64,000 bases of DNA from Sphingobacterium litopenaei (GTDB taxonomy: Bacteria; Bacteroidota; Bacteroidia; Sphingobacteriales; Sphingobacteriaceae): contig NZ_JACOIJ010000007.1 of the NCBI RefSeq assembly GCF_014692495.1, forward strand, positions 1-64,000, in the 5' to 3' direction. How positions within the stretch are numbered: the stretch's first letter is position 1; each line of letters starts with the position of its first letter. The notes beneath the pieces are model-generated. The model had not been told where the DNA came from. It did no database searches and was given only the letters and a program-made list of their open reading frames with translations. The position numbers and the translations under genes were made by a program. Positions 1 to 64,000 of this stretch are shown here, piece by piece.

Positions 1-602
1 ATAAGCCATTGACTCGAGAAGAGGAACTATTAATAGAGAACGAAAAATTGCGTTGTGAGGTAGCATTCTTAAAAATGCCTTAATTCAAGCACAAGAGGAA
101 GCGGAATCAAAACAAAAATCCAAGCCAAAGAATTAAGGCACGAATTTGATTTAGCATTATTGCTAAGTTATGGCAAGGTGGCACGAAGTACCTATTATTA
201 TCATGAGAAAAGTGAGCGAAAGGACAAATACCAATCACTTAAAATACTGATAAAGAGTATTTATAACAAGCATAAAGGTAGATATGGTTATAGACGTATC
301 ACCGACGAATTACGCAAGAAAGGTGATGCTGTCAACCACAAAACAGTACTTAAAATCATGAAAATGCTAGGTCTTGGACAATGCAGTTATTGAAAACCTC
401 TTTGGAACATTAAAATCAGAGCTATTTTACATCCAAAAATTCAACAGCATAGCACACTTAAAAAGAGAAATTAAGGAGTATATCAAATATTACAATAATG
501 AGAGAATCAAATCCAATCTAAACAAAATGAGCCCGGTCGAATACCGAACTCATTATTATAAATCTTTAAACTAAATTTGTCTAAACTTTGGGGTGCAGTC
601 TA
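1..602 (+). mobile_element. Degenerate IS3-family (IS150-like) insertion sequence, left end outside the window
   Basis: The first 83 bases read as the leucine-zipper tail of an IS3 OrfA (LTREEELLIENEKLR, then FLKMP and a stop). The usual OrfA ending (LIQAQEEAESKQ) appears in another frame directly after, so a small deletion near 78-85 has frameshifted OrfA. OrfB follows in an overlapping frame and is itself internally deleted. The right terminus is the motif ctaaactttggggtgcagtc ending near 600-602, typical of this IS group. Both ORFs are broken, so the copy cannot mobilise itself. The left inverted repeat and any target duplication lie outside the window. Confidence 0.85.
103..574 (+). pseudogene. 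IS3-family transposase OrfB, internally deleted
   Basis: The 5' part encodes the N-terminal HTH_21-like region of an IS150-type OrfB (FDLALLLSYGKVARSTYYYH, then KGRYGYRRITDELRKKG). It stops around 371-375, where the reading jumps to the C-terminal end of the integrase core (LDNAVIENLFGTLKSE through YYNNERI to MSPVEYR). The roughly 100-130 residues that normally lie between, containing the first two Asp residues of the DDE triad, are missing; the final Glu-bearing motif NLFGTLKSE remains. The junction also changes frame. This is a dead transposase. The upstream boundary is approximate because OrfB normally begins in an OrfA overlap reached by frameshifting. Confidence 0.85.
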
Positions 603-1475
603 ATTCGAGCCTTTTTTCGTTAATATCTTGTTAATTATATTGTCTAATTGCTGAGGTTGCTTTTTATACTTTTCTAAATCGTATAATTCCACTTTACGAA
701 AATCTATTGGATGACTTTCTGATTGTAAATATATATATCCACCAGTCAATGGTTGCCCATCTTTCTTAACGGCAGGATCGTACCCATCTACCATATCTCC
801 ACCAATTTGTGGTTTAGAATACTCGATTACAGTTTCACCCTCCAAGACGTGACGAATTACCGAATCACCCAATACTACGAATTCTGCTGTTACCCATTGA
901 TCACCATGATAGGTTTTAGATTTAGCATTAATACAATGCGGACTGAATAATTTATCATTCATTACGACATGTGTACCTGGTGTACAAAGATTGGAAGTCG
1001 TACGTACGGATTTAGGATCATTATCTCCCCCTAAAAATTGTGCTTCAATGGAAATAGGGAAGTTCTGGTCTATACCCATAGTTTTTGGGTCTTGTCCATG
1101 CAGCATAGCCCCGCTGTTGCGCCATGCCCAGCCTTCGCCGCCTTTAGGTTGTTCACCTACAAAACGATATTCCACGCGTAGTACATAATAAGAGTATGGT
1201 GTATTGTAAGCAATATGACCATAACGGAAATTAAAATTGTCGTATTGGTCGTACCTTACCTTCATCATACCATCTTCTACACGGAAAGTATTTCCAAAAT
1301 TTTCACCTACCGCATAATTTCTGATTTTAGGTGTCCAGTTTTTAAGGTCTTTACCATTAAAAAGCTGGATAGCTTTTGGTTCATCCTCAGTAGACTTGAC
1401 AGTGCTAATCTGTGTAGAGCAAGATAAAATTGATACAGTCGCTAATGCCGACCATACGAGTGTTTTAAACGTCAT
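600..1475 (-). CDS. DUF1080 (3-keto-disaccharide hydrolase-like) lipoprotein
   Basis: The 291-residue protein starts with a lipoprotein signal (MTFKTLVWSALATVSILSC, lipobox Cys about 19). It continues with the DUF1080 beta-sandwich: LFNGKDLKNWTP at the start, EAQFLGGDND in the middle, and GGYIYLQSESHPIDFRKVEL at the end. Family members are exported glycan-processing proteins, some shown to hydrolyse 3-keto-glycosides; the substrate here is unknown. The gene follows the AraC-type regulator on the same strand with a 26-base gap, so regulator and target are probably co-transcribed. The stop codon touches, or is supplied by, the terminus of the IS remnant, so the last few residues may not be ancestral, although the conserved domain is complete. 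Confidence 0.85.
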   Translation of the reverse strand: MTFKTLVWSALATVSILSCSTQISTVKSTEDEPKAIQLFNGKDLKNWTPKIRNYAVGENFGNTFRVEDGMMKVRYDQYDNFNFRYGHIAYNTPYSYYVLRVEYRFVGEQPKGGEGWAWRNSGAMLHGQDPKTMGIDQNFPISIEAQFLGGDNDPKSVRTTSNLCTPGTHVVMNDKLFSPHCINAKSKTYHGDQWVTAEFVVLGDSVIRHVLEGETVIEYSKPQIGGDMVDGYDPAVKKDGQPLTGGYIYLQSESHPIDFRKVELYDLEKYKKQPQQLDNIINKILTKKGSN

Positions 1476-1501
1476 AATTTTAAAGGTTTAGATTAGAAGT
1501 A

Positions 1502-2314
1502 TTATAATAAAGTGTGCTGATGCTTAACGTAATCGCTTGGGCGAACCCCGATTACTTTGTTAAATGTATTACTAAATGTTGGAAGACTGCTGTATCCTAC
1601 TTTCAAAGCAACTTCGTTTACACTTAACTTTTCGTCTAATAAAAGCTTAAGCGCCGTTAACATACGCAAAATTGTGTAATATTGAATAAAAGACATGTTT
1701 AATTCTTTTTGAAATAATCGAGCAAGTGTTCGCTCACTTATATCAAAATTTTGTGCAAGTACTTTGAAGCTTACATTTTCCGAAATGTTGGATTCTAAAT
1801 ACTTAATAATGTCTTTTAGCTTTTGATTTTGGGGATAAGGTAGAGCCAGAGGTAATTCGGATTGCGAAAGTTCTGGCAAAATCAGCTTGAAAGCTTTAGC
1901 AATTGAGTATTTCGGCTCTTCCACAGGGAAAATATTACCATTCCAACGGTTGGTAAACATTATAAGTTCGATCAATAAATCATTTACCGGATAAATGTTT
2001 ATTTTTTCAAAAAAGTCAGTATCTGTTTCATATTTAGGAAAATAAAGGTTTCGCATTACCACGTGCGAAGAACTCGGATGAATACTGTGTTTCATACCAG
2101 CTGGAATCCAAATGTAATGTCTCGCAGGAAGAAAGTAAGATTTTGTAGCCGTTTTCAAAAAGACAACACCTCCTTCTGTGTATAAAAATTGTCCTTTTTT
2201 GTGGACGTGCTCACCAATATAACTATCTCCCATTAATGCATGATGACAATATATACTGTCTTCGAATGCATCAACCTCGGTCATGTAATACTTATTTACA
2301 TATTCCTTTTCCAT
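1502..2314 (-). CDS. AraC-family transcriptional regulator with cupin sensor domain
   Basis: The 270-residue protein has an N-terminal cupin-like half (about residues 20-110, with GEHVHKKGQFLYTEGG and PARHYIWIPAGMKHSI). The C-terminal AraC double helix-turn-helix spans about residues 168-265 (FKVLAQNFDISERTLARLFQ, then VNEVALKVGYSSLPTFSNTF and VRPSDYVK). It lies 26 bases upstream of the DUF1080 lipoprotein gene on the same strand, so that gene is the most likely target. The ligand is unknown; the cupin fold suggests a sugar or other small molecule. A compact pair of overlapping inverted repeats lies about 45-70 bases upstream of its start and could be an autoregulatory site. Confidence 0.88.
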   Translation of the reverse strand: MEKEYVNKYYMTEVDAFEDSIYCHHALMGDSYIGEHVHKKGQFLYTEGGVVFLKTATKSYFLPARHYIWIPAGMKHSIHPSSSHVVMRNLYFPKYETDTDFFEKINIYPVNDLLIELIMFTNRWNGNIFPVEEPKYSIAKAFKLILPELSQSELPLALPYPQNQKLKDIIKYLESNISENVSFKVLAQNFDISERTLARLFQKELNMSFIQYYTILRMLTALKLLLDEKLSVNEVALKVGYSSLPTFSNTFNKVIGVRPSDYVKHQHTLL

Positions 2315-2652
2315 ATAACATAATTTGAAAACAAATTTCTCGTTTTTAAGTTAAATAACCAAAAAGTGAGTGTTTGGTCACTTGATGATTCTAGTTTTTA
2401 TTGATTTGTGTTAAATAATAATCGGTCTTTTTAGAATGTAAATGCATGTTTATTAATACATTGAATATAACACTTAATAAATTTTAATATCAAAAATATA
2501 ATTAAATTACTGATAGTCAGTTTATTAAATAGTTTTTCTACTATATAGATAATTAAGTGACTGAAAATAATAAAAATGACGTTCTATTAATCATTAATAT
2601 TGTAATGTTATTTGATTATAAGAGAGATAACGCCTAGTAATATACATAGAAA
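2315..2652. promoter_or_regulatory. Divergent intergenic region with overlapping inverted repeats
   Basis: This 338-base AT-rich gap separates the minus-strand AraC gene from the plus-strand CoA-transferase gene and shows no coding potential. Two overlapping inverted repeats are visible: ACCAAA/TTTGGT (2358-2363 and 2373-2378) and AAGTGA/TCACTT (2364-2369 and 2378-2383). A further AAGTGA occurs at 2555-2560. A short dyad ACTGA-TAG-TCAGT is near 2510-2522. I see no convincing TAnnTTTG element for either gene, so promoter positions stay open. Confidence 0.4.
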
Positions 2653-4146
2653 ATGAGTTTAAGTAGAATACGTTTAGAATCTTTGCATAGTAAAGTAATG
2701 ACTGCAGGGGAAGCAGCTCAACTAATTAAAGACGGTATGGTTGTGGGTTCGAGCGGCTTTACGAAGGCGGGAGATAGTAAGGTCGTACTTCCGGCTTTAG
2801 CAGAACGTGCAAAGACAGAAAATGTAAAGATTACGTTGATGACAGGTGCTTCATTGGGTCATGATACAGATGGTAAATTGGCTGAAGCAGGTGCTTTGAA
2901 AAAACGTATGCCTTTCCAAGTAGATCGTACATTACGTAATAAAATCAATGCTGGTGAAGTATTGTTTATTGATCAACACTTAAGTGAAGCGGCAGAATTA
3001 TTACATAATAAAAACCTTCCTCCAGTCGATATCGCTGTGTTGGAAGTAACCTATATTGATAGAGACGGAAGTTTTGTGCCTACAACTTCTGTAGGTAACT
3101 CGTTGACATTTGCGAATCTTGCGAAACAAGTAATTTTGGAAGTCAATACAGCTATTCCGGAGGAATTTTATGGGTTGCACGATATTTATCAAGCTGAAGA
3201 TTATCCACATCGTAATGTAATTCCTATTGTAGCGCCTTGGAATAAAATTGGTCGTAAGACTATTCCTTTGGATCCAAATAAAGTTGTAGCTATCGTATTT
3301 ACAGATAAAAAGGATAGTCCTGCAGATATCGCTGCTCCAGATGAAAAAACAACCAACATCGCGAAACATATCTTGAATTTCTTTGAAAACGAAGTAAAGT
3401 TAGGTCACTTGACGGAGCGTTTGCTTCCTTTGCAAGCAGGTATTGGTAAAGTAGCAAATGCCGTGTTGACAGGTTTCAAAGACAGTAATTTCTACGATTT
3501 GACTATGTTTTCCGAAGTGTTGCAAGACAGTACTTTTGATTTGATCGATTCCGGAAAATTGAGTTTCGCTTCTGCATCTTCAGTTACAGTTTCGCAAGAT
3601 TGTTATGATCGTGTCTTCGGTAATTTGAGCAAATACAGAGATAAATTTGTATTGAGACCACAAAATATTTCCAATACACCAGGTTTAATCCGTCGTTTAG
3701 GAGTTATTGCCATCAATACAGCTATTGAATTTGACTTGTACGGAAATGTGAACTCTACACATATTTCGGGAACAAAAATTATGAACGGTATCGGTGGCTC
3801 GGGAGACTTTGCACGGAATGCATACTTAAGTATTTTCGTAACACAAGCCGCTTCCAAAGAAAATAAAATTTCACACGTATTACCAATGGTTTCGCACGTG
3901 GATCATACAGAGCATGATGTAGATATCTTGGTAACAGATATTGGTTTAGCAGATTTACGTGGTTTAGCACCTCGTGAACGCGCACAAAAAATCATTGATA
4001 ACTGTGTGCATCCAGACTATCGTGAAGAATTACAGTCTTATTTTGATAGAGCATGTGAGCGCGGTGGACATACCCCTCATTTATTAGAAGAAGCATTTAG
4101 CTGGCATTTGCGCTTAGCAGAAACAGGCAGCATGAAAAAGAATTAA
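2653..4146 (+). CDS. Succinyl-CoA:acetate CoA-transferase / acetyl-CoA hydrolase family
   Basis: The 497-residue protein matches the class I acetate/succinate CoA-transferase family (AarC/YgfH-like) over its full usual length. Landmarks are the N-terminal GMVVGSSGFTKAGDSKVV, the motif FSEVLQDSTFDLIDSGK whose Glu288 corresponds to the catalytic glutamate that forms the glutamyl-CoA intermediate, and the glycine-rich loop NGIGGSGDFARN. Such enzymes exchange CoA between succinate and acetate in the cytoplasm and link acetate handling to the TCA cycle. The gene is monocistronic: a divergent AraC gene lies upstream and an intrinsic terminator begins 30 bases downstream. Whether succinate is the true partner cannot be read from the sequence. 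Confidence 0.88.
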   Translation: MSLSRIRLESLHSKVMTAGEAAQLIKDGMVVGSSGFTKAGDSKVVLPALAERAKTENVKITLMTGASLGHDTDGKLAEAGALKKRMPFQVDRTLRNKINAGEVLFIDQHLSEAAELLHNKNLPPVDIAVLEVTYIDRDGSFVPTTSVGNSLTFANLAKQVILEVNTAIPEEFYGLHDIYQAEDYPHRNVIPIVAPWNKIGRKTIPLDPNKVVAIVFTDKKDSPADIAAPDEKTTNIAKHILNFFENEVKLGHLTERLLPLQAGIGKVANAVLTGFKDSNFYDLTMFSEVLQDSTFDLIDSGKLSFASASSVTVSQDCYDRVFGNLSKYRDKFVLRPQNISNTPGLIRRLGVIAINTAIEFDLYGNVNSTHISGTKIMNGIGGSGDFARNAYLSIFVTQAASKENKISHVLPMVSHVDHTEHDVDILVTDIGLADLRGLAPRERAQKIIDNCVHPDYREELQSYFDRACERGGHTPHLLEEAFSWHLRLAETGSMKKN

Positions 4147-4176
4147 TTTTAATACTTTCTTGGTTTTTATTCAACT

Positions 4177-4205
4177 AAAGTCGCAATTTATATTGCGACT
4201 TTTTT
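4177..4205 (+). terminator. Intrinsic terminator of the CoA-transferase gene
   Basis: The perfect 9-bp stem AGTCGCAAT/ATTGCGACT (4179-4187 and 4192-4200) has a 4-base loop and is followed by a T run. The stop codon of the convergent gldFG gene lies in the loop, so the hairpin also encodes the last residues of that protein. Confidence 0.85.
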
Positions 4206-6596
4206 AGTGTATTTTCTTTTACGAATAGTTTGCTGTATAAATCCAATCAAAATTAAAACTATAATAGGAGAGGCTACATTGATTAGTTGCCATTTCAATT
4301 TGTCCTGCTTAACTTGAGTTTGATCCAATAGGCGAAGTTTTACTTCGCGATTACGCAAGGTTATTAGCTGCTCGTCATTCGTTAAATAATCTACTACATT
4401 CTGTAGTAAAGTTTTATTTGCAAATTGTTTTTCGGTATATCTGTCCCAGCCTAATGGATAAGGTGATTCATCTTTGGTATTCACTTGATTGATTAACCAA
4501 TCACCATCTGCGATAACAAACATCTTGGCTGGTTTCGAAATATTAGTAAGATTAACGGGATCTTTAATTCCGGAAGGAGCTGGTCTATTTTCGAAAATAT
4601 AGGGAAAATGGCCTGAAAGCAGTACTGCTACGGGTTTTTGCTCGCTTCGGAAACTAGTAGGATCGGGCTGTTCTTCTACCATTTGCAAGGATATGATAGA
4701 ACCTGTTTGGTAAATTTTGGCAAAAGGTGAAGACTCTAGAATAATTTCCTTTTTGATTTTAGGATTCGCTATAGTATCGATTGTCCCAATAAATTCAGTG
4801 CGAATTCCGTCTAAATTTTTAATAATTGGATGAGGACGATTCGGCATCAAAATAGGGAAAAAGAACCATGGGGTCAATTCGATTTGTGCTTGTCCGTTGA
4901 TATTTCCCACAGACATCGGGATTTGTGCACAATTCATATCAGCTAGGACATCATAGTTCAATCGGGCGCCATAAAGAAACAGTTGATCATCCAAATTTAA
5001 TTCTCTACCGATTAGCACTTGTTTCCCCGGTTGCCTTAAATGATCCAATTCTGCATCCACCTGGTCGATTGCCCAAACAAGCGAACCCCCATTGCGCACG
5101 TAATAATCCAATTTGTATTTGTCGCTTTCTGAAAACTTAGTTTTAGGCTTTGCAATAATTATCGTTGAAAATTTTTGTAAATCTTCCAGTTGAATCGAAT
5201 CCAGGTTTACACGTCCTACTCGATGGGTTTGCGCAAAAGTTTGCATTGCATCATACAATTCTAAGTCTGAAGGCTCATTGTGACCTTCAGTAAATCCAAT
5301 AAAGGGTTTTATTGGATTAGAAAGCTTTTTGATAGCAGAGATAAATCCATATTCCAAGTTTTGAATGGAATTATTTAATATCTGTTCTGGATTTAGGCCA
5401 ATTTTATTTTGTAATAGATTTACATTTACTTCTTGTTCACCTTTATTCACAATAGCGTAAGGGAAAATCAGATTTTGTGAATAACCGCTGCTATTTTTTA
5501 CACTCAGATTTGTCGGTTGCAATCCTCTGCTAATGAGTGCTTCATAAATTTGTCGTTTCTCTTCTTCCGAACCTTCCTGTGGATTTATAATGTTTACTTT
5601 TATAGCTCCATTGGACAAGCGATTCATATCACGTGCCATATCAATGGCTGATTGTCGTAATCTTTTGAATCCACTAGGCAATTTTCCGTCTAGAAAAATC
5701 GTTATGTAAATATCATTATCAGCTTTTTGCAGAATGTCTTTAGAAGTTGAGCTCAGCGTATATCTTTTATCTTCTGTAAAATCAATTCTTCCGAAAAGAT
5801 TGGAGACAAAAGATTGGTTTAAGAGAAATATTACTAACAATGTGAAGGCATAAACAGAAAATGTTTTCTTTCTTTTTCTAAATTTTCGACCTAGATGACC
5901 AACTGAAAGAATCAGAAAAAGAACAATAAAACTAATGAAGTAAATCAAATCCGAAGCCAGCATGACGCCACGACTCAACGCTTCATAGTGGTATTGAATA
6001 CCAAATGCTGCTATCCAATTTTCATTGCCAACCGAAAACTTACTTATCGCATCAAAACCATAATAACTAAAAAAGCACAATATTACCGAAAGCAAAAGGG
6101 AAATAATAGGATTGTTAGACAATGCTGAACCAAAAATGGATAACGCTGTAAACGCAGCTGTCAACAGAAATAATCCAACATAAGAACCTGTTATCCCGCC
6201 AATATCTATATTTCCGATAGGAGAAGCTAATAAATAAAGTCCATTTGGATAGATTAACGTAGGCACTAATGCAAATAGAGACACGGTCAAACTTCCTAAA
6301 TACTTACCTAATACAATTTGATGAAATGAGATAGGTCTGCTTAGTAATAAATCAAAAGTTCCATTCGCCTTTTCTCCAGCGATACTCTGCATAGTGACGG
6401 CCGGAATTAGCAACAAGAGCAAGTAAGGTGCAAGTTGAAAAAAAGAATCTAAATTAGCATAGCCATTGTCCAAAATGGAAGTCTCGGGGAATACCCAAAC
6501 TAGTAGACCCGCTACTATAAGAAATAAGCCTATAGCTAAATAGCCAATAAAAGAATTAAAGTAGGATATAACTTCTTTTTTATAAATACTAAGCAA
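4188..6596 (-). CDS. gldFG: GldF-GldG fusion: gliding-type ABC permease plus auxiliary extracytoplasmic subunit
   Basis: This 802-residue protein joins two polypeptides that are separate in Flavobacterium johnsoniae. Residues 1-236 form an ABC-2 permease like GldF, with about six membrane segments and the motif SIAGEKANGTFDLLLSRPIS (residues 71-90). After a basic linker (KFRKRKK, about 238-244), residues about 247-262 form another membrane helix and begin a GldG-like module (FTEDKRYTLSSTSKDIL onward). That module is mostly extracytoplasmic and ends with a C-terminal membrane helix and basic tail. It follows gldA with a 79-base gap, so GldA is the expected ATPase. Proteins of this group are widespread in non-gliding Bacteroidota, so a motility role should not be assumed; the substrate is unknown. 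Confidence 0.88.
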   Translation of the reverse strand: MLSIYKKEVISYFNSFIGYLAIGLFLIVAGLLVWVFPETSILDNGYANLDSFFQLAPYLLLLLIPAVTMQSIAGEKANGTFDLLLSRPISFHQIVLGKYLGSLTVSLFALVPTLIYPNGLYLLASPIGNIDIGGITGSYVGLFLLTAAFTALSIFGSALSNNPIISLLLSVILCFFSYYGFDAISKFSVGNENWIAAFGIQYHYEALSRGVMLASDLIYFISFIVLFLILSVGHLGRKFRKRKKTFSVYAFTLLVIFLLNQSFVSNLFGRIDFTEDKRYTLSSTSKDILQKADNDIYITIFLDGKLPSGFKRLRQSAIDMARDMNRLSNGAIKVNIINPQEGSEEEKRQIYEALISRGLQPTNLSVKNSSGYSQNLIFPYAIVNKGEQEVNVNLLQNKIGLNPEQILNNSIQNLEYGFISAIKKLSNPIKPFIGFTEGHNEPSDLELYDAMQTFAQTHRVGRVNLDSIQLEDLQKFSTIIIAKPKTKFSESDKYKLDYYVRNGGSLVWAIDQVDAELDHLRQPGKQVLIGRELNLDDQLFLYGARLNYDVLADMNCAQIPMSVGNINGQAQIELTPWFFFPILMPNRPHPIIKNLDGIRTEFIGTIDTIANPKIKKEIILESSPFAKIYQTGSIISLQMVEEQPDPTSFRSEQKPVAVLLSGHFPYIFENRPAPSGIKDPVNLTNISKPAKMFVIADGDWLINQVNTKDESPYPLGWDRYTEKQFANKTLLQNVVDYLTNDEQLITLRNREVKLRLLDQTQVKQDKLKWQLINVASPIIVLILIGFIQQTIRKRKYTKKVAI

Positions 6597-6675
6597 TTTC
6601 TTCAGGTTTTAAGTCCGAAAATAGGAAATATTGCATCATAATGCAAAAGAAACTCAGAATGAGTTGAACAGGAAA

Positions 6676-7383
6676 TTATTTGGTCAGTTTAACAAAAATT
6701 TCCTCCATCGAGAGATTAGGATAGCGTTCTTGTTTGTCTTTTAATAGAAATTGGTCTTTAATCTGTCCTTGATGAATGACGATAATTTCGTCGCAAATAG
6801 CTTCGACTTCCTGCATTAGATGCGTAGAAAGTAAAACCGTTTTGTCTTGGGCGAGTTCGCGTATAAGCTGGCGGATTTCTATAATTTGGTTGGGATCCAA
6901 TCCTGTGGTTGGTTCATCGAGAATCAACACTTTTGGATCGTGAATGATGGCACATGCCAGGCCAACACGCTGTTTGTACCCTTTAGAAAGCTCCTTTATT
7001 TTTTTGTGTTGTTCTTGCTGCAATCCAGTCCGTTCAATAACTTTTGAAATACGTTTTTCGATATTCTTGACTTGATATAGCGATGCTTGGAAATGTAACA
7101 TCTCCTGAACATACATTTCTAAATAAAGCGGATTGTTCTCAGGAAGATAACCAATTGTTCGTTTTGCCTCCAGAGAATTAAATTTTAAATCAATATCATT
7201 TATCCAACATTGACCATCTTCTATTGGAAGGATCCCAGTCAAAATCTTCATCGTGGTAGATTTACCTGCGCCATTTGGTCCTAGAAATCCAATGATACGG
7301 TTGCTTTGCGTTTGGAAGGAGATGTTATCCAACGCTTTTTGTTTTCCGTATTGTTTACTCAGATTTTGAACACGAATGGACAT
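6676..7383 (-). CDS. gldA: ABC transporter ATP-binding protein GldA
   Basis: The 235-residue ABC ATPase has Walker A GPNGAGKST (residues 35-43), the signature region ELSKGYKQRVGLACAI, Walker B VLILDEPTTGLD and a downstream STH switch (LLSTHLMQEVEAICDEI). The sequence type (single domain, GYKQR signature) and its position immediately before the GldF-GldG fusion identify it as GldA, the cytoplasmic motor of that transporter. It starts 3 bases after the GDPD lipoprotein gene ends, in the same operon-like run. The 79-base gap before gldFG shows no strong terminator. Confidence 0.9.
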   Translation of the reverse strand: MSIRVQNLSKQYGKQKALDNISFQTQSNRIIGFLGPNGAGKSTTMKILTGILPIEDGQCWINDIDLKFNSLEAKRTIGYLPENNPLYLEMYVQEMLHFQASLYQVKNIEKRISKVIERTGLQQEQHKKIKELSKGYKQRVGLACAIIHDPKVLILDEPTTGLDPNQIIEIRQLIRELAQDKTVLLSTHLMQEVEAICDEIIVIHQGQIKDQFLLKDKQERYPNLSMEEIFVKLTK

Positions 7384-7386
7384 GAC

Positions 7387-8364
7387 CTAACGATTGATAA
7401 AGGGTGATTTGATATTTCTTTTGTTAATGTAGAAATCTAAAGCTTTCTGTGCTTCACCAGGATTGTCCGTACTCAAAATATCCGCACCTTTTTCCACATA
7501 TTCGGCATAAACTTGATAGCCTCTGCTTTTCGCTTGTTTGTCTAAGTTGCCGATTGTACCTAAAATCGTTTTGATACCATGTGAGTGAAGCAATTCCACC
7601 AACGGTTTTTTTGGCTGTGAAGTGCCTACAAATGCCACCAATCTGTTGTCCGGAATGCCTGCTTCTGCAAGTTTTACTAAATCTTTTTCCGATTTTACAC
7701 TCGCAGAAATCATCAAATCAGGATTGATACGGTAGATAGCTCGAGCTTGATTTGCATTGTATGTAATGACAATTACAGAAGCTTGGGCATTAGTTTGTTG
7801 AATAATTTGGGAAAGCAAACCGTAAGGTACATCTTGTTTGACATCTAAAGTAAATAAAACATTCCCCTTACCCCAAGTCAAGGCTTCTTCCAATGTAGGA
7901 ATTTGGAAATTCGTTAATTCCCCATTACTGTCCTTTAGACGTAATTCTTTTAATTCTGCCAAGGTATATTTCCCAATTCTACCAGTTCCATTGGATGTAC
8001 GATCCAGTGTTTCATCATGCATCAATACCAAAGCAGAATCTTTTGATAAACGAACATCACATTCAATGATAAGCGGAAATTGTTTAGCCCAATATTGAAA
8101 AGACTCAATAGCATTCTCCGGATATCCATCGGTGTCTCCACCTCGGTGTGCACTAATTAATGGATAGCGGTCATCATTAAACGTTAGGAACTGATAAAGA
8201 TCCTCGAGGCTATTAATATTAAAGTTATCCGATGAAAAGTCTGAGGTTTCAATCGAGTTACTACTATCATGTTTTTGCTTCGTCTCGGAAGGTGTGTTCC
8301 GAAAGCAGGACGATAGGAGTATAACACTCAGGAAAACAACAAATAGGGGACTTAATCTCTTCAT
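7387..8364 (-). CDS. Glycerophosphodiester phosphodiesterase-family lipoprotein
   Basis: The 325-residue protein begins with a lipoprotein signal (LFVVFLSVILLSSC, Cys about 20). A GDPD TIM barrel follows: ISAHRGGDTDGYPENAIESF carries the catalytic His-Arg and the metal-binding Glu, IIECDVRLSKDSALVLMHDE carries further metal ligands and the second catalytic His, and LSTDNPGEA closes the barrel. Such proteins hydrolyse glycerophosphodiesters to glycerol-3-phosphate and an alcohol, here probably outside the cytoplasm. The gene overlaps the aroK stop by one base and is followed 3 bases later by gldA, so it is translationally packed into the operon. Confidence 0.87.
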   Translation of the reverse strand: MKRLSPLFVVFLSVILLSSCFRNTPSETKQKHDSSNSIETSDFSSDNFNINSLEDLYQFLTFNDDRYPLISAHRGGDTDGYPENAIESFQYWAKQFPLIIECDVRLSKDSALVLMHDETLDRTSNGTGRIGKYTLAELKELRLKDSNGELTNFQIPTLEEALTWGKGNVLFTLDVKQDVPYGLLSQIIQQTNAQASVIVITYNANQARAIYRINPDLMISASVKSEKDLVKLAEAGIPDNRLVAFVGTSQPKKPLVELLHSHGIKTILGTIGNLDKQAKSRGYQVYAEYVEKGADILSTDNPGEAQKALDFYINKRNIKSPFINR

Positions 8365-8882
8365 TATTTAGCTTCGTAATTTTTGATCAGTTCGATGATT
8401 TGCTCTAATGGCGTATGTATTTGTTCGAATTTGATATGAGCTCGTTCATAGAAAGGCTCACGTTCTTTTAGTTTTGAATCAATAAATTCAAATAATTCCT
8501 CGCCAGTTAACCCTTTCAAAACTGGCCTTTTGTTTACATCCGATTGGCTTAATCGTGACCAGAGCGATTTACTCGTATGATACAGATAAAGAGATAAACC
8601 ATTTTCATTAATCCAATCTATATTATCATAGTAGCATGGCGTACCTCCACCAGTAGAAATAATCGCTATTCTACCAGCTTGTTTTTTGAGATATTCATTT
8701 TCTAATTTTCTAAAACTTTCCTCGCCATAAGCTTTAAAATATTCAGGAATCGTCATCCCGATATTTGCTACGATTTCATGATCCAAATCCACAAATGGCA
8801 TTTCCAAAGCGTTAGCGATTTTTTTGCCCCATGTTGTTTTACCGCTACCCATGAAGCCGACTAAGAAAATAGGTTTGTCCAT
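8364..8882 (-). CDS. aroK: Shikimate kinase
   Basis: The 172-residue P-loop kinase has Walker A GFMGSGKTTWG (from residue 9), the shikimate-binding region FVDLDHEIVANIGMTIPEYF, STGGGTPCY and a lid containing NKRPVLKG. Length and motif order match AroK, which phosphorylates shikimate with ATP in the chorismate pathway. It begins 3 bases after the DoxX-type gene ends and overlaps the GDPD gene by one base. No other aromatic biosynthesis gene is nearby, so the operon is mixed in function. Confidence 0.93.
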   Translation of the reverse strand: MDKPIFLVGFMGSGKTTWGKKIANALEMPFVDLDHEIVANIGMTIPEYFKAYGEESFRKLENEYLKKQAGRIAIISTGGGTPCYYDNIDWINENGLSLYLYHTSKSLWSRLSQSDVNKRPVLKGLTGEELFEFIDSKLKEREPFYERAHIKFEQIHTPLEQIIELIKNYEAK

Positions 8883-8885
8883 TCG

Positions 8886-10088
8886 TTATTTTAGATATGT
8901 ATTGATTAATTCTTCTTTCGAAGGAAAAGTATCTTTTGACCACTTTTCGATAACTATACCATTTTGCAATAGCATTACGCCCGGATTTGAACGCACCATA
9001 CTTTTCAATGGTACAGCATCGGCATAGAAAGTTTCTAAAACCAAATCTAATTGATCATTCAAGTAATCGACGTCCGAACTCGCACTTGCTGTTAACAATA
9101 CTGCACGGATATTATATTCTTCGCTCAATGATTTAATAGTTTGGTTGATTTTATCTAAAGCCAAAAAGTCTGTTGGCGAAAATTTAGTAACATCTACGCT
9201 TGTTACCACAAAATTATAATGCGGATTCTCCACAATTTCTTGTGTAAAATCTTGTCCTTCATTATCCGTAATCATCAAATCAGGAATAGCTACTTGATAA
9301 CCTTTTCTGATAAGCTTTGTGAGAGGTTCACCGACAATTTCCCAATTTTCATCTTCCCAGATTTTTTGGCTCATATATTCCTTATCGGTTACTTTTTTGG
9401 TTTCCCCAGTTTGCTTATTTTTTAGGTTATAAATATGCTCAAATTCATCCTGTGGAGCTCCTTCTGGTACTTTCATTAAAGAAGGTAAATTATTACCAAC
9501 TTTATAAGGCAAGAAATCTAAAATAGGTAAATATTTGTATGTATAAATTCCTGCGCCAAAAGCAAAAATGAACGTAAACAAAGTCAACACATTATTTGCG
9601 AAAGAGCTTTTGAATATCGGCGTAATCTTGTTCCTTTTGACAAAAATAATTCCGATGAACACCAATAAAATCAAATCTTTGATAAAAGATTGCCAAGGGG
9701 TCAACGGAATAGCATCACCAAAACAGCCACAAGATGTCACGACATTGAAGAATGCAGAGTAAAATGTCAGAAACGTAAAGAAAATGATGAGTAATAATAA
9801 TCCCCAAGCAACGGATTTACGTGCAATGCCTAACAGTAAAAGAATTCCTAAGATAATCTCCAAAGCACAAATCACAATGGCTATCCATGCACTGTAATCG
9901 TTCAAAAAGGTAAGATTAAAGACATGAAAATATTCCTGCAATTTGTAACCAAAGCCCATTGGGTCATTGGCTTTGATCAAACCTGAGAATATAAATAATA
10001 AACCTACGAACACACGTGATATCCAAAGTAGAATATCTGGTTTGTTAGAGGTTTTTTGTAAAGGAGTATAATAGGAAGTATTCAACAT
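8886..10088 (-). CDS. DoxX/MauE-like membrane protein with C-terminal thioredoxin-like domain (BT_3928 type)
   Basis: The 400-residue protein has an N-terminal DoxX-type half of four to five membrane helices (about residues 20-190). It contains GLLFIFSGLIKANDPMGFGY and the cysteine motif SCGCFGDAIPLT typical of the MauE/DoxX group. The C-terminal half (about 200-400) is soluble and resembles a thioredoxin fold (YNFVVTSVDVTKF, VMLLQNGIVIEKWS) without an obvious CxxC. In Bacteroidota this gene is usually found beside DUF1599, as here (4-base gap), often with tpiA, which is absent. A role in envelope thiol chemistry is inferred from fold only. Confidence 0.8.
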   Translation of the reverse strand: MLNTSYYTPLQKTSNKPDILLWISRVFVGLLFIFSGLIKANDPMGFGYKLQEYFHVFNLTFLNDYSAWIAIVICALEIILGILLLLGIARKSVAWGLLLLIIFFTFLTFYSAFFNVVTSCGCFGDAIPLTPWQSFIKDLILLVFIGIIFVKRNKITPIFKSSFANNVLTLFTFIFAFGAGIYTYKYLPILDFLPYKVGNNLPSLMKVPEGAPQDEFEHIYNLKNKQTGETKKVTDKEYMSQKIWEDENWEIVGEPLTKLIRKGYQVAIPDLMITDNEGQDFTQEIVENPHYNFVVTSVDVTKFSPTDFLALDKINQTIKSLSEEYNIRAVLLTASASSDVDYLNDQLDLVLETFYADAVPLKSMVRSNPGVMLLQNGIVIEKWSKDTFPSKEELINTYLK

Positions 10089-10092
10089 AATA

Positions 10093-10638
10093 TTATTTTT
10101 TATCCATAAAGCCCATTTTTATCAACGCAAAAACAGCATAATTCAACATATCTTGGTAATTAGCAGCAAGACCTTCTGACACTATTGTTTTTCCGTCGTT
10201 GTTTTCAATTTGTTTTACACGATGCAATTTCATCAAAATCATATCTGTCATTGATGAAATACGCATATCGCGCCATGCTTCACCATAATCATGGTTCTTA
10301 GCGAACATCAAATCACGAGTTTGGTTTACTTTTTCAGTGTATTTCTGTTCAACAAATGCTGCATCCAAATTTTCTTCCCCTTCTTCGCCCATCTCCAATT
10401 GCAGCAACGCAATTACACAATAATTCACGATAGCCACAAATTCGCCAGCGATATCTTCGCCCACTTTAGAAACTTGCTTAATTTCTAAAGTACGAATACG
10501 TTTGGCTTTGATATAAAGTTGGTCAGTAATTGAACTTAGACGCATAATGCGCCAAGAAGTACCGTAATCTTTAGTTTTATTGACAAATAGATTTTTACAA
10601 AAATCAATGACCGCATTATATTCTTCCGTAGTATTCAT
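10093..10638 (-). CDS. DUF1599 domain protein
   Basis: The 181-residue cytoplasmic protein contains two copies of the DUF1599 repeat: CKNLFVNKTKDYGTSWRIMR with ITDQLYIKAKRI, and RDLMFAKNHDYGEAWRDMR with MTDMILMKLHRV. Each ends in a short helical segment (YCVIALLQLEMG and YAVFALIKMG). The family is conserved in Bacteroidota next to the DoxX-type gene; its biochemical function is not established, though the fold has been linked to nucleotide-modification proteins. It is the first gene of the minus-strand run ending with gldFG, and a TAnnTTTG promoter element lies 28 bases upstream. Confidence 0.85.
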   Translation of the reverse strand: MNTTEEYNAVIDFCKNLFVNKTKDYGTSWRIMRLSSITDQLYIKAKRIRTLEIKQVSKVGEDIAGEFVAIVNYCVIALLQLEMGEEGEENLDAAFVEQKYTEKVNQTRDLMFAKNHDYGEAWRDMRISSMTDMILMKLHRVKQIENNDGKTIVSEGLAANYQDMLNYAVFALIKMGFMDKK

Positions 10639-10665
10639 ATTAAGTATAAAACAAATGTTGTGTTA

Positions 10666-10673
10666 CAAATATA
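10666..10673 (-). promoter_or_regulatory. Bacteroidota -7 promoter element for the DUF1599 operon
   Basis: On the minus strand the octamer is TATATTTG, an exact TAnnTTTG match. It ends 28 bases before the DUF1599 start codon. No clear TTG -33 element was found at the expected distance. Confidence 0.55.
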
Positions 10674-10725
10674 GTCAGAAAAGTATTTAGCGTATAGTCA
10701 TATTCCTGTTTGATTTTAGGATTTT

Positions 10726-11577
10726 ATGACAATTTCTAATATATTTTCGAGTAACTTCGAATATACTTTGAAACAACAAATGGGAATTAAGAAACCAGAA
10801 ATTCGAGAAGTCGAAATCATTCGCTATATACAACCTTTTCGCGAGGGAGGATCTTTGCCTGGATTGGTGGATGCTGACGATGGATTTAGCTATGTCATTA
10901 AATTTCGTGGGGCAGGTCAAGGCAAGAAAGCATTGGTTGCGGAATTGATTGGAGGGGAGTTGGCTCGTCTATTGGGTTTGCGTATGCCAGAAATGGTATT
11001 TGCGAATTTGGATGAATCGTTTTGGCGTTTGGAAGCAGATGAAGAAATTCAGGATTTGCTTAAGTTTTCTATAGGCAAAAATCTAGGTGTTCATTTTCTG
11101 AATGGCGCGATTACATACGATGCCAACGTAGACCAATTCAATGAAGAGGAAGCTTCAAAAATTGTGTGGCTAGATGCTTTATTGATGAATGTGGATCGTA
11201 CAGCACGCAATACCAATATGCTCGTTTGGCATAAGGAATTGTGGTTGATTGATCATGGTGCTTCTTTGTATTTTCATCATTCGTGGGACAATTGGGAAGA
11301 TTATGTAGCAAAACCTTTTGTACAAATCAAAGATCATGTATTACTGAAACAAGCTTCCAAAGTGCAGGAAGTACATGATAAATACAGTTCTTATTTTACG
11401 GAAGAAAATATTCGCGGTGTATTGAAAGTTATTCCAGACGAATGGTTGATAGAAGAGGGGAGAGACTTAACTCCAGATGCAGTAAGGGAAGTTTACTTGC
11501 AATTTTTGTTGCGCAGATTAGCAAATTCATCCTTGTTTTTAAATCAGATAGAGAATGAGCGTAAGAACATTATATGA
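10726..11577 (+). CDS. HipA-like kinase (HipA_2 family), partner of DUF3037
   Basis: The protein resembles the HipA_2 family of eukaryotic-like kinases. YVIKF gives the ATP-binding Lys59, VAELIGGELARLLGL supplies Glu73, NVDRTARNTNM carries the catalytic Asp157 and Asn residues, and LWLIDHGASL carries the metal-binding Asp176, so the active site looks complete. There is no HipB-like antitoxin beside it; instead a DUF3037 gene overlaps its 3' end by 23 bases, a pairing seen in many bacteria. The target is unknown. The start could instead be the Met at 10780 (MGIKKPEIREVE), which would give 265 residues. Confidence 0.8.
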   Translation: MTISNIFSSNFEYTLKQQMGIKKPEIREVEIIRYIQPFREGGSLPGLVDADDGFSYVIKFRGAGQGKKALVAELIGGELARLLGLRMPEMVFANLDESFWRLEADEEIQDLLKFSIGKNLGVHFLNGAITYDANVDQFNEEEASKIVWLDALLMNVDRTARNTNMLVWHKELWLIDHGASLYFHHSWDNWEDYVAKPFVQIKDHVLLKQASKVQEVHDKYSSYFTEENIRGVLKVIPDEWLIEEGRDLTPDAVREVYLQFLLRRLANSSLFLNQIENERKNII

Positions 11578-11938
11578 GTATGCAGTAGTGCGTGTAGTTC
11601 CTCGAGTAGAACGTGAGGAATTTGTGAATGTGGGCGTAGCTCTATATTGCAAGAAGTTTCGGTATGCTGAGTTTCTTTTTCATTTGGATGAACTAAAGTT
11701 AAAGGCTTTATATGCTAATGTGGATATCGAAGAAATAAGAAAACATTTGGAATCATTTCAAAAAATATGTGCTGGCGATAAATCTTATGGCAAAATAGCC
11801 AATCTCGAACAAGCAGAAAGATTTAGGTGGCTTACCGCGAATAGAAGTACGATTATCCAATCTTCAGCAGTGCATACGGGATTATGTATTTCGGCAGAGG
11901 AAACGCACGCAGAATTAATGAATAAATTAGTTCTATAA
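11555..11938 (+). CDS. DUF3037 protein, partner of the HipA-like kinase
   Basis: The 127-residue cytoplasmic protein opens with the family hallmark YEYAVVRVVPRVEREEFVNV, followed by GVALYCKKFRYAEF and a variable C-terminal half. DUF3037 has no established activity; its recurrent position directly after a HipA_2-type kinase suggests the two work together. Its start lies 23 bases inside the kinase gene, implying translational coupling. The next gene (cysE) has its own promoter element, so this pair is probably a separate transcription unit. Confidence 0.82.
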   Translation: MSVRTLYEYAVVRVVPRVEREEFVNVGVALYCKKFRYAEFLFHLDELKLKALYANVDIEEIRKHLESFQKICAGDKSYGKIANLEQAERFRWLTANRSTIIQSSAVHTGLCISAEETHAELMNKLVL

Positions 11939-11976
11939 TATCTATCTTAAAAGTAGATTTTTATAATTCAAAAGTG

Positions 11977-11984
11977 TAGATTTG
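11977..11984 (+). promoter_or_regulatory. -7 promoter element of cysE; predicts a leaderless mRNA
   Basis: TAGATTTG is an exact TAnnTTTG match with only 5 bases between its end and the cysE start codon. Transcription from it would begin at about the A of the ATG. Confidence 0.55.
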
Positions 11985-11989
11985 CAGTC

Positions 11990-12799
11990 ATGGAAGATTT
12001 TTATAACCATCTTTATAAAAAACAATTAGAGGCGCAAGATATGCCCAGCAATACGCGTATCTGGACGTGGGCAAGAGACTTATTTAGAGCACTTTTTCCC
12101 GAAAGAAATCCACAGCAGTTGTCTTCAGTAGAAGATGTCAAAGATATTTTCTATCGTTCGGAAGTCGAACTTCTCAGCATATTACGTAAGAGCAGAAAAT
12201 GCAGCAATTGTCATCACGATATTGTCGTCCGCAAATTCTACGATTCTTTACCCGAATTATATGAAGTGATGCTGACCGATGCCCAAGCCATCTTGGATGG
12301 AGACCCTGCAGCGCAGGATTTGCGCGAAGTTATACGTACTTATCCAGGTTTTTTGGCTACATGTGTTTATCGAATGGCTAATAAATTGTGGTTATTAGAA
12401 GTGCCATTAATCCCACGAATTTTAACAGAATGGGCGCACGAACGTACAGGAATCGATATTCATCCGGGAGCTACTATTGGTAGATACTTGCATATAGACC
12501 ACGGTACAGGATTAGTAATTGGAGAAACCTGTATCATAGGCGAGCATGTAAAATTGTACCAAGGTGTTACGTTGGGCGCACTGAGTGTAGAGAAAAATCT
12601 AGCAGGTAAGCAGCGTCATCCGATTATTGAGGATTATGTGGTTATCTACGCAGGAGCTACTATATTAGGGGGTGAAACCCGAATAGGACATCATTCTGTA
12701 ATTGGCGGTAATGTGTGGTTGACTTCAAGCATTGATCCATACACTACAGTTTATCATCAATCGAATTCAAAATTTATAGATACTAAACCCGCTTTATAA
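11990..12799 (+). CDS. cysE: Serine O-acetyltransferase
   Basis: The 269-residue enzyme has an N-terminal helical domain and a C-terminal left-handed beta-helix. Motifs are GIDIHPGATIGRYLHIDHGT, carrying His158 and His171 of the active site, GEHVKLYQGVTLGALS and GGNVWLTSSI. It acetylates L-serine with acetyl-CoA, the first step of cysteine synthesis. Its stop overlaps the cysM start in a TAATG, so the two enzymes of the pathway are translationally coupled. The long N-terminal extension is typical of Bacteroidota EpsC/CysE proteins. Confidence 0.93.
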   Translation: MEDFYNHLYKKQLEAQDMPSNTRIWTWARDLFRALFPERNPQQLSSVEDVKDIFYRSEVELLSILRKSRKCSNCHHDIVVRKFYDSLPELYEVMLTDAQAILDGDPAAQDLREVIRTYPGFLATCVYRMANKLWLLEVPLIPRILTEWAHERTGIDIHPGATIGRYLHIDHGTGLVIGETCIIGEHVKLYQGVTLGALSVEKNLAGKQRHPIIEDYVVIYAGATILGGETRIGHHSVIGGNVWLTSSIDPYTTVYHQSNSKFIDTKPAL

Positions 12800-13671
12800 T
12801 GGGAAATATAATAGATGCTATAGGCAATACACCTTTGGTAGAGATCACGAGCTTTCACAACAATCCTAAGGTGAAAATTTACGCCAAATTAGAAGGTAAT
12901 AATCCTGCTGGTTCGGTAAAAGATAGACCAGCTTTGAATATGATTCGTTCAGCTATTGAACGTGGTGATATTAAAAAAGGGGATAAGCTTATCGAAGCCA
13001 CTAGTGGCAATACAGGTATTGCATTGGCTATGATTGCCAGCATCTACGAAATGGAGCTGGAATTGGTCATGCCATCTAGTTCTACACGCGAACGTACGTT
13101 GACTATGGAAGCTTTTGGCTCCAAAGTAACTTTGTTGGAAAACATGGAAGTGTGTCGCGATTATGCAGAAGAAAAAGCAGCGAAAGAAGGTGTTTTTATT
13201 CTGAATCAATTTGCTAATCCTGACAACTACGAGGCGCATGTAAAGACCACAGGTCCAGAAATCTGGCGTGATACAGCGGGTAAGATTACACATTTTGTGA
13301 GCGCAATGGGTACTACAGGTACGATTATGGGTAATTCTATTTTCTTGAAAGGACAAAATCCGAATATTCAAATTGTTGGTTGTCAACCTACGGAAGAATC
13401 ATCTATTCCTGGTATCCGACGTTGGCCAAAAGAATATCTGCCTAAGATATTTGATGCTAGCAAGGTGGATCGTGTAATCGATGTAGATCAGCAAGATGCT
13501 ATTGATAAAGCGCGATTATTGGCCAAGAAAGAAGGTGTATTTGCAGGAATGAGTACTGGAGGCGCTTTTCACGCTACTTTGCAAGTGGCTAACGAAATTG
13601 AAGAAGGCGTTATTGTCTTTATTGCTTGTGATCGAGGAGATCGATATTTAAGTTCGGATTTATTCGGATAA
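12799..13671 (+). CDS. cysM: Cysteine synthase (O-acetylserine sulfhydrylase, CysM type)
   Basis: The 290-residue fold-type II PLP enzyme has the PLP lysine in NNPAGSVKDRPALNMI (Lys41), the substrate loop EATSGNTGIALAMIA and the phosphate-binding loop SAMGTTGTIMGNS. The CysM assignment rests on the SVKDRPA context and the absence of the longer CysK C-terminus. It converts O-acetylserine plus sulfide to cysteine, using the product of the overlapping cysE gene. A strong terminator follows within 10 bases. Confidence 0.9.
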   Translation: MGNIIDAIGNTPLVEITSFHNNPKVKIYAKLEGNNPAGSVKDRPALNMIRSAIERGDIKKGDKLIEATSGNTGIALAMIASIYEMELELVMPSSSTRERTLTMEAFGSKVTLLENMEVCRDYAEEKAAKEGVFILNQFANPDNYEAHVKTTGPEIWRDTAGKITHFVSAMGTTGTIMGNSIFLKGQNPNIQIVGCQPTEESSIPGIRRWPKEYLPKIFDASKVDRVIDVDQQDAIDKARLLAKKEGVFAGMSTGGAFHATLQVANEIEEGVIVFIACDRGDRYLSSDLFG

Positions 13672-13676
13672 CAACG

Positions 13677-13707
13677 AAAAAAGGAGGATTTTAAATCCTC
13701 CTTTTTA
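13677..13707 (+). terminator. Intrinsic terminator between cysM and the convergent META-domain gene
   Basis: The 8-bp stem GGAGGATT/AATCCTCC (13683-13690 and 13694-13701) is flanked by an A run and a T run, so it can terminate transcription from both sides. Confidence 0.88.
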
Positions 13708-14493
13708 TTTTACTTTTTTAAATCTCAAAATCGCAATATCATCCGTAATGAGTGTCAAATGATTCTCATCTACACTAAAGGATGAAATTCTTTCTAAATT
13801 CTTGAAATATGCACTTTCACCCTCTAAAGATGAACAAGCCATTTTAGTCGAAGCTATAGCACCAAATTTTAATCGATGTGCATCGACTTTATAAGTGCCA
13901 GAATAATTATTACAGCCACCATTACCCACTAAAGTCTCTTCTTTGATATTGAATTCTAAAGTAGGCTTTTTGGTTGAGAATAATTCATTTATCGATTTTT
14001 CAGTTAATCCGATATAATCTAATTCCCATTTACCTTTCAATTGTGCTGATTTATCTTCTTTTTTTAATTTGAATTGCGCTTTTAAGGCTTTCTTAGCATC
14101 TAAAAATGACAAAGTATCATTGCTTATTTTATAAGATGTTACCAAAGGTAAAATTTTAGAAAGGCCTTGCTCTACCTCCATATTATCACAAGCCATCATG
14201 GTAGATACTCCTCTAGAAAATTTGATTTTATTGGATGATTTGAGTTCAAAACCTCCCATCAAATTATTACATCCCGTAATAGCTGCATACTCGTTTTTAG
14301 CTAAATCAAAACTAAATACAGGTTCTTTTCCATTGACTTTTTTGTCTATAGCTTTATTTTCAATCGATAATATATGCCATTTTGCATTCAATTCGCTAGC
14401 ATTCGATCCTAGAGAATTTTGTTTATTCTGAAATAAACTGCAACTGGATAGCATACTTACGACTGCTAAAGCGAGTAGATAATTTAATTTCAT
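13705..14493 (-). CDS. Lipoprotein with two META (HslJ-like) domains
   Basis: I place the start at 14493 because MKLNYLLALAVVSMLSSCS is a clear lipoprotein signal; an in-frame Met farther upstream would add a poorly supported hydrophobic leader. The mature part holds two META domains (about residues 35-140 and 150-262). Each has the WHILSIEN/WELDYIGL opening, the GCNNLMGGF/GGCNNYSGTY motif and the TMMACDN/TKMACSSLEG motif. META domains occur in HslJ and in heat-shock or envelope stress lipoproteins, but no specific activity is established. The gene ends at the bidirectional terminator shared with cysM. Confidence 0.87.
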   Translation of the reverse strand: MKLNYLLALAVVSMLSSCSLFQNKQNSLGSNASELNAKWHILSIENKAIDKKVNGKEPVFSFDLAKNEYAAITGCNNLMGGFELKSSNKIKFSRGVSTMMACDNMEVEQGLSKILPLVTSYKISNDTLSFLDAKKALKAQFKLKKEDKSAQLKGKWELDYIGLTEKSINELFSTKKPTLEFNIKEETLVGNGGCNNYSGTYKVDAHRLKFGAIASTKMACSSLEGESAYFKNLERISSFSVDENHLTLITDDIAILRFKKVK

Positions 14494-14561
14494 GTGATAA
14501 ATGTATGTTTTTATTACAAGTATAACAATAATAAATATTAATATTCCAATAATTGATTGCA

Positions 14562-14593
14562 TAAAAAAGCTCAACATACGTTGAGCTTTTTTA
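14562..14593 (-). terminator. Intrinsic terminator of the C1 peptidase gene
   Basis: The stem AAGCTCAAC/GTTGAGCTT with a 4-base loop is flanked by A and T runs. It lies 17 bases after the minus-strand peptidase stop. Confidence 0.85.
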
Positions 14594-14609
14594 TGATTTT
14601 TTAATCGTA

Positions 14610-15794
14610 TTAGATTCCTAATTTTGATTTAATACCTTTTTGAATAGCATTTTTGTGTAAAAGGATAGAAATAGTTTTGTATTTCACATATTCTTTAGTG
14701 GCATACATATATCCTTTGTAATCATTGGATTCGCCCCAAGAATTTTTTACGATATAGTACTCTTTACCGTTTTGATCTTTTACCAAACCTACGATGTGCA
14801 TACCATGGTCATCTGTAGTAGAATAATCGTCATAAGCCGCTTGACGGATTTCTTCTGTAATTTTTGCTTCTTGTTTTGGACCGTTAAATAAATCTGCAAC
14901 TTCTGCTTGTGTCATTTTCTCCATTTCTTTTTCAGGAACGAAAGCAACACCATTTTTCCAGCTAAAGAATTTTTCCGAAACATCAGTTGCCCATGCAACA
15001 GTATATCCGTTTTGTAATGCATTATCTATAATGTCAGTTAAATCATTCATCTTTACATTATAGAATCTCTCATAGGACCAGTTATCAGGAATCAACAATA
15101 CAAATGGTTTGTAATAGTCATGTGCTTTGAAAGAACTGATTCCGATATAATCATCTGGATTAATTCCTACTACTTGATCCGCCCAAGTACGTGGCGTATA
15201 AGTTTTTCCATTATATTGGAAAGTTTGAGGAGGAACGCCCAAATAAGCATCCATTACGCCAGTCACGGCTTTTTGCCAGTTTGGAGTTAATTTCTTGTTT
15301 TTCACAATGTTCTCATTCATGTTTTGCAAAATGTTGCTCATTTCAGAGAAATTGTTGCGTGTTTGGCCTTCACGAAGTCCTGTATATACTTCTTTTGGTA
15401 CCGCACCATATTTACGATAAATAGTCAATACGTCGTGTAATTGACCACCTTCACCTTGAGCTTGGTCGCCATGAAGTTGAACGAAAGTTTTAGCTTTTTC
15501 TAAATACGTATAGTAAGCTGTAAAAATTTGAGAAATCTCAACAGGTTGTTTACCCATACGAATCATTTCTGATTCTAAAAATGAGTTTCCTGAGTAAGAC
15601 CAACAAGTACCTGAAGAACCTTGATCTTTGATAGAAGTATTACCTAAATTGATTACTTCTGTGAATACAAAACCATCTTTGCTTTTGTCACTAACATTGT
15701 TTTTTAGTGCATTAATCAAGTTGTCTTGAGCAAATGATTGGGTGGATGAGGCTAATAAGAATGCCGCAATATAAAAGGATTTTCTCCAGTTCAT
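14610..15794 (-). CDS. Exported C1-family cysteine peptidase (bleomycin hydrolase/PepC-like)
   Basis: The 394-residue protein begins with a signal peptide (YIAAFLLASSTQSFAQ). The papain-fold catalytic residues are KDQGSSGTCWSYS (Cys64), DDHGMHIVGL (His) and YIVKNSWGESNDYKGY (Asn), all intact. The architecture is that of bleomycin hydrolase/aminopeptidase C, but the signal peptide implies action in the periplasm or outside, unlike cytoplasmic PepC. It stands alone: a terminator lies behind it and the large histidine kinase gene is 67 bases upstream. The natural substrate is unknown. Confidence 0.88.
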   Translation of the reverse strand: MNWRKSFYIAAFLLASSTQSFAQDNLINALKNNVSDKSKDGFVFTEVINLGNTSIKDQGSSGTCWSYSGNSFLESEMIRMGKQPVEISQIFTAYYTYLEKAKTFVQLHGDQAQGEGGQLHDVLTIYRKYGAVPKEVYTGLREGQTRNNFSEMSNILQNMNENIVKNKKLTPNWQKAVTGVMDAYLGVPPQTFQYNGKTYTPRTWADQVVGINPDDYIGISSFKAHDYYKPFVLLIPDNWSYERFYNVKMNDLTDIIDNALQNGYTVAWATDVSEKFFSWKNGVAFVPEKEMEKMTQAEVADLFNGPKQEAKITEEIRQAAYDDYSTTDDHGMHIVGLVKDQNGKEYYIVKNSWGESNDYKGYMYATKEYVKYKTISILLHKNAIQKGIKSKLGI

Positions 15795-15861
15795 TTGTGA
15801 AACAGTTTTAAATTTTACGATACTAATATACGTGTTTTGTTAACTAAATTTTGTAAAAATC

Positions 15862-18800
15862 CTATCGCAATTCTTCTTTAGGATCGTATAATGGAACGAT
15901 AATATAAAACGTAGTACCATGATTCAGTTTAGTTTCATAATCAATTGTACCACCCATACCTGTAATGGTTTGTTTTACGAATGCTAATCCAAGACCAGTT
16001 CCTGAACTTTTGGTCGTGAAGTTAGGCTTGAATATCTTGGGCAATACTTCATTCGGAATCCCGAACCCATTATCTCTAATTTCTACCAAGACGTTATGTT
16101 CGTCGTGCGATTTAAGTGTAATTTTAATTTTAGGTCTGCGTCTCCCCAATGTAGCTTCTATCGCATTTTTTATAAGATTATTAAACATGCGAATAACCTG
16201 ATCGCGGTCTCCAAAAATCTCAATTCGGTCACCGAGTCCTGACTCATTTATCAATTCAATTTGTACATCTGGAATGTTGTCGTACACATGAATAGACTTA
16301 TTAATCTTTTCAATCAAATTGAGGACGACAAACTGAGATTCTGGCAATTTGGCAAAAGCCGAAAACTCCGAAGCAATGCGTGCCAAAGCTTCTATTTGTT
16401 CTATAAATGAATTGGAAATTTTTTCGAAACGTTCAGAAAATCTTGGATCATTATCTTTGAAAGATTTATTTAACTGTTGAATCCCCAGTTTCATTGGGGT
16501 CAATGGATTTTTAATCTCATGGGCAACCTGCTGTGCCATTTCACGCCATACAATTTCTCGCTCGGCATGTCTCAACTGGTTCGCATGTTCCTCCAATTTT
16601 ACCAACATATAGTTGTATTCTTTTACTAAAAGCCCAATTTCATCATCTTTTTCCCAATACAATGATTCATTTGGCTTACCAGACATATTAGTTTGCGAAA
16701 GCTTCTTACGAATAATTTGCAACGGCTCCGTTATCTTGTTAGAAATATACAATGCCAGAAAAGCGAAAATGATCAGAATAATAGTGTAAATATTTAAAAT
16801 CGTTTTCAAGAGTATATTCGTACTTTCGTTTTCTACCTCTTGGTAATTGAAATACGGAATGCCCAGATAAGCTATGGTCTTGTAATTTGAATCTTTAATG
16901 GTTGCGTAAGCAGTTTCGTATTCGAAGTCTATAATTTGCTCAAGCATTAAAGTTTCATTTTTCTTCAATACGTTCATTTCCAAGTAGGCGTTAGGATTGA
17001 TGTATGAAGAAATCAGATTATGATTGTAAATGCTTGGTTGCGTGGTGAAAAATAATTTTCCATTCTTATCATAAAGATTAAAATCTGTTACCATCACATT
17101 AGTTAGTGTGGACATCGTTTTATATAAGGATGATAAGTGTGTATAAGAAGAATCTTTGGATGCAATGTCTTCCAGATTCTGTACAATCTCTGCGATATAA
17201 TCGAATTTCTGATCTTTGCGACTTTGTTCTGTTTGAAGCTTGATACTATAAAAACTGATGATACCTGAAATAACAATAGCAATTAAAACGGAACTAATTA
17301 CTAAAGTTTGAATGCGAGAACTATATCGAATCTGCGCTAGAGTATACCTAAATCTCAAATATAAATTGACAAAAGATACATCTTGACGAATATAAATAGG
17401 AATGATTTGAGCCGAAAATCGTACAATCGTGGTTACTAGATAAAGAAATAAAAACGTAATGGATATTACTGTAATAAATTGCCAATAAGATTGTATTGGC
17501 TTACTTACAATAAGGGTTGTTCTCGTGTCTGGACGAAAAATGATATGTTCAAAATTATTATCATCATCATTAATAAAGAACTCGTCTGTTCCTTTATCCT
17601 GATATAAGTCTTTATTCGGATAAGTGAATTTTCCATTTTGACTTATTAATATACCATCTTTATAGATAGCAAAATTATAATCTTTCGTTTTGGCATTTAC
17701 ATCATTATCAACTGGTCTATCCGTGAAAAAAGGTAGATAGGTAGTAATATTATTGATGTTCTTTTTTAGATTGATAATAATAGAATAACTATTACCTGCA
17801 TCATCTTGTGTACTCATCAACGTGAAATAGTCGTAATAACCAATTTCGGTTTTAGATTTATAGAAAGATCGGGTATAATTTACTTTAGTAGCATTAGTAA
17901 TTACTTTTTCTCGATAATCGGTTAGAGGGTTAGAGAAATAAGTATCTAAAGGTTTCCCATTGAAATAATAGTATCCTGAATAATTATAATTAGATAGATA
18001 GCCTGTTAAATAGTTTTTTTGAATATAATCGTCAATTAATTGAGAATTTGGGTTTGTAGAAGCTAATTCAATTAGTTTTTTTAATTGAGTATCGTTGTCC
18101 AGTTTATTTTCAATCCCCGAGAATAAGGAGATAGCTTCCACATCATCATCAGATTCCAAATTCAAGAGCATCAACTTCATATGCTCTCTATTATTTTGGT
18201 TGATTGCGTCCGCATATTTTATAGTCGTGATACATGCAATTGTCAATATTGTAATCACTTGCGTATATATGTTGTTGTGTCGCAACATAGATTTGTCAAA
18301 TGATTGCATCATAATGAGAATCCCAATCAGCACATTAATCAACGAAAAGTCTTCATAAAAACCACCAATTATTAATGCCATAACTAAGGCAATCAATTGT
18401 ATATTAAGATTAGTGGTAGTTTTGGGTGTAAGAATCTTACCAATATAAATGACAATGTCAGTAATTAATATTACCGAGAAGATTATAATCGTATAAATGA
18501 GAACATGATAGAAGGTAAAGTCATAGGTGAAAAATAACGTGATAAGATCTTCTGTCGAAAAAGAAGAATGTGTTATTAATGTAGCTAACTGACTAAAGAG
18601 TTGGTTGTATAAATAATAAATGGATAAAAGGACGAGTAGAAATACCCAATTCCGGATAGAACGTTTTACCAGAAATTTTGGCACTACGACATATTTCCTA
18701 ATATAAATACAGAAACAGACAACCCATAAGATTACAATAGAGTTTACCAAAAAGGACCAAAGATTCGGCGCTATATCACTATATGCGTAGGTGCGAGGTG

Positions 18801-19614
18801 AGAATAATTTGTAATCCGATATTTGTGAAAGCCAATTCGTATTTAAATCTATGACACGTATAATCAAAAATGTAGTTGATAATAACACAATTGATAAAAA
18901 CGGTCTTCCTCTTTTTGCCATACTAACACAAATACTACTGATTAATATGACACAACAAATGGTACCTAATACCCAACAAAGCAATTGAATATTTAAATAG
19001 ATATTGTTGTACTTGTTACTTTTTAGCTTAACAGAAAAGAGGTAATTTTTATTGACAGAATAGATGTTACGGATTTCATCTGTATCACCAAATTTTGCTA
19101 CTTGCAGTTGTGTGTTGGTTGTCGCTCCAATATATTTTACAGAACCTTGTGGCTTATAGTTTGCATTAAATTGTCGCTCAATGGGAATTAATGCTACTAT
19201 ATGAAGTTCCGAAGCCAATTTTTTCTTCTTTACTAAGAATGAAAAATTATCGGCATAGATATACGAAATTCCTTCATTCAATCCGGCATCAGTTTCTGGA
19301 ACATAAATATTGGATGACCAGAAAATGGGTTTGCCATTTTTGTATATGTATAGATATATTTGATGCTGTTGATATTCTTTGGAGATTTCTCTTACTTGAA
19401 GTGGATAGCGTTCGCTATTGACAAAAGTTTTGTTCAAAATAGAATCGGAGAAAATCTTATCTATAATTTGCTCCTTATTTTGAATAGTATTTGTGAATTT
19501 CTTTGCTTCTAAATCTAATATATCATTGTCCGTAATGGCATTTTTTACGGTGACGGCTGTCGCAAAAAATAAAAGTGTAAGTACGAATAAAAGTATTCGG
19601 ATTTTGTTTTTCAT
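15862..19614 (-). CDS. Very large NtrY-like membrane sensor histidine kinase
   Basis: The 1250-residue kinase has an N-terminal membrane helix, a periplasmic region of about 150 residues, and a block of membrane helices between about residues 200 and 480. A second extracytoplasmic region and further helices (near 745-770 and 815) follow, then a third extracytoplasmic loop, a helix, a HAMP-like segment (NKITEPLQIIRKKL) and the kinase core. The H box is QQVAHEIKNPLTPMKLG (His1032), the N box NLIKNAIEA, and the G boxes DNGFGIP and GTGLGLAFVKQ, all intact. The HEIKNPLTP H box is typical of NtrY-type kinases. No response regulator is adjacent, so the partner must be elsewhere. The signal is unknown. 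Confidence 0.88.
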   Translation of the reverse strand: MKNKIRILLFVLTLLFFATAVTVKNAITDNDILDLEAKKFTNTIQNKEQIIDKIFSDSILNKTFVNSERYPLQVREISKEYQQHQIYLYIYKNGKPIFWSSNIYVPETDAGLNEGISYIYADNFSFLVKKKKLASELHIVALIPIERQFNANYKPQGSVKYIGATTNTQLQVAKFGDTDEIRNIYSVNKNYLFSVKLKSNKYNNIYLNIQLLCWVLGTICCVILISSICVSMAKRGRPFLSIVLLSTTFLIIRVIDLNTNWLSQISDYKLFSPRTYAYSDIAPNLWSFLVNSIVILWVVCFCIYIRKYVVVPKFLVKRSIRNWVFLLVLLSIYYLYNQLFSQLATLITHSSFSTEDLITLFFTYDFTFYHVLIYTIIIFSVILITDIVIYIGKILTPKTTTNLNIQLIALVMALIIGGFYEDFSLINVLIGILIMMQSFDKSMLRHNNIYTQVITILTIACITTIKYADAINQNNREHMKLMLLNLESDDDVEAISLFSGIENKLDNDTQLKKLIELASTNPNSQLIDDYIQKNYLTGYLSNYNYSGYYYFNGKPLDTYFSNPLTDYREKVITNATKVNYTRSFYKSKTEIGYYDYFTLMSTQDDAGNSYSIIINLKKNINNITTYLPFFTDRPVDNDVNAKTKDYNFAIYKDGILISQNGKFTYPNKDLYQDKGTDEFFINDDDNNFEHIIFRPDTRTTLIVSKPIQSYWQFITVISITFLFLYLVTTIVRFSAQIIPIYIRQDVSFVNLYLRFRYTLAQIRYSSRIQTLVISSVLIAIVISGIISFYSIKLQTEQSRKDQKFDYIAEIVQNLEDIASKDSSYTHLSSLYKTMSTLTNVMVTDFNLYDKNGKLFFTTQPSIYNHNLISSYINPNAYLEMNVLKKNETLMLEQIIDFEYETAYATIKDSNYKTIAYLGIPYFNYQEVENESTNILLKTILNIYTIILIIFAFLALYISNKITEPLQIIRKKLSQTNMSGKPNESLYWEKDDEIGLLVKEYNYMLVKLEEHANQLRHAEREIVWREMAQQVAHEIKNPLTPMKLGIQQLNKSFKDNDPRFSERFEKISNSFIEQIEALARIASEFSAFAKLPESQFVVLNLIEKINKSIHVYDNIPDVQIELINESGLGDRIEIFGDRDQVIRMFNNLIKNAIEATLGRRRPKIKITLKSHDEHNVLVEIRDNGFGIPNEVLPKIFKPNFTTKSSGTGLGLAFVKQTITGMGGTIDYETKLNHGTTFYIIVPLYDPKEELR

Positions 19615-19735
19615 GTTTTACGACTCTATCAATTGTTTATAGGGCTTGACCACGTATGGTTTATTATAGTTAAAAATAGCATAAATAATCCACACTAAAG
19701 AACACACTTTAAGTGAATCAGTTGAGTAAATCGGT

Positions 19736-20572
19736 TTATTTTTCTATCGGAAGATTTAATTCCTCAATTCCCCATTCGGCCCATGATCCATCATACACTC
19801 TAATTTTTTGTGTACCAATAAGATGACTGGCAAAAGCTATAATTGATGCGGTAATTCCTGATCCGCATGTAAATACATGTTCACTGCTTTTAGTATTATG
19901 ATGTTCAAATAAGGATTGGATGTCCTCCTTATTTGCGAATACTTCTCCTGCGAGTACTACTTCATAAGGAATATTTTTGGAGTGCGGAATATGCCCACCG
20001 TGCAATCCTTTTCGAGGTTCGGGTACTAGACCCGTAAATCTTCCTTTACTTCGTGCGTCGAAAATATCAATCTCCGTACCTTTATAATGTTCAAGAATGA
20101 ACTCTTTGTCTGCATACCAATCTCCTCTGAAATTTGCCTTGAAATTTCCTCTCGCGGGAGCGTCAGCATATTCCGTAGTTATTGGATACTTGTTTTTCTT
20201 CCATATAGGCAAACCACCATTAAGTACATATACTTTATCAAATCCCATTACTTTAAACATCCACCAGGCTCGTGGAGCAGAATAAATTCCCCAGCAGTCA
20301 TACACTACAACAGTACTCTCTTGGTTAATTCCCAACATTTGCATTTCTTCCTCAAAGACTTCAGGTGCAATTAAAGTGTGGGGTAATTTTGATCTTTTAT
20401 CAGATAATTTTCCTTCAATATCAAAAAATAAAGAGTTAGGAATAAGTTCCAACTTTTTTCCTTTCAGTGATTTTCCAACTTTATCAATAGTGCAGTCTAA
20501 AAGAATAATCGTATTATCTTTTAGTGCTTCAGCTAATTGTGTGACCGTAATGAGAGAAGAATCGAATATCAT
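19736..20572 (-). CDS. Two-domain sulfurtransferase (rhodanese / 3-mercaptopyruvate sulfurtransferase type)
   Basis: The 278-residue protein has two rhodanese domains. The first (about 10-135) is structural, with VVVYDCWGIYSAPRAWWMF; its Cys lies in a different context from the catalytic loop. The second (about 155-275) carries the active loop VFTCGSGITASI with Cys236. CGSGITA resembles 3-mercaptopyruvate sulfurtransferases more than thiosulfate-specific enzymes, but substrate cannot be fixed from the loop alone. No signal peptide is seen, so it acts in the cytoplasm. It lies upstream of the large histidine kinase gene on the same strand, with a 121-base gap. Confidence 0.87.
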   Translation of the reverse strand: MIFDSSLITVTQLAEALKDNTIILLDCTIDKVGKSLKGKKLELIPNSLFFDIEGKLSDKRSKLPHTLIAPEVFEEEMQMLGINQESTVVVYDCWGIYSAPRAWWMFKVMGFDKVYVLNGGLPIWKKNKYPITTEYADAPARGNFKANFRGDWYADKEFILEHYKGTEIDIFDARSKGRFTGLVPEPRKGLHGGHIPHSKNIPYEVVLAGEVFANKEDIQSLFEHHNTKSSEHVFTCGSGITASIIAFASHLIGTQKIRVYDGSWAEWGIEELNLPIEK

Positions 20573-20602
20573 AACCTAAATTTACGAATTAAGCTACAAA
20601 AA

Positions 20603-20635
20603 CAAAAAGCTCCAATCTTGCGATTGGAGCTTTTC
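20603..20635 (-). terminator. Intrinsic terminator of rpsA
   Basis: The stem AGCTCCAATC/GATTGGAGCT with a 4-base loop has A and T runs on its flanks. It lies about 25 bases past the rpsA stop. Confidence 0.87.
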
Positions 20636-20659
20636 TTATATGTGATCAGTGACTAAAAA

Positions 20660-22588
20660 TTATTTTTTGTCGCCACCTTCCATTTGCTCTTTCAATTGAG
20701 CTAAAACGTCTAAATCACCTAAAGTAGATTTCTCAACTGAATCTTTTACTTTTTTCACTGCGTTTGATGCTGATTTAGCGTCTTTTTTGCGTGCGTTAGA
20801 TTCTTCTTTGCGAGCTTCTTCTTTAGCTTCTTCCCAGATACGAGAGTGAGAGATAACTAAACGTTTGTTCTCTTTGTTGAACTCGATGATTTTGAATTCA
20901 GCAGTGTCATCTACTTTCAATGCTGAACCGTCTTCTTTTACAGAGTGTTTAGAAGGACAGAAACCTTCAACACCGTATTGTAAAGCTACGATATCACCTT
21001 TGTCACCAACTTTGATTACTGTACCTTCGTGGATCGAACCTTCGGTGAAGATAGTTTCGAATGTATCCCAAGGGTTTTCTTCTAATTGTTTGTGACCTAA
21101 AGATAATTTACGGTTTTCTTCGTCTAATTCTAATACAACTACATCTAATGTTTCACCAACTTTAGTGAATTCGTTAGGGTGGTTGATTTTTTTAGACCAT
21201 GATAAGTCAGAGATGTGGATTAATCCGTCGATACCGTCTTCTAATTCAACAAATACACCGAAGTTAGTCATGTTTTTAACTACAGCTTTTTGTTTAGATC
21301 CAACTGGGTAACGCTCAGTGATGTTTTTCCAAGGATCTGGAGTCAATTGTTTGATACCTAAGCTCATTTTGCGCTCTTCGCGATCCAATGTTAAGATTTG
21401 AGCTTCAATTTCATCACCTACTTTTAAGAACTCTTGAGGAGAACGTAAGTTTTGTGACCATGACATTTCAGATACGTGGATTAAACCTTCAACACCTGGA
21501 ATGATTTCTAAGAAAGCACCGTAATCAGCAACTGTTACGATTTTACCTTTTACTTTAGAACCTACTTCTAATGCAGTGTCTAAAGATTCCCATGGATGAG
21601 CTGATAATTGTTTTAAACCTAATGCGATACGTTTTTTCTCATCATCAAAGTCTAATACAACAACGTTGATAGTTTGATCAAGAGCTAAAACTTCTTTTGG
21701 ATGCTCGATACGGCCCCAAGAGATATCTGTAATGTGAAGTAAACCGTCAACACCACCTAAGTCGATGAACACACCGAAGTCAGTGATATTTTTAACAGTA
21801 CCTTCTAATACTTGACCTTTTTCTAATTTAGCAACGATTTCTGATTTTTGGTTTTCTAAATCGTCTTCAATTAATACTTTGTGAGATACTACTACGTTTT
21901 TGAATTCGTGGTTGATTTTTACCACTTTGAATTCCATAGTTTTACCTACGTAAACATCGTAATCACGGATAGGTTTGATGTCGATTTGAGATCCAGGTAA
22001 GAAAGCTTCTACACCTTTGATGTCTACGATCAGACCACCTTTAGTACGAGATTTAACGAAACCGTCGATGATAGCATCATTTTCTAATGCTTCATTGATA
22101 GCTTCCCATGATTTTTGAGTTTTTGCACGCTTACGTGACAATACTAATTGACCATTTGCATCTTCTTGAGACTCTACAAATACATCAACAGTATCCCCGA
22201 TTTTTAAATCAGGTAGATCACGAAACTCAGTTTTTGCTACAAGACCGTCTGATTTGAAACCTACGTTTAATACAACGTCTTTGTTGTTGATAGAAACAAC
22301 AACACCTTCGATAATTTCACCTTGATTGATTTGGTTGAAAGTACCAGCGTATTGCTCTTCTAATTTAGCACGCTCAGCCTCGCTGTAGTTACCGAAAGCT
22401 TTCTCGTCAGCATCCCAATCGAAATCACCTTCTGGTGTAGACCAAGTAGTTGATTTGATTTGGTCGATCAAAGTTGAATCTGCTTCAGACTCAATTGTCT
22501 CAGTGTCTTTCACTACTTTAGTGTCAGCACCTTGTAGCTCTGCGTTTTTCGCCGCTAACTCTTTTTCTGCTTCTTGTTTTTTTGCCAT
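20660..22588 (-). CDS. rpsA: 30S ribosomal protein S1
   Basis: The 642-residue protein has a variable acidic N-terminus and six consecutive S1 RNA-binding domains, visible as repeats such as GVFIDLGGVDGLLHITDISW, GAFLEIIPGVEGLIHVSEMS and GVFVELEDGIDGLIHISDLS. It ends in a lysine- and glutamate-rich tail. S1 binds mRNA on the small subunit; in Bacteroidota, where many mRNAs lack Shine-Dalgarno sequences, it is likely to be especially important. The leader has a purine-rich GGAG about 11 bases before the ATG. The gene is monocistronic with its own promoter and terminator. Confidence 0.95.
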   Translation of the reverse strand: MAKKQEAEKELAAKNAELQGADTKVVKDTETIESEADSTLIDQIKSTTWSTPEGDFDWDADEKAFGNYSEAERAKLEEQYAGTFNQINQGEIIEGVVVSINNKDVVLNVGFKSDGLVAKTEFRDLPDLKIGDTVDVFVESQEDANGQLVLSRKRAKTQKSWEAINEALENDAIIDGFVKSRTKGGLIVDIKGVEAFLPGSQIDIKPIRDYDVYVGKTMEFKVVKINHEFKNVVVSHKVLIEDDLENQKSEIVAKLEKGQVLEGTVKNITDFGVFIDLGGVDGLLHITDISWGRIEHPKEVLALDQTINVVVLDFDDEKKRIALGLKQLSAHPWESLDTALEVGSKVKGKIVTVADYGAFLEIIPGVEGLIHVSEMSWSQNLRSPQEFLKVGDEIEAQILTLDREERKMSLGIKQLTPDPWKNITERYPVGSKQKAVVKNMTNFGVFVELEDGIDGLIHISDLSWSKKINHPNEFTKVGETLDVVVLELDEENRKLSLGHKQLEENPWDTFETIFTEGSIHEGTVIKVGDKGDIVALQYGVEGFCPSKHSVKEDGSALKVDDTAEFKIIEFNKENKRLVISHSRIWEEAKEEARKEESNARKKDAKSASNAVKKVKDSVEKSTLGDLDVLAQLKEQMEGGDKK

Positions 22589-22606
22589 TAATTAATTTTC
22601 TCCTTT

Positions 22607-22634
22607 TTCCTACATTGTAGGAAGTGCAAAGATA
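22607..22634 (-). promoter_or_regulatory. rpsA promoter element and 5'-terminal leader hairpin
   Basis: On the minus strand, TATCTTTG (22634-22627) is an exact -7 match, with a TTG 17 bases upstream. The predicted transcript would start near 22622 and open almost at once with the hairpin TTCCTAC-AAT-GTAGGAA (22623-22607), followed by the GGAG upstream of the start codon. The hairpin could stabilise the 5' end or take part in S1 autoregulation; this is inference. Confidence 0.55.
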
Positions 22635-22686
22635 CGAAAAAGTTTTATTTCCAATTATTTATGTAAAAAAAAGTTTCAACAGTTTT

Positions 22687-24768
22687 TTATTCGCTCGAAG
22701 AGTCGATGGCAGAGGTCTGTATTATTATTTTTACAAGGTCTTTTTCATTAAATGGCTTGATGATGATATTATCAAAGGTTAGCATCCTTTTTTTCTCTAA
22801 TTCTTTGATTTGTTCATAATCAGAAGATGTAGCTATGACTTTGGTTTTGGCAAGCTCAGGTAGCTTTCTGATATATACTAATAGCTCATCGCCAGTCATA
22901 ATTGGCATATTGATATCTGTAATGATAATATCTGGTGTATAGTTCTTTAAGATTTCGAGCGCTTCTAGACCATTAGAAGCTGTTTTGACCTGCGTAAAAC
23001 TTTGGAAATACTGCTTGAGGTATAAGATGTTGAGAATATTGTCATCTACCAAAAGCCATGAAATAGTGCCAGTTAAATCAGCTAAGGTGTTATAAGTAAC
23101 AGATGGTTTATTTTTCTTTTTGGCCTTTGGAATAGGAATTTCTATGGTAAATGTACTTCCATAGTTTTCTTTACTCGTAAAGGTGATTGAACCTTGTAAC
23201 TGTTTTACCAATCTTTTCGTAATATACAAACCTAAACCGATTCCATTACTCAATTTGTTTTCGTCGCTTTTAGTAAAGTATTTTTTGAAAATATTGGGTT
23301 GCATGCTTTCCGAAATACCTAATCCGGTGTCCGAAATGCGAATGTATAAATTGTTGAGTTCATTGATCATGATGTAACAACTTACCTTGCCATGCATGGT
23401 GTATTTAATACCATTAGATATTAGGTTGGTCAATATTTGACGGATTTTGAGTTCATCACAATGAATTATAGTTGGGGTATCTTCTTCAATGATGACTTCG
23501 AGTGCTATATTTTTAATTTCAGCCTGACTTTTGTGTATCAAATAAATATCATGGGCCAATTCTTCTATATCAAAATCTTTTAATTCTATGGAGGATGTAT
23601 AATCCATTTTACTAAGATTAAGAATATCATTAATGGTACGGGAAGTATTGGATATATTAGAATATGCTGAATCGAGGAATAGTTTTTCCTTTTCCGAATA
23701 GATATTAGATCTCCTACGCAGTAAATCTATTATACCAATTAAAGAATTGATAGGCGTCCTAATCTCATGACTTATTTCTGCTAAGATATCTGATTTTTCG
23801 GAAGCTAACTTGGCCGCATATTGCTCCTCTTGAATTAATTGTTCTTCGTAATATTTATTTCTGAATTGATAGTAAATCATAATAAATATTAGAATAAAGA
23901 TAAAAACAAGACATAATATTGTTTGCCATGTCAATTTACCAGATTGTCTCAACAAATCCTGGTGTTCATTTTGGAGCATTTGTTTCTGTTTCAACAATTG
24001 CAAATCATTAATTTCTAATAAGGTCTGGTAAATGCTGTATAATAAAGTGAAATGATTGGCTAATAATTTCCTTTCGGATTTTCTTATCGATTCGTAAGTG
24101 TTTCTAAATTGAAAGAAATGACTATAATTGGATTTAGAGAAATTTTTAATCTCTTCATTATAGGTGTGGATCACCTCTTCATCTATGACAGGGTCTTGTT
24201 GTATTTTTACAATATTATAAATTATTGATTTTTCTTTATTTTGTGGAGATTTCTTTACTTTGTTGATGTCTATTGTGAGATTTTTAGTAGATGGAGGAGA
24301 CGAAAGTACTGTGTTTTGAAGTCTTGATTGTAACGTATCTGTCTGTGTGGATAAGGCTGTGAGTTGTTTGATTTTAGTTTGTAAAACTTTATACTTATCT
24401 AAGCGAACTAATGAGTTTAAATCATATGCAAATTGTACGCTATCGCGTTGATGTGACTCTATTATTTCGTTAGTTATCTGGCTTAGACTGAGAAGATCTT
24501 TTTCATATTCTTTATAATTATTTATCTGGAGATCAATAGAGAATTGTCTAAAGTGGTTTTCTGCTTCTAAGAAGTAATTGACCGCGTTTTCGTATCTTGA
24601 GTCTTTGTAATTTGTAAGCTCTATTAGGTTAGAAATACGTTTTTGAATTCCTTCAAAATAGTTAATACTAATAAAGAAAATAGTAGTAATAAAGAGAAAG
24701 AGAGCAATCGTCGCAACAAGTAAGGCCGTTCTTATTCTGTTTCTTGAATGAATCTGTTTTTCTATCAT
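22687..24768 (-). CDS. Hybrid sensor histidine kinase with receiver domain
   Basis: The 693-residue protein has membrane helices at about 13-36 and 275-298 enclosing an all-helical sensor region of about 240 residues. A coiled segment leads to the kinase core: H box AEISHEIRTPINSLIGI (His334), N box NLISNGIKY, G boxes ISDTGLGI and NGIGLGLYI. The C-terminal receiver (about 567-685) starts WLLVDDN and has the phosphoacceptor Asp618 in ITDINMP and the Lys in IIIKPFNE. There is no HTH output domain and no separate regulator nearby. It is the last gene of a tight run with yihY, a thioesterase, mltG and the PASTA gene. Confidence 0.9.
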   Translation of the reverse strand: MIEKQIHSRNRIRTALLVATIALFLFITTIFFISINYFEGIQKRISNLIELTNYKDSRYENAVNYFLEAENHFRQFSIDLQINNYKEYEKDLLSLSQITNEIIESHQRDSVQFAYDLNSLVRLDKYKVLQTKIKQLTALSTQTDTLQSRLQNTVLSSPPSTKNLTIDINKVKKSPQNKEKSIIYNIVKIQQDPVIDEEVIHTYNEEIKNFSKSNYSHFFQFRNTYESIRKSERKLLANHFTLLYSIYQTLLEINDLQLLKQKQMLQNEHQDLLRQSGKLTWQTILCLVFIFILIFIMIYYQFRNKYYEEQLIQEEQYAAKLASEKSDILAEISHEIRTPINSLIGIIDLLRRRSNIYSEKEKLFLDSAYSNISNTSRTINDILNLSKMDYTSSIELKDFDIEELAHDIYLIHKSQAEIKNIALEVIIEEDTPTIIHCDELKIRQILTNLISNGIKYTMHGKVSCYIMINELNNLYIRISDTGLGISESMQPNIFKKYFTKSDENKLSNGIGLGLYITKRLVKQLQGSITFTSKENYGSTFTIEIPIPKAKKKNKPSVTYNTLADLTGTISWLLVDDNILNILYLKQYFQSFTQVKTASNGLEALEILKNYTPDIIITDINMPIMTGDELLVYIRKLPELAKTKVIATSSDYEQIKELEKKRMLTFDNIIIKPFNEKDLVKIIIQTSAIDSSSE

Positions 24769-24775
24769 TAAGCAA

Positions 24776-25738
24776 CTATGTTTTGAATTGATTAACTATC
24801 TTTTTAATTGGAGTTTTTATACTTTGTTTTGATAAAATAATACTTGTATTAAGTTCAAAACCTATCAAAATTATTAAGGAATTTAAATACATCCAAATCA
24901 TTATTACAATAATAGTACCTATCGATCCGTATAATTTATTGTATGCGTTAAAATTATTGATGTAAAAGGCAAATCCAGAAAAGGTTAGAATTGCCAATAT
25001 TGTTGCTAATAAAGCACCTGGACTAAAAATCTTCCAATGCTTAGAACTGGAGGGACCGTACTTATATACTAGTCCAACAGTAAGGAAATAGATTAAGAAA
25101 AGAATACTCCAGCGAGAAATTTTAAGAAGGAAGGTCCAAAGCCAAGCTAAATCATAATCTATACTTTCCTTTAGGTAGTTAATGATGACCCCAACCGCTG
25201 TAAAGACCCCTATACCTAATGCTAATGCGGTGATAATCGCAATAGAAAGAGCCAAAGCAATGGTTCTTCTAACAATCCATTTTCTGTTTTCGCGCGTTAG
25301 AGAAGCTTTATTAAAAGCCATCATCAGATTGGTCATGCCATTGGTTGCAAAAAATGTTGCCAATAGAAAACCAAAAGAAAGCAAACCACCATTTTGGTTT
25401 TTGACAATATCCTCTAATGTGTTTTTAATGGCATTGTACGCATCCGTTGGAATAACAATTTCCAAAAATCCCAATAATTTCTCTTGAAAATTTTCGACAG
25501 GAATATAAGGAATCAAGGTAAATAGGAAGATAATACCTGGAAAAATAGCCAGTATAAAATTGTAGGCTAAGCTAGATGCTTTATTGAGAATAGACTCGCG
25601 TGTTATTTCTTGGAAGAAGAACGTAGCAACAGTATAAATAGGAAGTTTTCCAAAACCAGGTATATAGGCTGTTTTGCTCCATTCGACCAAATTGTCGTAC
25701 GGTTTTAACAATAATAATCGATTATGGAGCTTGTTCAT
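24776..25738 (-). CDS. YihY/BrkB-family inner-membrane protein
   Basis: The 320-residue protein has about six membrane helices and the YihY family signatures KASSLAYNFILAIFPGIIFL near residue 55, GLLSFGFLLATFFATNGMTN, and the C-terminal YGSIGTIIVIMIWMYLNSLI. Members were once called ribonuclease BN by mistake; the function is unsettled, with an envelope or transport role likely. It lies 6 bases after the thioesterase gene and 7 bases before the hybrid kinase gene, indicating one transcript. Confidence 0.88.
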   Translation of the reverse strand: MNKLHNRLLLLKPYDNLVEWSKTAYIPGFGKLPIYTVATFFFQEITRESILNKASSLAYNFILAIFPGIIFLFTLIPYIPVENFQEKLLGFLEIVIPTDAYNAIKNTLEDIVKNQNGGLLSFGFLLATFFATNGMTNLMMAFNKASLTRENRKWIVRRTIALALSIAIITALALGIGVFTAVGVIINYLKESIDYDLAWLWTFLLKISRWSILFLIYFLTVGLVYKYGPSSSKHWKIFSPGALLATILAILTFSGFAFYINNFNAYNKLYGSIGTIIVIMIWMYLNSLIILIGFELNTSIILSKQSIKTPIKKIVNQFKT

Positions 25739-25744
25739 TTCACA

Positions 25745-26152
25745 TTAGTCGAAATAAGGCTCCATTTGCTTCATGAAAACATCTGGGGCTTTGCAAGGTC
25801 TGTTTTTAGCCATATCAACAAAGACTAGTTGAGTGGTTCCTGTATTTAATAATGTGCCAGCCTCATTGTACACTTCATATTCAAACTTGATTCGAACGGC
25901 TGGTTTTTCTCGAATTATTACTTTAATCGTTAATAATTCATCATATTTAGCCGGTTGAATATACTTAATATTCATTTCCAGCACGGGCATCATGACACCC
26001 ATTTCTTCCAATTCTTTGTAAGAAAATCCTGTTTTTCGCAACATTTCGGTACGAGCTACCTCGTAATAGGCTGCATAATTTCCATAATAAACGTATCCCA
26101 TTTGATCCGTCTCTGCATATCTCACCCTAACTTTTTCTTCGTGTACAAACAT
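25745..26152 (-). CDS. Hotdog-fold acyl-CoA thioesterase (YbgC/FadM type)
   Basis: The 135-residue protein is a single 4HBT hotdog domain with VRVRYAETDQMGYVYYGNYA, where the Asp of TDQMG is the usual catalytic residue. VARTEMLRKTGFSYKELEEM follows. Such enzymes hydrolyse short or aromatic acyl-CoA esters in the cytoplasm. The position between mltG and yihY is that of an envelope-linked operon, not a degradation pathway, so a phospholipid or acyl-CoA housekeeping role is inferred. Confidence 0.87.
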   Translation of the reverse strand: MFVHEEKVRVRYAETDQMGYVYYGNYAAYYEVARTEMLRKTGFSYKELEEMGVMMPVLEMNIKYIQPAKYDELLTIKVIIREKPAVRIKFEYEVYNEAGTLLNTGTTQLVFVDMAKNRPCKAPDVFMKQMEPYFD

Positions 26153-26167
26153 GGATATTTTTATTTT

Positions 26168-27208
26168 TTATCTTTTAATATTTCTTTCGTCTAGTGCTTT
26201 TTGGAATTTGCGCGCATTAATTTGATGTTCTGCTACTGTTTCAGCAAAGGCGTGATAGCCCGAAAAATCTTCTTTTGCACACATATATATATAGTTGTGA
26301 TTTGACGGATTTAATACGGCATCAATAGCCACAATTGGAGGCATATTGATTGGTCCTGGAGGCAGACCTTTGTATCGATATGTATTGTATGGATTATCAA
26401 TCGTTAAATGTCTATTCAACACACGGCGAATACTAAAATCATTATTGGCAAAAATCACCGTAGGATCTGCTTGAAGCAACATTCCTCTTTTCAATCTATT
26501 CAAATATAGACCTGCTATCATTGGCATTTCGTCGTTGTGAAGAGCCTCTCCACGTACGATGGAAGCTAAAATAGAAACTTCAACAGGCGTAAGATTTTGT
26601 TGTTTTGCTTTTTCTATACGTTCAGCTGTCCAGAATTTTTTGTATTCTTCATTTAGACGATCAATCACTTTATCTGCGGATGTATTCCAATAGATTTGAT
26701 AGGTATTTGGAATAAACATCGTGTAAAAGTTGTCCTTGGTGAAGCCATATTTTTCAGCTACTGCTTCATTGGTCAATAGAGAAAGAAATTGCAAAGAATC
26801 TTGTTCGAAATTGCGACCCAGAAAACCAGCAAAATCTTCTTTCAATCGGATATTCGAAAAACGTAATGATACAGGTTCTTGGTATCCGCCGCGAAGATTT
26901 CCAATGAGTCTTCTGTTGCTCATCCCTTTTTCTAATTTGTAGCGACCAGCTTTTACAGAAGTTGGATATTTCATCGCTTTGGATACATAATCAAATTCAT
27001 CTGCATCTTTTACCACATTGTCCGTACGGATTCTGCTCAATACATTTTCGTAAGTGTCATTCGTATATACGAATAAATATTTCTGCGCATCGGTTACCGA
27101 AGCACCTAAGAAGATTTGATAAATTTTATACCCCACAATAAGTCCTACCGCAAGGATTATTGCAATGGTGATTCCTAACAATTTAGGAAATTTCTTTGTT
27201 GTAGTCAT
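26168..27208 (-). CDS. mltG: Endolytic murein transglycosylase MltG
   Basis: The 346-residue protein has one N-terminal membrane helix (about 11-31), a LysM-like region, and a YceG/MltG catalytic domain. ILASIVRGEALHNDEMPMIA carries the catalytic Glu221, and YLNRLKRGMLLQADPTVIFA and NPYNTYRYKGLPPGPI complete the motif set. It cleaves nascent glycan strands at the membrane and is thought to set strand length. It starts 4 bases after the PASTA-domain gene ends, which suggests coordinated peptidoglycan functions. Confidence 0.93.
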   Translation of the reverse strand: MTTTKKFPKLLGITIAIILAVGLIVGYKIYQIFLGASVTDAQKYLFVYTNDTYENVLSRIRTDNVVKDADEFDYVSKAMKYPTSVKAGRYKLEKGMSNRRLIGNLRGGYQEPVSLRFSNIRLKEDFAGFLGRNFEQDSLQFLSLLTNEAVAEKYGFTKDNFYTMFIPNTYQIYWNTSADKVIDRLNEEYKKFWTAERIEKAKQQNLTPVEVSILASIVRGEALHNDEMPMIAGLYLNRLKRGMLLQADPTVIFANNDFSIRRVLNRHLTIDNPYNTYRYKGLPPGPINMPPIVAIDAVLNPSNHNYIYMCAKEDFSGYHAFAETVAEHQINARKFQKALDERNIKR

Positions 27209-27212
27209 GTTT

Positions 27213-27992
27213 TTAATTTGGAAGTTTTTCTGTCGGGGTAATGTCGTTTGCTAACTCTAAATTAATTGGGGAACCAATACTGATAAAACGTGATGTCGAA
27301 TCAGGAGATTGACTGATAACACGAGCTGTAGCCGTATCTACTATATTACCAGTAATTTTTCCTACAGTAAGACCAAGACCTGCTAAAGCAAATTTCGCTT
27401 CTACCAATGTATAGTTTGTCAATGTAGGGATTTCTACTTCATTAGCCCCTCGACCATTGCCAAGCACTAATGTTATTTTAGAACCTTTAGCTATTAAACG
27501 TCCTGTTTTAATGGTTTGTCCTGCAAATTTTGCATCTAAAACCACATCTCGAGCAATGTCATTGATGTAAATGGTATCTGCAATTTTTAGCGAAGCATTG
27601 TTAAGAATAGCTTGTGCTTCGATTAGGTTTTTTTCGATAATATTTGGGAATTCTACATCCGGAGCTACTTCCGTAATAATTGTTAAATAGATTGTACGGC
27701 CACTTTTAACAAGAGCACTCGCTGAAGGATTTTGTTCGATGACCAACCCTGGTTTAGCATCCATTTGATAAATCGAATCGATTTTGTATTCCAAGCCAGC
27801 TTTGTCCAATATTTCTTTAGCTTCAGTGATGGTTAATCCTTTTAATAAAGGTACTTTCTGCGCATCACCATGTTTGGTATAAATTCTTAGTCCGATATAT
27901 ACCGTTAAGAAAATTCCTGCGATGGCTATTAATGCATAAATGAGGTTTTTTCTAAACTCATCTGTTTTTAGATAAAGTAATAATTTGGACAT
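27213..27992 (-). CDS. Membrane-anchored PASTA-domain protein
   Basis: The 259-residue protein has one membrane helix (about 16-36) and three PASTA repeats: VPLLKGLTITEAKEILDKAG, FPNIIEKNLIEAQAILNNAS and IPTLTNYTLVEAKFALAGLG. PASTA domains in other phyla bind muropeptides or lipid II and are attached to kinases or penicillin-binding proteins; here no catalytic domain is fused. It opens the run to mltG and the hybrid kinase, and diverges from ddl, so a role in sensing or organising cell-wall synthesis is inferred. Confidence 0.88.
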   Translation of the reverse strand: MSKLLLYLKTDEFRKNLIYALIAIAGIFLTVYIGLRIYTKHGDAQKVPLLKGLTITEAKEILDKAGLEYKIDSIYQMDAKPGLVIEQNPSASALVKSGRTIYLTIITEVAPDVEFPNIIEKNLIEAQAILNNASLKIADTIYINDIARDVVLDAKFAGQTIKTGRLIAKGSKITLVLGNGRGANEVEIPTLTNYTLVEAKFALAGLGLTVGKITGNIVDTATARVISQSPDSTSRFISIGSPINLELANDITPTEKLPN

Positions 27993-28050
27993 CCCTAAGT
28001 GTTTTATTTTTCTTTAATGTAAAGTTACGCTATCTGTAGTGGATAAACCT

Positions 28051-28077
28051 AACGAATATTCAGCAAAAATATTCGTT
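28051..28077. repeat. Perfect 10-bp inverted repeat in the PASTA/ddl divergent promoter region
   Basis: AACGAATATT (28051-28060) and AATATTCGTT (28068-28077) are perfect complements with a 7-base spacer. The element ends 18 bases before the ddl -7 element, overlapping its -33 region. Both neighbours point away from it, so it is not a terminator; an operator is the simplest reading. Confidence 0.6.
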
Positions 28078-28095
28078 TTTCCGTGTATCACAAAT

Positions 28096-28103
28096 TATAT
28101 TTG
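28096..28103 (+). promoter_or_regulatory. -7 promoter element of ddl
   Basis: TATATTTG is an exact TAnnTTTG match whose end lies 18 bases before the ddl start. No clear TTG -33 box is present; that position is occupied by the right arm of the inverted repeat. Confidence 0.6.
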
Positions 28104-28121
28104 CGAACAGAATCCCTTAAT

Positions 28122-29126
28122 ATGAAAACAAAAGTAGCATTAGTCACAGGTGGATATACAGGTGAAGCTGAAGTATCTTACAAAAGTTCAAAATTCGTTT
28201 ACAGTCAATTAGACAAAGATAAATACGATATATATTTAATCGATATCACACCAGAAGGTTGGTATTACGAAGATGAAAACGGAACGAAACACAATATCAT
28301 AAAAGATGATTTCTCCTTGTTGTTAAATAATGTTAAAATCACATTTGACGTCGCGTTTATCATCCTTCACGGCACACCAGGTGAAGATGGTCGATTGCAA
28401 GGTTATTTTGATATGGTAGGTTTACCGTACACTTCTTGTAATGCATTAACATCTTCGTTGACGATGAACAAAGGCTACACAAAAGCAATTATCGCGGATA
28501 TTCCAGAGTTGAATGTCGCTAATTCTGTATTGCTTTTTGAAAATCATAGAGCAGAAGCTGTTCACTTAGTGGAGTCAAAGTTGCAGTTGCCTTACTTCGT
28601 AAAACCAAATGCGGGCGGTTCTAGTATTGGTATGTCCAAAGTAAAAGAAGCTTCGGAATTAAAGGAAGCCTTGGATAAGGCGTATGATGCAGAAAATACA
28701 GGTGCTCAGGTATTGGTAGAAGAATTTGTTACAGGTAGAGAGTTTTCACAAGGTATTTTCAGAAATTCAAAGGGGGAGTTGGTGGTTTTGCCAGCGACAG
28801 AGGTCAAAACTACACGTGAATTTTTTGACTTCGAAGCGAAGTACACGCCAGGATTAACAGAAGAAATTACTCCAGCTGATTTGACTCAAGAGCAGCAAGA
28901 TCGAGCTGCGCGAATTATCAAAAAGATTTATATTCGATTGAATTGTAAAGGTATGGTACGTGTGGATTTCTTCTTAGAAAATGGAACCGACAAATTCTAT
29001 TTTATAGAAATCAATACTATTCCTGGACAAACTGCGCAAAGTTTTATTCCGCAACAAGTTCGCGCTTTTGGAATGAAAGAAACTGATTTTTACGGAGAGT
29101 TAATTGAAGCTGCTTTAGTAAAATAA
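28122..29126 (+). CDS. ddl: D-alanine--D-alanine ligase
   Basis: I use the Met at 28122 (MKTKVALVTGGYTGEAEVSY); an upstream in-frame Met at 28083 would precede the promoter element. The 334-residue ATP-grasp enzyme shows HGTPGEDGRLQGYFDMVGLP, YFVKPNAGGSSIGMSKVK, VEEFVTGREFSQGIF, RVDFFLENG and EINTIPGQT in the expected order. It ligates two D-alanines for the peptidoglycan stem peptide in the cytoplasm. It diverges from the PASTA/mltG run, making this a small cell-wall locus. Confidence 0.93.
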   Translation: MKTKVALVTGGYTGEAEVSYKSSKFVYSQLDKDKYDIYLIDITPEGWYYEDENGTKHNIIKDDFSLLLNNVKITFDVAFIILHGTPGEDGRLQGYFDMVGLPYTSCNALTSSLTMNKGYTKAIIADIPELNVANSVLLFENHRAEAVHLVESKLQLPYFVKPNAGGSSIGMSKVKEASELKEALDKAYDAENTGAQVLVEEFVTGREFSQGIFRNSKGELVVLPATEVKTTREFFDFEAKYTPGLTEEITPADLTQEQQDRAARIIKKIYIRLNCKGMVRVDFFLENGTDKFYFIEINTIPGQTAQSFIPQQVRAFGMKETDFYGELIEAALVK

Positions 29127-29147
29127 TACTTTTTATTTTTTAATAAA

Positions 29148-29184
29148 AGGAAAGGGCAAGTTAACCACAACTTGCCCTTTCTGT
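29148..29184. terminator. Bidirectional terminator between ddl and the convergent M14 peptidase gene
   Basis: The perfect 12-bp stem AAAGGGCAAGTT/AACTTGCCCTTT (29151-29162 and 29169-29180) has a 6-base loop and lies between two convergent genes. Confidence 0.85.
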
Positions 29185-29185
29185 A

Positions 29186-31810
29186 TTAATATAAATTATT
29201 GAATAACAGCTTAAATGTACCATGTGTTTGGCCTCTAAAGGTAATATCTGAAGTAAATACGGTCAGCTTACCTTTTTCTATGCTTTTCTCGAATCCTATA
29301 ACGCCATCTTTAAGGTATTTTTCTCCCCATGACCAACCACTTTTCAAGACTTTTTCGGAAGAAAACCACATTAGAGGCTTGAGGGTAGAATCCTGAATTT
29401 TGTAAACATTATTATTAGAGAAATAAAAATCAATTTCTGATGGATAGCCTTTTCCTGATTTGGAGTTGTTGTCCAATGAAGCCGTTAAGACCGAACCAGG
29501 TGTATAGTACACTTCGCGTTTTAAAGGTTTATTATCTGTGTCTACCAAGTGATTCACCACGTTTAATTTTAGATCTTCTGCTATTTTTGAGCTGTTACCA
29601 ATTGCAATCAAATGCCCACCATTTTTAATGAATTTTTCCAGTTGTGGAAGTGTAGTATTCATTGTCATATTTCCCCATTGTGATATGTAATTAGCTGGGA
29701 GATTCGCTGGAAGAGAACTTGAGAACGTTCTAATCAAAGCATTACTTGGTAGAATAATGACGTCATATTTTTTATTTAAATCACCTTTGTCGAGTTCTGG
29801 TGCAAAAACTAATGTAAAATCATAGCCATATTGCTCAAGAATAAAACGAGTCCAGCCCGAAGGCATACTACCGCCGTAGGTGTCCCAAAGTCCTATGCGA
29901 AGGGATTTAATGAGTTTACTATCATTTGGTAAATTATTAACACCAGTTGTGGACAAACCTGATTTGGCTAACAATTCTTTTACTTGAATATTATTGGGAA
30001 AAATAAAACCTCCAGCTTCATTGCGGTAAACTTTGACTTTTTGCTTTAGTAATGCGTTGACTACGCGAAAGCTTTCGTTGTCTTTATTCGCTAACACTAC
30101 ATATTTTTCTGTACCTAGTGCTGCTGTATTAATTTTTAAAGGCTCACCATAAGGTAGCATAGTGAAATTTCCTTTTACGTCATCAAAAGCACGGTCAAAA
30201 TTGATATGCATCATATAAGCCAAAGTCCAGCCAGCTGCATCGTATGGTGGGATAGGAGGGCCACCTGCATATTCGAAATCATTAGGATGATCTTGTGCTT
30301 CAAACATATCCAGAATATGCGGACGAAAAGCCTGATTCGTTCGTATCAGATAGCTTTGAGCTGGATATTTTTTACCATCAAAAGCGAAACTTTCTTTTGC
30401 TTGTTCGATACGAATTCCATTCGCTGATAAGGCATTTAGGAATTTGATTGTTGTAGCTGGATTATCTTGCTGTGCAGAAATAATATATGCTCTTGGGTCA
30501 CGATATTTTGAATCCTTCAACAATGAATCTAGGGCCTGTATTGGATTACTACGTTGATTTTTTAACTTTTCGTCTTGTACTTTTAAATTTTCAATAGCTT
30601 TTTCCACAACAGCGACTTTGCTTGGGGATAAAGACCAACTGTCTTGACTACCTTTTTCAATGGAATTTCTTCCCATTCGATATATGTTAAACAAAAGCTC
30701 TTCTCTAAACTTGGCTGCATAATTCAATACCGCGTAATTTAGCGATGTCGAATAATCGATAGATTGTTTGAAATGCCAAATCTGTGGAAGAACGGGATAG
30801 TGCGTATTACTATTGGGAATCAAACGTGATGGCACCAAAGGGATTTCAAATGGATTGGGTCCACCAATAATTTCAGTCAATAAGCCAATTGTGTTGTGAA
30901 AATAGGTGGTTGTACGCAATCCGCCATTATACCATGTGGAGAAGACCGAGCCACCGCGCTGAGTGTAACCTGGCTTATTTTCTGCATACAATCGTGATGA
31001 CATTGCAGCACCCAATGATTCGATTCCTGTAATGACCAAAGGATCGAATACATAATTAAATGGATCACGATAAGGTGCACCCGCAACTACAGCTCCTGCT
31101 GGTGCTGTTTGATGGTGGTTGTACATGATCTGTGGATTCCATTCAATAAACAATTGTCGGGCTATATTTTGAGATTCTTTTAGATTCAACATAAAGAAAT
31201 CTCGGTTATTGTCATGACCTGCGTATTTTTGATAAAGAGAAGGTAAATTACTCAGTGAACGTTTCTCTGGCTGTGATTCTCTCATATACCAATTGCTGAC
31301 CAACTCTTGTCCATCTGGATTAGCATGTGTTAATAGAATAATACAATTTTCAAGAATATTTTTAGTCTCATCATCATTTTTACTTGCCAAAAGGTAAGCT
31401 ATCTCAATTAATTGGTGCATGCCTACGGTTTCGGTGGCGTGCAATCCACCGTCAATCCATACTACAGATTTGCCTTGCTTGGCTAATTCTTTTGCTTTTT
31501 GCTCTGAAAGTTCGGCACGTGCAAGACTTTGCGAAATGGATTTATATTCGGATAATTTTGCCAGATTTTGAGGTGAAGAAACAATTAGCATGGGCTGATC
31601 TCTGCCTTCTTCCGTCTTACCAATGACTTGATAAATGACCCTGTCCGATTGTTGAGCTAGCTTTTTGAAATAGGCTTCTGTCTGTGTAAAATTTGCTAAA
31701 TGGTAATCCTCGCCAATTGCGAAACTAAAATGTTCTTTTGGAGTGGTTATCTGTGCGGATAAAATATGAAAATGCACAAATAGAAGTGCTAGAAAGTATA
31801 TTTTCTTCAT
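29186..31810 (-). CDS. Exported M14-family zinc carboxypeptidase-like protein
   Basis: The 874-residue protein has a signal peptide (FLALLFVHFHILSAQ) and an M14 domain. The zinc motif HATE in WIDGGLHATETVG (His124, Glu127) and a downstream histidine region (IMYNHHQTAPAG) are present. The long C-terminal part (about 420-874) contains a glutamine-amidotransferase-like segment (LRIGLWDTYGGSMPSGWTRF, YDVIILPS) typical of this Bacteroidota subgroup. The protein is probably periplasmic or outer-membrane associated and acts on peptides. It stands 84 bases after alkB on the same strand. Confidence 0.85.
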   Translation of the reverse strand: MKKIYFLALLFVHFHILSAQITTPKEHFSFAIGEDYHLANFTQTEAYFKKLAQQSDRVIYQVIGKTEEGRDQPMLIVSSPQNLAKLSEYKSISQSLARAELSEQKAKELAKQGKSVVWIDGGLHATETVGMHQLIEIAYLLASKNDDETKNILENCIILLTHANPDGQELVSNWYMRESQPEKRSLSNLPSLYQKYAGHDNNRDFFMLNLKESQNIARQLFIEWNPQIMYNHHQTAPAGAVVAGAPYRDPFNYVFDPLVITGIESLGAAMSSRLYAENKPGYTQRGGSVFSTWYNGGLRTTTYFHNTIGLLTEIIGGPNPFEIPLVPSRLIPNSNTHYPVLPQIWHFKQSIDYSTSLNYAVLNYAAKFREELLFNIYRMGRNSIEKGSQDSWSLSPSKVAVVEKAIENLKVQDEKLKNQRSNPIQALDSLLKDSKYRDPRAYIISAQQDNPATTIKFLNALSANGIRIEQAKESFAFDGKKYPAQSYLIRTNQAFRPHILDMFEAQDHPNDFEYAGGPPIPPYDAAGWTLAYMMHINFDRAFDDVKGNFTMLPYGEPLKINTAALGTEKYVVLANKDNESFRVVNALLKQKVKVYRNEAGGFIFPNNIQVKELLAKSGLSTTGVNNLPNDSKLIKSLRIGLWDTYGGSMPSGWTRFILEQYGYDFTLVFAPELDKGDLNKKYDVIILPSNALIRTFSSSLPANLPANYISQWGNMTMNTTLPQLEKFIKNGGHLIAIGNSSKIAEDLKLNVVNHLVDTDNKPLKREVYYTPGSVLTASLDNNSKSGKGYPSEIDFYFSNNNVYKIQDSTLKPLMWFSSEKVLKSGWSWGEKYLKDGVIGFEKSIEKGKLTVFTSDITFRGQTHGTFKLLFNNLY

Positions 31811-31894
31811 TGATTTAGAAAATTGGTAGTGTCTAAATAAAGATAATGAAGAAAGATGGGAATGAAGAACTGAATTGATTTAGAATTAGAAATG

Positions 31895-32497
31895 TTACAT
31901 GTTCGTAATAGTTCGGAAAGTCAAATTGACGCGAGGTGTATGGATTATTTTCGTTGGAGGAAGTCTGTGCAACCAGTGGGTCTGCGTTTCATCTTTCATA
32001 ATAAGCAATGATCCATTCTCTAAATTAATATCAATCTTTTCTTTGGAAGTTTTATGTTTGAAAGAGAATTTTCGTTCTGCGCCAAGACTAACGGAGGCTA
32101 TCGCGCCATTTTTCTTCAAATCTTTTTCGCCATCGCTATGCCAAGCCATTCCTTCATCTCCATCATGGTATAGATTCAGTAAGCATGAGTTGAAGGTTTC
32201 GCCACTTGATTTTTCCACTATAGTTTTTAGTTCCAATAAAGTGTTGTTCCACGGGGAAGCGACTTTTTCGATGCCCGAATATTTGTAAGAATACGCATGA
32301 TCACCATACCAAGCTACTTTTCTTTTGGTAGTAACTAGTTTGCCAAAAATAATGGCTTGATCGTGCTGCCAATTTATTTCTTTCAGCAATTGTTCGTAGA
32401 AATAGGAGGGATTATCCAGAATTGGACCATAATAAATCACAGAGCCATCATAAGGTAGCAAGTTTTTTGTTGGGTCGGCTGTATTAAATAATTTCAT
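31895..32497 (-). CDS. alkB: Alpha-ketoglutarate-dependent dioxygenase AlkB
   Basis: The 200-residue protein has the Fe(II)/2-oxoglutarate oxygenase motifs: HSDGEKDL gives the HxD metal ligands, TQTHWLHRLPPT the distal His, and TPRVNLTFRT the Arg residues that bind 2-oxoglutarate. AlkB oxidatively removes 1-methyladenine and 3-methylcytosine from DNA. Its start lies 14 bases inside the end of the Ada-like gene, so the two alkylation-repair functions are translationally coupled, an arrangement like the ada-alkB operon of Escherichia coli. Confidence 0.93.
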   Translation of the reverse strand: MKLFNTADPTKNLLPYDGSVIYYGPILDNPSYFYEQLLKEINWQHDQAIIFGKLVTTKRKVAWYGDHAYSYKYSGIEKVASPWNNTLLELKTIVEKSSGETFNSCLLNLYHDGDEGMAWHSDGEKDLKKNGAIASVSLGAERKFSFKHKTSKEKIDINLENGSLLIMKDETQTHWLHRLPPTKIIHTPRVNLTFRTITNM

Positions 32498-33416
32498 CTG
32501 TAATAGAGTTTATAGTTGCATGTTCCCACCCAATGATCGCTGTTTTGCGAATTGGTCCCCACATATAACCGCCGAAGAGTCCAGAAGTTTGAATCACCCG
32601 ATGACAAGGTATCAGATAAGCTATTGGATTGCTTCCTATCGCAGTTCCCACTGCTCGGGATGATTTAGGATTGCCAATCTCGTGTGCTATTTGACCATAC
32701 GTTTTCAACTTTCCCTGGGGGATTTTCAATAAGGCTTCCCATACTTTGAGCTGAAAGGATGTGCCCTTCAGGTGTAAATGGATTGGCGAGTTTATTTTTG
32801 AAGTATAATTAATAAAATCTTCTATTTCCTGATGAAGGGCTTGCTCTGAGTATATAATTTGTGCATTCGGAAATAAAGACTGAATAGTTTTTAAGGCATT
32901 TTCATCCCTGTCAATAAAAGAAACATGACAAATTCCCTTGCTCGTGGAAGCTACACAAACTTCTCCAAATAAAGTGCTTTGAATACTATAGTTGATTTCT
33001 AGTGATGCACCTCCATTCTTATATTCAGCAGGTGTCATCGCTTCTATATGGACAAAAAGCTCGTGTAAGCGACTTGTACTGCTCAATCCCGTTTCGAAAG
33101 TTGCTATTTCTGTAGATTTGGAATCCTGAAGAATTTGTTTTGCGTATTGTAGACTAATGTATTGCAAAAACTTTTTTGGCGTGGTGCCTGCCCATTCTTG
33201 GAATAAACGTTGAAAATGAAAAGGACTGAGATGTACGTGTGCTGCAATTTCTTCCAAACTAGGTTGTCTTTTGAAATTAGCTTGAATGTAAGCTAATGCT
33301 TTTGCTATCCGATTGTAATTCAAATTATTTTCTGACATCTCCATACACAAATGTCCTACTTCTTTTTTGTCTATACAATCCGAATATTGCTGAAATAATA
33401 TTTTACTTATTGTCAT
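32484..33416 (-). CDS. ada: Ada-like AraC regulator fused to O6-methylguanine-DNA methyltransferase
   Basis: The protein has an AraC helix-turn-helix domain (about residues 35-135, EEIAAHVHLSPFHFQRLFQE and TPAEYKNGG) followed by an MGMT domain. PCHRVIQTSGLFGGYMWG carries acceptor Cys271. The N-terminal zinc/phosphotriester domain of enterobacterial Ada is missing, so it cannot be activated through that route. The longest start (33416) lies inside a palindromic repeat; the Mets at 33344 or 33338 (MEMSENNLNYN) are more plausible, giving about 285 residues. It overlaps alkB by 14 bases. Confidence 0.88.
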   Translation of the reverse strand: MTISKILFQQYSDCIDKKEVGHLCMEMSENNLNYNRIAKALAYIQANFKRQPSLEEIAAHVHLSPFHFQRLFQEWAGTTPKKFLQYISLQYAKQILQDSKSTEIATFETGLSSTSRLHELFVHIEAMTPAEYKNGGASLEINYSIQSTLFGEVCVASTSKGICHVSFIDRDENALKTIQSLFPNAQIIYSEQALHQEIEDFINYTSKINSPIHLHLKGTSFQLKVWEALLKIPQGKLKTYGQIAHEIGNPKSSRAVGTAIGSNPIAYLIPCHRVIQTSGLFGGYMWGPIRKTAIIGWEHATINSITDEII

Positions 33417-33446
33417 TCCGACGAAAGGAGCAATCTCGGAATGACA
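33411..33446. repeat. REP-like palindrome between the methyltransferase and ada genes
   Basis: TGTCATTCCGA and TCGGAATGACA form a perfect 11-bp inverted repeat around a 14-base loop. Elements with a GTCATTCCGA core are often dispersed intergenically in Bacteroidota genomes (from memory, not tested). No second copy was found in this window. Confidence 0.6.
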
Positions 33447-33452
33447 GTTTTA

Positions 33453-34163
33453 TTATTTCCTTGGTTCCATTCTTGCCAAAAATTGATCATTCTCATCTTC
33501 AAAAAGAATTTGAACAACCCAACCTTCTTCGTGTGCTACCTTGATTAATGTTTCTTGGTCCAAATAAAGCCATTTGAAAGGTTCGCCTTTTATGCTTTTG
33601 AATTCATATTGATAACCTATTTCTCCAAAATAGTAGTCTGGTCTTTTGATGCGGTATTCATCGTATAAATATGAAATGTCAGAACTATCAAACAATAATT
33701 GCCCTTTTTCACTTAATAATGATTTACTGTGCGCTAATAACTTTCTGAATCCTTCCACCGTGCCCGCTAGCCCAATCCCATTCATTAAAAATAAAAGTGA
33801 ATCAAATTGTTGATTACTTAATGAGAAGAAATCCTCCTGTAGAATTTTCTGAACCCCACGTTGATGCATAATATTACAAGCAGATTGCGAAATTTCTAAG
33901 GCTGTTACATCAAAATTTCTCTCTTGAAGGTATAAAGCATGTGCACCAACTCCCGCACCAACATCCAATACTTTACCATCGCAAAGCGATAAAGCAATGA
34001 ATTCCAATTCTGGAAAATCTTCTGCATCACGGAAGAATACCTCCACAGGCATTTCCTCAATATCACCGTATGTACTATGTAACAATAGAGGAGCAGTTAA
34101 TTCTTCTTTCTCAAAATATTCGGCTAACGCCTCTCCGTAAACATCTCTATGCATGCTCATCAA
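33453..34163 (-). CDS. Class I SAM-dependent methyltransferase
   Basis: The 236-residue protein has a Rossmann methyltransferase core. Motif I is GKVLDVGAGVGAHALYLQ, followed by VTALEISQSACNIM, the QFDSLLFLMNGIGLAG region (motif IV) and a helical C-terminal part. The substrate cannot be inferred. Its start overlaps the 3' end of pncB by up to 17 bases; the closely spaced Mets leave the exact start open. The pairing with pncB may reflect only a shared transcript. No signal peptide or membrane helix is visible. Confidence 0.82.
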   Translation of the reverse strand: MMSMHRDVYGEALAEYFEKEELTAPLLLHSTYGDIEEMPVEVFFRDAEDFPELEFIALSLCDGKVLDVGAGVGAHALYLQERNFDVTALEISQSACNIMHQRGVQKILQEDFFSLSNQQFDSLLFLMNGIGLAGTVEGFRKLLAHSKSLLSEKGQLLFDSSDISYLYDEYRIKRPDYYFGEIGYQYEFKSIKGEPFKWLYLDQETLIKVAHEEGWVVQILFEDENDQFLARMEPRK

Positions 34164-35325
34164 TCTGTAAATATCTTATGGCCATTTCAATCTCTTCTGG
34201 ATCTCCGGTATGTTTCATCGCCTCATCCGAAAGCTTAATTACCGGTGTCCATTCCCCTTCTTCGGGTAGGGTTTCTGTCATTTTCAATACAATATTCATG
34301 CGTTCTAAACCCACATCATTCGTGAAATCAGTTCCTATCCCGAAAGAAATTCCAATCTTACCTTTGCAAAAGTTTACTATTCGTTCAACTTTATTGTAGT
34401 CCAATCCATCCGAAAATATAATGGTTTTGGAATTTGGATCTATTCCTTTACTGATATAATGGTTGATTGTTTTCTGGGCGAATTCAATAGCATCACCGGA
34501 ATCATGACGTACACCATCAAATAGTTTGGTCAGTTTTTTATCAAATTGCTTGAAGAAAGCTTCTGTAGTATAGGTGTCAGATAAAGCTATACCCAAATCG
34601 CCACGATATACATTCGCCCAATTTTCTAAACCTAATAAATTAGCCATTTTGTACCCAAACTTCGCGGCATGAAACATAAACCATTCGTGCGCATGTGTAC
34701 CGATGGGTTTGGTTTGATATTTCATAGCCAAATAAACATTGCTTGTACCAATGAAAGTTTTGGAATTATGGTTTTTCAACGTTTTAATGACCAAATCATG
34801 TACCGCAAAAGAATGACGACGTCTTGTTCCAAAATCGGCAATGGTAATATCCAACTTGTCGTATTTTTGCATTTTGTCTTCTACGATAGCGGCCACTTGC
34901 GCATCAGATACACGTTGAAGTCCGGTCATCTCGTAATACAACTCACAGATTAAAGACATAATGGGAACTTCCCACAAAATAGTGCGGTACCAATAACCTT
35001 CGATTTTTACAGATAGTTCTGAACCATTTTGAATAATTGTAACCTCATCTGGGTCATAACGATATCCTTGCAAAAAATCAAAATATGTAGGATCAATGTA
35101 AGGGCAAGTTTCTGCAAAGAATTTCTTTTCCTCTTTCGTCAACTTAAGCTTTCCTAATTCTTGAATAGCCTCTCTTAGCTTTGCCGCAAAACCATCTGGA
35201 AATTGATGTTTTCCTCTATTGATAAATTGATACTTAGCTTTCGCCCTAGGAAACAGTTTTATCACGGCGTATTGCATCGTGAATTTATAGAAATCATTAT
35301 CTAATATGGATTCGAGTTTTGCCAT
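34147..35325 (-). CDS. pncB: Nicotinate phosphoribosyltransferase
   Basis: The 392-residue protein shows NDFYKFTMQYAVIKLFP at its N-terminus, FGTRRRHSFAVHDLVI, the phosphoribosylated His region GTHAHEWFM, and the PRPP-binding part (GVRHDSGDAIEFA and GIGTDFTNDVG). Length and order match PncB, which makes nicotinate mononucleotide from nicotinate and PRPP in the NAD salvage pathway. It overlaps the downstream methyltransferase gene. Confidence 0.93.
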   Translation of the reverse strand: MAKLESILDNDFYKFTMQYAVIKLFPRAKAKYQFINRGKHQFPDGFAAKLREAIQELGKLKLTKEEKKFFAETCPYIDPTYFDFLQGYRYDPDEVTIIQNGSELSVKIEGYWYRTILWEVPIMSLICELYYEMTGLQRVSDAQVAAIVEDKMQKYDKLDITIADFGTRRRHSFAVHDLVIKTLKNHNSKTFIGTSNVYLAMKYQTKPIGTHAHEWFMFHAAKFGYKMANLLGLENWANVYRGDLGIALSDTYTTEAFFKQFDKKLTKLFDGVRHDSGDAIEFAQKTINHYISKGIDPNSKTIIFSDGLDYNKVERIVNFCKGKIGISFGIGTDFTNDVGLERMNIVLKMTETLPEEGEWTPVIKLSDEAMKHTGDPEEIEMAIRYLQIDEHA

Positions 35326-35398
35326 AAAGAATGTTGTTTTTTAACGAAAAACCCACTTAGATGTTTTGTGGGCGACTAAAATTTAATCGAAAGTACAC

Positions 35399-35429
35399 AA
35401 AAAAAGCGAGCCAAGATACCTTAACTCGC
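35399..35429 (-). terminator. Intrinsic terminator of the YXWGXW-protein gene
   Basis: On the minus strand a 10-bp stem (GCGAGTTAAG pairing with CTTGGCTCGC, two G-T wobbles) with a 4-base loop is followed by seven T residues. It lies 33 bases past the stop codon. Confidence 0.8.
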
Positions 35430-35461
35430 CAAAATGATGAATTATGATTTATTTATTCTTA

Positions 35462-36871
35462 TTATCTTCTACTTCTTTCCGAACCGCTGTTGCCGCCTCC
35501 TCGTTGAGCGTTTCCTGTTGATCTATTGCTTGATGCAGGAGCAGAACGTTCAACCCGAGGTGAAGAAGATGAACGTGTCACATTCGAATTCGACGATTGT
35601 GCCCCACGTGAGTTTGATGTTTGGAATACTGGGTTAGTATTTCGAACACTACGCTCTTGTGTTCTTTGTTCCCTTTGTGGTTGTGCTCTTTCTTGACGTT
35701 GTGGTTGAGCTTGCTCCACTCTTTGTGGTTGTGCTCTTTCTACTCTTTGAGGTACGCTTCTTTCTACACGTTGCGGTTGAGCATTGTTACCTCTAGAATT
35801 TTCAATACTTCGATTTCTTGCGTTTTCATTGCTTCTATCTACTGTACTACGTTCAATGGTTCTATTATTTCTTTCCGTATTACGATTAACACTTTCTGTA
35901 TTTCTAGAAGTAGAATTACGTTCAGATCTTACCGTAGAATTATTTCTGTTTGTGACTGCTCTTTCTTCAGTTTTAGTTTCTCTATTACGAATAGTTGTTT
36001 TTCCATTATCACCTATATGTATTTCACGTTGTGCATTTCTTGCAGCACTTCTATTGTTGTCCACACGGTTATCGTTTCTCGTTGCTTCTCTATTTGTATT
36101 AGTAGGTCTTCTATTTGAAGTTACAGAACGACTCGTTGTTCTATTATTGTCTCGATCTGGTCTATAAATAGATACATTTCTGCTATCTACTTGTGATCTT
36201 CCTGGACGATCAGATTGTCTAATACTTCTTACTTCGACTCTTCTACCTATCGCACGCTCAATATCTCTACGCGCTGGGCCACCGTAATAATGGTGATTGT
36301 TTACAACATACGTATTATGGATAATGGTGGTTCTATTGTAAATGTTGGATCTACCATAATATGCATGTCTATGGAAAGTTGGCGAGTAAATGTATCTCAC
36401 TGGTGCGAAACACCAAGCTGATACTGGAATATTAATGCCAATACTAATACCTACACGTGGCATCATCGGCGCCCAACCATAATACCCATTTCCAGAACGC
36501 CATTCCACCCAAGCTGGTCCCCATTCATAACCTGGTATCCATCCCCAGCCGCGGTATGAGTTATACACCCAGCGACCATAGTGGAAAGGTGCCCATCCCC
36601 AATCATAGTTGGAAACCCAAGTGTTTCCGTATTCTGTCATTGTCCAATACCCATTTGAGCTATATGGTCTAAAATTTCTTCCTTCATTGGGATACCAAAT
36701 ATCACCATAATTAGGATCCATATCCCAATTTCCATAAGGCGATAATTCGTCGTAAAATAAATCCAATGAAACTTGTCCGTAAACTTGGGCTTTCGCTGTA
36801 TTTATGGTCAAAATGCTGGAAAAAGCGATCATTATCGCTGACATATAAAGGGTGAATTTCCAGTTTTTCAT
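35462..36871 (-). CDS. Exported YXWGXW-repeat protein with Arg/Asn/Gln-rich tail
   Basis: I start at 36871 (MKNWKFTLYMSAIMIAFSSI), which gives a signal peptide ending near AKA; a Met 57 bases upstream adds a hydrophilic leader that would spoil it. Residues about 30-170 contain aromatic repeats of the YXWGXW type (YGNTWVSNYDWGWAPFHYG, RGWGWIPGYEWGPAWVEW, YYGWAPM), matching the DUF6600-like family. The C-terminal 250 residues are low-complexity, rich in Arg, Asn, Ser and Gln, with tandem units such as QPQRVERAQPQR. No enzyme motif is visible. Secretion followed by interaction with polyanions or surfaces is possible but is inference. Confidence 0.8.
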   Translation of the reverse strand: MKNWKFTLYMSAIMIAFSSILTINTAKAQVYGQVSLDLFYDELSPYGNWDMDPNYGDIWYPNEGRNFRPYSSNGYWTMTEYGNTWVSNYDWGWAPFHYGRWVYNSYRGWGWIPGYEWGPAWVEWRSGNGYYGWAPMMPRVGISIGINIPVSAWCFAPVRYIYSPTFHRHAYYGRSNIYNRTTIIHNTYVVNNHHYYGGPARRDIERAIGRRVEVRSIRQSDRPGRSQVDSRNVSIYRPDRDNNRTTSRSVTSNRRPTNTNREATRNDNRVDNNRSAARNAQREIHIGDNGKTTIRNRETKTEERAVTNRNNSTVRSERNSTSRNTESVNRNTERNNRTIERSTVDRSNENARNRSIENSRGNNAQPQRVERSVPQRVERAQPQRVEQAQPQRQERAQPQREQRTQERSVRNTNPVFQTSNSRGAQSSNSNVTRSSSSPRVERSAPASSNRSTGNAQRGGGNSGSERSRR

Positions 36872-37139
36872 GTTATATGAATTAAAATGTAAATAATCGT
36901 TGTTTCTCTGTGTTTGTTGGTATGACAACGAAAAACTTACGAGGGTTTAATTGAGATAGTCTTAAAATTTTACCTTTCTGTGAGAACAGGTATTTATGCT
37001 TAGAATTATGTTCGCTACAAAGCCATTATGGCTATTTTATGATGGCGAAAAAAATATTTAGAGTGCAGATTAAAACAATTTATTGATTTGTAGTATTTGT
37101 AATTTTAGTAATGAGTAAGAGTGGTCACCTAAAAATTTG

Positions 37140-37163
37140 TACATTTGCGCTGTGCTTCGCACA
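37140..37163 (+). promoter_or_regulatory. -7 promoter element and 5'-terminal hairpin of the mlaEFD operon
   Basis: TACATTTG (37140-37147) is an exact TAnnTTTG match 55 bases before the mlaE start. A small hairpin, TGTGC-TTC-GCACA (37151-37163), would lie at the very 5' end of the transcript. Confidence 0.55.
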
Positions 37164-37202
37164 CCGTACTTTTTAATTTATACATACGTTTAAGAAATAT
37201 AA

Positions 37203-37973
37203 ATGGGAAGGAAAATCAATAATTTACTCCTCGAATTTGCAAGATTGCATCGTTTTTTGATGCGATTTTTTCGCGAAGTTGTGAGTCCACCATTTGAGTT
37301 TAAAGAGATAATAAGACAGTGTTATGAAGTAGGATGGAAGTCTTTTCCATTGATTTCATTGACTGGATTTATTGTAGGTTTTGTATTCACCAAACAATCT
37401 AGACCATCTTTGGAAGAATTTGGCGCCACTTCGTGGTTGCCAGCGTTAATATCCATTGCTATCGTTCGTGCTTTAGCACCATTGGTAACAGCTTTGATTG
37501 CTTCAGGTAAAGTAGGTTCTCAAATTGGTGCCGAATTAAGTTCGATGAATGTAACTGAACAAATCGATGCGATGGAAGTGTCGGGAACAAACCCTTTCAA
37601 GTTTTTGATTGCAAGTAGAATCTTAGCAACTACCATTATGATTCCTGTTCTTTGTTTTTATGTGGCGGGTATTGGGCTTTTCGGTGGTTATCTAAGTATT
37701 ACGGCTAAAGATGATTTAAGTTTATTAAGTTTCTTTACACAGGTATTCGAATCCATTCAAATGATTGATTTGTTTGCAATGGTATTACGCGCTGTTGTAT
37801 TTGGATTCACCATCGGTTTTGCAAGTTGTTATGTAGGTTATTATTCTTCAAAAGGAACAGAAGGTGTGGGGAAAGCTGCCAATTCTGCGGTGGTTGCATC
37901 TATGTTTATAGTGTTTATTGAAGAGTTGTTAATTGTACAACTTTTAGGTTTTATCACACCTTTAATCTCCTAA
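37203..37973 (+). CDS. mlaE: MlaE-family ABC transporter permease
   Basis: The 256-residue protein has about five to six membrane helices and the MlaE signatures: PLISLTGFIVGFVFTKQSRP, ALAPLVTALIASGKVGSQIG with AELSSMNVTEQIDAMEVSG, and the C-terminal GKAANSAVVASMFIVFIEEL. MlaE is the inner-membrane permease of the system that moves phospholipids between the inner and outer membranes. The mlaF and mlaD genes follow with 3- and 13-base gaps, completing the core transporter; no MlaB STAS gene is present here. Confidence 0.92.
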   Translation: MGRKINNLLLEFARLHRFLMRFFREVVSPPFEFKEIIRQCYEVGWKSFPLISLTGFIVGFVFTKQSRPSLEEFGATSWLPALISIAIVRALAPLVTALIASGKVGSQIGAELSSMNVTEQIDAMEVSGTNPFKFLIASRILATTIMIPVLCFYVAGIGLFGGYLSITAKDDLSLLSFFTQVFESIQMIDLFAMVLRAVVFGFTIGFASCYVGYYSSKGTEGVGKAANSAVVASMFIVFIEELLIVQLLGFITPLIS

Positions 37974-37976
37974 TAT

Positions 37977-38750
37977 ATGGAAAAGAGCAAAGTAAAGGTA
38001 AACTACGATAACGCAGTCATTCATGTGGACGATGTGAGCAAATCATTTGGCGATAGACAAATATTACGCAATGTGGATTTGAAATTATTCGAAGGCGAAA
38101 ACTTGGTTGTTTTAGGCCGTTCGGGTACTGGTAAATCTGTTTTGATAAAATTGATTTCGGGTTTATTAAAACCAGATTCAGGTATCATCAATGTGCTTGG
38201 TGAAACAGTGAATGATTTGAAGGAGCGTGATTTGATGAAGTTGCGTCTTAAAATAGGATTTTCATTTCAAAACAGTGCTTTGTATGATAGTATGACCGTG
38301 CGTGAGAATTTGGAATTTCCTTTGGTACGTAACAAACGTAATCTGACACGCGCTGAAATCAATCGCGAGGTAGAAGATGTGTTGGAAGGTGTAGGATTAT
38401 CTCAAGCAATTAACCAAATGCCCTCGGAGTTGTCAGGCGGTCAGAAAAAAAGAATTGGTATCGCGCGTACATTGATTTTAAGACCAGACATTATGTTATA
38501 TGATGAGCCCACAGCAGGTCTTGACCCGATTACATGTTTGGACATCAATACCTTGATTAATGAAGTGCAAGAGCGTTATCAAACCTCTTCGATTATTATT
38601 ACGCACGATTTAGCGTGTGCAAAGATGGTAGGAGATCGTATGGTGATGTTGTTGGATGGAAGATTTGAACGACAAGGTAATTTTGCCGAAATTTTTGATA
38701 CGGATGATGAGCGTGTCAAACCGTTTTATGATTATAATTTTATAGTATAA
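37977..38750 (+). CDS. mlaF: MlaF-family ABC transporter ATP-binding protein
   Basis: The 257-residue ABC ATPase has Walker A LGRSGTGKSVLIKLISG, the signature ELSGGQKKRIGIARTLI, Walker B IMLYDEPTAGLD and the switch His in IIITHDLACAK. The motif GTGKSV and the SGGQKKR signature are typical of MlaF. It powers the MlaE permease encoded directly upstream. The C-terminus lacks the extended tail seen in some MlaF proteins that interact with MlaB, consistent with no mlaB nearby. Confidence 0.92.
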   Translation: MEKSKVKVNYDNAVIHVDDVSKSFGDRQILRNVDLKLFEGENLVVLGRSGTGKSVLIKLISGLLKPDSGIINVLGETVNDLKERDLMKLRLKIGFSFQNSALYDSMTVRENLEFPLVRNKRNLTRAEINREVEDVLEGVGLSQAINQMPSELSGGQKKRIGIARTLILRPDIMLYDEPTAGLDPITCLDINTLINEVQERYQTSSIIITHDLACAKMVGDRMVMLLDGRFERQGNFAEIFDTDDERVKPFYDYNFIV

Positions 38751-38763
38751 TATTCAATTAATA

Positions 38764-39753
38764 ATGAGTGCTTCAGAAAATAAAAGATCATTAATAGTAG
38801 GACTTTTCGTCTTTATAGGCTTAGTAATATTAGTTGCAGGGATTTTGTACATGGGTACGCAACAAAATAAATTTAGCAAAAACATTAAAGTTACTTCGTA
38901 TTTCAAAGATGTTAAAGGCCTTAAAGTAGGAAACAATGTTTGGTTCTCCGGAGTGAAAGTGGGGATTGTAAAGGAAATTGCTTTCGAAAGTGTGGAGAAC
39001 GTGCGTGTAACCATGAATATAGAAGAGAAAAATAGTCAATTTATTCGTAAAGACGTAGTGGCTACATTAGGCTCCGATGGTTTGATTGGTAACTCTATTA
39101 TCAGCTTAGTTGGTGGTAATGCTTCAGTTCCACAAATACAGGATGGCGATGTGCTTAAAAGTGGTGCAAGTGGTGGTATGGAGCAAATGATGGGATTATT
39201 ACAAGAAAATGGTGCTAACCTATCAATAATCACTTCCAATTTTGCGAAACTTTCTCAACAAATGGTAGATGGTAAAGGTACTGTAGGAGCATTAATGACG
39301 GATGATGAAATAGCTAATAATTTGAAAACTTCCGTTGCATCCATGAATAAAGTAATGTCGGATGCCAATCTTGCTGTAAATAATTTGGTGTCTTTAACTC
39401 AAAAATTGAACAGCAACCAAGGTCTTATTCATGATTTGACTACTGATACAAAGGTTTTTGCGTCATTACGCGATGCGGCAGCTCAACTTCAAGGCGTTAC
39501 ACAAACAGCTAATGCTTTAGTAGAAAATTTAAATCAAACCTCAGCTCGTCTCAACGATAAAGATAACGCTATTGGTGTATTGACAAATGATCCTGCTGCG
39601 GCGAATGAAATCAAGCAAATTCTGAGAAACTTAAATACAAGTACAGAGAAATTAGATCAAAATATGGAAGCTTTACAAAGTAACTTTTTGTTAAGAGGTT
39701 TCTTCAAGAAAAAAGAAAAAGAAGCGCAAAAAGAAGCTGCGGAAGTTCAATAA
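38764..39753 (+). CDS. mlaD: MlaD-family MCE-domain lipid-binding protein
   Basis: The 329-residue protein has one N-terminal membrane helix (about 10-28), an MCE domain (about 38-115: TSYFKDVKGLKVGNNVWFSG, VRVTMNIEEKN, VATLGSDGLIGNSIISL) and a long helical, partly coiled C-terminal region (about 125-310) rich in Asn and Gln. It ends in a charged lysine/glutamate tail. MCE proteins form hexameric rings in the periplasm that carry phospholipids. It is the third gene of the mlaEFD operon. The C-terminal helices may build a channel or bridge, by analogy with other MCE proteins. Confidence 0.9.
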   Translation: MSASENKRSLIVGLFVFIGLVILVAGILYMGTQQNKFSKNIKVTSYFKDVKGLKVGNNVWFSGVKVGIVKEIAFESVENVRVTMNIEEKNSQFIRKDVVATLGSDGLIGNSIISLVGGNASVPQIQDGDVLKSGASGGMEQMMGLLQENGANLSIITSNFAKLSQQMVDGKGTVGALMTDDEIANNLKTSVASMNKVMSDANLAVNNLVSLTQKLNSNQGLIHDLTTDTKVFASLRDAAAQLQGVTQTANALVENLNQTSARLNDKDNAIGVLTNDPAAANEIKQILRNLNTSTEKLDQNMEALQSNFLLRGFFKKKEKEAQKEAAEVQ

Positions 39754-39776
39754 TTTGTATTTCACTAAAATAAATC

Positions 39777-40472
39777 ATGTCTGTAATCACAGAAAAGGAT
39801 GTCTTATATGAAGACAACCATTTAATTGCTATAAATAAACGTGGAGGCGATATTGTACAGGTCGATGATTCTGGCGATAAGTCTTTAGAAGATATGGTCA
39901 AAGATTTTTTGGCTAAAAAATACGATAAGCCGAATGGTGCTTTTGCGGGGGTAATCCATCGTTTGGATAGACCCGTTAGTGGTATGATTTTATTCGCAAA
40001 AACGAGTAAAGGTCTTGATCGCATGAACAAAGCCTTTCACGATAGAAAAGTTAAGAAAACTTACCTCGCGGTAGTGAAGGAAAGACCTCCTCACAAATCG
40101 GGAAAATTGACTAACTGGTTGTTGCGCGATCGCAAAAAAATGATAACCAAAGCTTATGATCGTGAGGTCAAGAATGGGAGTTATGCGGAATTAGATTACG
40201 AAGTGGTAGGACAATTGAATGGTTATTATTTACTTCAAATCAATCCATTGACTGGTCGTACGCATCAAATCCGTTGTCAGCTGGCTTATATGGGGTGCCC
40301 TATCGTGGGAGATAATAAATATGGTTATCCACGTGGATCATTGCGTCGCACCATATGTTTGCATTCCAGATCATTGGCGTTTAAGCATCCCGTGAAAGAA
40401 GAGGATATGTTGATCGAAGCTCCCGTTCCTGTTGATGGTTTTTGGGATAAGTTTAATGTGTTGCTGAAATAA
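39777..40472 (+). CDS. RluA-family pseudouridine synthase
   Basis: The 231-residue protein has the RluA core: VLYEDNHLIAINKRGGDIVQ, VIHRLDRPVSGMILFAKTS carrying the catalytic Asp of HRLDRPVSG, INPLTGRTHQIRCQLAYMGC and the LHSRSLAFKHPV region. There is no S4 domain. These enzymes isomerise uridine to pseudouridine in rRNA or tRNA; the target position cannot be read from sequence. It starts 23 bases after mlaD and may share its transcript. Confidence 0.88.
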   Translation: MSVITEKDVLYEDNHLIAINKRGGDIVQVDDSGDKSLEDMVKDFLAKKYDKPNGAFAGVIHRLDRPVSGMILFAKTSKGLDRMNKAFHDRKVKKTYLAVVKERPPHKSGKLTNWLLRDRKKMITKAYDREVKNGSYAELDYEVVGQLNGYYLLQINPLTGRTHQIRCQLAYMGCPIVGDNKYGYPRGSLRRTICLHSRSLAFKHPVKEEDMLIEAPVPVDGFWDKFNVLLK

Positions 40473-40515
40473 CAATCTTACTTAGTTTTGATATTTATAT
40501 AGTTACCTTTGAAAT

Positions 40516-40776
40516 ATGAAAATATTGCGTATACTCCTTGTCTGTTTTAGTTTGAGTCTAGGTTTGAGTACACTTTCTTCAAATCAAGTCCAAGCACAGT
40601 GTGCTATGTGTTCTTTGAATGCCGAAAACAGTACGCAACACGGAAATACGCAGGGCAAAGGTCTTAATAATGGTATCTTATTCCTGTTAGCTATGCCCTT
40701 TCTCGTAGGCGGAACGGTAGCAATAGTCTGGTACAAGAAGTTTAGACATAAAGAAACAAAGTCTCCTATTCTGTAG
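40516..40776 (+). CDS. Small exported or membrane protein with CxxC motif
   Basis: The 86-residue protein has a signal sequence (about residues 1-28) ending near QVQAQ, followed immediately by QCAMCSLNAENS with a CxxC pair, a short polar segment, one membrane helix (about 51-70) and a basic tail. I do not recognise a characterised family, but similar short CxxC single-helix proteins occur in Bacteroidota. It follows rluA by 43 bases, and its stop codon lies inside the loop side of the downstream terminator. The CxxC could be a redox or metal site; this is inference. Confidence 0.7.
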   Translation: MKILRILLVCFSLSLGLSTLSSNQVQAQCAMCSLNAENSTQHGNTQGKGLNNGILFLLAMPFLVGGTVAIVWYKKFRHKETKSPIL

Positions 40777-40790
40777 GAGACTTTGTTTTT
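40755..40790 (+). terminator. Intrinsic terminator of the mla/rluA run
   Basis: The stem ACAAAGTCTCCTA/TAGGAGACTTTGT (40756-40768 and 40774-40786) has a 5-base loop and a T run. It also contains the last codons of the small CxxC protein gene. Confidence 0.88.
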
Positions 40791-40806
40791 ATATAGGATT
40801 TTAACT

Positions 40807-41091
40807 TTATATGTATTTCATCGTGCTATCAAAAATGAAAGCTTTTTCCTGATGATGTTGAGCGATATAGGTTTGTAGCACGCTTACCTTCTCTTTTTGG
40901 AAAGTAGGAATATCAGATGCATGTTCAAAAACCAGCTGTACACTATAGGTATGTCCTTCATGTGGAGAATCCAACATTTTTAACAATTTTGCGGATGTTG
41001 GTAATGTTTTGAACCAATTATTTTTTAACCAATCCATTAAGCTTTCATGGTGATCATTTTCGATAATTATAGATATGTTATATAGATACAT
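40807..41091 (-). CDS. DUF4286 family protein
   Basis: The 94-residue cytoplasmic protein matches the short DUF4286 family of Bacteroidota: a beta-alpha start (MYLYNISIIIENDHHESLMD), SVQLVFEHASDIPTF and a C-terminal helix-strand segment. The ferredoxin-like alternation of strands and helices suggests a dimeric alpha-beta barrel fold. No function is established. It is monocistronic, and its promoter element lies only 4 bases before the start codon. Confidence 0.8.
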   Translation of the reverse strand: MYLYNISIIIENDHHESLMDWLKNNWFKTLPTSAKLLKMLDSPHEGHTYSVQLVFEHASDIPTFQKEKVSVLQTYIAQHHQEKAFIFDSTMKYI

Positions 41092-41095
41092 GGAG

Positions 41096-41103
41096 CAAAG
41101 TTA
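41096..41103 (-). promoter_or_regulatory. -7 promoter element of the DUF4286 gene; predicts a leaderless mRNA
   Basis: On the minus strand TAACTTTG is an exact TAnnTTTG match with 4 bases between its end and the start codon. Confidence 0.5.
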
Positions 41104-41193
41104 GGAAAACCATCAAAAACTGCTGTAAAATTAAGGTTGCAATTATTAAAATATGTTAGAAAATTACTTTATTTGAGTAGAAGTAAAGGGCGT

Positions 41194-43074
41194 ATGAACA
41201 TCAAGATGGTTTTTAGGGTAATGTTGTTAGCAATCTGTGGATTGATAATAGCTTGTGGCAGGGATGTTCGTCAAGAAGTCATTCCGATAGAAGATTTTTT
41301 TGATAAGCCAGATCATACCAGTTTCAAAATTTCTCCGGACGGCAAATGGGTAGCTTATCTCGGACTGGAAGATCATTGCAAAAACATCTTTATTTTAAAT
41401 TTGGATCATCCTGATTCCTCCAAACAATTGACTTATCAAAACAGCATGAATGTCCAATATTATTTTTGGGCAACAAAGGATACAATTGTCTTTTCCAATG
41501 CTGAATCTTATCAAGATAGTTTGCGACTATTTACTGTTGATATTCATACTGAAAAAATCAATAAACTTCTAAAGCCTGCAAAACATACAGTAAAATGGTT
41601 AGCTCCTACACGTGCTTTTAATGGTTATCTGTTGGCTCAAATGAATAGAAGAGATTCCACAGCCATTGACTTGTATCGTATTCCATTGAATGGTGATGAG
41701 CCTATTTTGGTGGATAAAAACATCCATAATTTTAATGAATGGTTTGTTTCTTCGGACGGCAAAGTGCGACTGGCTATTTCAAGCGATAGTGTAGAGGATA
41801 AATTATGGTATAGAGAAGAAGAAGGTATGCCTTATCAAAATGTTTTGGAGACAGACTTTTCTTCTATGGTGTATCCACTAGGACCGGTTAAAGATTCAAA
41901 AAACACAATTTATGCTTTGTCAAATAGAGGCAGAGACAAAGTTGCAGTAGTGAATTTGGATTTGAAAAATGGGCAAGAAAAAATTCTGGTAAGTAATAAG
42001 GAAGTAGATCTGAATGGGGAAGGATATTCTTTCACCCGACAGGAAATACTGTTTTCTACCACCTACCGAAAGAAAAAAGAAACCACGGTACATAATGAAG
42101 CCTTAAAAAATATTTATAAGTCCATCGCATCTAAATTTGAGGGATATAGTGTAGATATGATAGATTTAGATAGTTCATTTAATACTGTTTTATTCAGAAC
42201 TTATACAGATAGAAATCCGGGAGGAATATATTATTATCATAAAGGTGAAATCAAAGAATTGACTCCTTTAAATCCTTCTTTGAGAGACAAAACGCTTTCG
42301 CATATGGAGGAAGTATCCTTCAATTCACGTGATGGAAAAAGTATAAAAGGCTATATTACCTATCCGCTAGAGAAAAAAGACAGGTATCCAGTTGTTGTGT
42401 TGGTTCACGATGGCCCTAATCGTCGAGATGTTTGGGGGTTTAATCCAGAAGTTCAATTCTTGGCAAATCGAGGTTATGCTGTCTTTCAGGTAAATTATCG
42501 CGGCTCTACTGGTTTGGGTAAAGAATTTTACGTTTCTGGATTTAAGCAATGGGGTGGCGAGATTCAAAATGACATCAATGATGGTGTCGCGTGGTTGATT
42601 CATACAGGAATTGCTGACAAAGACAGAATCGCTATTATGGGGACGGGGTTTGGTGGATATTCTGCTTTATACGCAGCTTGTTTCAATCCTACTTTGTATA
42701 AGTGTGCGATCTCGGCATCGGGATATATTAATCTATTTACTTATTTTAAAGAGTTTCCTCCATATTACAACTCGTATAAACAACTTTATTATAAAATTAT
42801 CGGGGATCCGCAGAAAGAATATGAACTATTCAAGGCAATATCACCATTATTTCATGCGGATAAAATTCGAATGCCTATTCTGATGTTCCAAGGAGGAAGG
42901 GATCGTTATAATAGTATGACAGATGTAAATTTGTTTGTGCAAAAAGTAAAGAGCAACGATGTGAACCTTCAGTTTGTTTGGAAAGAAGATGAGGGACGAC
43001 GATTCAAAAAAGAAGAGCATATTGTGGAGTTTTATCAAACTATTGAAAACTTCCTGAAAGAACAAATGAGATAA
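41194..43074 (+). CDS. S9 (prolyl oligopeptidase-like) lipoprotein with lost catalytic residues
   Basis: I start at 41194 (MNIKMVFRVMLLAICGLIIAC) because it gives a lipoprotein signal. An N-terminal beta-propeller (SPDGKWVAYLG, then KILV/GGIYY strands) is followed from about residue 395 by an alpha/beta-hydrolase domain (GYITYPLEKKDRYPVVVLVH, VNYRGSTGLGKEF). The nucleophile elbow, normally GxSxGG, reads MGTGFGGYS, with Gly485 in place of Ser. The catalytic Asp570 remains (GGRDRYN), but the His position (normally EGH) reads EGR, Arg602. The enzyme is probably inactive. Its stop overlaps the histidine kinase start in TAATG. Confidence 0.85.
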   Translation: MNIKMVFRVMLLAICGLIIACGRDVRQEVIPIEDFFDKPDHTSFKISPDGKWVAYLGLEDHCKNIFILNLDHPDSSKQLTYQNSMNVQYYFWATKDTIVFSNAESYQDSLRLFTVDIHTEKINKLLKPAKHTVKWLAPTRAFNGYLLAQMNRRDSTAIDLYRIPLNGDEPILVDKNIHNFNEWFVSSDGKVRLAISSDSVEDKLWYREEEGMPYQNVLETDFSSMVYPLGPVKDSKNTIYALSNRGRDKVAVVNLDLKNGQEKILVSNKEVDLNGEGYSFTRQEILFSTTYRKKKETTVHNEALKNIYKSIASKFEGYSVDMIDLDSSFNTVLFRTYTDRNPGGIYYYHKGEIKELTPLNPSLRDKTLSHMEEVSFNSRDGKSIKGYITYPLEKKDRYPVVVLVHDGPNRRDVWGFNPEVQFLANRGYAVFQVNYRGSTGLGKEFYVSGFKQWGGEIQNDINDGVAWLIHTGIADKDRIAIMGTGFGGYSALYAACFNPTLYKCAISASGYINLFTYFKEFPPYYNSYKQLYYKIIGDPQKEYELFKAISPLFHADKIRMPILMFQGGRDRYNSMTDVNLFVQKVKSNDVNLQFVWKEDEGRRFKKEEHIVEFYQTIENFLKEQMR

Positions 43075-44750
43075 TGGCTAGAATAGATTCGAGATATAGA
43101 AAAAACTTCGGCTTACTTATAGTCTTTTTGCTTTTCGTAACGTTGTTGTTTGTTATTTCAGTATTCTTTGCTCGAACGATTACCACCAATTTTGTACAAA
43201 CAGATTTCAATAATCGCAAGGCGGAAGTTTTTGATGAGACGATAAGTGACTTTAATGAATTTTTTCAAGAAAAAATTCCAGAGGTGGCGTATTATCAAGG
43301 TTTTATGGATTCTGTGCAAGCAAAAGATTTTTCTAATGCTATTCTTCGTAAGTATCCTTTCGTTCAGAAAATTGATTTTTCGGATATTTTATTTACGAAT
43401 ATTGATTCTATCGAACGCCAGATGCGTATTGGAAACTTTGGTGCTTCGGCAAAATCAAGTTTTGAATACAAACTAACTAAAGATTTCAAACTTCAAAGTT
43501 CACGTCAATCTAGTGAAGGGGATTTATCTTCGAACGAAGAGTTGTACAGTGTATTCTTAAAGCTGTGCACCTTTTTGGGGCGTGAAAATATCGATACGAG
43601 TCGAATCTCGAATACTGAAGTATATAAGCTTTTTTATAATATTCAACCGGGGAAAATTTCGTATATGAATATTCCGCGGATGTCAGATATATTGTCATTT
43701 CGAAAAATGATGGTAGATGCAAATTATCAGAAATCGAGTTATGAACAAGACTTCTATGTTTTCTACATTACTCCTACTAAAATTCAGATTAAAAATAAAT
43801 ATCCAAATCTCTACGAAAAGATCAGTATTTTGCCCGTCGTAGATCAATATTCGATAAATGAACAGGCTTATCTACGCACTGAAATAGCATTGCCAGGAGC
43901 TTTGTCGGATTATAAATTGCAGCTTGAAACTTCGCAAAGTCACATCACCAAAGAAATAAACAAGTGGTTTTTCCCTGTGGTGGGAATTTTGGTTTTGATA
44001 TATTTGATTTTATTATTGATTGGTTATTTGATTTATCGTAATGTGTTGATAAATAATCGTATGTTTCAATTGCAATATGATTTTATAAATAACTTGACAC
44101 ACGAATTCAAAACACCGGTAAGCGTAATAAAAATTGCCGGAAATAATATCAAAAGTGCAGAGCAGATTAGTGATGCCGAAAGAGCGATGTACGGCCGTAT
44201 ATTAGATCAAGAAGCGGACAAGCTAAATAGCTTAATGAATAAATTGCTTTCTTTTGCACAAATTGAAAATAAATCTATAAAATTCAACGGAGAGTTTATA
44301 GATTTAAAAGAGTTTTGTCAGCATATATTCGAGTCTACTCGTATTAAATATCCAGATTTGGAGCTTGTAGATCATGTAGACGTAAAAGACGAAATATATG
44401 CCGATCCAGTGTTGCTGAACAGTGTTTTTCAAAATCTAATTGATAATGCATATAAATATTCGAGCCCATCAAAGAGGTTTTTGGAAATAAAAGTCGAACA
44501 AACTAAGAAAAATTTTGTTATTTTATTCAAAGATCGCGGCATAGGTATAGATAAGAAAGAATTTAATAGTATTTTTAAGAAATTCTATCGCGTCAAAAAC
44601 CAATTTAACCAACAAGGTAGTATAGGTTTAGGTTTAGCATTTTGTAAGGAAATCACCGAATTTATGGGTGGTGAAATTAAGGTAGAAAGCGAAATAAATA
44701 TAGGTACATCATTTACATTGATCTTTCCTATAGAAGTAAAAAATGTATAA
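43074..44750 (+). CDS. Membrane sensor histidine kinase
   Basis: The 558-residue protein has membrane helices at about 12-33 and 299-322 flanking an extracytoplasmic domain of about 265 residues with no recognised motif. The kinase core has H box NLTHEFKTPVSVIKIAG (His343), N box NLIDNAYKY, G boxes DRGIGID and GSIGLGLAFCKEI, all intact. It overlaps the S9-fold lipoprotein gene by one base and is followed 7 bases later by an OmpR-type regulator. The three genes form one unit, and the lipoprotein is a candidate for an input component. Confidence 0.92.
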   Translation: MARIDSRYRKNFGLLIVFLLFVTLLFVISVFFARTITTNFVQTDFNNRKAEVFDETISDFNEFFQEKIPEVAYYQGFMDSVQAKDFSNAILRKYPFVQKIDFSDILFTNIDSIERQMRIGNFGASAKSSFEYKLTKDFKLQSSRQSSEGDLSSNEELYSVFLKLCTFLGRENIDTSRISNTEVYKLFYNIQPGKISYMNIPRMSDILSFRKMMVDANYQKSSYEQDFYVFYITPTKIQIKNKYPNLYEKISILPVVDQYSINEQAYLRTEIALPGALSDYKLQLETSQSHITKEINKWFFPVVGILVLIYLILLLIGYLIYRNVLINNRMFQLQYDFINNLTHEFKTPVSVIKIAGNNIKSAEQISDAERAMYGRILDQEADKLNSLMNKLLSFAQIENKSIKFNGEFIDLKEFCQHIFESTRIKYPDLELVDHVDVKDEIYADPVLLNSVFQNLIDNAYKYSSPSKRFLEIKVEQTKKNFVILFKDRGIGIDKKEFNSIFKKFYRVKNQFNQQGSIGLGLAFCKEITEFMGGEIKVESEINIGTSFTLIFPIEVKNV

Positions 44751-44757
44751 ATTATAT

Positions 44758-45453
44758 ATGGATAGAGATATAACAATTGCTGTCATAGAGGATGATGAAA
44801 ATTTACGTTTTTTGATTAGTCATCGTTTACAGACAGAGCGATATAAAGTAGTTCAGTCAGGTAATGGTGTGGAAGCCGAAGAGTTGATACTGTCTGTACA
44901 GCCAGATATTGTTCTTTTGGACTGGATGTTGCCCGGAAAGGAAGGAATTGATGTGTGTCAATCCGTTCGCAAGCAAGGCTTTGAAAACATTATTATCATG
45001 ATGACAGCAAAGTCCCAAGATGTGGACAAAATAGATGCTTATAGTCATGGTATTACTGATTACATCACTAAGCCATTCAATATGGATGTGCTGGTAGCTA
45101 TGATTGATAATAAGGTGCGTTTCTTTGTGCCAAAGAGTGCGAACAAAGACGTTTATTTCTTTGGAAATACTGAGCATCACCCACAAATCCATTCTTTAAT
45201 CCGCGATGGGAAAAAAATTGAGTTGACAATCTTAGAAAATCGTATTTTGTTGCATTTCTTGCAAAATATGGGCAAAGAAATTACACGTGAGGAATTAATG
45301 GAGGTCGTATGGGGATACAGCTCAAACGTCAATACCCGTACATTAGATATGCACGTAGTTCGTTTGCGTAAAAAGATCGAAAGTAACCCAGATAAGCCAT
45401 CTTATTTACAAACTGTACGCGGTCTAGGGTACAAATTTGTGGATGAGGAATAG
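44758..45453 (+). CDS. OmpR-family response regulator
   Basis: I start at 44758 (MDRDITIAVIEDDENLRF); a Met at 44743 would overlap the kinase gene and add five residues. The receiver domain has the acidic pair EDDE, phosphoacceptor Asp55 in VLLDWMLPG, the Thr in IIMMTAKSQD and the Lys in ITKPFNMD. The C-terminal winged helix (about 130-230) has LTILENRILLHFL, ELMEVVWGY and the terminal VRGLGYKF. It is the cognate regulator of the upstream kinase. Target promoters are unknown. Confidence 0.94.
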   Translation: MDRDITIAVIEDDENLRFLISHRLQTERYKVVQSGNGVEAEELILSVQPDIVLLDWMLPGKEGIDVCQSVRKQGFENIIIMMTAKSQDVDKIDAYSHGITDYITKPFNMDVLVAMIDNKVRFFVPKSANKDVYFFGNTEHHPQIHSLIRDGKKIELTILENRILLHFLQNMGKEITREELMEVVWGYSSNVNTRTLDMHVVRLRKKIESNPDKPSYLQTVRGLGYKFVDEE

Positions 45454-45508
45454 ATATTGAATTATTTGGAAGTTTAATTTATTTAATATATCTTCGTGTA
45501 GAACGATG

Positions 45509-45552
45509 AACAAGACCATTCTCTCTATGAGCGAATGGTCTTGTTTATTTTT
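45509..45552 (+). terminator. Intrinsic terminator of the S9-fold/kinase/regulator operon
   Basis: The perfect 12-bp stem AACAAGACCATT/AATGGTCTTGTT (45509-45520 and 45534-45545) is followed by a T-rich run. Confidence 0.88.
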
Positions 45553-45597
45553 TTGTTAAAATTTTAGTGTTAAAAAATTAAGTTAAAATATATAATT

Positions 45598-46071
45598 ATG
45601 GCAGAAGTAACTTATTACACAGCAGAAGGGTTAGCTAAGCTTAAGGAAGAATTGCAGTACTTGAAAACTGAAGGAAGAGCTAAGATTGCTAACGCTATTG
45701 CGGAGGCAAGAGACAAGGGTGATTTGTCCGAAAATGCAGAATATGATGCTGCAAAAGAAGCTCAAGGGTTGCATGAAGCTAAAATAGCTAAACTAGAAGA
45801 AGTTTTGTCAAGTGCACGCTTGATCGATGAATCAAAATTAGATTTATCAAAAGTATTAGCCTTATCAATTGTTCGTATCAAAAACAAAAAGAATGGCGCT
45901 GAAATGACCTACCAATTGGTATCGGAGACAGAGGCAGATTTGAAGTCTGGTAAAATCTCTGTTAAGTCGCCAATTGCTCAAGGTTTATTGGGGAAATCTG
46001 TGGGCGAAACAGCAACGGTACAAGTACCAGCAGGTGAGATTGAATTTGAAATTTTAGAAATTTCAAGATAA
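45598..46071 (+). CDS. greA: Transcription elongation factor GreA
   Basis: The 157-residue protein has the GreA coiled coil with the catalytic tip ARDKGDLSENAEYDAAKEAQ and the C-terminal FKBP-like domain (YQLVSETEADLKSGKISVKS, SPIAQGLLGKSVGE). GreA enters the RNA polymerase secondary channel and stimulates cleavage of backtracked transcripts. It is bracketed by terminators on both sides and so is its own unit. The length is typical of the family. Confidence 0.95.
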   Translation: MAEVTYYTAEGLAKLKEELQYLKTEGRAKIANAIAEARDKGDLSENAEYDAAKEAQGLHEAKIAKLEEVLSSARLIDESKLDLSKVLALSIVRIKNKKNGAEMTYQLVSETEADLKSGKISVKSPIAQGLLGKSVGETATVQVPAGEIEFEILEISR

Positions 46072-46128
46072 TTTATTTTAAGGGTTATGAGCGGTATTGC
46101 CATAACCGCTTATAATACTATCTATATA

Positions 46129-46173
46129 AACAAAGGAAAGGATTCTATCACATAGAATCCTTTCCTTTGTTTA
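46129..46173 (+). terminator. Strong intrinsic terminator of greA
   Basis: A perfect 19-bp stem (46129-46147 pairing with 46153-46171; arm begins AACAAAGGAAAGG) with a 5-base loop is followed by TTTATATA. A weaker 7-bp hairpin (GGTTATG/CATAACC) lies just upstream at about 46083-46107. Confidence 0.88.
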
Positions 46174-46245
46174 TATATGTGGATTTAGTGTAATAAGAAT
46201 AGCAATTCGACTATAATATATATGATATAGTCATCTATATTTTAT

Positions 46246-46253
46246 TATATTTG
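46246..46253 (+). promoter_or_regulatory. -7 promoter element of the HIT-protein gene
   Basis: TATATTTG is an exact TAnnTTTG match 25 bases before the start codon. It probably drives the HIT-DedA-ppa-CNNM-rsmE run. Confidence 0.6.
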
Positions 46254-46278
46254 CGAATACACAGATTTGATATAATTT

Positions 46279-46692
46279 ATGTCTACAATATTTTCAAAAA
46301 TTGTTGCTGGTGAGATTCCTGCTTATAAAGTAGCTGAGAGTAATGATTTTTTAGCATTTTTAGATGTATCACCTTTGACACCAGGACACGTCTTGGTGAT
46401 CCCAAAGAAGGAAACGGATTATATATTCGATATTAATAATGACGAATATATGGGGTTATGGGTATTTGCTAAGATTGTATCCCAAGGTATCAAAAAAGTA
46501 TTTCCATGTAAAAAAATAGGTGTAGCGGTAGTCGGATTAGAAGTTGCCCATGCACATATCCATTTGATTCCATTAAATAAAGTTAGTGATATGAGCTTTG
46601 ATAAACCAAAATTATCATTGCCTGCTGATGAAATGCAAAAAATTGCTGATGATATTCGTCAAGCAATTTCAGAAGTGACAAATGCTGAATAA
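46279..46692 (+). CDS. HIT-family hydrolase
   Basis: The 137-residue protein has the HIT fold with the N-terminal IFSKIVAGEIPAYKVAE, LTPGHVLVIPKKETDYIFD and the histidine triad AHAHIHLIPL. HIT proteins hydrolyse nucleoside phosphoramidates or dinucleoside polyphosphates in the cytoplasm; the Hint-like sequence suggests the phosphoramidase branch. It heads a run with DedA, ppa, CNNM and rsmE, spaced 33, 27, 5 and 1 bases, which is probably a single transcript. Confidence 0.9.
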   Translation: MSTIFSKIVAGEIPAYKVAESNDFLAFLDVSPLTPGHVLVIPKKETDYIFDINNDEYMGLWVFAKIVSQGIKKVFPCKKIGVAVVGLEVAHAHIHLIPLNKVSDMSFDKPKLSLPADEMQKIADDIRQAISEVTNAE

Positions 46693-46725
46693 AAAAATAC
46701 AGCTAGAGTCTTTTAACTAACAACT

Positions 46726-47364
46726 ATGCAAGATTTTTTGATTTCTTTCCAGCAAATGATGGATCCGGAGTACTTACTTAGTCATGGCGGATTCTACATT
46801 GTTTGCTTGATTGTTTTTGCTGAGACAGGTCTTTTCTTTGGTTTTTTCTTGCCGGGAGATTATTTATTGTTTTTAGCAGGTCTTTTTTGTGCTTTAAACA
46901 AAATTGACGTCAATATTACGACCATGTTTTTAGGTATTTTGGCTGCTGGTATAGCAGGTAATTTTGCTGGATATTGGTTTGGTTACCGAGCTGGTCCCAT
47001 GCTGTTCAAGCGGCAAGATTCATTGATTTTCAAGAAAAAATATATTGTAATGGCTGAAGAGTTCTATCAAAAATATGGTGGAACAGCTTTAGTTATTGGA
47101 AGGTTTGTTCCAATAATTCGTACATTTGCACCAATCTTTGCAGGGGTGGTCAAGCTTGACTTTAAAAAGTTTGTACTATACAATGTCTTAGGTGCACTAA
47201 TTTGGGTGAGTTTATTAACATTATCCGGTTATTTTTTAGGGGAAATGTTCCCACAAATAATCAATTATGTTGAATATATAATCATTGGTATGATTGTCAT
47301 TGCATTCTTACCATTGGGTATTGCTCTGCTCAAGAGATGGATTAAAAACAGAAACAAGAAGTAA
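46726..47364 (+). CDS. DedA-family membrane protein
   Basis: The 212-residue protein has about five membrane segments with the family marks FAETGLFFGFFLPGDYLLFL, YWFGYRAGPMLFK, GGTALVIGRFVPIIRTFAP and FAGVVKLDFKKFVLYNVLGA. The Glu in FAETG and the Arg in GRFVPIIRTFAP are the conserved charged residues of the family. DedA proteins act as lipid scramblases or flippases, for example for undecaprenyl phosphate; which lipid is handled here is not evident. It lies between the HIT and pyrophosphatase genes. Confidence 0.9.
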   Translation: MQDFLISFQQMMDPEYLLSHGGFYIVCLIVFAETGLFFGFFLPGDYLLFLAGLFCALNKIDVNITTMFLGILAAGIAGNFAGYWFGYRAGPMLFKRQDSLIFKKKYIVMAEEFYQKYGGTALVIGRFVPIIRTFAPIFAGVVKLDFKKFVLYNVLGALIWVSLLTLSGYFLGEMFPQIINYVEYIIIGMIVIAFLPLGIALLKRWIKNRNKK

Positions 47365-47391
47365 ACAACAAATAAACAGTAAAGAATATTA

Positions 47392-47934
47392 ATGAGTACA
47401 CAACATCCTTGGCATCAAGTGTCTCCTGGAGATGACGTGCCAAATTCAGTAAATGCTATAATTGAAATTCCTAAAGGTTCAAAAGCTAAATACGAAATCG
47501 ATAAAGAAAGTGGTTTGATCAAATTAGATCGTGTTTTATTTTCTTCAGTAATGTATCCGGCTAATTATGGTTTTATTCCACAAACATATTGTGACGATAA
47601 AGATCCATTAGATATCTTAGTAATCAGTTCTGTAGACGTATATCCAATGAGCTTAATCGAAGCTAAAGTTATTGGTGTAATGCATATGATTGATGGTGGC
47701 GAGCAAGATGATAAAATCATTGCGGTAGCTAAAAATGACGTATCGGTAAATTATATCAACGATTTGTCTGAGTTGCCTCCGCATACTATGAAAGAAATCG
47801 TGCGTTTCTTCCAAGATTACAAAGCTTTAGAAGGTAAAAGTGTAGAGGTTCAGAATCTTTATGGACGTGCTTATGCTCAAAATATTATCAAAGAGAGTAT
47901 TGAGCTTTATAATACTGAAATAAGAAATAAATAA
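47392..47934 (+). CDS. ppa: Inorganic pyrophosphatase (family I)
   Basis: The 180-residue protein shows the family I motif [14 protein letters not shown] with the metal-binding aspartates, plus [30 protein letters not shown] and the [17 protein letters not shown] segment. It hydrolyses pyrophosphate to drive biosynthetic reactions in the cytoplasm. It is followed 5 bases later by the CNNM/CBS gene. Confidence 0.93.
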
Positions 47935-47939
47935 TCAAC

Positions 47940-49256
47940 ATGGCTCTCGATATTTTTTGGACTTTATTGTTAGTCTTTGCAAATGGCTTTTTCGTCGCCG
48001 CTGAATTTGCGATTGTCAAAGTAAGGGCATCGCAGATTGAGCTACAAGCTAAATCCGGCAGCAATGTAGCTAAGATAGCAAAGAATATTACAGAGCATTT
48101 GGATAAATACCTAGCTGCCACACAGCTAGGTATTACTTTAGCATCGTTGGGATTAGGATGGATAGGTGAGGAAGTCATGACAGAGGTTGTGAGTCACATG
48201 TTCTCTTATTTCCATATTGATGTCTCTCAAGGTTGGGCCAAAGGTCTAGGAGTAGTCTTAGCTTTCGGTTCGATCACCTTGCTACACGTGGTTTTAGGTG
48301 AATTGGCTCCCAAATCAATCGCTATCCAAAAACCTGTAGCAACTACCATGAAAGTAGCTGTTCCGTTGCGATTATTCTATTGGATTTTGATGCCTTTGAT
48401 TTTCGTATTCAATGGGCTGGCTAATCTTCTATTAAAATTGATTGGTATTGAACCTCATCCTAGTGAGGCAAACCACTCTTCTGAAGAATTGCAATATCTT
48501 CTTGATAAGGGTAAAGAATCTGGAGCGTTAAATATTTCGGAGCATGAGCTGATTAAAAATGTATTTGATTTTAATGAGCGTATTGTGAAGAATATCATGG
48601 TTCCTAGAACCAAAATTGTCGCTGTAGAACAAAATGATACCGCTGAAGATTTTATAAAAACGGTGACTGAGGAAGGCTATTCTCGTATTCCGATCTACGA
48701 TGATAATATCGATAAAATCGTAGGTGTGGTTCATACAAAAGATATTTTGCCGATTTTGGTTAAAGGGAAAGAGGTAGAGCTTAAGGCTATTATGCGTAAG
48801 CCATATTTCATTCCAGAAACTAAGAAAATCAATGATTTGATGGCGGAGTTTCAACAAAAGCGTATTCAAATTGCTTTTGTGTTGGATGAATTCGGAGGAA
48901 CTTCGGGTATGGTTACTTTGGAGGATATCGTTGAGGAATTGGTTGGTGATATTCAAGATGAATACGATGAGGAAACTCCTTTAGTAGAGCAGATTTCGGA
49001 GACAGAATTTATGATTGATGCTGGTGCAAGCGTGCATGATGTGAATGAATATTTGCCTTTCGAATTACCTGAAAGCTCGGATTATGATACTATTGCTGGC
49101 TTAGTAAGTCATATCTTCGAAAAGATTCCTGATGTCGGTGAATCTTTAGAAGAATTAGGATATCGCTTTACTATCATGAAGAAAACACAACAGAATATCG
49201 AGTACGTGAAATTGGATGTTGTGGAACAATCGGACGACGAAGGATCAGATTCTTAA
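47940..49256 (+). CDS. CNNM/CorC-type membrane protein with CBS domains
   Basis: The 438-residue protein has a DUF21/CNNM membrane domain (about 1-190; ANGFFVAAEFAIVKVRASQI, TLASLGLGWIGEEV, VLGELAPKSIA). Two CBS domains follow (about 205-325; IMVPRTKIVAVEQNDTAEDF, IPIYDDNIDKIVGVVHTKDI, LDEFGGTSGMVTLEDIVEEL), then a CorC_HlyC domain. Although often named hemolysin, these proteins are linked to magnesium or cobalt efflux. The end is one base from the rsmE start, so the two genes are probably co-translated. Confidence 0.9.
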   Translation: MALDIFWTLLLVFANGFFVAAEFAIVKVRASQIELQAKSGSNVAKIAKNITEHLDKYLAATQLGITLASLGLGWIGEEVMTEVVSHMFSYFHIDVSQGWAKGLGVVLAFGSITLLHVVLGELAPKSIAIQKPVATTMKVAVPLRLFYWILMPLIFVFNGLANLLLKLIGIEPHPSEANHSSEELQYLLDKGKESGALNISEHELIKNVFDFNERIVKNIMVPRTKIVAVEQNDTAEDFIKTVTEEGYSRIPIYDDNIDKIVGVVHTKDILPILVKGKEVELKAIMRKPYFIPETKKINDLMAEFQQKRIQIAFVLDEFGGTSGMVTLEDIVEELVGDIQDEYDEETPLVEQISETEFMIDAGASVHDVNEYLPFELPESSDYDTIAGLVSHIFEKIPDVGESLEELGYRFTIMKKTQQNIEYVKLDVVEQSDDEGSDS

Positions 49257-49257
49257 T

Positions 49258-49974
49258 ATGCAACTTTTTTTTACTCCAGAAATTCAACCTCATCATCCAA
49301 CATTTATGTTGAGTGAAGAGGAGAGCAAACATGCTATTCGTGTTTTACGGTTGACACAAGGTGAGAAAATTCACTTAGTGGATGGTCGCGGTGGACTTTA
49401 TGAAACCGAAATTATTGATGCGCATCCGAAACGTACGACCTTACGAGTGCTTTCGGTACAGGAGGATTTTGGAAAGCTATCGTATGAAATTCATTTAGCT
49501 GTAGCGCCAACTAAAAATATAGATCGTATAGAATGGTTTTTGGAGAAAGCTACTGAAGTAGGTTTGACATCTTATACACCCATCATTTGCGAACATTCTG
49601 AACGTAAAGAAGTAAAAGTAGAACGTTTGGAAAAAGTAGCTATTGCAGCGATGAAGCAGTCGTTGAAAGCTTATTTGCCAACAGTTAAACCAGCCATTAC
49701 TTTTAATAAATTCATTCAAGAAGCAGTAAAAGACAAAGTAATTTCAAAGGGTATAGCACATTGTGTGGATTCGGAGAAAAAATATATTTCTACTTCCTTT
49801 TCTCCAAAAGGAAAATATCTTATTCTGATTGGTCCTGAAGGGGATTTCTCCGAAAAAGAAATAAGCCAGGCTATTGAAGCTGGCTTTGTTCCTCTATCGC
49901 TTGGAGAAGCTAGATTGCGTACAGAGACTGCAGCCCTAACTTCTGTTATTGAAGTGTCGTTGCTGAATCGTTAG
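49258..49974 (+). CDS. rsmE: 16S rRNA (uracil-1498-N3)-methyltransferase
   Basis: I start at 49258 (MQLFFTPEIQPHHPTFM); an earlier in-frame Met lies inside the CNNM gene. The 238-residue protein has an N-terminal PUA-like segment (EEESKHAIRVLRLTQGEKI) and a SPOUT core with PTKNIDRIEWFLEKATEVG, YLILIGPEGDFSEKEI and PLSLGEARLRTETAALTSV, all diagnostic of RsmE. It methylates U1498 in 16S rRNA. Its 3' end overlaps the convergent DUF3299-like gene by 4 bases, with no terminator between. Confidence 0.93.
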   Translation: MQLFFTPEIQPHHPTFMLSEEESKHAIRVLRLTQGEKIHLVDGRGGLYETEIIDAHPKRTTLRVLSVQEDFGKLSYEIHLAVAPTKNIDRIEWFLEKATEVGLTSYTPIICEHSERKEVKVERLEKVAIAAMKQSLKAYLPTVKPAITFNKFIQEAVKDKVISKGIAHCVDSEKKYISTSFSPKGKYLILIGPEGDFSEKEISQAIEAGFVPLSLGEARLRTETAALTSVIEVSLLNR

Positions 49975-50453
49975 TGAATTAATTCTGCATCGATGATCTG
50001 AATTTCGGCATTACCTTTTAATGGTTCAGGATTGAACACCATTTTACCTCTAACTTTTATAGGCTCTTCCGTGAATTTTACAGTGCCTTTTTTTATGAAT
50101 ATTTCTACCATAGGAGGAATACCATTCGTTCCACAGAATTGGCACTGAGCAATTGGTAATACAGAAAGCATAAAGGTGCTATGATTTCTTCCACTTGTCA
50201 AAGGAACCAAATATCCGGGCAAATCCACTATTTTGTTTTCCAGCTTTTTTAATTCAGCAGGATAATGTGGAGTATATACTTTTTTGTTTCCACTGGTTGT
50301 AACCTTATACATCATTTTATCTATAGCCTCCCATGTTTTATTCATCATAGGTGTATGATCTGGTACGTCCAAGCCTAAGTTGTTACCGCCAATTTGTGCT
50401 TTAGCACCAATTGATAACAGTAAAAGTGTAAATATGAATATAATATTTTTCAT
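49971..50453 (-). CDS. Exported DUF3299-like protein
   Basis: The 160-residue protein has a signal peptide (FIFTLLLLSIGAKAQ). The region KKLENKIVDLPGYLVPLTSG, followed by FMLSVLPIAQCQFCGTNGIP, resembles DUF3299 (a conserved PGYLVPL motif, then a Cys-containing loop, here CQFCG). In several gammaproteobacteria a DUF3299 gene accompanies a LolD/FtsX-type ABC transporter under zinc control, as here. Its ATG overlaps the permease stop in TAATG. The CxxC could bind metal; function is unknown. Confidence 0.7.
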   Translation of the reverse strand: MKNIIFIFTLLLLSIGAKAQIGGNNLGLDVPDHTPMMNKTWEAIDKMMYKVTTSGNKKVYTPHYPAELKKLENKIVDLPGYLVPLTSGRNHSTFMLSVLPIAQCQFCGTNGIPPMVEIFIKKGTVKFTEEPIKVRGKMVFNPEPLKGNAEIQIIDAELIH

Positions 50454-51826
50454 TATTTTGAAGATAGTGTGTTTGATATTGTTGTTTGATAAGCTTTAAT
50501 AGCGGGAATAATACTCGCCAAAATTCCGATTATTACTGCCATAATTAAAATAATAAATTCATTTGCTTGAATGGCGAAAGCTTGAATGAAATCTGCGCTT
50601 TGACTTGTTTGCAGACTGATATAATATAAAATTCCATGACCCAAAACTAAACCTATTATTCCGCCTATTAATGTAATAATCAATCCTTCGACTATGGTAA
50701 GTGTAAAAAGTTTAGCTTTAGTAGCTCCCAATGTTCGCATAACCGCTAAATCATATTTGCGATCTTTCATTGCATTGTATAAACTGATGAATACGCTAAA
50801 ACCAGCAATCACCATAATCACATAAGCTAAAATTCCTAAAGAATCAAATCCCACGCCTAATAAAGAAAATATTCTAGAGCTTTCAATAGCAGGAGAGGCT
50901 GCCTGCATTTGTGTGCTTTGATTAATCATTCTTGGAAGAACTGATATAGCAGTTGGAGAACTGTATTTGACCAATAATGCTGTGATTTCAACACCGTGAT
51001 CTTCAATCATATCTTCTCCAATACTTTTGATGAATGCATTATTTTGTGGTTTTTCTGCAACTAACTCTTCTTCATGAGGCACTGTATGTTCGTGGCTATG
51101 ATCGTGATCGTTTTCGTGTGTGGAATGGTCGTGTCCATCATGTGCATGATCGTGTTGATGATCATGATCGTGGTCATGTTCTTCTTCATGAATATGCTCG
51201 TCGTTGTGCGCAATCCCATGAACGTCCCAAACACTAGCAAGATTACTCAAAATAAGATTGTCTACGACAGAATAAGATGGTGATAAAATACCAACCACCG
51301 TAAATGGATGTTCATCATGCTGATGTGCCTCTGCTGATAAACCATGCGCACTAAATATTTTGTCTCCGATTTTTAAATTGTTTTTTTTGGCGACTTCGGC
51401 GCCTAAAACCACCTCAAAAGATTTAGACCATAATTTTCCTGTACTCAATTTCAAATCATACATTTCTAAAAAGGTCTCATCTGTACCAATAATTCGATGA
51501 CCTTTATAATTATCACCAAGAGAAATAGGAGTAGCAAGTTGTACTAGCGGATTTTCTGCGATTTTGCTAGCTTCTGACAAAGGAATATTTCCAGTAGGAT
51601 TGTCTACATGGTACAAAGAACTCAAAATAAGTTGCATTGGGCTTCCTTTGGCACCGACGACTAAATCAATATTCTTGGTGTTGTTCTCTAATTGTTTTTC
51701 TAAGGTTACAGAACTGATGTAAATAACAATTAATATGGATACACCAAAAGCGGTAAGTAATATACTCAATAGCGTGGAGCCCCATTGTTGTGTTATATTT
51801 TTCCAAACAAGTGATAAAGTATTCAT
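50453..51826 (-). CDS. FtsX/MacB-type ABC permease with histidine-rich extracytoplasmic loop
   Basis: The 457-residue protein has an N-terminal helix (about 17-40), a large extracytoplasmic domain and three C-terminal helices (about 325-350, 372-395, 420-445) in an FtsX fold (DRKYDLAVMRTLGATKAKLF). Within the extracytoplasmic domain, residues 203-251 hold 19 histidines among acidic residues (for example HEEEHDHDHDHQHDHAHDGH), with more histidines at 161-173. This composition is typical of zinc-handling proteins. It lies between the ATPase and the DUF3299-like gene. A role in zinc uptake or delivery is inferred, not shown. Confidence 0.85.
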   Translation of the reverse strand: MNTLSLVWKNITQQWGSTLLSILLTAFGVSILIVIYISSVTLEKQLENNTKNIDLVVGAKGSPMQLILSSLYHVDNPTGNIPLSEASKIAENPLVQLATPISLGDNYKGHRIIGTDETFLEMYDLKLSTGKLWSKSFEVVLGAEVAKKNNLKIGDKIFSAHGLSAEAHQHDEHPFTVVGILSPSYSVVDNLILSNLASVWDVHGIAHNDEHIHEEEHDHDHDHQHDHAHDGHDHSTHENDHDHSHEHTVPHEEELVAEKPQNNAFIKSIGEDMIEDHGVEITALLVKYSSPTAISVLPRMINQSTQMQAASPAIESSRIFSLLGVGFDSLGILAYVIMVIAGFSVFISLYNAMKDRKYDLAVMRTLGATKAKLFTLTIVEGLIITLIGGIIGLVLGHGILYYISLQTSQSADFIQAFAIQANEFIILIMAVIIGILASIIPAIKAYQTTISNTLSSK

Positions 51827-51835
51827 ACGTCCGTC

Positions 51836-52465
51836 TTATAATTGATAGGTATTAGCAAAATAAGATTTAATTCTTGTATCGTGCGTTGCAATAAGTAGTG
51901 TTACTTCAAAAGTCGCAGCCGTTTCCATCAACAAATCCATTACATATTTGGTGTTGGTGTCGTCCAATGCTGCTGTTGGCTCATCGGCAATTAGAACTTT
52001 TGGATGATTGATGACTGCACGAGCAATAGCTGCACGTTGTAACTGACCACGACTCAATTGATTGGGATAACTGTTAGCTTTATCTTTAATTTGAAGCTTA
52101 TCCAATACTGTTATCACTGCGTTGCGATCTTGTTTTACTTTTGCTAAATATTGGGCTAGGATGATATTCTCTTCGATGGTAAGATTTTTCAAGAGATGTG
52201 CGTCTTGAAAAATAAATCCCATATTTTTCGCTCGGAATAAATCCCTTTTCTCCTCGCTAAGTGCATAAATATCATGGCTGTCTATGAAGACCTGTCCAGC
52301 AGTAGGAGCAGATAACCCGCCTAAAAGATGTAATAAAGTAGTTTTTCCACTTCCTGATTCTCCTAGCAGTAAGGTGTGCTTGTTTTTATCAACATGAATT
52401 GTAGGGAATGTTAATTCATTTTTCGCAGAAGAATATTGGAATTTGAGATTTTCTGAACGTATCAT
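51836..52465 (-). CDS. LolD-like ABC transporter ATP-binding protein
   Basis: The 209-residue ATPase has Walker A LGESGSGKTTLLHLLGG, the signature QLSRGQLQRAAIARAVI, Walker B VLIADEPTAALDD and the switch His in LLIATHDTRI. The sequence belongs to the MacB/LolD branch, which pairs with FtsX-type permeases such as the one encoded 9 bases downstream. It is the first gene of the three-gene minus-strand unit, whose upstream region is shared with a divergent TonB receptor gene and contains palindromes. Confidence 0.88.
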   Translation of the reverse strand: MIRSENLKFQYSSAKNELTFPTIHVDKNKHTLLLGESGSGKTTLLHLLGGLSAPTAGQVFIDSHDIYALSEEKRDLFRAKNMGFIFQDAHLLKNLTIEENIILAQYLAKVKQDRNAVITVLDKLQIKDKANSYPNQLSRGQLQRAAIARAVINHPKVLIADEPTAALDDTNTKYVMDLLMETAATFEVTLLIATHDTRIKSYFANTYQL

Positions 52466-52499
52466 AGAATATTTTCCAAAAAGCTTTTAGATAAGTTTA

Positions 52500-52638
52500 A
52501 AGGTATTGACAATACCTTAGAATCAAAAATTCTATTCAAAATATTACATCGTCAATACTATTCCATCATTCAAGTGAACAGATTTCTTAACAATAGTTTT
52601 AAAGAACGATAATCTATAGGTAATACTTCCTTAATACC
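52500..52638. promoter_or_regulatory. Operator-like palindrome and related half-sites between the ABC unit and the TonB receptor gene
   Basis: The region contains a perfect palindrome AAGGTATT-GAC-AATACCTT (52500-52518). The 8-mer GTATTGAC inside it recurs inverted as GTCAATAC at 52551-52558. GGTAATAC (52619-52626) and AATACC (52633-52638) repeat the same core near the receptor gene. A TACTTTG sequence at about 52648-52654 resembles a degenerate -7 element. The arrangement suggests shared control of both divergent units by one dimeric regulator. Confidence 0.45.
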
Positions 52639-52694
52639 CGCTCATTTACTTTGTGTTAAGAAAAAATGAAATCAAATTGAAAACTAAGATTTAC

Positions 52695-55469
52695 ATGAAG
52701 GTAGTGGTGATGGTCTTGATTGGACTATTCCATTTTGGTGAGACTTTTGCCAATGTCCTAGATACAGCAATGCATAGTCAAGTAAAGCAGGATTTAAACG
52801 CATCAATTAACAAAAATGAATTAGGTATTAAGGGAAGGGTATTGGACTTAGAATCGATGCAGCCCATTGCTGGAGCAACAATATTGGTGTTAGAAAATGG
52901 AATGAGGACATCCACAAACGATAAAGGCGAATTTATTCTTCAAATTTCTAAAATTGGAGAGTATACGCTTGAGACCAGCTATATAGGTTATGCAAAAGAA
53001 GCTGTTCATGTCGTGTTGGATAATGATAGTTGGGCTAATGTAAATGTCGCGCTGATAAATGAGTCGTCGAAATTGGATGAGGTCGTCGTAACCCGAAGGA
53101 GAGCGCAACTTAGCGAAATATCCTTATTAGAAGAACGTAAAGTATCTAATCTAATGGTGGAAAAAATTGGCGCACAAGAGCTATCCCGTAAAGGGGTGAG
53201 TGATGCTGAGGGCGCATTAACCAAAATGTCTGGGGTGACCAAGTCTGCCAGTGGAGCAAATGTTTTTGTTCGTGGTCTTGGCGATAGATATAATAATACA
53301 ACTTTAAATGGATTAGCACTTCCATCTGAGGATCCATTGAATAAAAATATATCCTTAGATTTTTTTGACACGGGTATCATTCAAAGTATTGGTGTTAATA
53401 AAACATTTAATGCAAGTATTACTGCTGATGTAGCAGGAGCAAATATTGATATTATCTCAAAAGAATTGACTGAAGATGCATTTTTAGAAGTTGGAGCATC
53501 TGCAGGTATTAATACGGAAGCAATTCGGGCAAATAATTTCCGTCGTATAGATGGTACGAATTGGTTAGGTACGCTAAAGGAAACTAAATCACCAATTACG
53601 AGCTTGACTAGTTATGATTTTCACAACAAATGGAATTCAAAAGAAATGGAAAATCCAATTAACTCAAGTTTTTCCATTATGGGAGGTAAAAAATTCATGA
53701 TTGGTCAGAATTGTTTGAATGTTTTGTTGACTGCAGGAATGAATTCTGATTACAAGTATTATGACGGTGTGATTCGTCAAACAAATACGGCGGGTGTGAT
53801 AACGTTGGATCAGTCTTCAAATCGTTCTATTTATAACATATCGAAAACAGGAATGACTAATTTGAAATACACATTTGGTAATAATCATTTGGCTTTCAAC
53901 TCGCTATATATTAACGATCAAGGACAAGAGTACGAAAGAAATTTCGGCTTTAAAGCATTTGACATTGCTGATAATGCCTATTTCAGACGTAGTCATGTTG
54001 TGGATAATCATTTGTTTGTGAATCAATTGCTTTCTAAGTTAGAGGTGACTGAATTGATAGAGTTAGATCTAGGTTTAGGATATAATGTAGTGAAGAGTAA
54101 TGAGCCAGATCGTCGTACATTAGAATTGATTGATATTGGTCAAACAGGTACTTACCGTTTGTACGATACTCAGAATTTTAATGAGCGTTATTATTCGGAT
54201 ATAAAAGAAACTGGTTGGTCAGCAAAAGCCATTGCTTCATACAAAATCGAAAACGACAAAAACTTAGACCGCAAAATTGAAATTGGATACAATGGAAATA
54301 TTGTAGATCGTGATTTCAACGCGATGATATTTGGTCACAAAAAGAATGGGTCACTGGTGTTGAATACAGAGGATGAAGAAGATATTGATGGAATCTACGG
54401 GTACGATGCTTTTCAAAATGGAAATTTTGAGTTTTCAACCGGTAGGGGTTCAGATGATTTTAGACCTTATTGGTACTCAGGCAAAAAGCGTGTTCATTCA
54501 GGATTAGTGTCTGGAACGTACCAATTTACAGAAAAATTTACCTCGGTTTTAGGGGTTCGTTTTGATAATGTTTTTCAGGATATCGTTTATAGTACAAACT
54601 TATCGAGTACAGAATTGGATGGCCTATCACAAATTAAGAAAAACTACATTTTACCTAGTTTGAACTTAAAATATGCTTTATCCGAAAATAGTAATTTGAG
54701 AGCCTCGGCAAGTATGAGTTATACTTTACCACAATTCTTAGAAACAGCTTATTTCAGAAATACTTTCTCAACTTATAGTACCATTGGTAATAAAGATCTA
54801 GTACCCGTTGAGAATACCAATTTTGACCTTAAGTGGGAAATGTTTCCTTCATCGGGTGAATTAATCTCCGTAGGTGCCTTTTATAAAAACTTGAAAAACC
54901 CTATTGCAAGATCAGAAACAGGCAATAATGTAATGACTTACTTTAATGTTGGTTCTTCAGCAACTGTTGCTGGAGTAGAAGTAGAGTTGAAGAAAAATTT
55001 ATTCAAAACTACAAACGAGCATGGTGTGAATGTTTTAGCAGCCGGAGCGAATGTTTCCTACTTGTATACAAAACAAGATCTCGAAAATCCTAATGCAGTA
55101 TTCACAAAGTTTAATGGAACGAGTGCTTTGCAAGGTGCGTCTCCTTGGTTAGTGAATGCCGATGTAAACTATGTTTTTAATGGTAAAGAATTTGTTTGGA
55201 CTTCGAGTATTGTACTAAATTATTTCAGCGATAGAATATTTGCAATTGGTACACAGGGATTCAAAGATGTAATTGAGAAAAGTGTTTCTACTTTGGATTT
55301 TATTTCGAATGTAGCGATCAACAAAAAATGGGGAGTGAATGTAAAGGCGCGTAATATTATCAATCCTAGTTTCGAATTAATAAGAGATACAGATGCAGGT
55401 CAAGGCATTACTTTACAATCATTCAGAAGAGGAGTGGACCTTAGTGCGGGTGTCTCTTATAAATTTTAA
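52695..55469 (+). CDS. TonB-dependent outer-membrane receptor with carboxypeptidase-like regulatory domain
   Basis: I start at 52695 (MKVVVMVLIGLFHFGETFA), a clean signal peptide; an earlier GTG at 52653 would add a charged leader. A CarboxypepD_reg-like domain (about 40-125 of the mature protein; IKGRVLDLESMQPIAGATIL) precedes a plug domain (ARGLG-like VFVRGLGDRYNNTTLNG) and a beta-barrel ending GVDLSAGVSYKF. No SusD partner follows; instead a beta-helix lipoprotein gene lies 105 bases downstream. The receptor diverges from a putative zinc-related ABC unit, so metal or metal-chelate import is possible, but the substrate is not known. Confidence 0.88.
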   Translation: MKVVVMVLIGLFHFGETFANVLDTAMHSQVKQDLNASINKNELGIKGRVLDLESMQPIAGATILVLENGMRTSTNDKGEFILQISKIGEYTLETSYIGYAKEAVHVVLDNDSWANVNVALINESSKLDEVVVTRRRAQLSEISLLEERKVSNLMVEKIGAQELSRKGVSDAEGALTKMSGVTKSASGANVFVRGLGDRYNNTTLNGLALPSEDPLNKNISLDFFDTGIIQSIGVNKTFNASITADVAGANIDIISKELTEDAFLEVGASAGINTEAIRANNFRRIDGTNWLGTLKETKSPITSLTSYDFHNKWNSKEMENPINSSFSIMGGKKFMIGQNCLNVLLTAGMNSDYKYYDGVIRQTNTAGVITLDQSSNRSIYNISKTGMTNLKYTFGNNHLAFNSLYINDQGQEYERNFGFKAFDIADNAYFRRSHVVDNHLFVNQLLSKLEVTELIELDLGLGYNVVKSNEPDRRTLELIDIGQTGTYRLYDTQNFNERYYSDIKETGWSAKAIASYKIENDKNLDRKIEIGYNGNIVDRDFNAMIFGHKKNGSLVLNTEDEEDIDGIYGYDAFQNGNFEFSTGRGSDDFRPYWYSGKKRVHSGLVSGTYQFTEKFTSVLGVRFDNVFQDIVYSTNLSSTELDGLSQIKKNYILPSLNLKYALSENSNLRASASMSYTLPQFLETAYFRNTFSTYSTIGNKDLVPVENTNFDLKWEMFPSSGELISVGAFYKNLKNPIARSETGNNVMTYFNVGSSATVAGVEVELKKNLFKTTNEHGVNVLAAGANVSYLYTKQDLENPNAVFTKFNGTSALQGASPWLVNADVNYVFNGKEFVWTSSIVLNYFSDRIFAIGTQGFKDVIEKSVSTLDFISNVAINKKWGVNVKARNIINPSFELIRDTDAGQGITLQSFRRGVDLSAGVSYKF

Positions 55470-55513
55470 TAATTTCTTAATCAAGTCTTAACTACGTGTT
55501 TTTATTGGGTTTT

Positions 55514-55521
55514 TACATTTG
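55514..55521 (+). promoter_or_regulatory. -7 promoter element of the beta-helix lipoprotein gene
   Basis: TACATTTG is an exact TAnnTTTG match 53 bases before the start codon, so this gene may be transcribed independently of the receptor gene. Confidence 0.5.
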
Positions 55522-55574
55522 AGTAAATAAAATAAAAATTATAAACAAGAATTATAACTAAATAAAAAATAAAA

Positions 55575-56750
55575 ATGAAAACTAAATTATTCACAGCTTT
55601 AGCTATTGTTACTTTAAGTTTTATGGCGTGTGATAGCAATGACGATAATACAAAAGTAACGCCACAACCAGAAACAACAGAATTAAAAGGTAGTATCACA
55701 TCCAATGTAACTCTTAAAGCTGGTGAAATACGTTTGACAGATCCAACAATAGTGCGTGAAGGTGCCACATTGACAATCCCTGCGGGAACAAAAATTATTG
55801 CGACGACTCAGTCAGCCTATATTTTAATAGAAAAAGGCGCAAAAATTCTGGCTAAAGGTACAGCTGCTCAGCCTATCATTTTCACCTCTTCTACAGCGAA
55901 GTCGGGCTCCTGGGGTGGTTTGGTTATTAATGGTAAAGCACCACTTTCTCGTGCTAATGCTTCGGATCCTAGTACTTTCGGTACAGAGATAAACGACCAA
56001 ATTCAATATGGTGGTTCTGATATAGCAGACAATTCTGGTGAGTTGGATTACATCATATTAGAATATACAGGTGCAAATATTTCTGATGACAAGGAGCATA
56101 ATGGTTTAACTTTAAACGGTGTTGGCAATGGAACTAAAATTTCTAACATATATATTAAGGATGGAGCAGATGATGGTATCGAATTTTTCGGTGGTTCTGT
56201 AGATGTGACCAATCTATTAGTTGTTAATTCGGAAGATGATATGTTTGATTTTACCCAAGGGTATTCGGGTACTGTTAAAAATGCATACGGTATATGGACA
56301 GCTGGTTTTAAAACGGACGAAGTAGATCCAAGAGGTATTGAAGCGGATGGAAATCATGATGGAAAGGGACCTGATCACATTAACCAATCTAATTTCAAAA
56401 TGCAAGATATTACCATCATTAATCATTCATCACAATTAGCCACTAAAGATAAAGATGGTAATGAAATACCTTTGATGAATGATTTCGTGAAAATTAGAAG
56501 AGGTGCCACAGCTACAATTACTAATCTTTTGATTAAAAATGCGGCGAATTCTACTTTTTCAGATATTATAGACATGAAAGATGGTAATGGTGCAGGAAAC
56601 GCTGCAACAAATATTACATATACATTTGAGCCAGAAAGCTTATTCTCATCATCCAAAATTAAATTGGAAGGTGCTGCTAAAGCAACAAAAAATAATACTT
56701 CTACAGGCGCTAATACATCGGTATTTGCCTGGACTAAATATACATTCTAA
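55575..56750 (+). CDS. Lipoprotein with beta-helix fold, partner of the TonB receptor
   Basis: The 391-residue protein has a lipoprotein signal (LAIVTLSFMACDSND, Cys19) and an acidic, Thr-rich linker. Its body is built of strand repeats typical of right-handed beta-helices (PIIFTSSTAKSGSWGGLVIN, GNGTKISNIYIKDGADDGIE, VTNLLVVNSEDDMFDFTQG). In Bacteroidota such proteins often follow a receptor of this type, as here, and are sometimes mis-annotated as transporters. It is likely to sit on the outer membrane and capture the substrate taken up by the receptor; that is inference from position. A terminator follows. Confidence 0.78.
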   Translation: MKTKLFTALAIVTLSFMACDSNDDNTKVTPQPETTELKGSITSNVTLKAGEIRLTDPTIVREGATLTIPAGTKIIATTQSAYILIEKGAKILAKGTAAQPIIFTSSTAKSGSWGGLVINGKAPLSRANASDPSTFGTEINDQIQYGGSDIADNSGELDYIILEYTGANISDDKEHNGLTLNGVGNGTKISNIYIKDGADDGIEFFGGSVDVTNLLVVNSEDDMFDFTQGYSGTVKNAYGIWTAGFKTDEVDPRGIEADGNHDGKGPDHINQSNFKMQDITIINHSSQLATKDKDGNEIPLMNDFVKIRRGATATITNLLIKNAANSTFSDIIDMKDGNGAGNAATNITYTFEPESLFSSSKIKLEGAAKATKNNTSTGANTSVFAWTKYTF

Positions 56751-56774
56751 TATATAATTTTAAACTTAGTCATT

Positions 56775-56808
56775 GACTCCTTATTCATGTAATGAGGAGT
56801 TTTATTTT
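56775..56808 (+). terminator. Intrinsic terminator of the receptor/lipoprotein unit
   Basis: The 9-bp stem CTCCTTATT/AATGAGGAG (one T-G wobble) with a 5-base loop is followed by TTTTATTTTT. Confidence 0.8.
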
Positions 56809-57035
56809 TGGGGAATAGTGATATACGACTTTGTATTCTGTGTCCAAGTAAATATCTGCTATTTCACCTATATTAAGACTCTGGTTTGTGATGAAGCATT
56901 CACAAATGCCATCATATTAATCTTTAGATTTGATGGTCTTACAATTTTTTTTGTCGAGTTGAAAGGCTAGGATTATTTGGGTAGGATGCAAAATCGAGAT
57001 CATCAGAGGATTCTAAAACTCTTGCATACAATTTA

Positions 57036-57068
57036 AAAGAAAACCCCTTATTTTATGAATAAGGAGTT
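57036..57068 (-). terminator. Possible minus-strand terminator hairpin
   Basis: On the minus strand CTCCTTATT pairs with AATAAGGGG (one wobble) around a 5-base loop, followed by TTTTCTTTT. It lies about 320 bases past the nearest minus-strand gene, so the transcript it would end is unclear. Confidence 0.5.
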
Positions 57069-57226
57069 GACAATATATATAGGGGAGAGAAAGTTCAATT
57101 TTTGGATAATGGATTTAAAAGAATAAGCTTCAGTCAAGTCTATTTAGCTTAACGACCAAAGCTCATTCTTGTAAATATTCAATATAGATTATGGTTAACA
57201 GGTTGGTTTGTCATATTCCTTAAAAA

Positions 57227-57367
57227 AATCTATGTTTATACTATAGTGTTATTATTTGAAATTTAGTTCGTGTGATGTTAGAGGAATACACTAATCTAAC
57301 AGACCTTATCTTTCATTATTTAAATTTAATTTTCAAATAATCCTACACTTAAATATAAACATAGATT
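57227..57367. repeat. 141-bp nested imperfect palindrome, MITE-like or long terminator hairpin
   Basis: The outer arms AATCTATGTTTATA (57227-57240) and TATAAACATAGATT (57354-57367) are a perfect 14-bp inverted repeat. Inside, AGTGT/ACACT (57245-57249, 57345-57349), ATTATTTGAAA/TTTCAAATAAT (57251-57261, 57331-57341) and TGTTAGA/TCTAACA (57276-57282, 57295-57301) pair in nested order. The whole folds as one long hairpin. On the minus strand it begins 19 bases after the stop of the 57387-57740 gene and is followed by a run of T residues, so it could also work as an extended terminator. Confidence 0.6.
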
Positions 57368-57386
57368 GTAAAGTGCTGAAGTAAGT

Positions 57387-57740
57387 TTATTTACTTACAT
57401 AAGGAGCTGAAACTAGCGCCTTGTCTCTAGTAATTTTTACTTCGTACTCTATTGTTTTGTCTTTTCTTACCAATTTCACTATGTAATGACCTTCGGGGAA
57501 ACTATCCAAGTTGTAAACCTTTGTTACGGGTTTTTCACTTTTGATGCTTTCTTTGTAAAGTACACCATCGTACACATTGTAAATTGATAAATCTACTTTT
57601 TCAGCTTTATTTGTCGAAAATACCAATGATTTTTGTTTGTATGAGTATGGTTTTAATAATATTTTGATATCATCGCTGTAAGATGCTGAAGAAACTGCTA
57701 ATAAAGCAAGTAATAAAGTTGTTTTTAATAGATTTTTCAT
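57387..57740 (-). CDS. Small exported beta-sandwich protein, unknown function
   Basis: The 117-residue protein has a signal peptide (LLLALLAVSSASYS). Its mature part of about 95 residues has alternating strands (KSLVFSTNKAEKVDLSIYNV, TKVYNLDSFPEGHYIVKLVR). The pattern resembles DUF3244 or the C-terminal sorting-type beta-sandwich of Bacteroidota, though a type IX sorting signal cannot be claimed from so short a protein. It has its own promoter element and ends near the long palindrome. Function unknown. Confidence 0.75.
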   Translation of the reverse strand: MKNLLKTTLLLALLAVSSASYSDDIKILLKPYSYKQKSLVFSTNKAEKVDLSIYNVYDGVLYKESIKSEKPVTKVYNLDSFPEGHYIVKLVRKDKTIEYEVKITRDKALVSAPYVSK

Positions 57741-57780
57741 AACAAATAATTTTTAAATGATTATTAAATATCTTATATAA

Positions 57781-57788
57781 CAAAGGTA
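57781..57788 (-). promoter_or_regulatory. -7 promoter element of the small exported-protein gene
   Basis: On the minus strand TACCTTTG is an exact TAnnTTTG match 40 bases before the start codon. A separate dyad ATTATT/AATAAT (57844-57860) lies between this promoter and the divergent AraC gene. Confidence 0.5.
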
Positions 57789-57911
57789 TTCGTGGATTTT
57801 GGATAATTTTTATGGTAAATTTTCTAATTTCTATGCTATATTGATTATTTGTCGAATAATTTTTTTTAAATTAACTTTTATGATCATTTTTTGCCTAACT
57901 TTCTCTTAGAT

Positions 57912-58784
57912 ATGAAAAAGATCAACCCAAGCTTTGAAATTATAGAGCCATCTTTTGGAAGTTCGTTTGCATACGCCAAATACGTGGAAAATGAAAATAA
58001 TAAAGCTCATGTGTGGCATTATCATCCAGAAATTGAGATTGTATATGTAAATGGAGGCACAGGAAAACGGCAAATTGGAAGTCATATTTCTTATTATACG
58101 AAAGGTGACCTTATTTTAATTGGCAGTAATCTTCCGCATTGTGGTTTTACAGATACGAATACAGGTAACAAAAAAGAAACAGTTATACAATTTAAGCCAG
58201 AACTATTTGGTAGAGAATTTATGAATCTACCCGAAAATAAATTTTTAATAGATTTTTTTGAAGTGGCAAAAGCGGGAATTGCATTTATTGATGCGACTAA
58301 AAATGCTGTCGGCGCTAAAATAGAAGGGATGATAGACTTAAATCCATTCGAACGTTTGTTAAGTTTATTAGAGGTGTTAAAAGAATTGGAAAGTGCTGCA
58401 GATCATAAGGTATTAAATGCTGCTGGCTTTACTGTAGAGCTGCAAGTGCAAGACAACGATCGAATTAATATGATCTTTAATCATGTGAAGGATCATTTTT
58501 TGGAAGAAATAAGTCTGGAACAAGTTGCCGAAATGTCTATTATGACTGTACCTTCTTTTTGTCGTTTTTTCAAAAAAGTAACCAATAAGACATTTACTCG
58601 ATTCGTCAACGAATATAGAATTGTACATGCTTGTAAGTTATTAGCAGAAAAACCAATGAGTATCGCGAATATAAGTTATGAAAGTGGATTTCATAACTTT
58701 AGTCACTTTAATAAGCTTTTTAAAGAATTTACAGGTAAGAGTGCTTTGCAATATCGTAAAGAATTGCATACGATGATTAAATAG
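57912..58784 (+). CDS. AraC-family transcriptional regulator with cupin domain
   Basis: I start at the ATG at 57912 (MKKINPSFEIIEPSFGSSFA), not the upstream TTG. The 290-residue protein has an N-terminal cupin domain (HVWHYHPEIEIVYVNGGTGK, GDLILIGSNLPHCGFTD) and a C-terminal AraC DNA-binding domain (ISLEQVAEMSIMTVPSFCRF, NISYESGFHNFSHFNKLFKE, TGKSALQYRK). Similar regulators in Bacteroidota often sit near carbohydrate-use genes, but none is adjacent. It diverges from the small exported-protein gene with a 171-base gap that contains a dyad. Confidence 0.88.
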   Translation: MKKINPSFEIIEPSFGSSFAYAKYVENENNKAHVWHYHPEIEIVYVNGGTGKRQIGSHISYYTKGDLILIGSNLPHCGFTDTNTGNKKETVIQFKPELFGREFMNLPENKFLIDFFEVAKAGIAFIDATKNAVGAKIEGMIDLNPFERLLSLLEVLKELESAADHKVLNAAGFTVELQVQDNDRINMIFNHVKDHFLEEISLEQVAEMSIMTVPSFCRFFKKVTNKTFTRFVNEYRIVHACKLLAEKPMSIANISYESGFHNFSHFNKLFKEFTGKSALQYRKELHTMIK

Positions 58785-58886
58785 TATATTTTGTATTTCT
58801 AGATTCTGTAATATATTGAACGAACTTTATGTAGCGAGTTATTTGATTTAGTCGTTACTGTAAGTAAATCAATTATAATTATAATT

Positions 58887-59309
58887 ATGAGAAATTTAAT
58901 AATCATGTTTTGCATTGTTGGATTGCAACTAATGTACTGCTCCTGTAAAAAGAATAATTCAAGTGAAGATGCTGTAGGATCGATTGTTGGCAAATGGAAA
59001 TTGTCGGAAGTTTATTCTGATCCAGGTGATGGTAGTGGGAAATTTACAAAAGTTAATGGTGGTAAAATTTTGGAGTTTACATCTGAAGGTGAAGTTTCAT
59101 CAAATTCTTCATTATGCTCCATGATTTCAAATGGTTTATTACATGAAGAATCGTCTTATATTATATCTGAAAGTTCTGGAAATAGGAATAAGTTAATAAT
59201 TGATAAGTGTGGATATGAACTTAATTATGAATTGAAAGGAAATCAATTAACAATATATTATCCTTGTATTGAGGGGTGTGGTGAAAGATTTGTACGTGTT
59301 GGCAATTAA
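58887..59309 (+). CDS. Small lipocalin-like lipoprotein
   Basis: The 140-residue protein has a lipoprotein signal (MFCIVGLQLMYCSCKK) and one short beta-rich domain with VGKWKLSEVYSDPGDGSGKF, ILEFTSEGEVSSNS and YELKGNQLTIYYPCIEGC. The WKLSEVY opening and barrel-like strand order resemble the lipocalin-like families common in Bacteroidota. Several Cys residues late in the domain could form a disulfide. It lies alone between the AraC gene and dnaX; function is unknown. Confidence 0.75.
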   Translation: MRNLIIMFCIVGLQLMYCSCKKNNSSEDAVGSIVGKWKLSEVYSDPGDGSGKFTKVNGGKILEFTSEGEVSSNSSLCSMISNGLLHEESSYIISESSGNRNKLIIDKCGYELNYELKGNQLTIYYPCIEGCGERFVRVGN

Positions 59310-59334
59310 TGGGCGGTAATTATGTAAACATGTG

Positions 59335-59365
59335 TTGTCTTAGCGTACGAAATTAGCTATCTTTG
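59335..59365 (+). promoter_or_regulatory. dnaX promoter with both consensus boxes; predicts a leaderless mRNA
   Basis: TTG (59335-59337), a 20-base spacer and TATCTTTG (59358-59365) form the best match to the Bacteroidota promoter consensus in the window. Only 5 bases separate the -7 element from the dnaX ATG at 59371. Confidence 0.7.
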
Positions 59366-59370
59366 TGATG

Positions 59371-61155
59371 ATGGATAATTTCATTGTCTCCGCGCGTAAA
59401 TATCGTCCCGTTACCTTCGATTCTGTCGTTGGTCAATTGCATATTACAAACACTCTCAAAAACGCTATTCACAACAATCAGCTAGCGCAAGCTTTCCTTT
59501 TTTGTGGGCCTAGAGGTGTTGGTAAGACGACTTGTGCACGTATTTTAGCAAAAACCATCAACTGTGAGCATATCTCAGAAAATACAGAAGCCTGTGGAGA
59601 ATGTGATAGCTGTAAGTCGTTTCAAAATGGTGCATCTTTCAGTATTCATGAATTGGATGCAGCATCCAACAACTCGGTAGATGATATCCGAAGCCTGATC
59701 GAACAGGTACGTATCCCGCCTCAAACGGGCAAATACAAAATCTATATCATAGATGAGGTGCATATGCTTTCGCAAGCGGCTTTTAATGCTTTCTTGAAAA
59801 CTTTAGAAGAACCACCTGCTTATGCTATTTTTATCCTCGCTACTACAGAGAAGCACAAGATTCTCCCAACTATTCTTTCACGTTGTCAAATCTTTGATTT
59901 CAATCGTATTAAAGTAGAAGATATGGCTAATCATTTGGCCAATATCGCAACGAAAGAAAATGTGACTTTTGAAGCTGATGGCTTACATGTCATCGCTCAA
60001 AAAGCGGATGGTGGTCTTCGTGACGCGTTATCTATGTTTGATCAGATTGTGAGTTTCTCCAACCGCAATTTGACGTATCAAGCTGTCATTGACAATCTCA
60101 ATATTCTGGATTATGATTATTATTTCAAATTAATGCAAGCTATTGCCCAAGAAGAAGCGGCAGAAGCCTTATTGATTTTTAATAATGTGTTGAACAAAGG
60201 TTTTGATGGGGGACACTTTATTGCTGGTTTGTCGAATCATATTCGCAATCTTTTGGTGACGAAAGAGCCTCGTACATTAAAGCTTTTGGATGTTAGTGAG
60301 AATATTAAGAAAAAATACTACGAGCAATCTGCAGAATTAAGTTCTGGATTATTATTATCTGCATTGAATATTGCGAATCAATGTGAAATCTCCTATCGTT
60401 CAAGTAAAAACCAACGTTTGCAAATTGAATTGGCGCTGTTGAAAATGTGTCATTTGTCCTCCGCGATTAAGCTAGGATTGAATGGAGTATCAGCTACGCA
60501 AGTGGACGTAAAAAAAAAACTTCCTGAATCCGTAAAACCTGCTCCAGCAGCAGCTCCTAAAACAATTTTATCTACACCAGCTCCTTCAGTAAAAAATGAA
60601 GCTTCAGCACCTTTAAAATCAGCAATTCCTAGTCCCGTAAAGGCTCCAGAGCCAGAGAAAAAATCTTTTTCATCAGGTAAGGGCTGGGGAAGTTTCAAAC
60701 CTTCGGTCGCAGTACCAAGTTTAGCTACTGTTTTTGAAGAAAAATCTGTTGATGAAGAGGAAGAGTCAGATTTGGTGCAAGGAAATGAGTTTAGAGAAAT
60801 CACCTTCAATTCATTTATCAGTAAATGGAATACTTTAGCTGAAAAATTAAAAGCTGAGAATCGTATTACTTTATATACGATCATGACTGCCAACGAACCT
60901 CGACTGAATGGTAACATCATTGAGGTCGATGTGGAAAATATGGTGCAAAGTGATCAGCTAAAAGAAGGGAAAATAGATATTCTAAACTATTTGCGCGTTG
61001 AGCTTAAGAACTTTGCGTTGGATCTCACTACACATCAATTAGAGCAGACGGTTATTCGTAAGGCGTATACCTCTCAAGAAAAGTACCAAGTGATGGTGGA
61101 AAAGAATCCTGCCTTGGAAACATTACGTAAAACTTTCAATTTAGGTCTAAGCTAA
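59371..61155 (+). CDS. dnaX: DNA polymerase III subunit gamma/tau
   Basis: I start at 59371 (MDNFIVSARKYRPVTFDSVV), as earlier GTG and ATG codons overlap or abut the promoter element. The 595-residue protein has Walker A FCGPRGVGKTTCARIL, the zinc-binding cysteines CEHISENTEACGECDSC, Walker B IIDEVHML, the sensor region LATTEKHKILPTILSRC and clamp-loader domains II and III. A Pro/Ala/Lys-rich linker (about 385-435) and a C-terminal tau-like domain follow. It is the clamp-loader ATPase. A poly-A tract at about 60512-60519 lies near the linker start; whether a shorter gamma form is made by slippage cannot be told. Confidence 0.94.
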   Translation: MDNFIVSARKYRPVTFDSVVGQLHITNTLKNAIHNNQLAQAFLFCGPRGVGKTTCARILAKTINCEHISENTEACGECDSCKSFQNGASFSIHELDAASNNSVDDIRSLIEQVRIPPQTGKYKIYIIDEVHMLSQAAFNAFLKTLEEPPAYAIFILATTEKHKILPTILSRCQIFDFNRIKVEDMANHLANIATKENVTFEADGLHVIAQKADGGLRDALSMFDQIVSFSNRNLTYQAVIDNLNILDYDYYFKLMQAIAQEEAAEALLIFNNVLNKGFDGGHFIAGLSNHIRNLLVTKEPRTLKLLDVSENIKKKYYEQSAELSSGLLLSALNIANQCEISYRSSKNQRLQIELALLKMCHLSSAIKLGLNGVSATQVDVKKKLPESVKPAPAAAPKTILSTPAPSVKNEASAPLKSAIPSPVKAPEPEKKSFSSGKGWGSFKPSVAVPSLATVFEEKSVDEEEESDLVQGNEFREITFNSFISKWNTLAEKLKAENRITLYTIMTANEPRLNGNIIEVDVENMVQSDQLKEGKIDILNYLRVELKNFALDLTTHQLEQTVIRKAYTSQEKYQVMVEKNPALETLRKTFNLGLS

Positions 61156-61163
61156 ATTTCTCG

Positions 61164-61208
61164 TATCTTTGTACAAAATTTTGATAAGCTCTTATGAAAT
61201 GGCTTATC
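61164..61208 (+). promoter_or_regulatory. rlmB promoter element with leader hairpin
   Basis: TATCTTTG (61164-61171) is an exact -7 match 59 bases before the rlmB start. The leader then contains the inverted repeat GATAAGC/GCTTATC (61183-61189 and 61202-61208) around a 12-base loop that includes an ATG. Confidence 0.55.
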
Positions 61209-61230
61209 TCATTACATATAATTTAGAATA

Positions 61231-62010
61231 ATGCAAAACAATTTCCAACGTCGTGATCGCGGCGAAAAAAGAGAAAGTAATCAAATGGTATTTGGTATTC
61301 GTGCCGTAATCGAAGCCATTGACAGTGGTAAAGAGATTGAATCTCTTTTTATACAACGTGGTTTAAGCGGAAGCTTACTGTTGGAATTGAAGGCGTTGAT
61401 CAAAGAGCATAATATCGGTTATCAACAAGTTCCTGTTGAAAAACTGAATAGAATTACGCGCAAAAATCACCAAGGTGTAATTGCTGTAATTTCGCCAATT
61501 ACCTATCAAAATATTGAGGATATTCTTCCAGAGATTTACGAAAAAGGAGAGACGCCCTTGTTGTTGATGTTAGATGGAGTAACAGACGTTCGTAATATGG
61601 GAGCTATTGCGCGTACTGCTGAATGTGCTGGGGTGCACGCGATTATTGTTCCTAAAAAAGGTTCTGCAGAAATTAATCCAGATGCAATTAAAACTTCTGC
61701 TGGAGCATTGTACAAAATCCCGGTTTGTCGTCAAGATTCTTTAGGCAAAACAGGTAAATTTCTTATTGATTCAGGCGTACAATTAGTTGTTAGTACAGAG
61801 AAAACAAAGGATTCTGTTTATGATGTAGATTATACCGTTCCTACTTGTGTAATTATGGGAGCTGAAGATGTAGGTGTTTCGGATGATTTGATTCGTATTT
61901 CAGACAAATTAGCCAAAATTCCTATGTTCGGAGGAATTGGTTCATTGAACGTATCCGTATCGGCAGGTGTAGTGATTTACGAGGCTATCCGTCAACGTAA
62001 TATTCAATAA
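61231..62010 (+). CDS. rlmB: 23S rRNA (guanosine-2251-2'-O)-methyltransferase (TrmH/SpoU family)
   Basis: The 259-residue protein has an N-terminal substrate-binding domain (MVFGIRAVIEAIDSGKEIES, RKNHQGVIAVISPI) and a SPOUT core with DGVTDVRNMGAIARTAECAG, VIMGAEDVGVSDDLI and GSLNVSVSAGVVIYEAIR. RlmB methylates the 2'-OH of G2251 in the peptidyl-transferase centre. The gene is 75 bases after dnaX with its own promoter element and is followed 5 bases later by the HPP-family gene, which is probably co-transcribed. Confidence 0.9.
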   Translation: MQNNFQRRDRGEKRESNQMVFGIRAVIEAIDSGKEIESLFIQRGLSGSLLLELKALIKEHNIGYQQVPVEKLNRITRKNHQGVIAVISPITYQNIEDILPEIYEKGETPLLLMLDGVTDVRNMGAIARTAECAGVHAIIVPKKGSAEINPDAIKTSAGALYKIPVCRQDSLGKTGKFLIDSGVQLVVSTEKTKDSVYDVDYTVPTCVIMGAEDVGVSDDLIRISDKLAKIPMFGGIGSLNVSVSAGVVIYEAIRQRNIQ

Positions 62011-62015
62011 AAAAA

Positions 62016-62621
62016 ATGCTTAAGCAGAAACTACGCAGACAATTAAGAGTTTACAAATACGTAGTTTATAAAGAAACTTTAGTCGATTTTAAAGATCACT
62101 TTTGGTCTTTTATCGGCGCATTTATTGGGATTGGAATAATAGCTTATTTACAATCCATACAACTTCCTCAATTAGAAAACATTTTCCTTATTGGTTCTTT
62201 TGGCGCATCATCAGTACTTATTTATGGTGTTGTTTATAGTCCACTAGCGCAACCTCGAAATCTGATTGGTGGTCATGTCGTATCAGCTATAGTTGGTGTA
62301 ACAGTAGGGAAGTTCTTTCCAGACGTGGTTTGGTTAACGGCACCTATGGCAGTTGCCTTATCTATTGTCGCAATGCAGATTACACGTTCACTTCATCCTC
62401 CTGGCGGAGCTACGGCTTTAATAGCTGTGAGCGGTGGAACAAAAATAACTTCACTGGGTTATATGTACGTGTTATCTCCAGTATTAACAGGGGCATTGAT
62501 TTTATTCACAGTGGCATTGATTTTTAATAATATTACGAAAGATCGGCATTATCCAGTAAGGCATTCCAGATTAAGGAAATCGAGACGAATGATTTTAAGG
62601 AAAAGATTTAATAAACAATAA
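62016..62621 (+). CDS. HPP-family integral membrane protein
   Basis: The 201-residue protein has four to five membrane helices and the family hallmark ITRSLHPPGGATALIAVSGG, with HPP at its centre, preceded by IGSFGASSVLIYG and PRNLIGGHVVSAIVG. HPP proteins have been linked to nitrite transport in chloroplasts; the bacterial role is unclear. A basic C-terminal tail (RHSRLRKSRRMILRKRF) faces the cytoplasm by the positive-inside rule. It ends inside the 5' arm of the terminator hairpin. Confidence 0.85.
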   Translation: MLKQKLRRQLRVYKYVVYKETLVDFKDHFWSFIGAFIGIGIIAYLQSIQLPQLENIFLIGSFGASSVLIYGVVYSPLAQPRNLIGGHVVSAIVGVTVGKFFPDVVWLTAPMAVALSIVAMQITRSLHPPGGATALIAVSGGTKITSLGYMYVLSPVLTGALILFTVALIFNNITKDRHYPVRHSRLRKSRRMILRKRFNKQ

Positions 62622-62654
62622 AGGGAAGATGCATATTATCTTCCCTTTATTGTT
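62614..62654 (+). terminator. Terminator stem of the rlmB-HPP unit, T tract displaced by an intron fragment
   Basis: The 17-bp stem (arms 62614-62630 and 62638-62654, beginning AACAATAAAGGGAAGAT) has a 7-base loop. In place of the usual T run, the sequence continues directly with GTGTGCCC, the 5' end of a group II intron. Confidence 0.75.
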
Positions 62655-62815
62655 GTGTGCCCAGCATGGGCAATAACTCTAGGGTGTAAGTCTCGAACAC
62701 GCCTTTACAGTGGGAAGTGTTAGCTTATGACAAGGGTGTCCACCGCGAGGTGGAATCTGAAGGAAGTCTGAGGCAAAACCTCGGTCCGACGAACAGAAAC
62801 TACTATCAAAGAAAG
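62655..62815 (+). mobile_element. 5' fragment of a group II intron (part of domain I)
   Basis: The segment begins GTGTGCCCAGCATGGGC and contains GGTGTAAGTCTCGAAC, CAGTGGGAAGTGTTAGC, CAAGGGTGTCC, GCGAGGTGGAATCTGAAGG and CCTCGGTCCGACGAACAG. I recognise this order as the 5' region of bacterial group II introns. No reverse-transcriptase gene and no domain V or VI is present in the window, so it is a truncated relic. The 3' boundary is approximate. It abuts a terminator stem on the left and runs into a fimbrillin-like gene on the right. Confidence 0.75.
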
Positions 62816-64000
62816 GGGATAGTATGGTTCTCCACCTGTGTCATTTTTAGAACCAAACATGGTAATATGTCCTTGTGGATCAATTTGTATTTTTATAATT
62901 GGTTTTGAACCACTACGTCCATTCATTTTAAAAATCTCAGGCATCGTTACCGTATTATTATTTTTGTCCACATAGCTCTTACCCCATCGCGTGCCATCTG
63001 CAAATTGAATATTTGGTTTTAAAGAACGCTCATACTGATTAAATCCTTGAAATTGAATTTCATTGGTTTCAGTTTTTTGCTTTGGAGTGTTGGCGTTGTT
63101 TTGTGTTCCATAATATAACGTAGAGTCGTTAATGGTCATGTTGAATGAGTTGTCGATCTGGTATATATCGATAATAGCTCCAAAGTCCGAATCAGGAAAC
63201 GTAAATGTCAACGGTTTTGGAGTCGCAGACGCTACATTTGAACCGAAAATATCTACTTTAAAATCCCCAGTTGGCGTTGCGTCTACTACACATGGACAAA
63301 CTACTTTTAATTTTAAATTATATCTTACCCCTGGTTGTATTTTTATGTCCGGTATATTTATATGCTGAAATAATCCATTTATCTTTAGAGAGGATATATC
63401 ATAGGTGCTTTCTGCTCCATCTGCCAATATAAATAAAGATTCAGAACGTATGACATCACTGCCTATTGTGTTTGCGATAATTTTCAGTTCTTTTGCAGAT
63501 GTCAATTTATTTTGGAATGAAGGACTGCCTGTTGCGAGATCAAAACTCGCTTTTTCGAAACCTCCTGTAATAGTTGGATTGGTAAGTTCTGTGATTTTAC
63601 TTCCCAACCTCTTGTCTGTTTGATCCGCCTCAATGGTTGTGTACACCTCACTAAATTGGTGTTTAAGCTTCATCTCAATGGTATTTCCAGCAACTCGTAC
63701 AGTAATATTTTCGTGGTGATAAATGAATTCAGTTGTTAGATTTTCAAGTACAAGTTTTGATACATTAGTTGTGTCTTTGGGAACTGGTACTGTTGAGGTG
63801 CTATTGGTAGAATATGCAATAAATTGGTAAGTCGAGCCAATGTTTAACTTCTCAATTTTTATACTATTATCTCCTTTTTTATAGGTATGGGTTAAGTGAT
63901 TTGAAATAATTACCCTTGGAGTCAAAAACAAAAATCTTGATTTTAGTTCCATTTTCTAATTCCTTTGAGGAAGAAGTCTGCGTAGTTGCTGCGATTTTTT
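62816..64000 (-). pseudogene. Fimbrillin-like gene, frameshifted and 3'-truncated, 5' end beyond the window
   Basis: The longest open frame (62720-63952) would encode 410 residues, but both its ends look wrong. Upstream, another frame reads ELENGTKIKIFVFDSKGNYF from the window edge, a normal fimbrillin-like segment, and stops at 63879-63881. The main frame takes over with LTHTYKKGDNSIKIEKLNIG and STYQFIAYS, so a frameshift lies near 63893-63902. The body (SLKINGLFQHINIPDIKIQP, GVRYNLKLKVVCPC) resembles exported fimbrillin/Mfa-like adhesins. After NDTGGEPYYP the frame reads into the intron fragment and stops at 62720. Family assignment is moderate. Confidence 0.65.

Follow-up and report, generated by a model that had tools for sequence, protein, structure and literature searches.

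An S9 peptidase-fold lipoprotein with a broken catalytic triad is a probable accessory protein of the histidine kinase encoded in its operon across Sphingobacteriaceae

The window analyzed here is a stretch of 64,000 nucleotides from Sphingobacterium litopenaei (contig NZ_JACOIJ010000007.1, positions 1 to 64,000); the closest named relatives of the source genome are S. cavernae, S. bovisgrunnientis and S. composti. The locus of interest encodes an S9-fold lipoprotein (P0001), a membrane histidine kinase and a response regulator on the forward strand, with the following features:

41194–43074, + strand: P0001, S9-fold lipoprotein of 626 aa (ATG at 41194, stop ending at 43074), with a signal peptide carrying lipobox Cys21, a beta-propeller (about residues 28–375) and an alpha/beta-hydrolase domain (about residues 376–626)
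41254–41256, + strand: C21 of the lipobox IIAC; Cys present in 141 of 141 kinase-linked orthologs
42646–42648, + strand: Gly485 (codon GGG) at the catalytic Ser position, within MGTGFGGYS
42901–42903, + strand: Asp570, the kept catalytic Asp, within GGRDRY
42997–42999, + strand: Arg602 (codon CGA) at the catalytic His position, within EDEGRRF
43072–43076, + strand: TAATG overlap of the P0001 stop and the kinase start
43074–44750, + strand: membrane histidine kinase of 558 aa, phospho-acceptor His343 and ATP-binding motifs intact
43173–43967, + strand: predicted periplasmic sensor region of the kinase (about residues 34–298)
44743–45453, + strand: OmpR/PhoB-type response regulator, likely true start at ATG 44758
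45508–45546, + strand: intrinsic terminator hairpin followed by a T run (−28.4 kcal/mol, z = −7.5)

The overlap of the lipoprotein and kinase genes, the OmpR-type regulator behind them and the terminator closing the unit, all described in a first-pass annotation of this DNA, were confirmed by the sequence. HisKA, HATPase, receiver and winged-helix domains were found, and both phosphorylation residues of a two-component system (His343 and Asp60) are present. The regulator has two in-frame ATGs at its 5' end (44743–44760). Since the alignment with most homologues begins no earlier than residue 5 or 6, translation probably starts at ATG 44758, a few bases past the kinase stop, rather than at 44743. 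Assignment of the regulator as RprY (NF051850) was rejected, as it scored 121.8 bits against a curated cut-off of 370; another locus of the genome scored 297. A search with the Bacteroidota-type promoter pattern found no site at the operon, and sigma-70 sites occurred there no more often than in shuffles. The sensor region of the kinase gave no significant match in Pfam or to PDB sequences, and among 198 genomes sampled across the phylum, the sensor half was confined to Sphingobacteriaceae. For the weak AlphaFold model of the kinase, the best fold match was a WalK-YycH model, which says nothing on the accessory protein; YycH and YycI are unrelated to P0001.

P0001 belongs to peptidase family S9 by sequence and by fold (PF00326, E 9.5e-39 in a Pfam domain search), and its best solved relative by both measures is the cold-adapted acylaminoacyl peptidase 5l8s. 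The AlphaFold models rested on shallow alignments and had low confidence (pLDDT 63 and 70); they served only to confirm the fold class. Alignment to 5l8s and to 33 active relatives placed G485 and R602 in the catalytic Ser and His columns, in agreement with the earlier claim that both residues are replaced while Asp570 survives. The ordered Ser-Asp-His triad is therefore absent from P0001 (G485, D570, R602). On this evidence, P0001 is a non-peptidase homologue of family S9. It scored 95 bits with the Dpp5 dipeptidyl-peptidase model NF053518, below the curated cut-off of 900 bits. A rescue by a nearby Ser or His, raised earlier as a possibility, found no support across relatives: active relatives also hold Ser490 (of GGYS) beside their own catalytic Ser, and nearly all relatives, whether active or not, have Asn where P0001 has His609 (of EEH).

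The operon is family-wide. The S9 protein is carried by 140 of 151 Sphingobacteriaceae genomes, and for most of these 140 the loci were inspected. In all loci read that hold a true ortholog, this gene is followed immediately, on its own strand, by the same kinase gene; the gap is typically about 6 bp, the two genes often overlap, and the regulator is next wherever the inspected locus reaches that far. The kinase-linked S9 proteins form one clade (support 100), and in the loci read none of its members occurs apart from the kinase. S9 relatives elsewhere in the phylum and paralogs within Sphingobacteriaceae do not adjoin this kinase, and only about one quarter of these unlinked relatives have a lipobox Cys, versus all of the kinase-linked proteins. 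A lipoprotein encoded in the kinase operon, as in systems of the QseEGF kind, is thus found throughout the family, and the proposed locking of P0001 to its kinase is strongly supported.

Genus g11 keeps the kinase and the regulator, and its S9 gene is gone (L175–L179: G033, G060, G010, G049 and G070). Since g11 nests beside genus g24, which has an intact S9 copy, in the kinase tree (support 100), this absence is a loss, and the kinase can thus outlive its S9 partner. At the g11 loci, an opposite-strand gene lies upstream of the kinase in place of the S9 gene. In one single-contig genome of the same genus as the window (L119, G137:C1:2827056-2828923), the S9 frame is broken, with its two halves in separate overlapping pieces, and the downstream kinase is present. 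A further locus, L162 of genus g85, holds an intact-triad S9 relative with a different regulator-kinase pair about 0.7 kb downstream and is not the same system.

Among 141 scored kinase-linked orthologs, Ser and His were both kept in 33 and one or both were missing in 108, while Asp570 was nearly always kept. The full triad was kept in 33 of 33 sampled S9 relatives not adjoining this kinase. A clade sharing the Gly and Arg substitutions together with the kinase linkage, as predicted earlier, does exist: Gly485 with Arg or Lys602 was found in all 36 scored proteins of Sphingobacterium and genus g4, i.e., the triad loss in the lineage of P0001 is common to both genera. In these orthologs, Arg/Lys602 could possibly form a salt bridge with the retained Asp570. 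In dead clades outside Sphingobacterium and g4, residue 602 is Thr, Tyr, Ala, Phe, Ser or Asn. Three proteins of genus g15 (L111, L194 and L196) have Ser485 but no His and are nested among Gly-bearing relatives; their Ser485 looks like one-step Gly/Ser drift after catalysis had been lost.

Intact triads in the same operon, named by the first-pass annotation as grounds against its reading, do occur, namely in the 33 orthologs with Ser and His. They do not make P0001 active. Rather, the operon predates the catalytic loss, and the loss recurred. In an S9 tree rooted with active relatives and built without the catalytic columns, parsimony gave the ancestor of the kinase-linked clade a triad and placed at least 10–13 independent losses within the clade. 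Losses of an intact Ser/His pair numbered 13–14 on the best tree and at least 10–11 after branches with support under 90–95 were collapsed. Unlinked branches, with 14.3 substitutions per site in total, showed no loss, versus about 18 expected at the linked rate, and comparison of independent pairs showed that Ser and His tend to be lost together (sign test, median p 0.03). Catalysis has thus been lost repeatedly and, in this sample, only within the kinase-linked clade. Since intact triads occur in the same operon, the partnership is older than the catalytic loss.

Purifying selection acts on the dead copies as strongly as on the live ones. The dN/dS ratio was 0.013–0.065 for dead copies (10 within-genus pairs) and 0.045–0.083 for live copies (7 pairs), from pairs with unsaturated dS; long-distance values were saturated and were not used, and the pairs of P0001 itself were saturated at synonymous sites, so that this evidence rests on its relatives. 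The S9 frames were full length in nearly all dead-copy genomes across large divergences. In a position-by-position comparison, only positions 485 and 602 were conserved in all live and unlinked proteins yet lost in dead ones, a contrast that arises partly by construction, since the same positions define the dead set; the next best position scored 0.58 versus 1.0, and no other strongly conserved position was lost. The low dN/dS, the full-length frames and the restriction of the loss to catalytic positions therefore argue for a retained non-catalytic role. Sequence evolution thus strongly supports the view that the dead S9 protein is kept for a role other than serine-protease catalysis, and with the recurrent loss it bears out the earlier proposal of function without catalysis.

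Pairwise distances of the S9 propeller and the kinase sensor region correlated with 0.785, which exceeds the correlation of either with the kinase core or with MltG, an unlinked periplasmic protein. After removal of kinase-core and MltG distances, the partial correlation was 0.53 (5–95% range 0.46–0.60). This tracking supports co-evolution of propeller and sensor region, the comparison genes being slower-evolving than these domains.

P0001 is probably an operon-locked pseudo-peptidase that serves as an extracytoplasmic accessory protein, i.e., a co-sensor, of the adjoining histidine kinase. We infer the S9-kinase contact, the ligand and the direction of control as follows. An active S9 lipoprotein would have joined the kinase operon in the ancestor and was probably bifunctional, with a second, non-catalytic role already present. 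In that role, the propeller would probably have been the part in contact with the sensor region of the kinase, and the triad would therefore have been dispensable. Kinase activity would be set by the S9 protein, whose old pocket may hold a peptide or another ligand, and the kinase would then phosphorylate the OmpR-type regulator. Extended to the whole family, this describes an S9 peptidase lipoprotein that became a kinase co-sensor, was released from catalysis and was reduced to a pure pseudo-enzyme receptor in at least ten parallel events, so that the sensor now exists in matched live and dead forms; we consider this wider history evenly poised between right and wrong.

A dead but maintained envelope protein, be it a scaffold, chaperone or peptide binder, could instead sit in the operon for regulator control or for reasons of expression and exert no control over the kinase. 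Operon membership is indeed no proof of contact, and the kinase and regulator of g11 persist without the S9 protein. However, the tight first-in-operon position is kept across Sphingobacteriaceae, the loci read contain no member of the clade separated from the kinase, and the S9 distances follow those of the sensor region more closely than species distance explains, which makes this explanation unlikely. It is most improbable that the protein is simply no longer needed, with catalysis lost and the frame about to erode: the whole-gene loss in g11 and the broken frame in G137 would fit such decay, but three findings count against it: nearly all dead copies, even widely diverged ones, still have a full-length frame, their dN/dS is as low as that of live copies, and the loss singles out no positions other than the two catalytic ones.

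The dead copies keep the elbow glycines, Asp570, His405 and the NxRGS motif, which would fit a protein that is still an enzyme and relies on a different nucleophile, or on chemistry other than hydrolysis, within the old pocket. Yet His405 and NxRGS are common to active relatives and so do not mark a new active site, the replacements at residue 602 vary widely outside the Sphingobacterium/g4 clade, and the independence of the losses makes a shared new chemistry unlikely; another enzymatic mechanism is accordingly quite improbable. The co-sensor reading of P0001 is hence preferred.

The S9-kinase finding is real and broader than the genome of P0001, i.e., family-wide, and no report of this system was found in the literature searched. 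Studies of how an enzyme turns into a pure signaling protein usually have just one or two losses to draw on. The S9 operon supplies natural variants by the dozen, live, half-dead and fully dead, each with the same partner, and this series allows a direct test of whether catalysis ever mattered to the signal. In addition, a role is suggested for an unstudied sensor kinase of Sphingobacteriaceae, and caution is advised since many proteins of this family likely named 'S9 peptidase' cannot be serine peptidases.

The system belongs with known kinds, i.e., pseudo-S9 partner proteins and two-component systems with accessory lipoproteins, and is notable for its parallel losses. 5l8s differs from P0001 as an S9 enzyme of active type with its catalytic residues in place. 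We know of no kinase link for 5l8s. WalK is a kinase tuned by the accessory envelope proteins YycH and YycI, in another phylum than the S9 operon (PMC7355866). In Clostridioides difficile, the subtilisin-like pseudoproteases CspC and CspA have been implicated as receptors of germinants (PMC6464247); they resemble P0001 as bacterial dead proteases with a proposed sensing role but differ in having another fold, a protease partner and no kinase.

DPP6 and DPP10 are inactive S9B proteins that act as auxiliary subunits of Kv4 channels; the nucleophile Ser is replaced by Gly in DPP10 and by Asp in DPP6, and DPP10 keeps the His (PMC4350108, PMC4873792). P0001 likewise retains the S9 fold with the Ser replaced, and would, like them, partner a membrane signaling protein. 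The fly DPP10 ortholog is an active peptidase as well as a channel subunit, while mammalian DPP10 is a subunit only (PMC4873792, PMC4350108), and this double role matches the bifunctional ancestor proposed for the S9-kinase system. In contrast to P0001, which is without both Ser and His, DPP6 and DPP10 are eukaryotic S9B proteins with an ion-channel partner, and only in the S9-kinase system did the loss recur at least ten times. QseG is an operon-encoded outer-membrane lipoprotein that binds and activates the histidine kinase QseE (QseG-QseE-QseF, PMC12691602). There, as in the S9 operon, lipoprotein, kinase and regulator occur together, which provides a functional model for the proposed mechanism; however, QseG is from another phylum and is not described in PMC12691602 as peptidase-fold, and its contact has been shown, whereas for P0001 we infer it. 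The S9 lipoprotein is most likely an accessory sensor of its kinase, as QseG is for QseE, with a history resembling that of DPP10.
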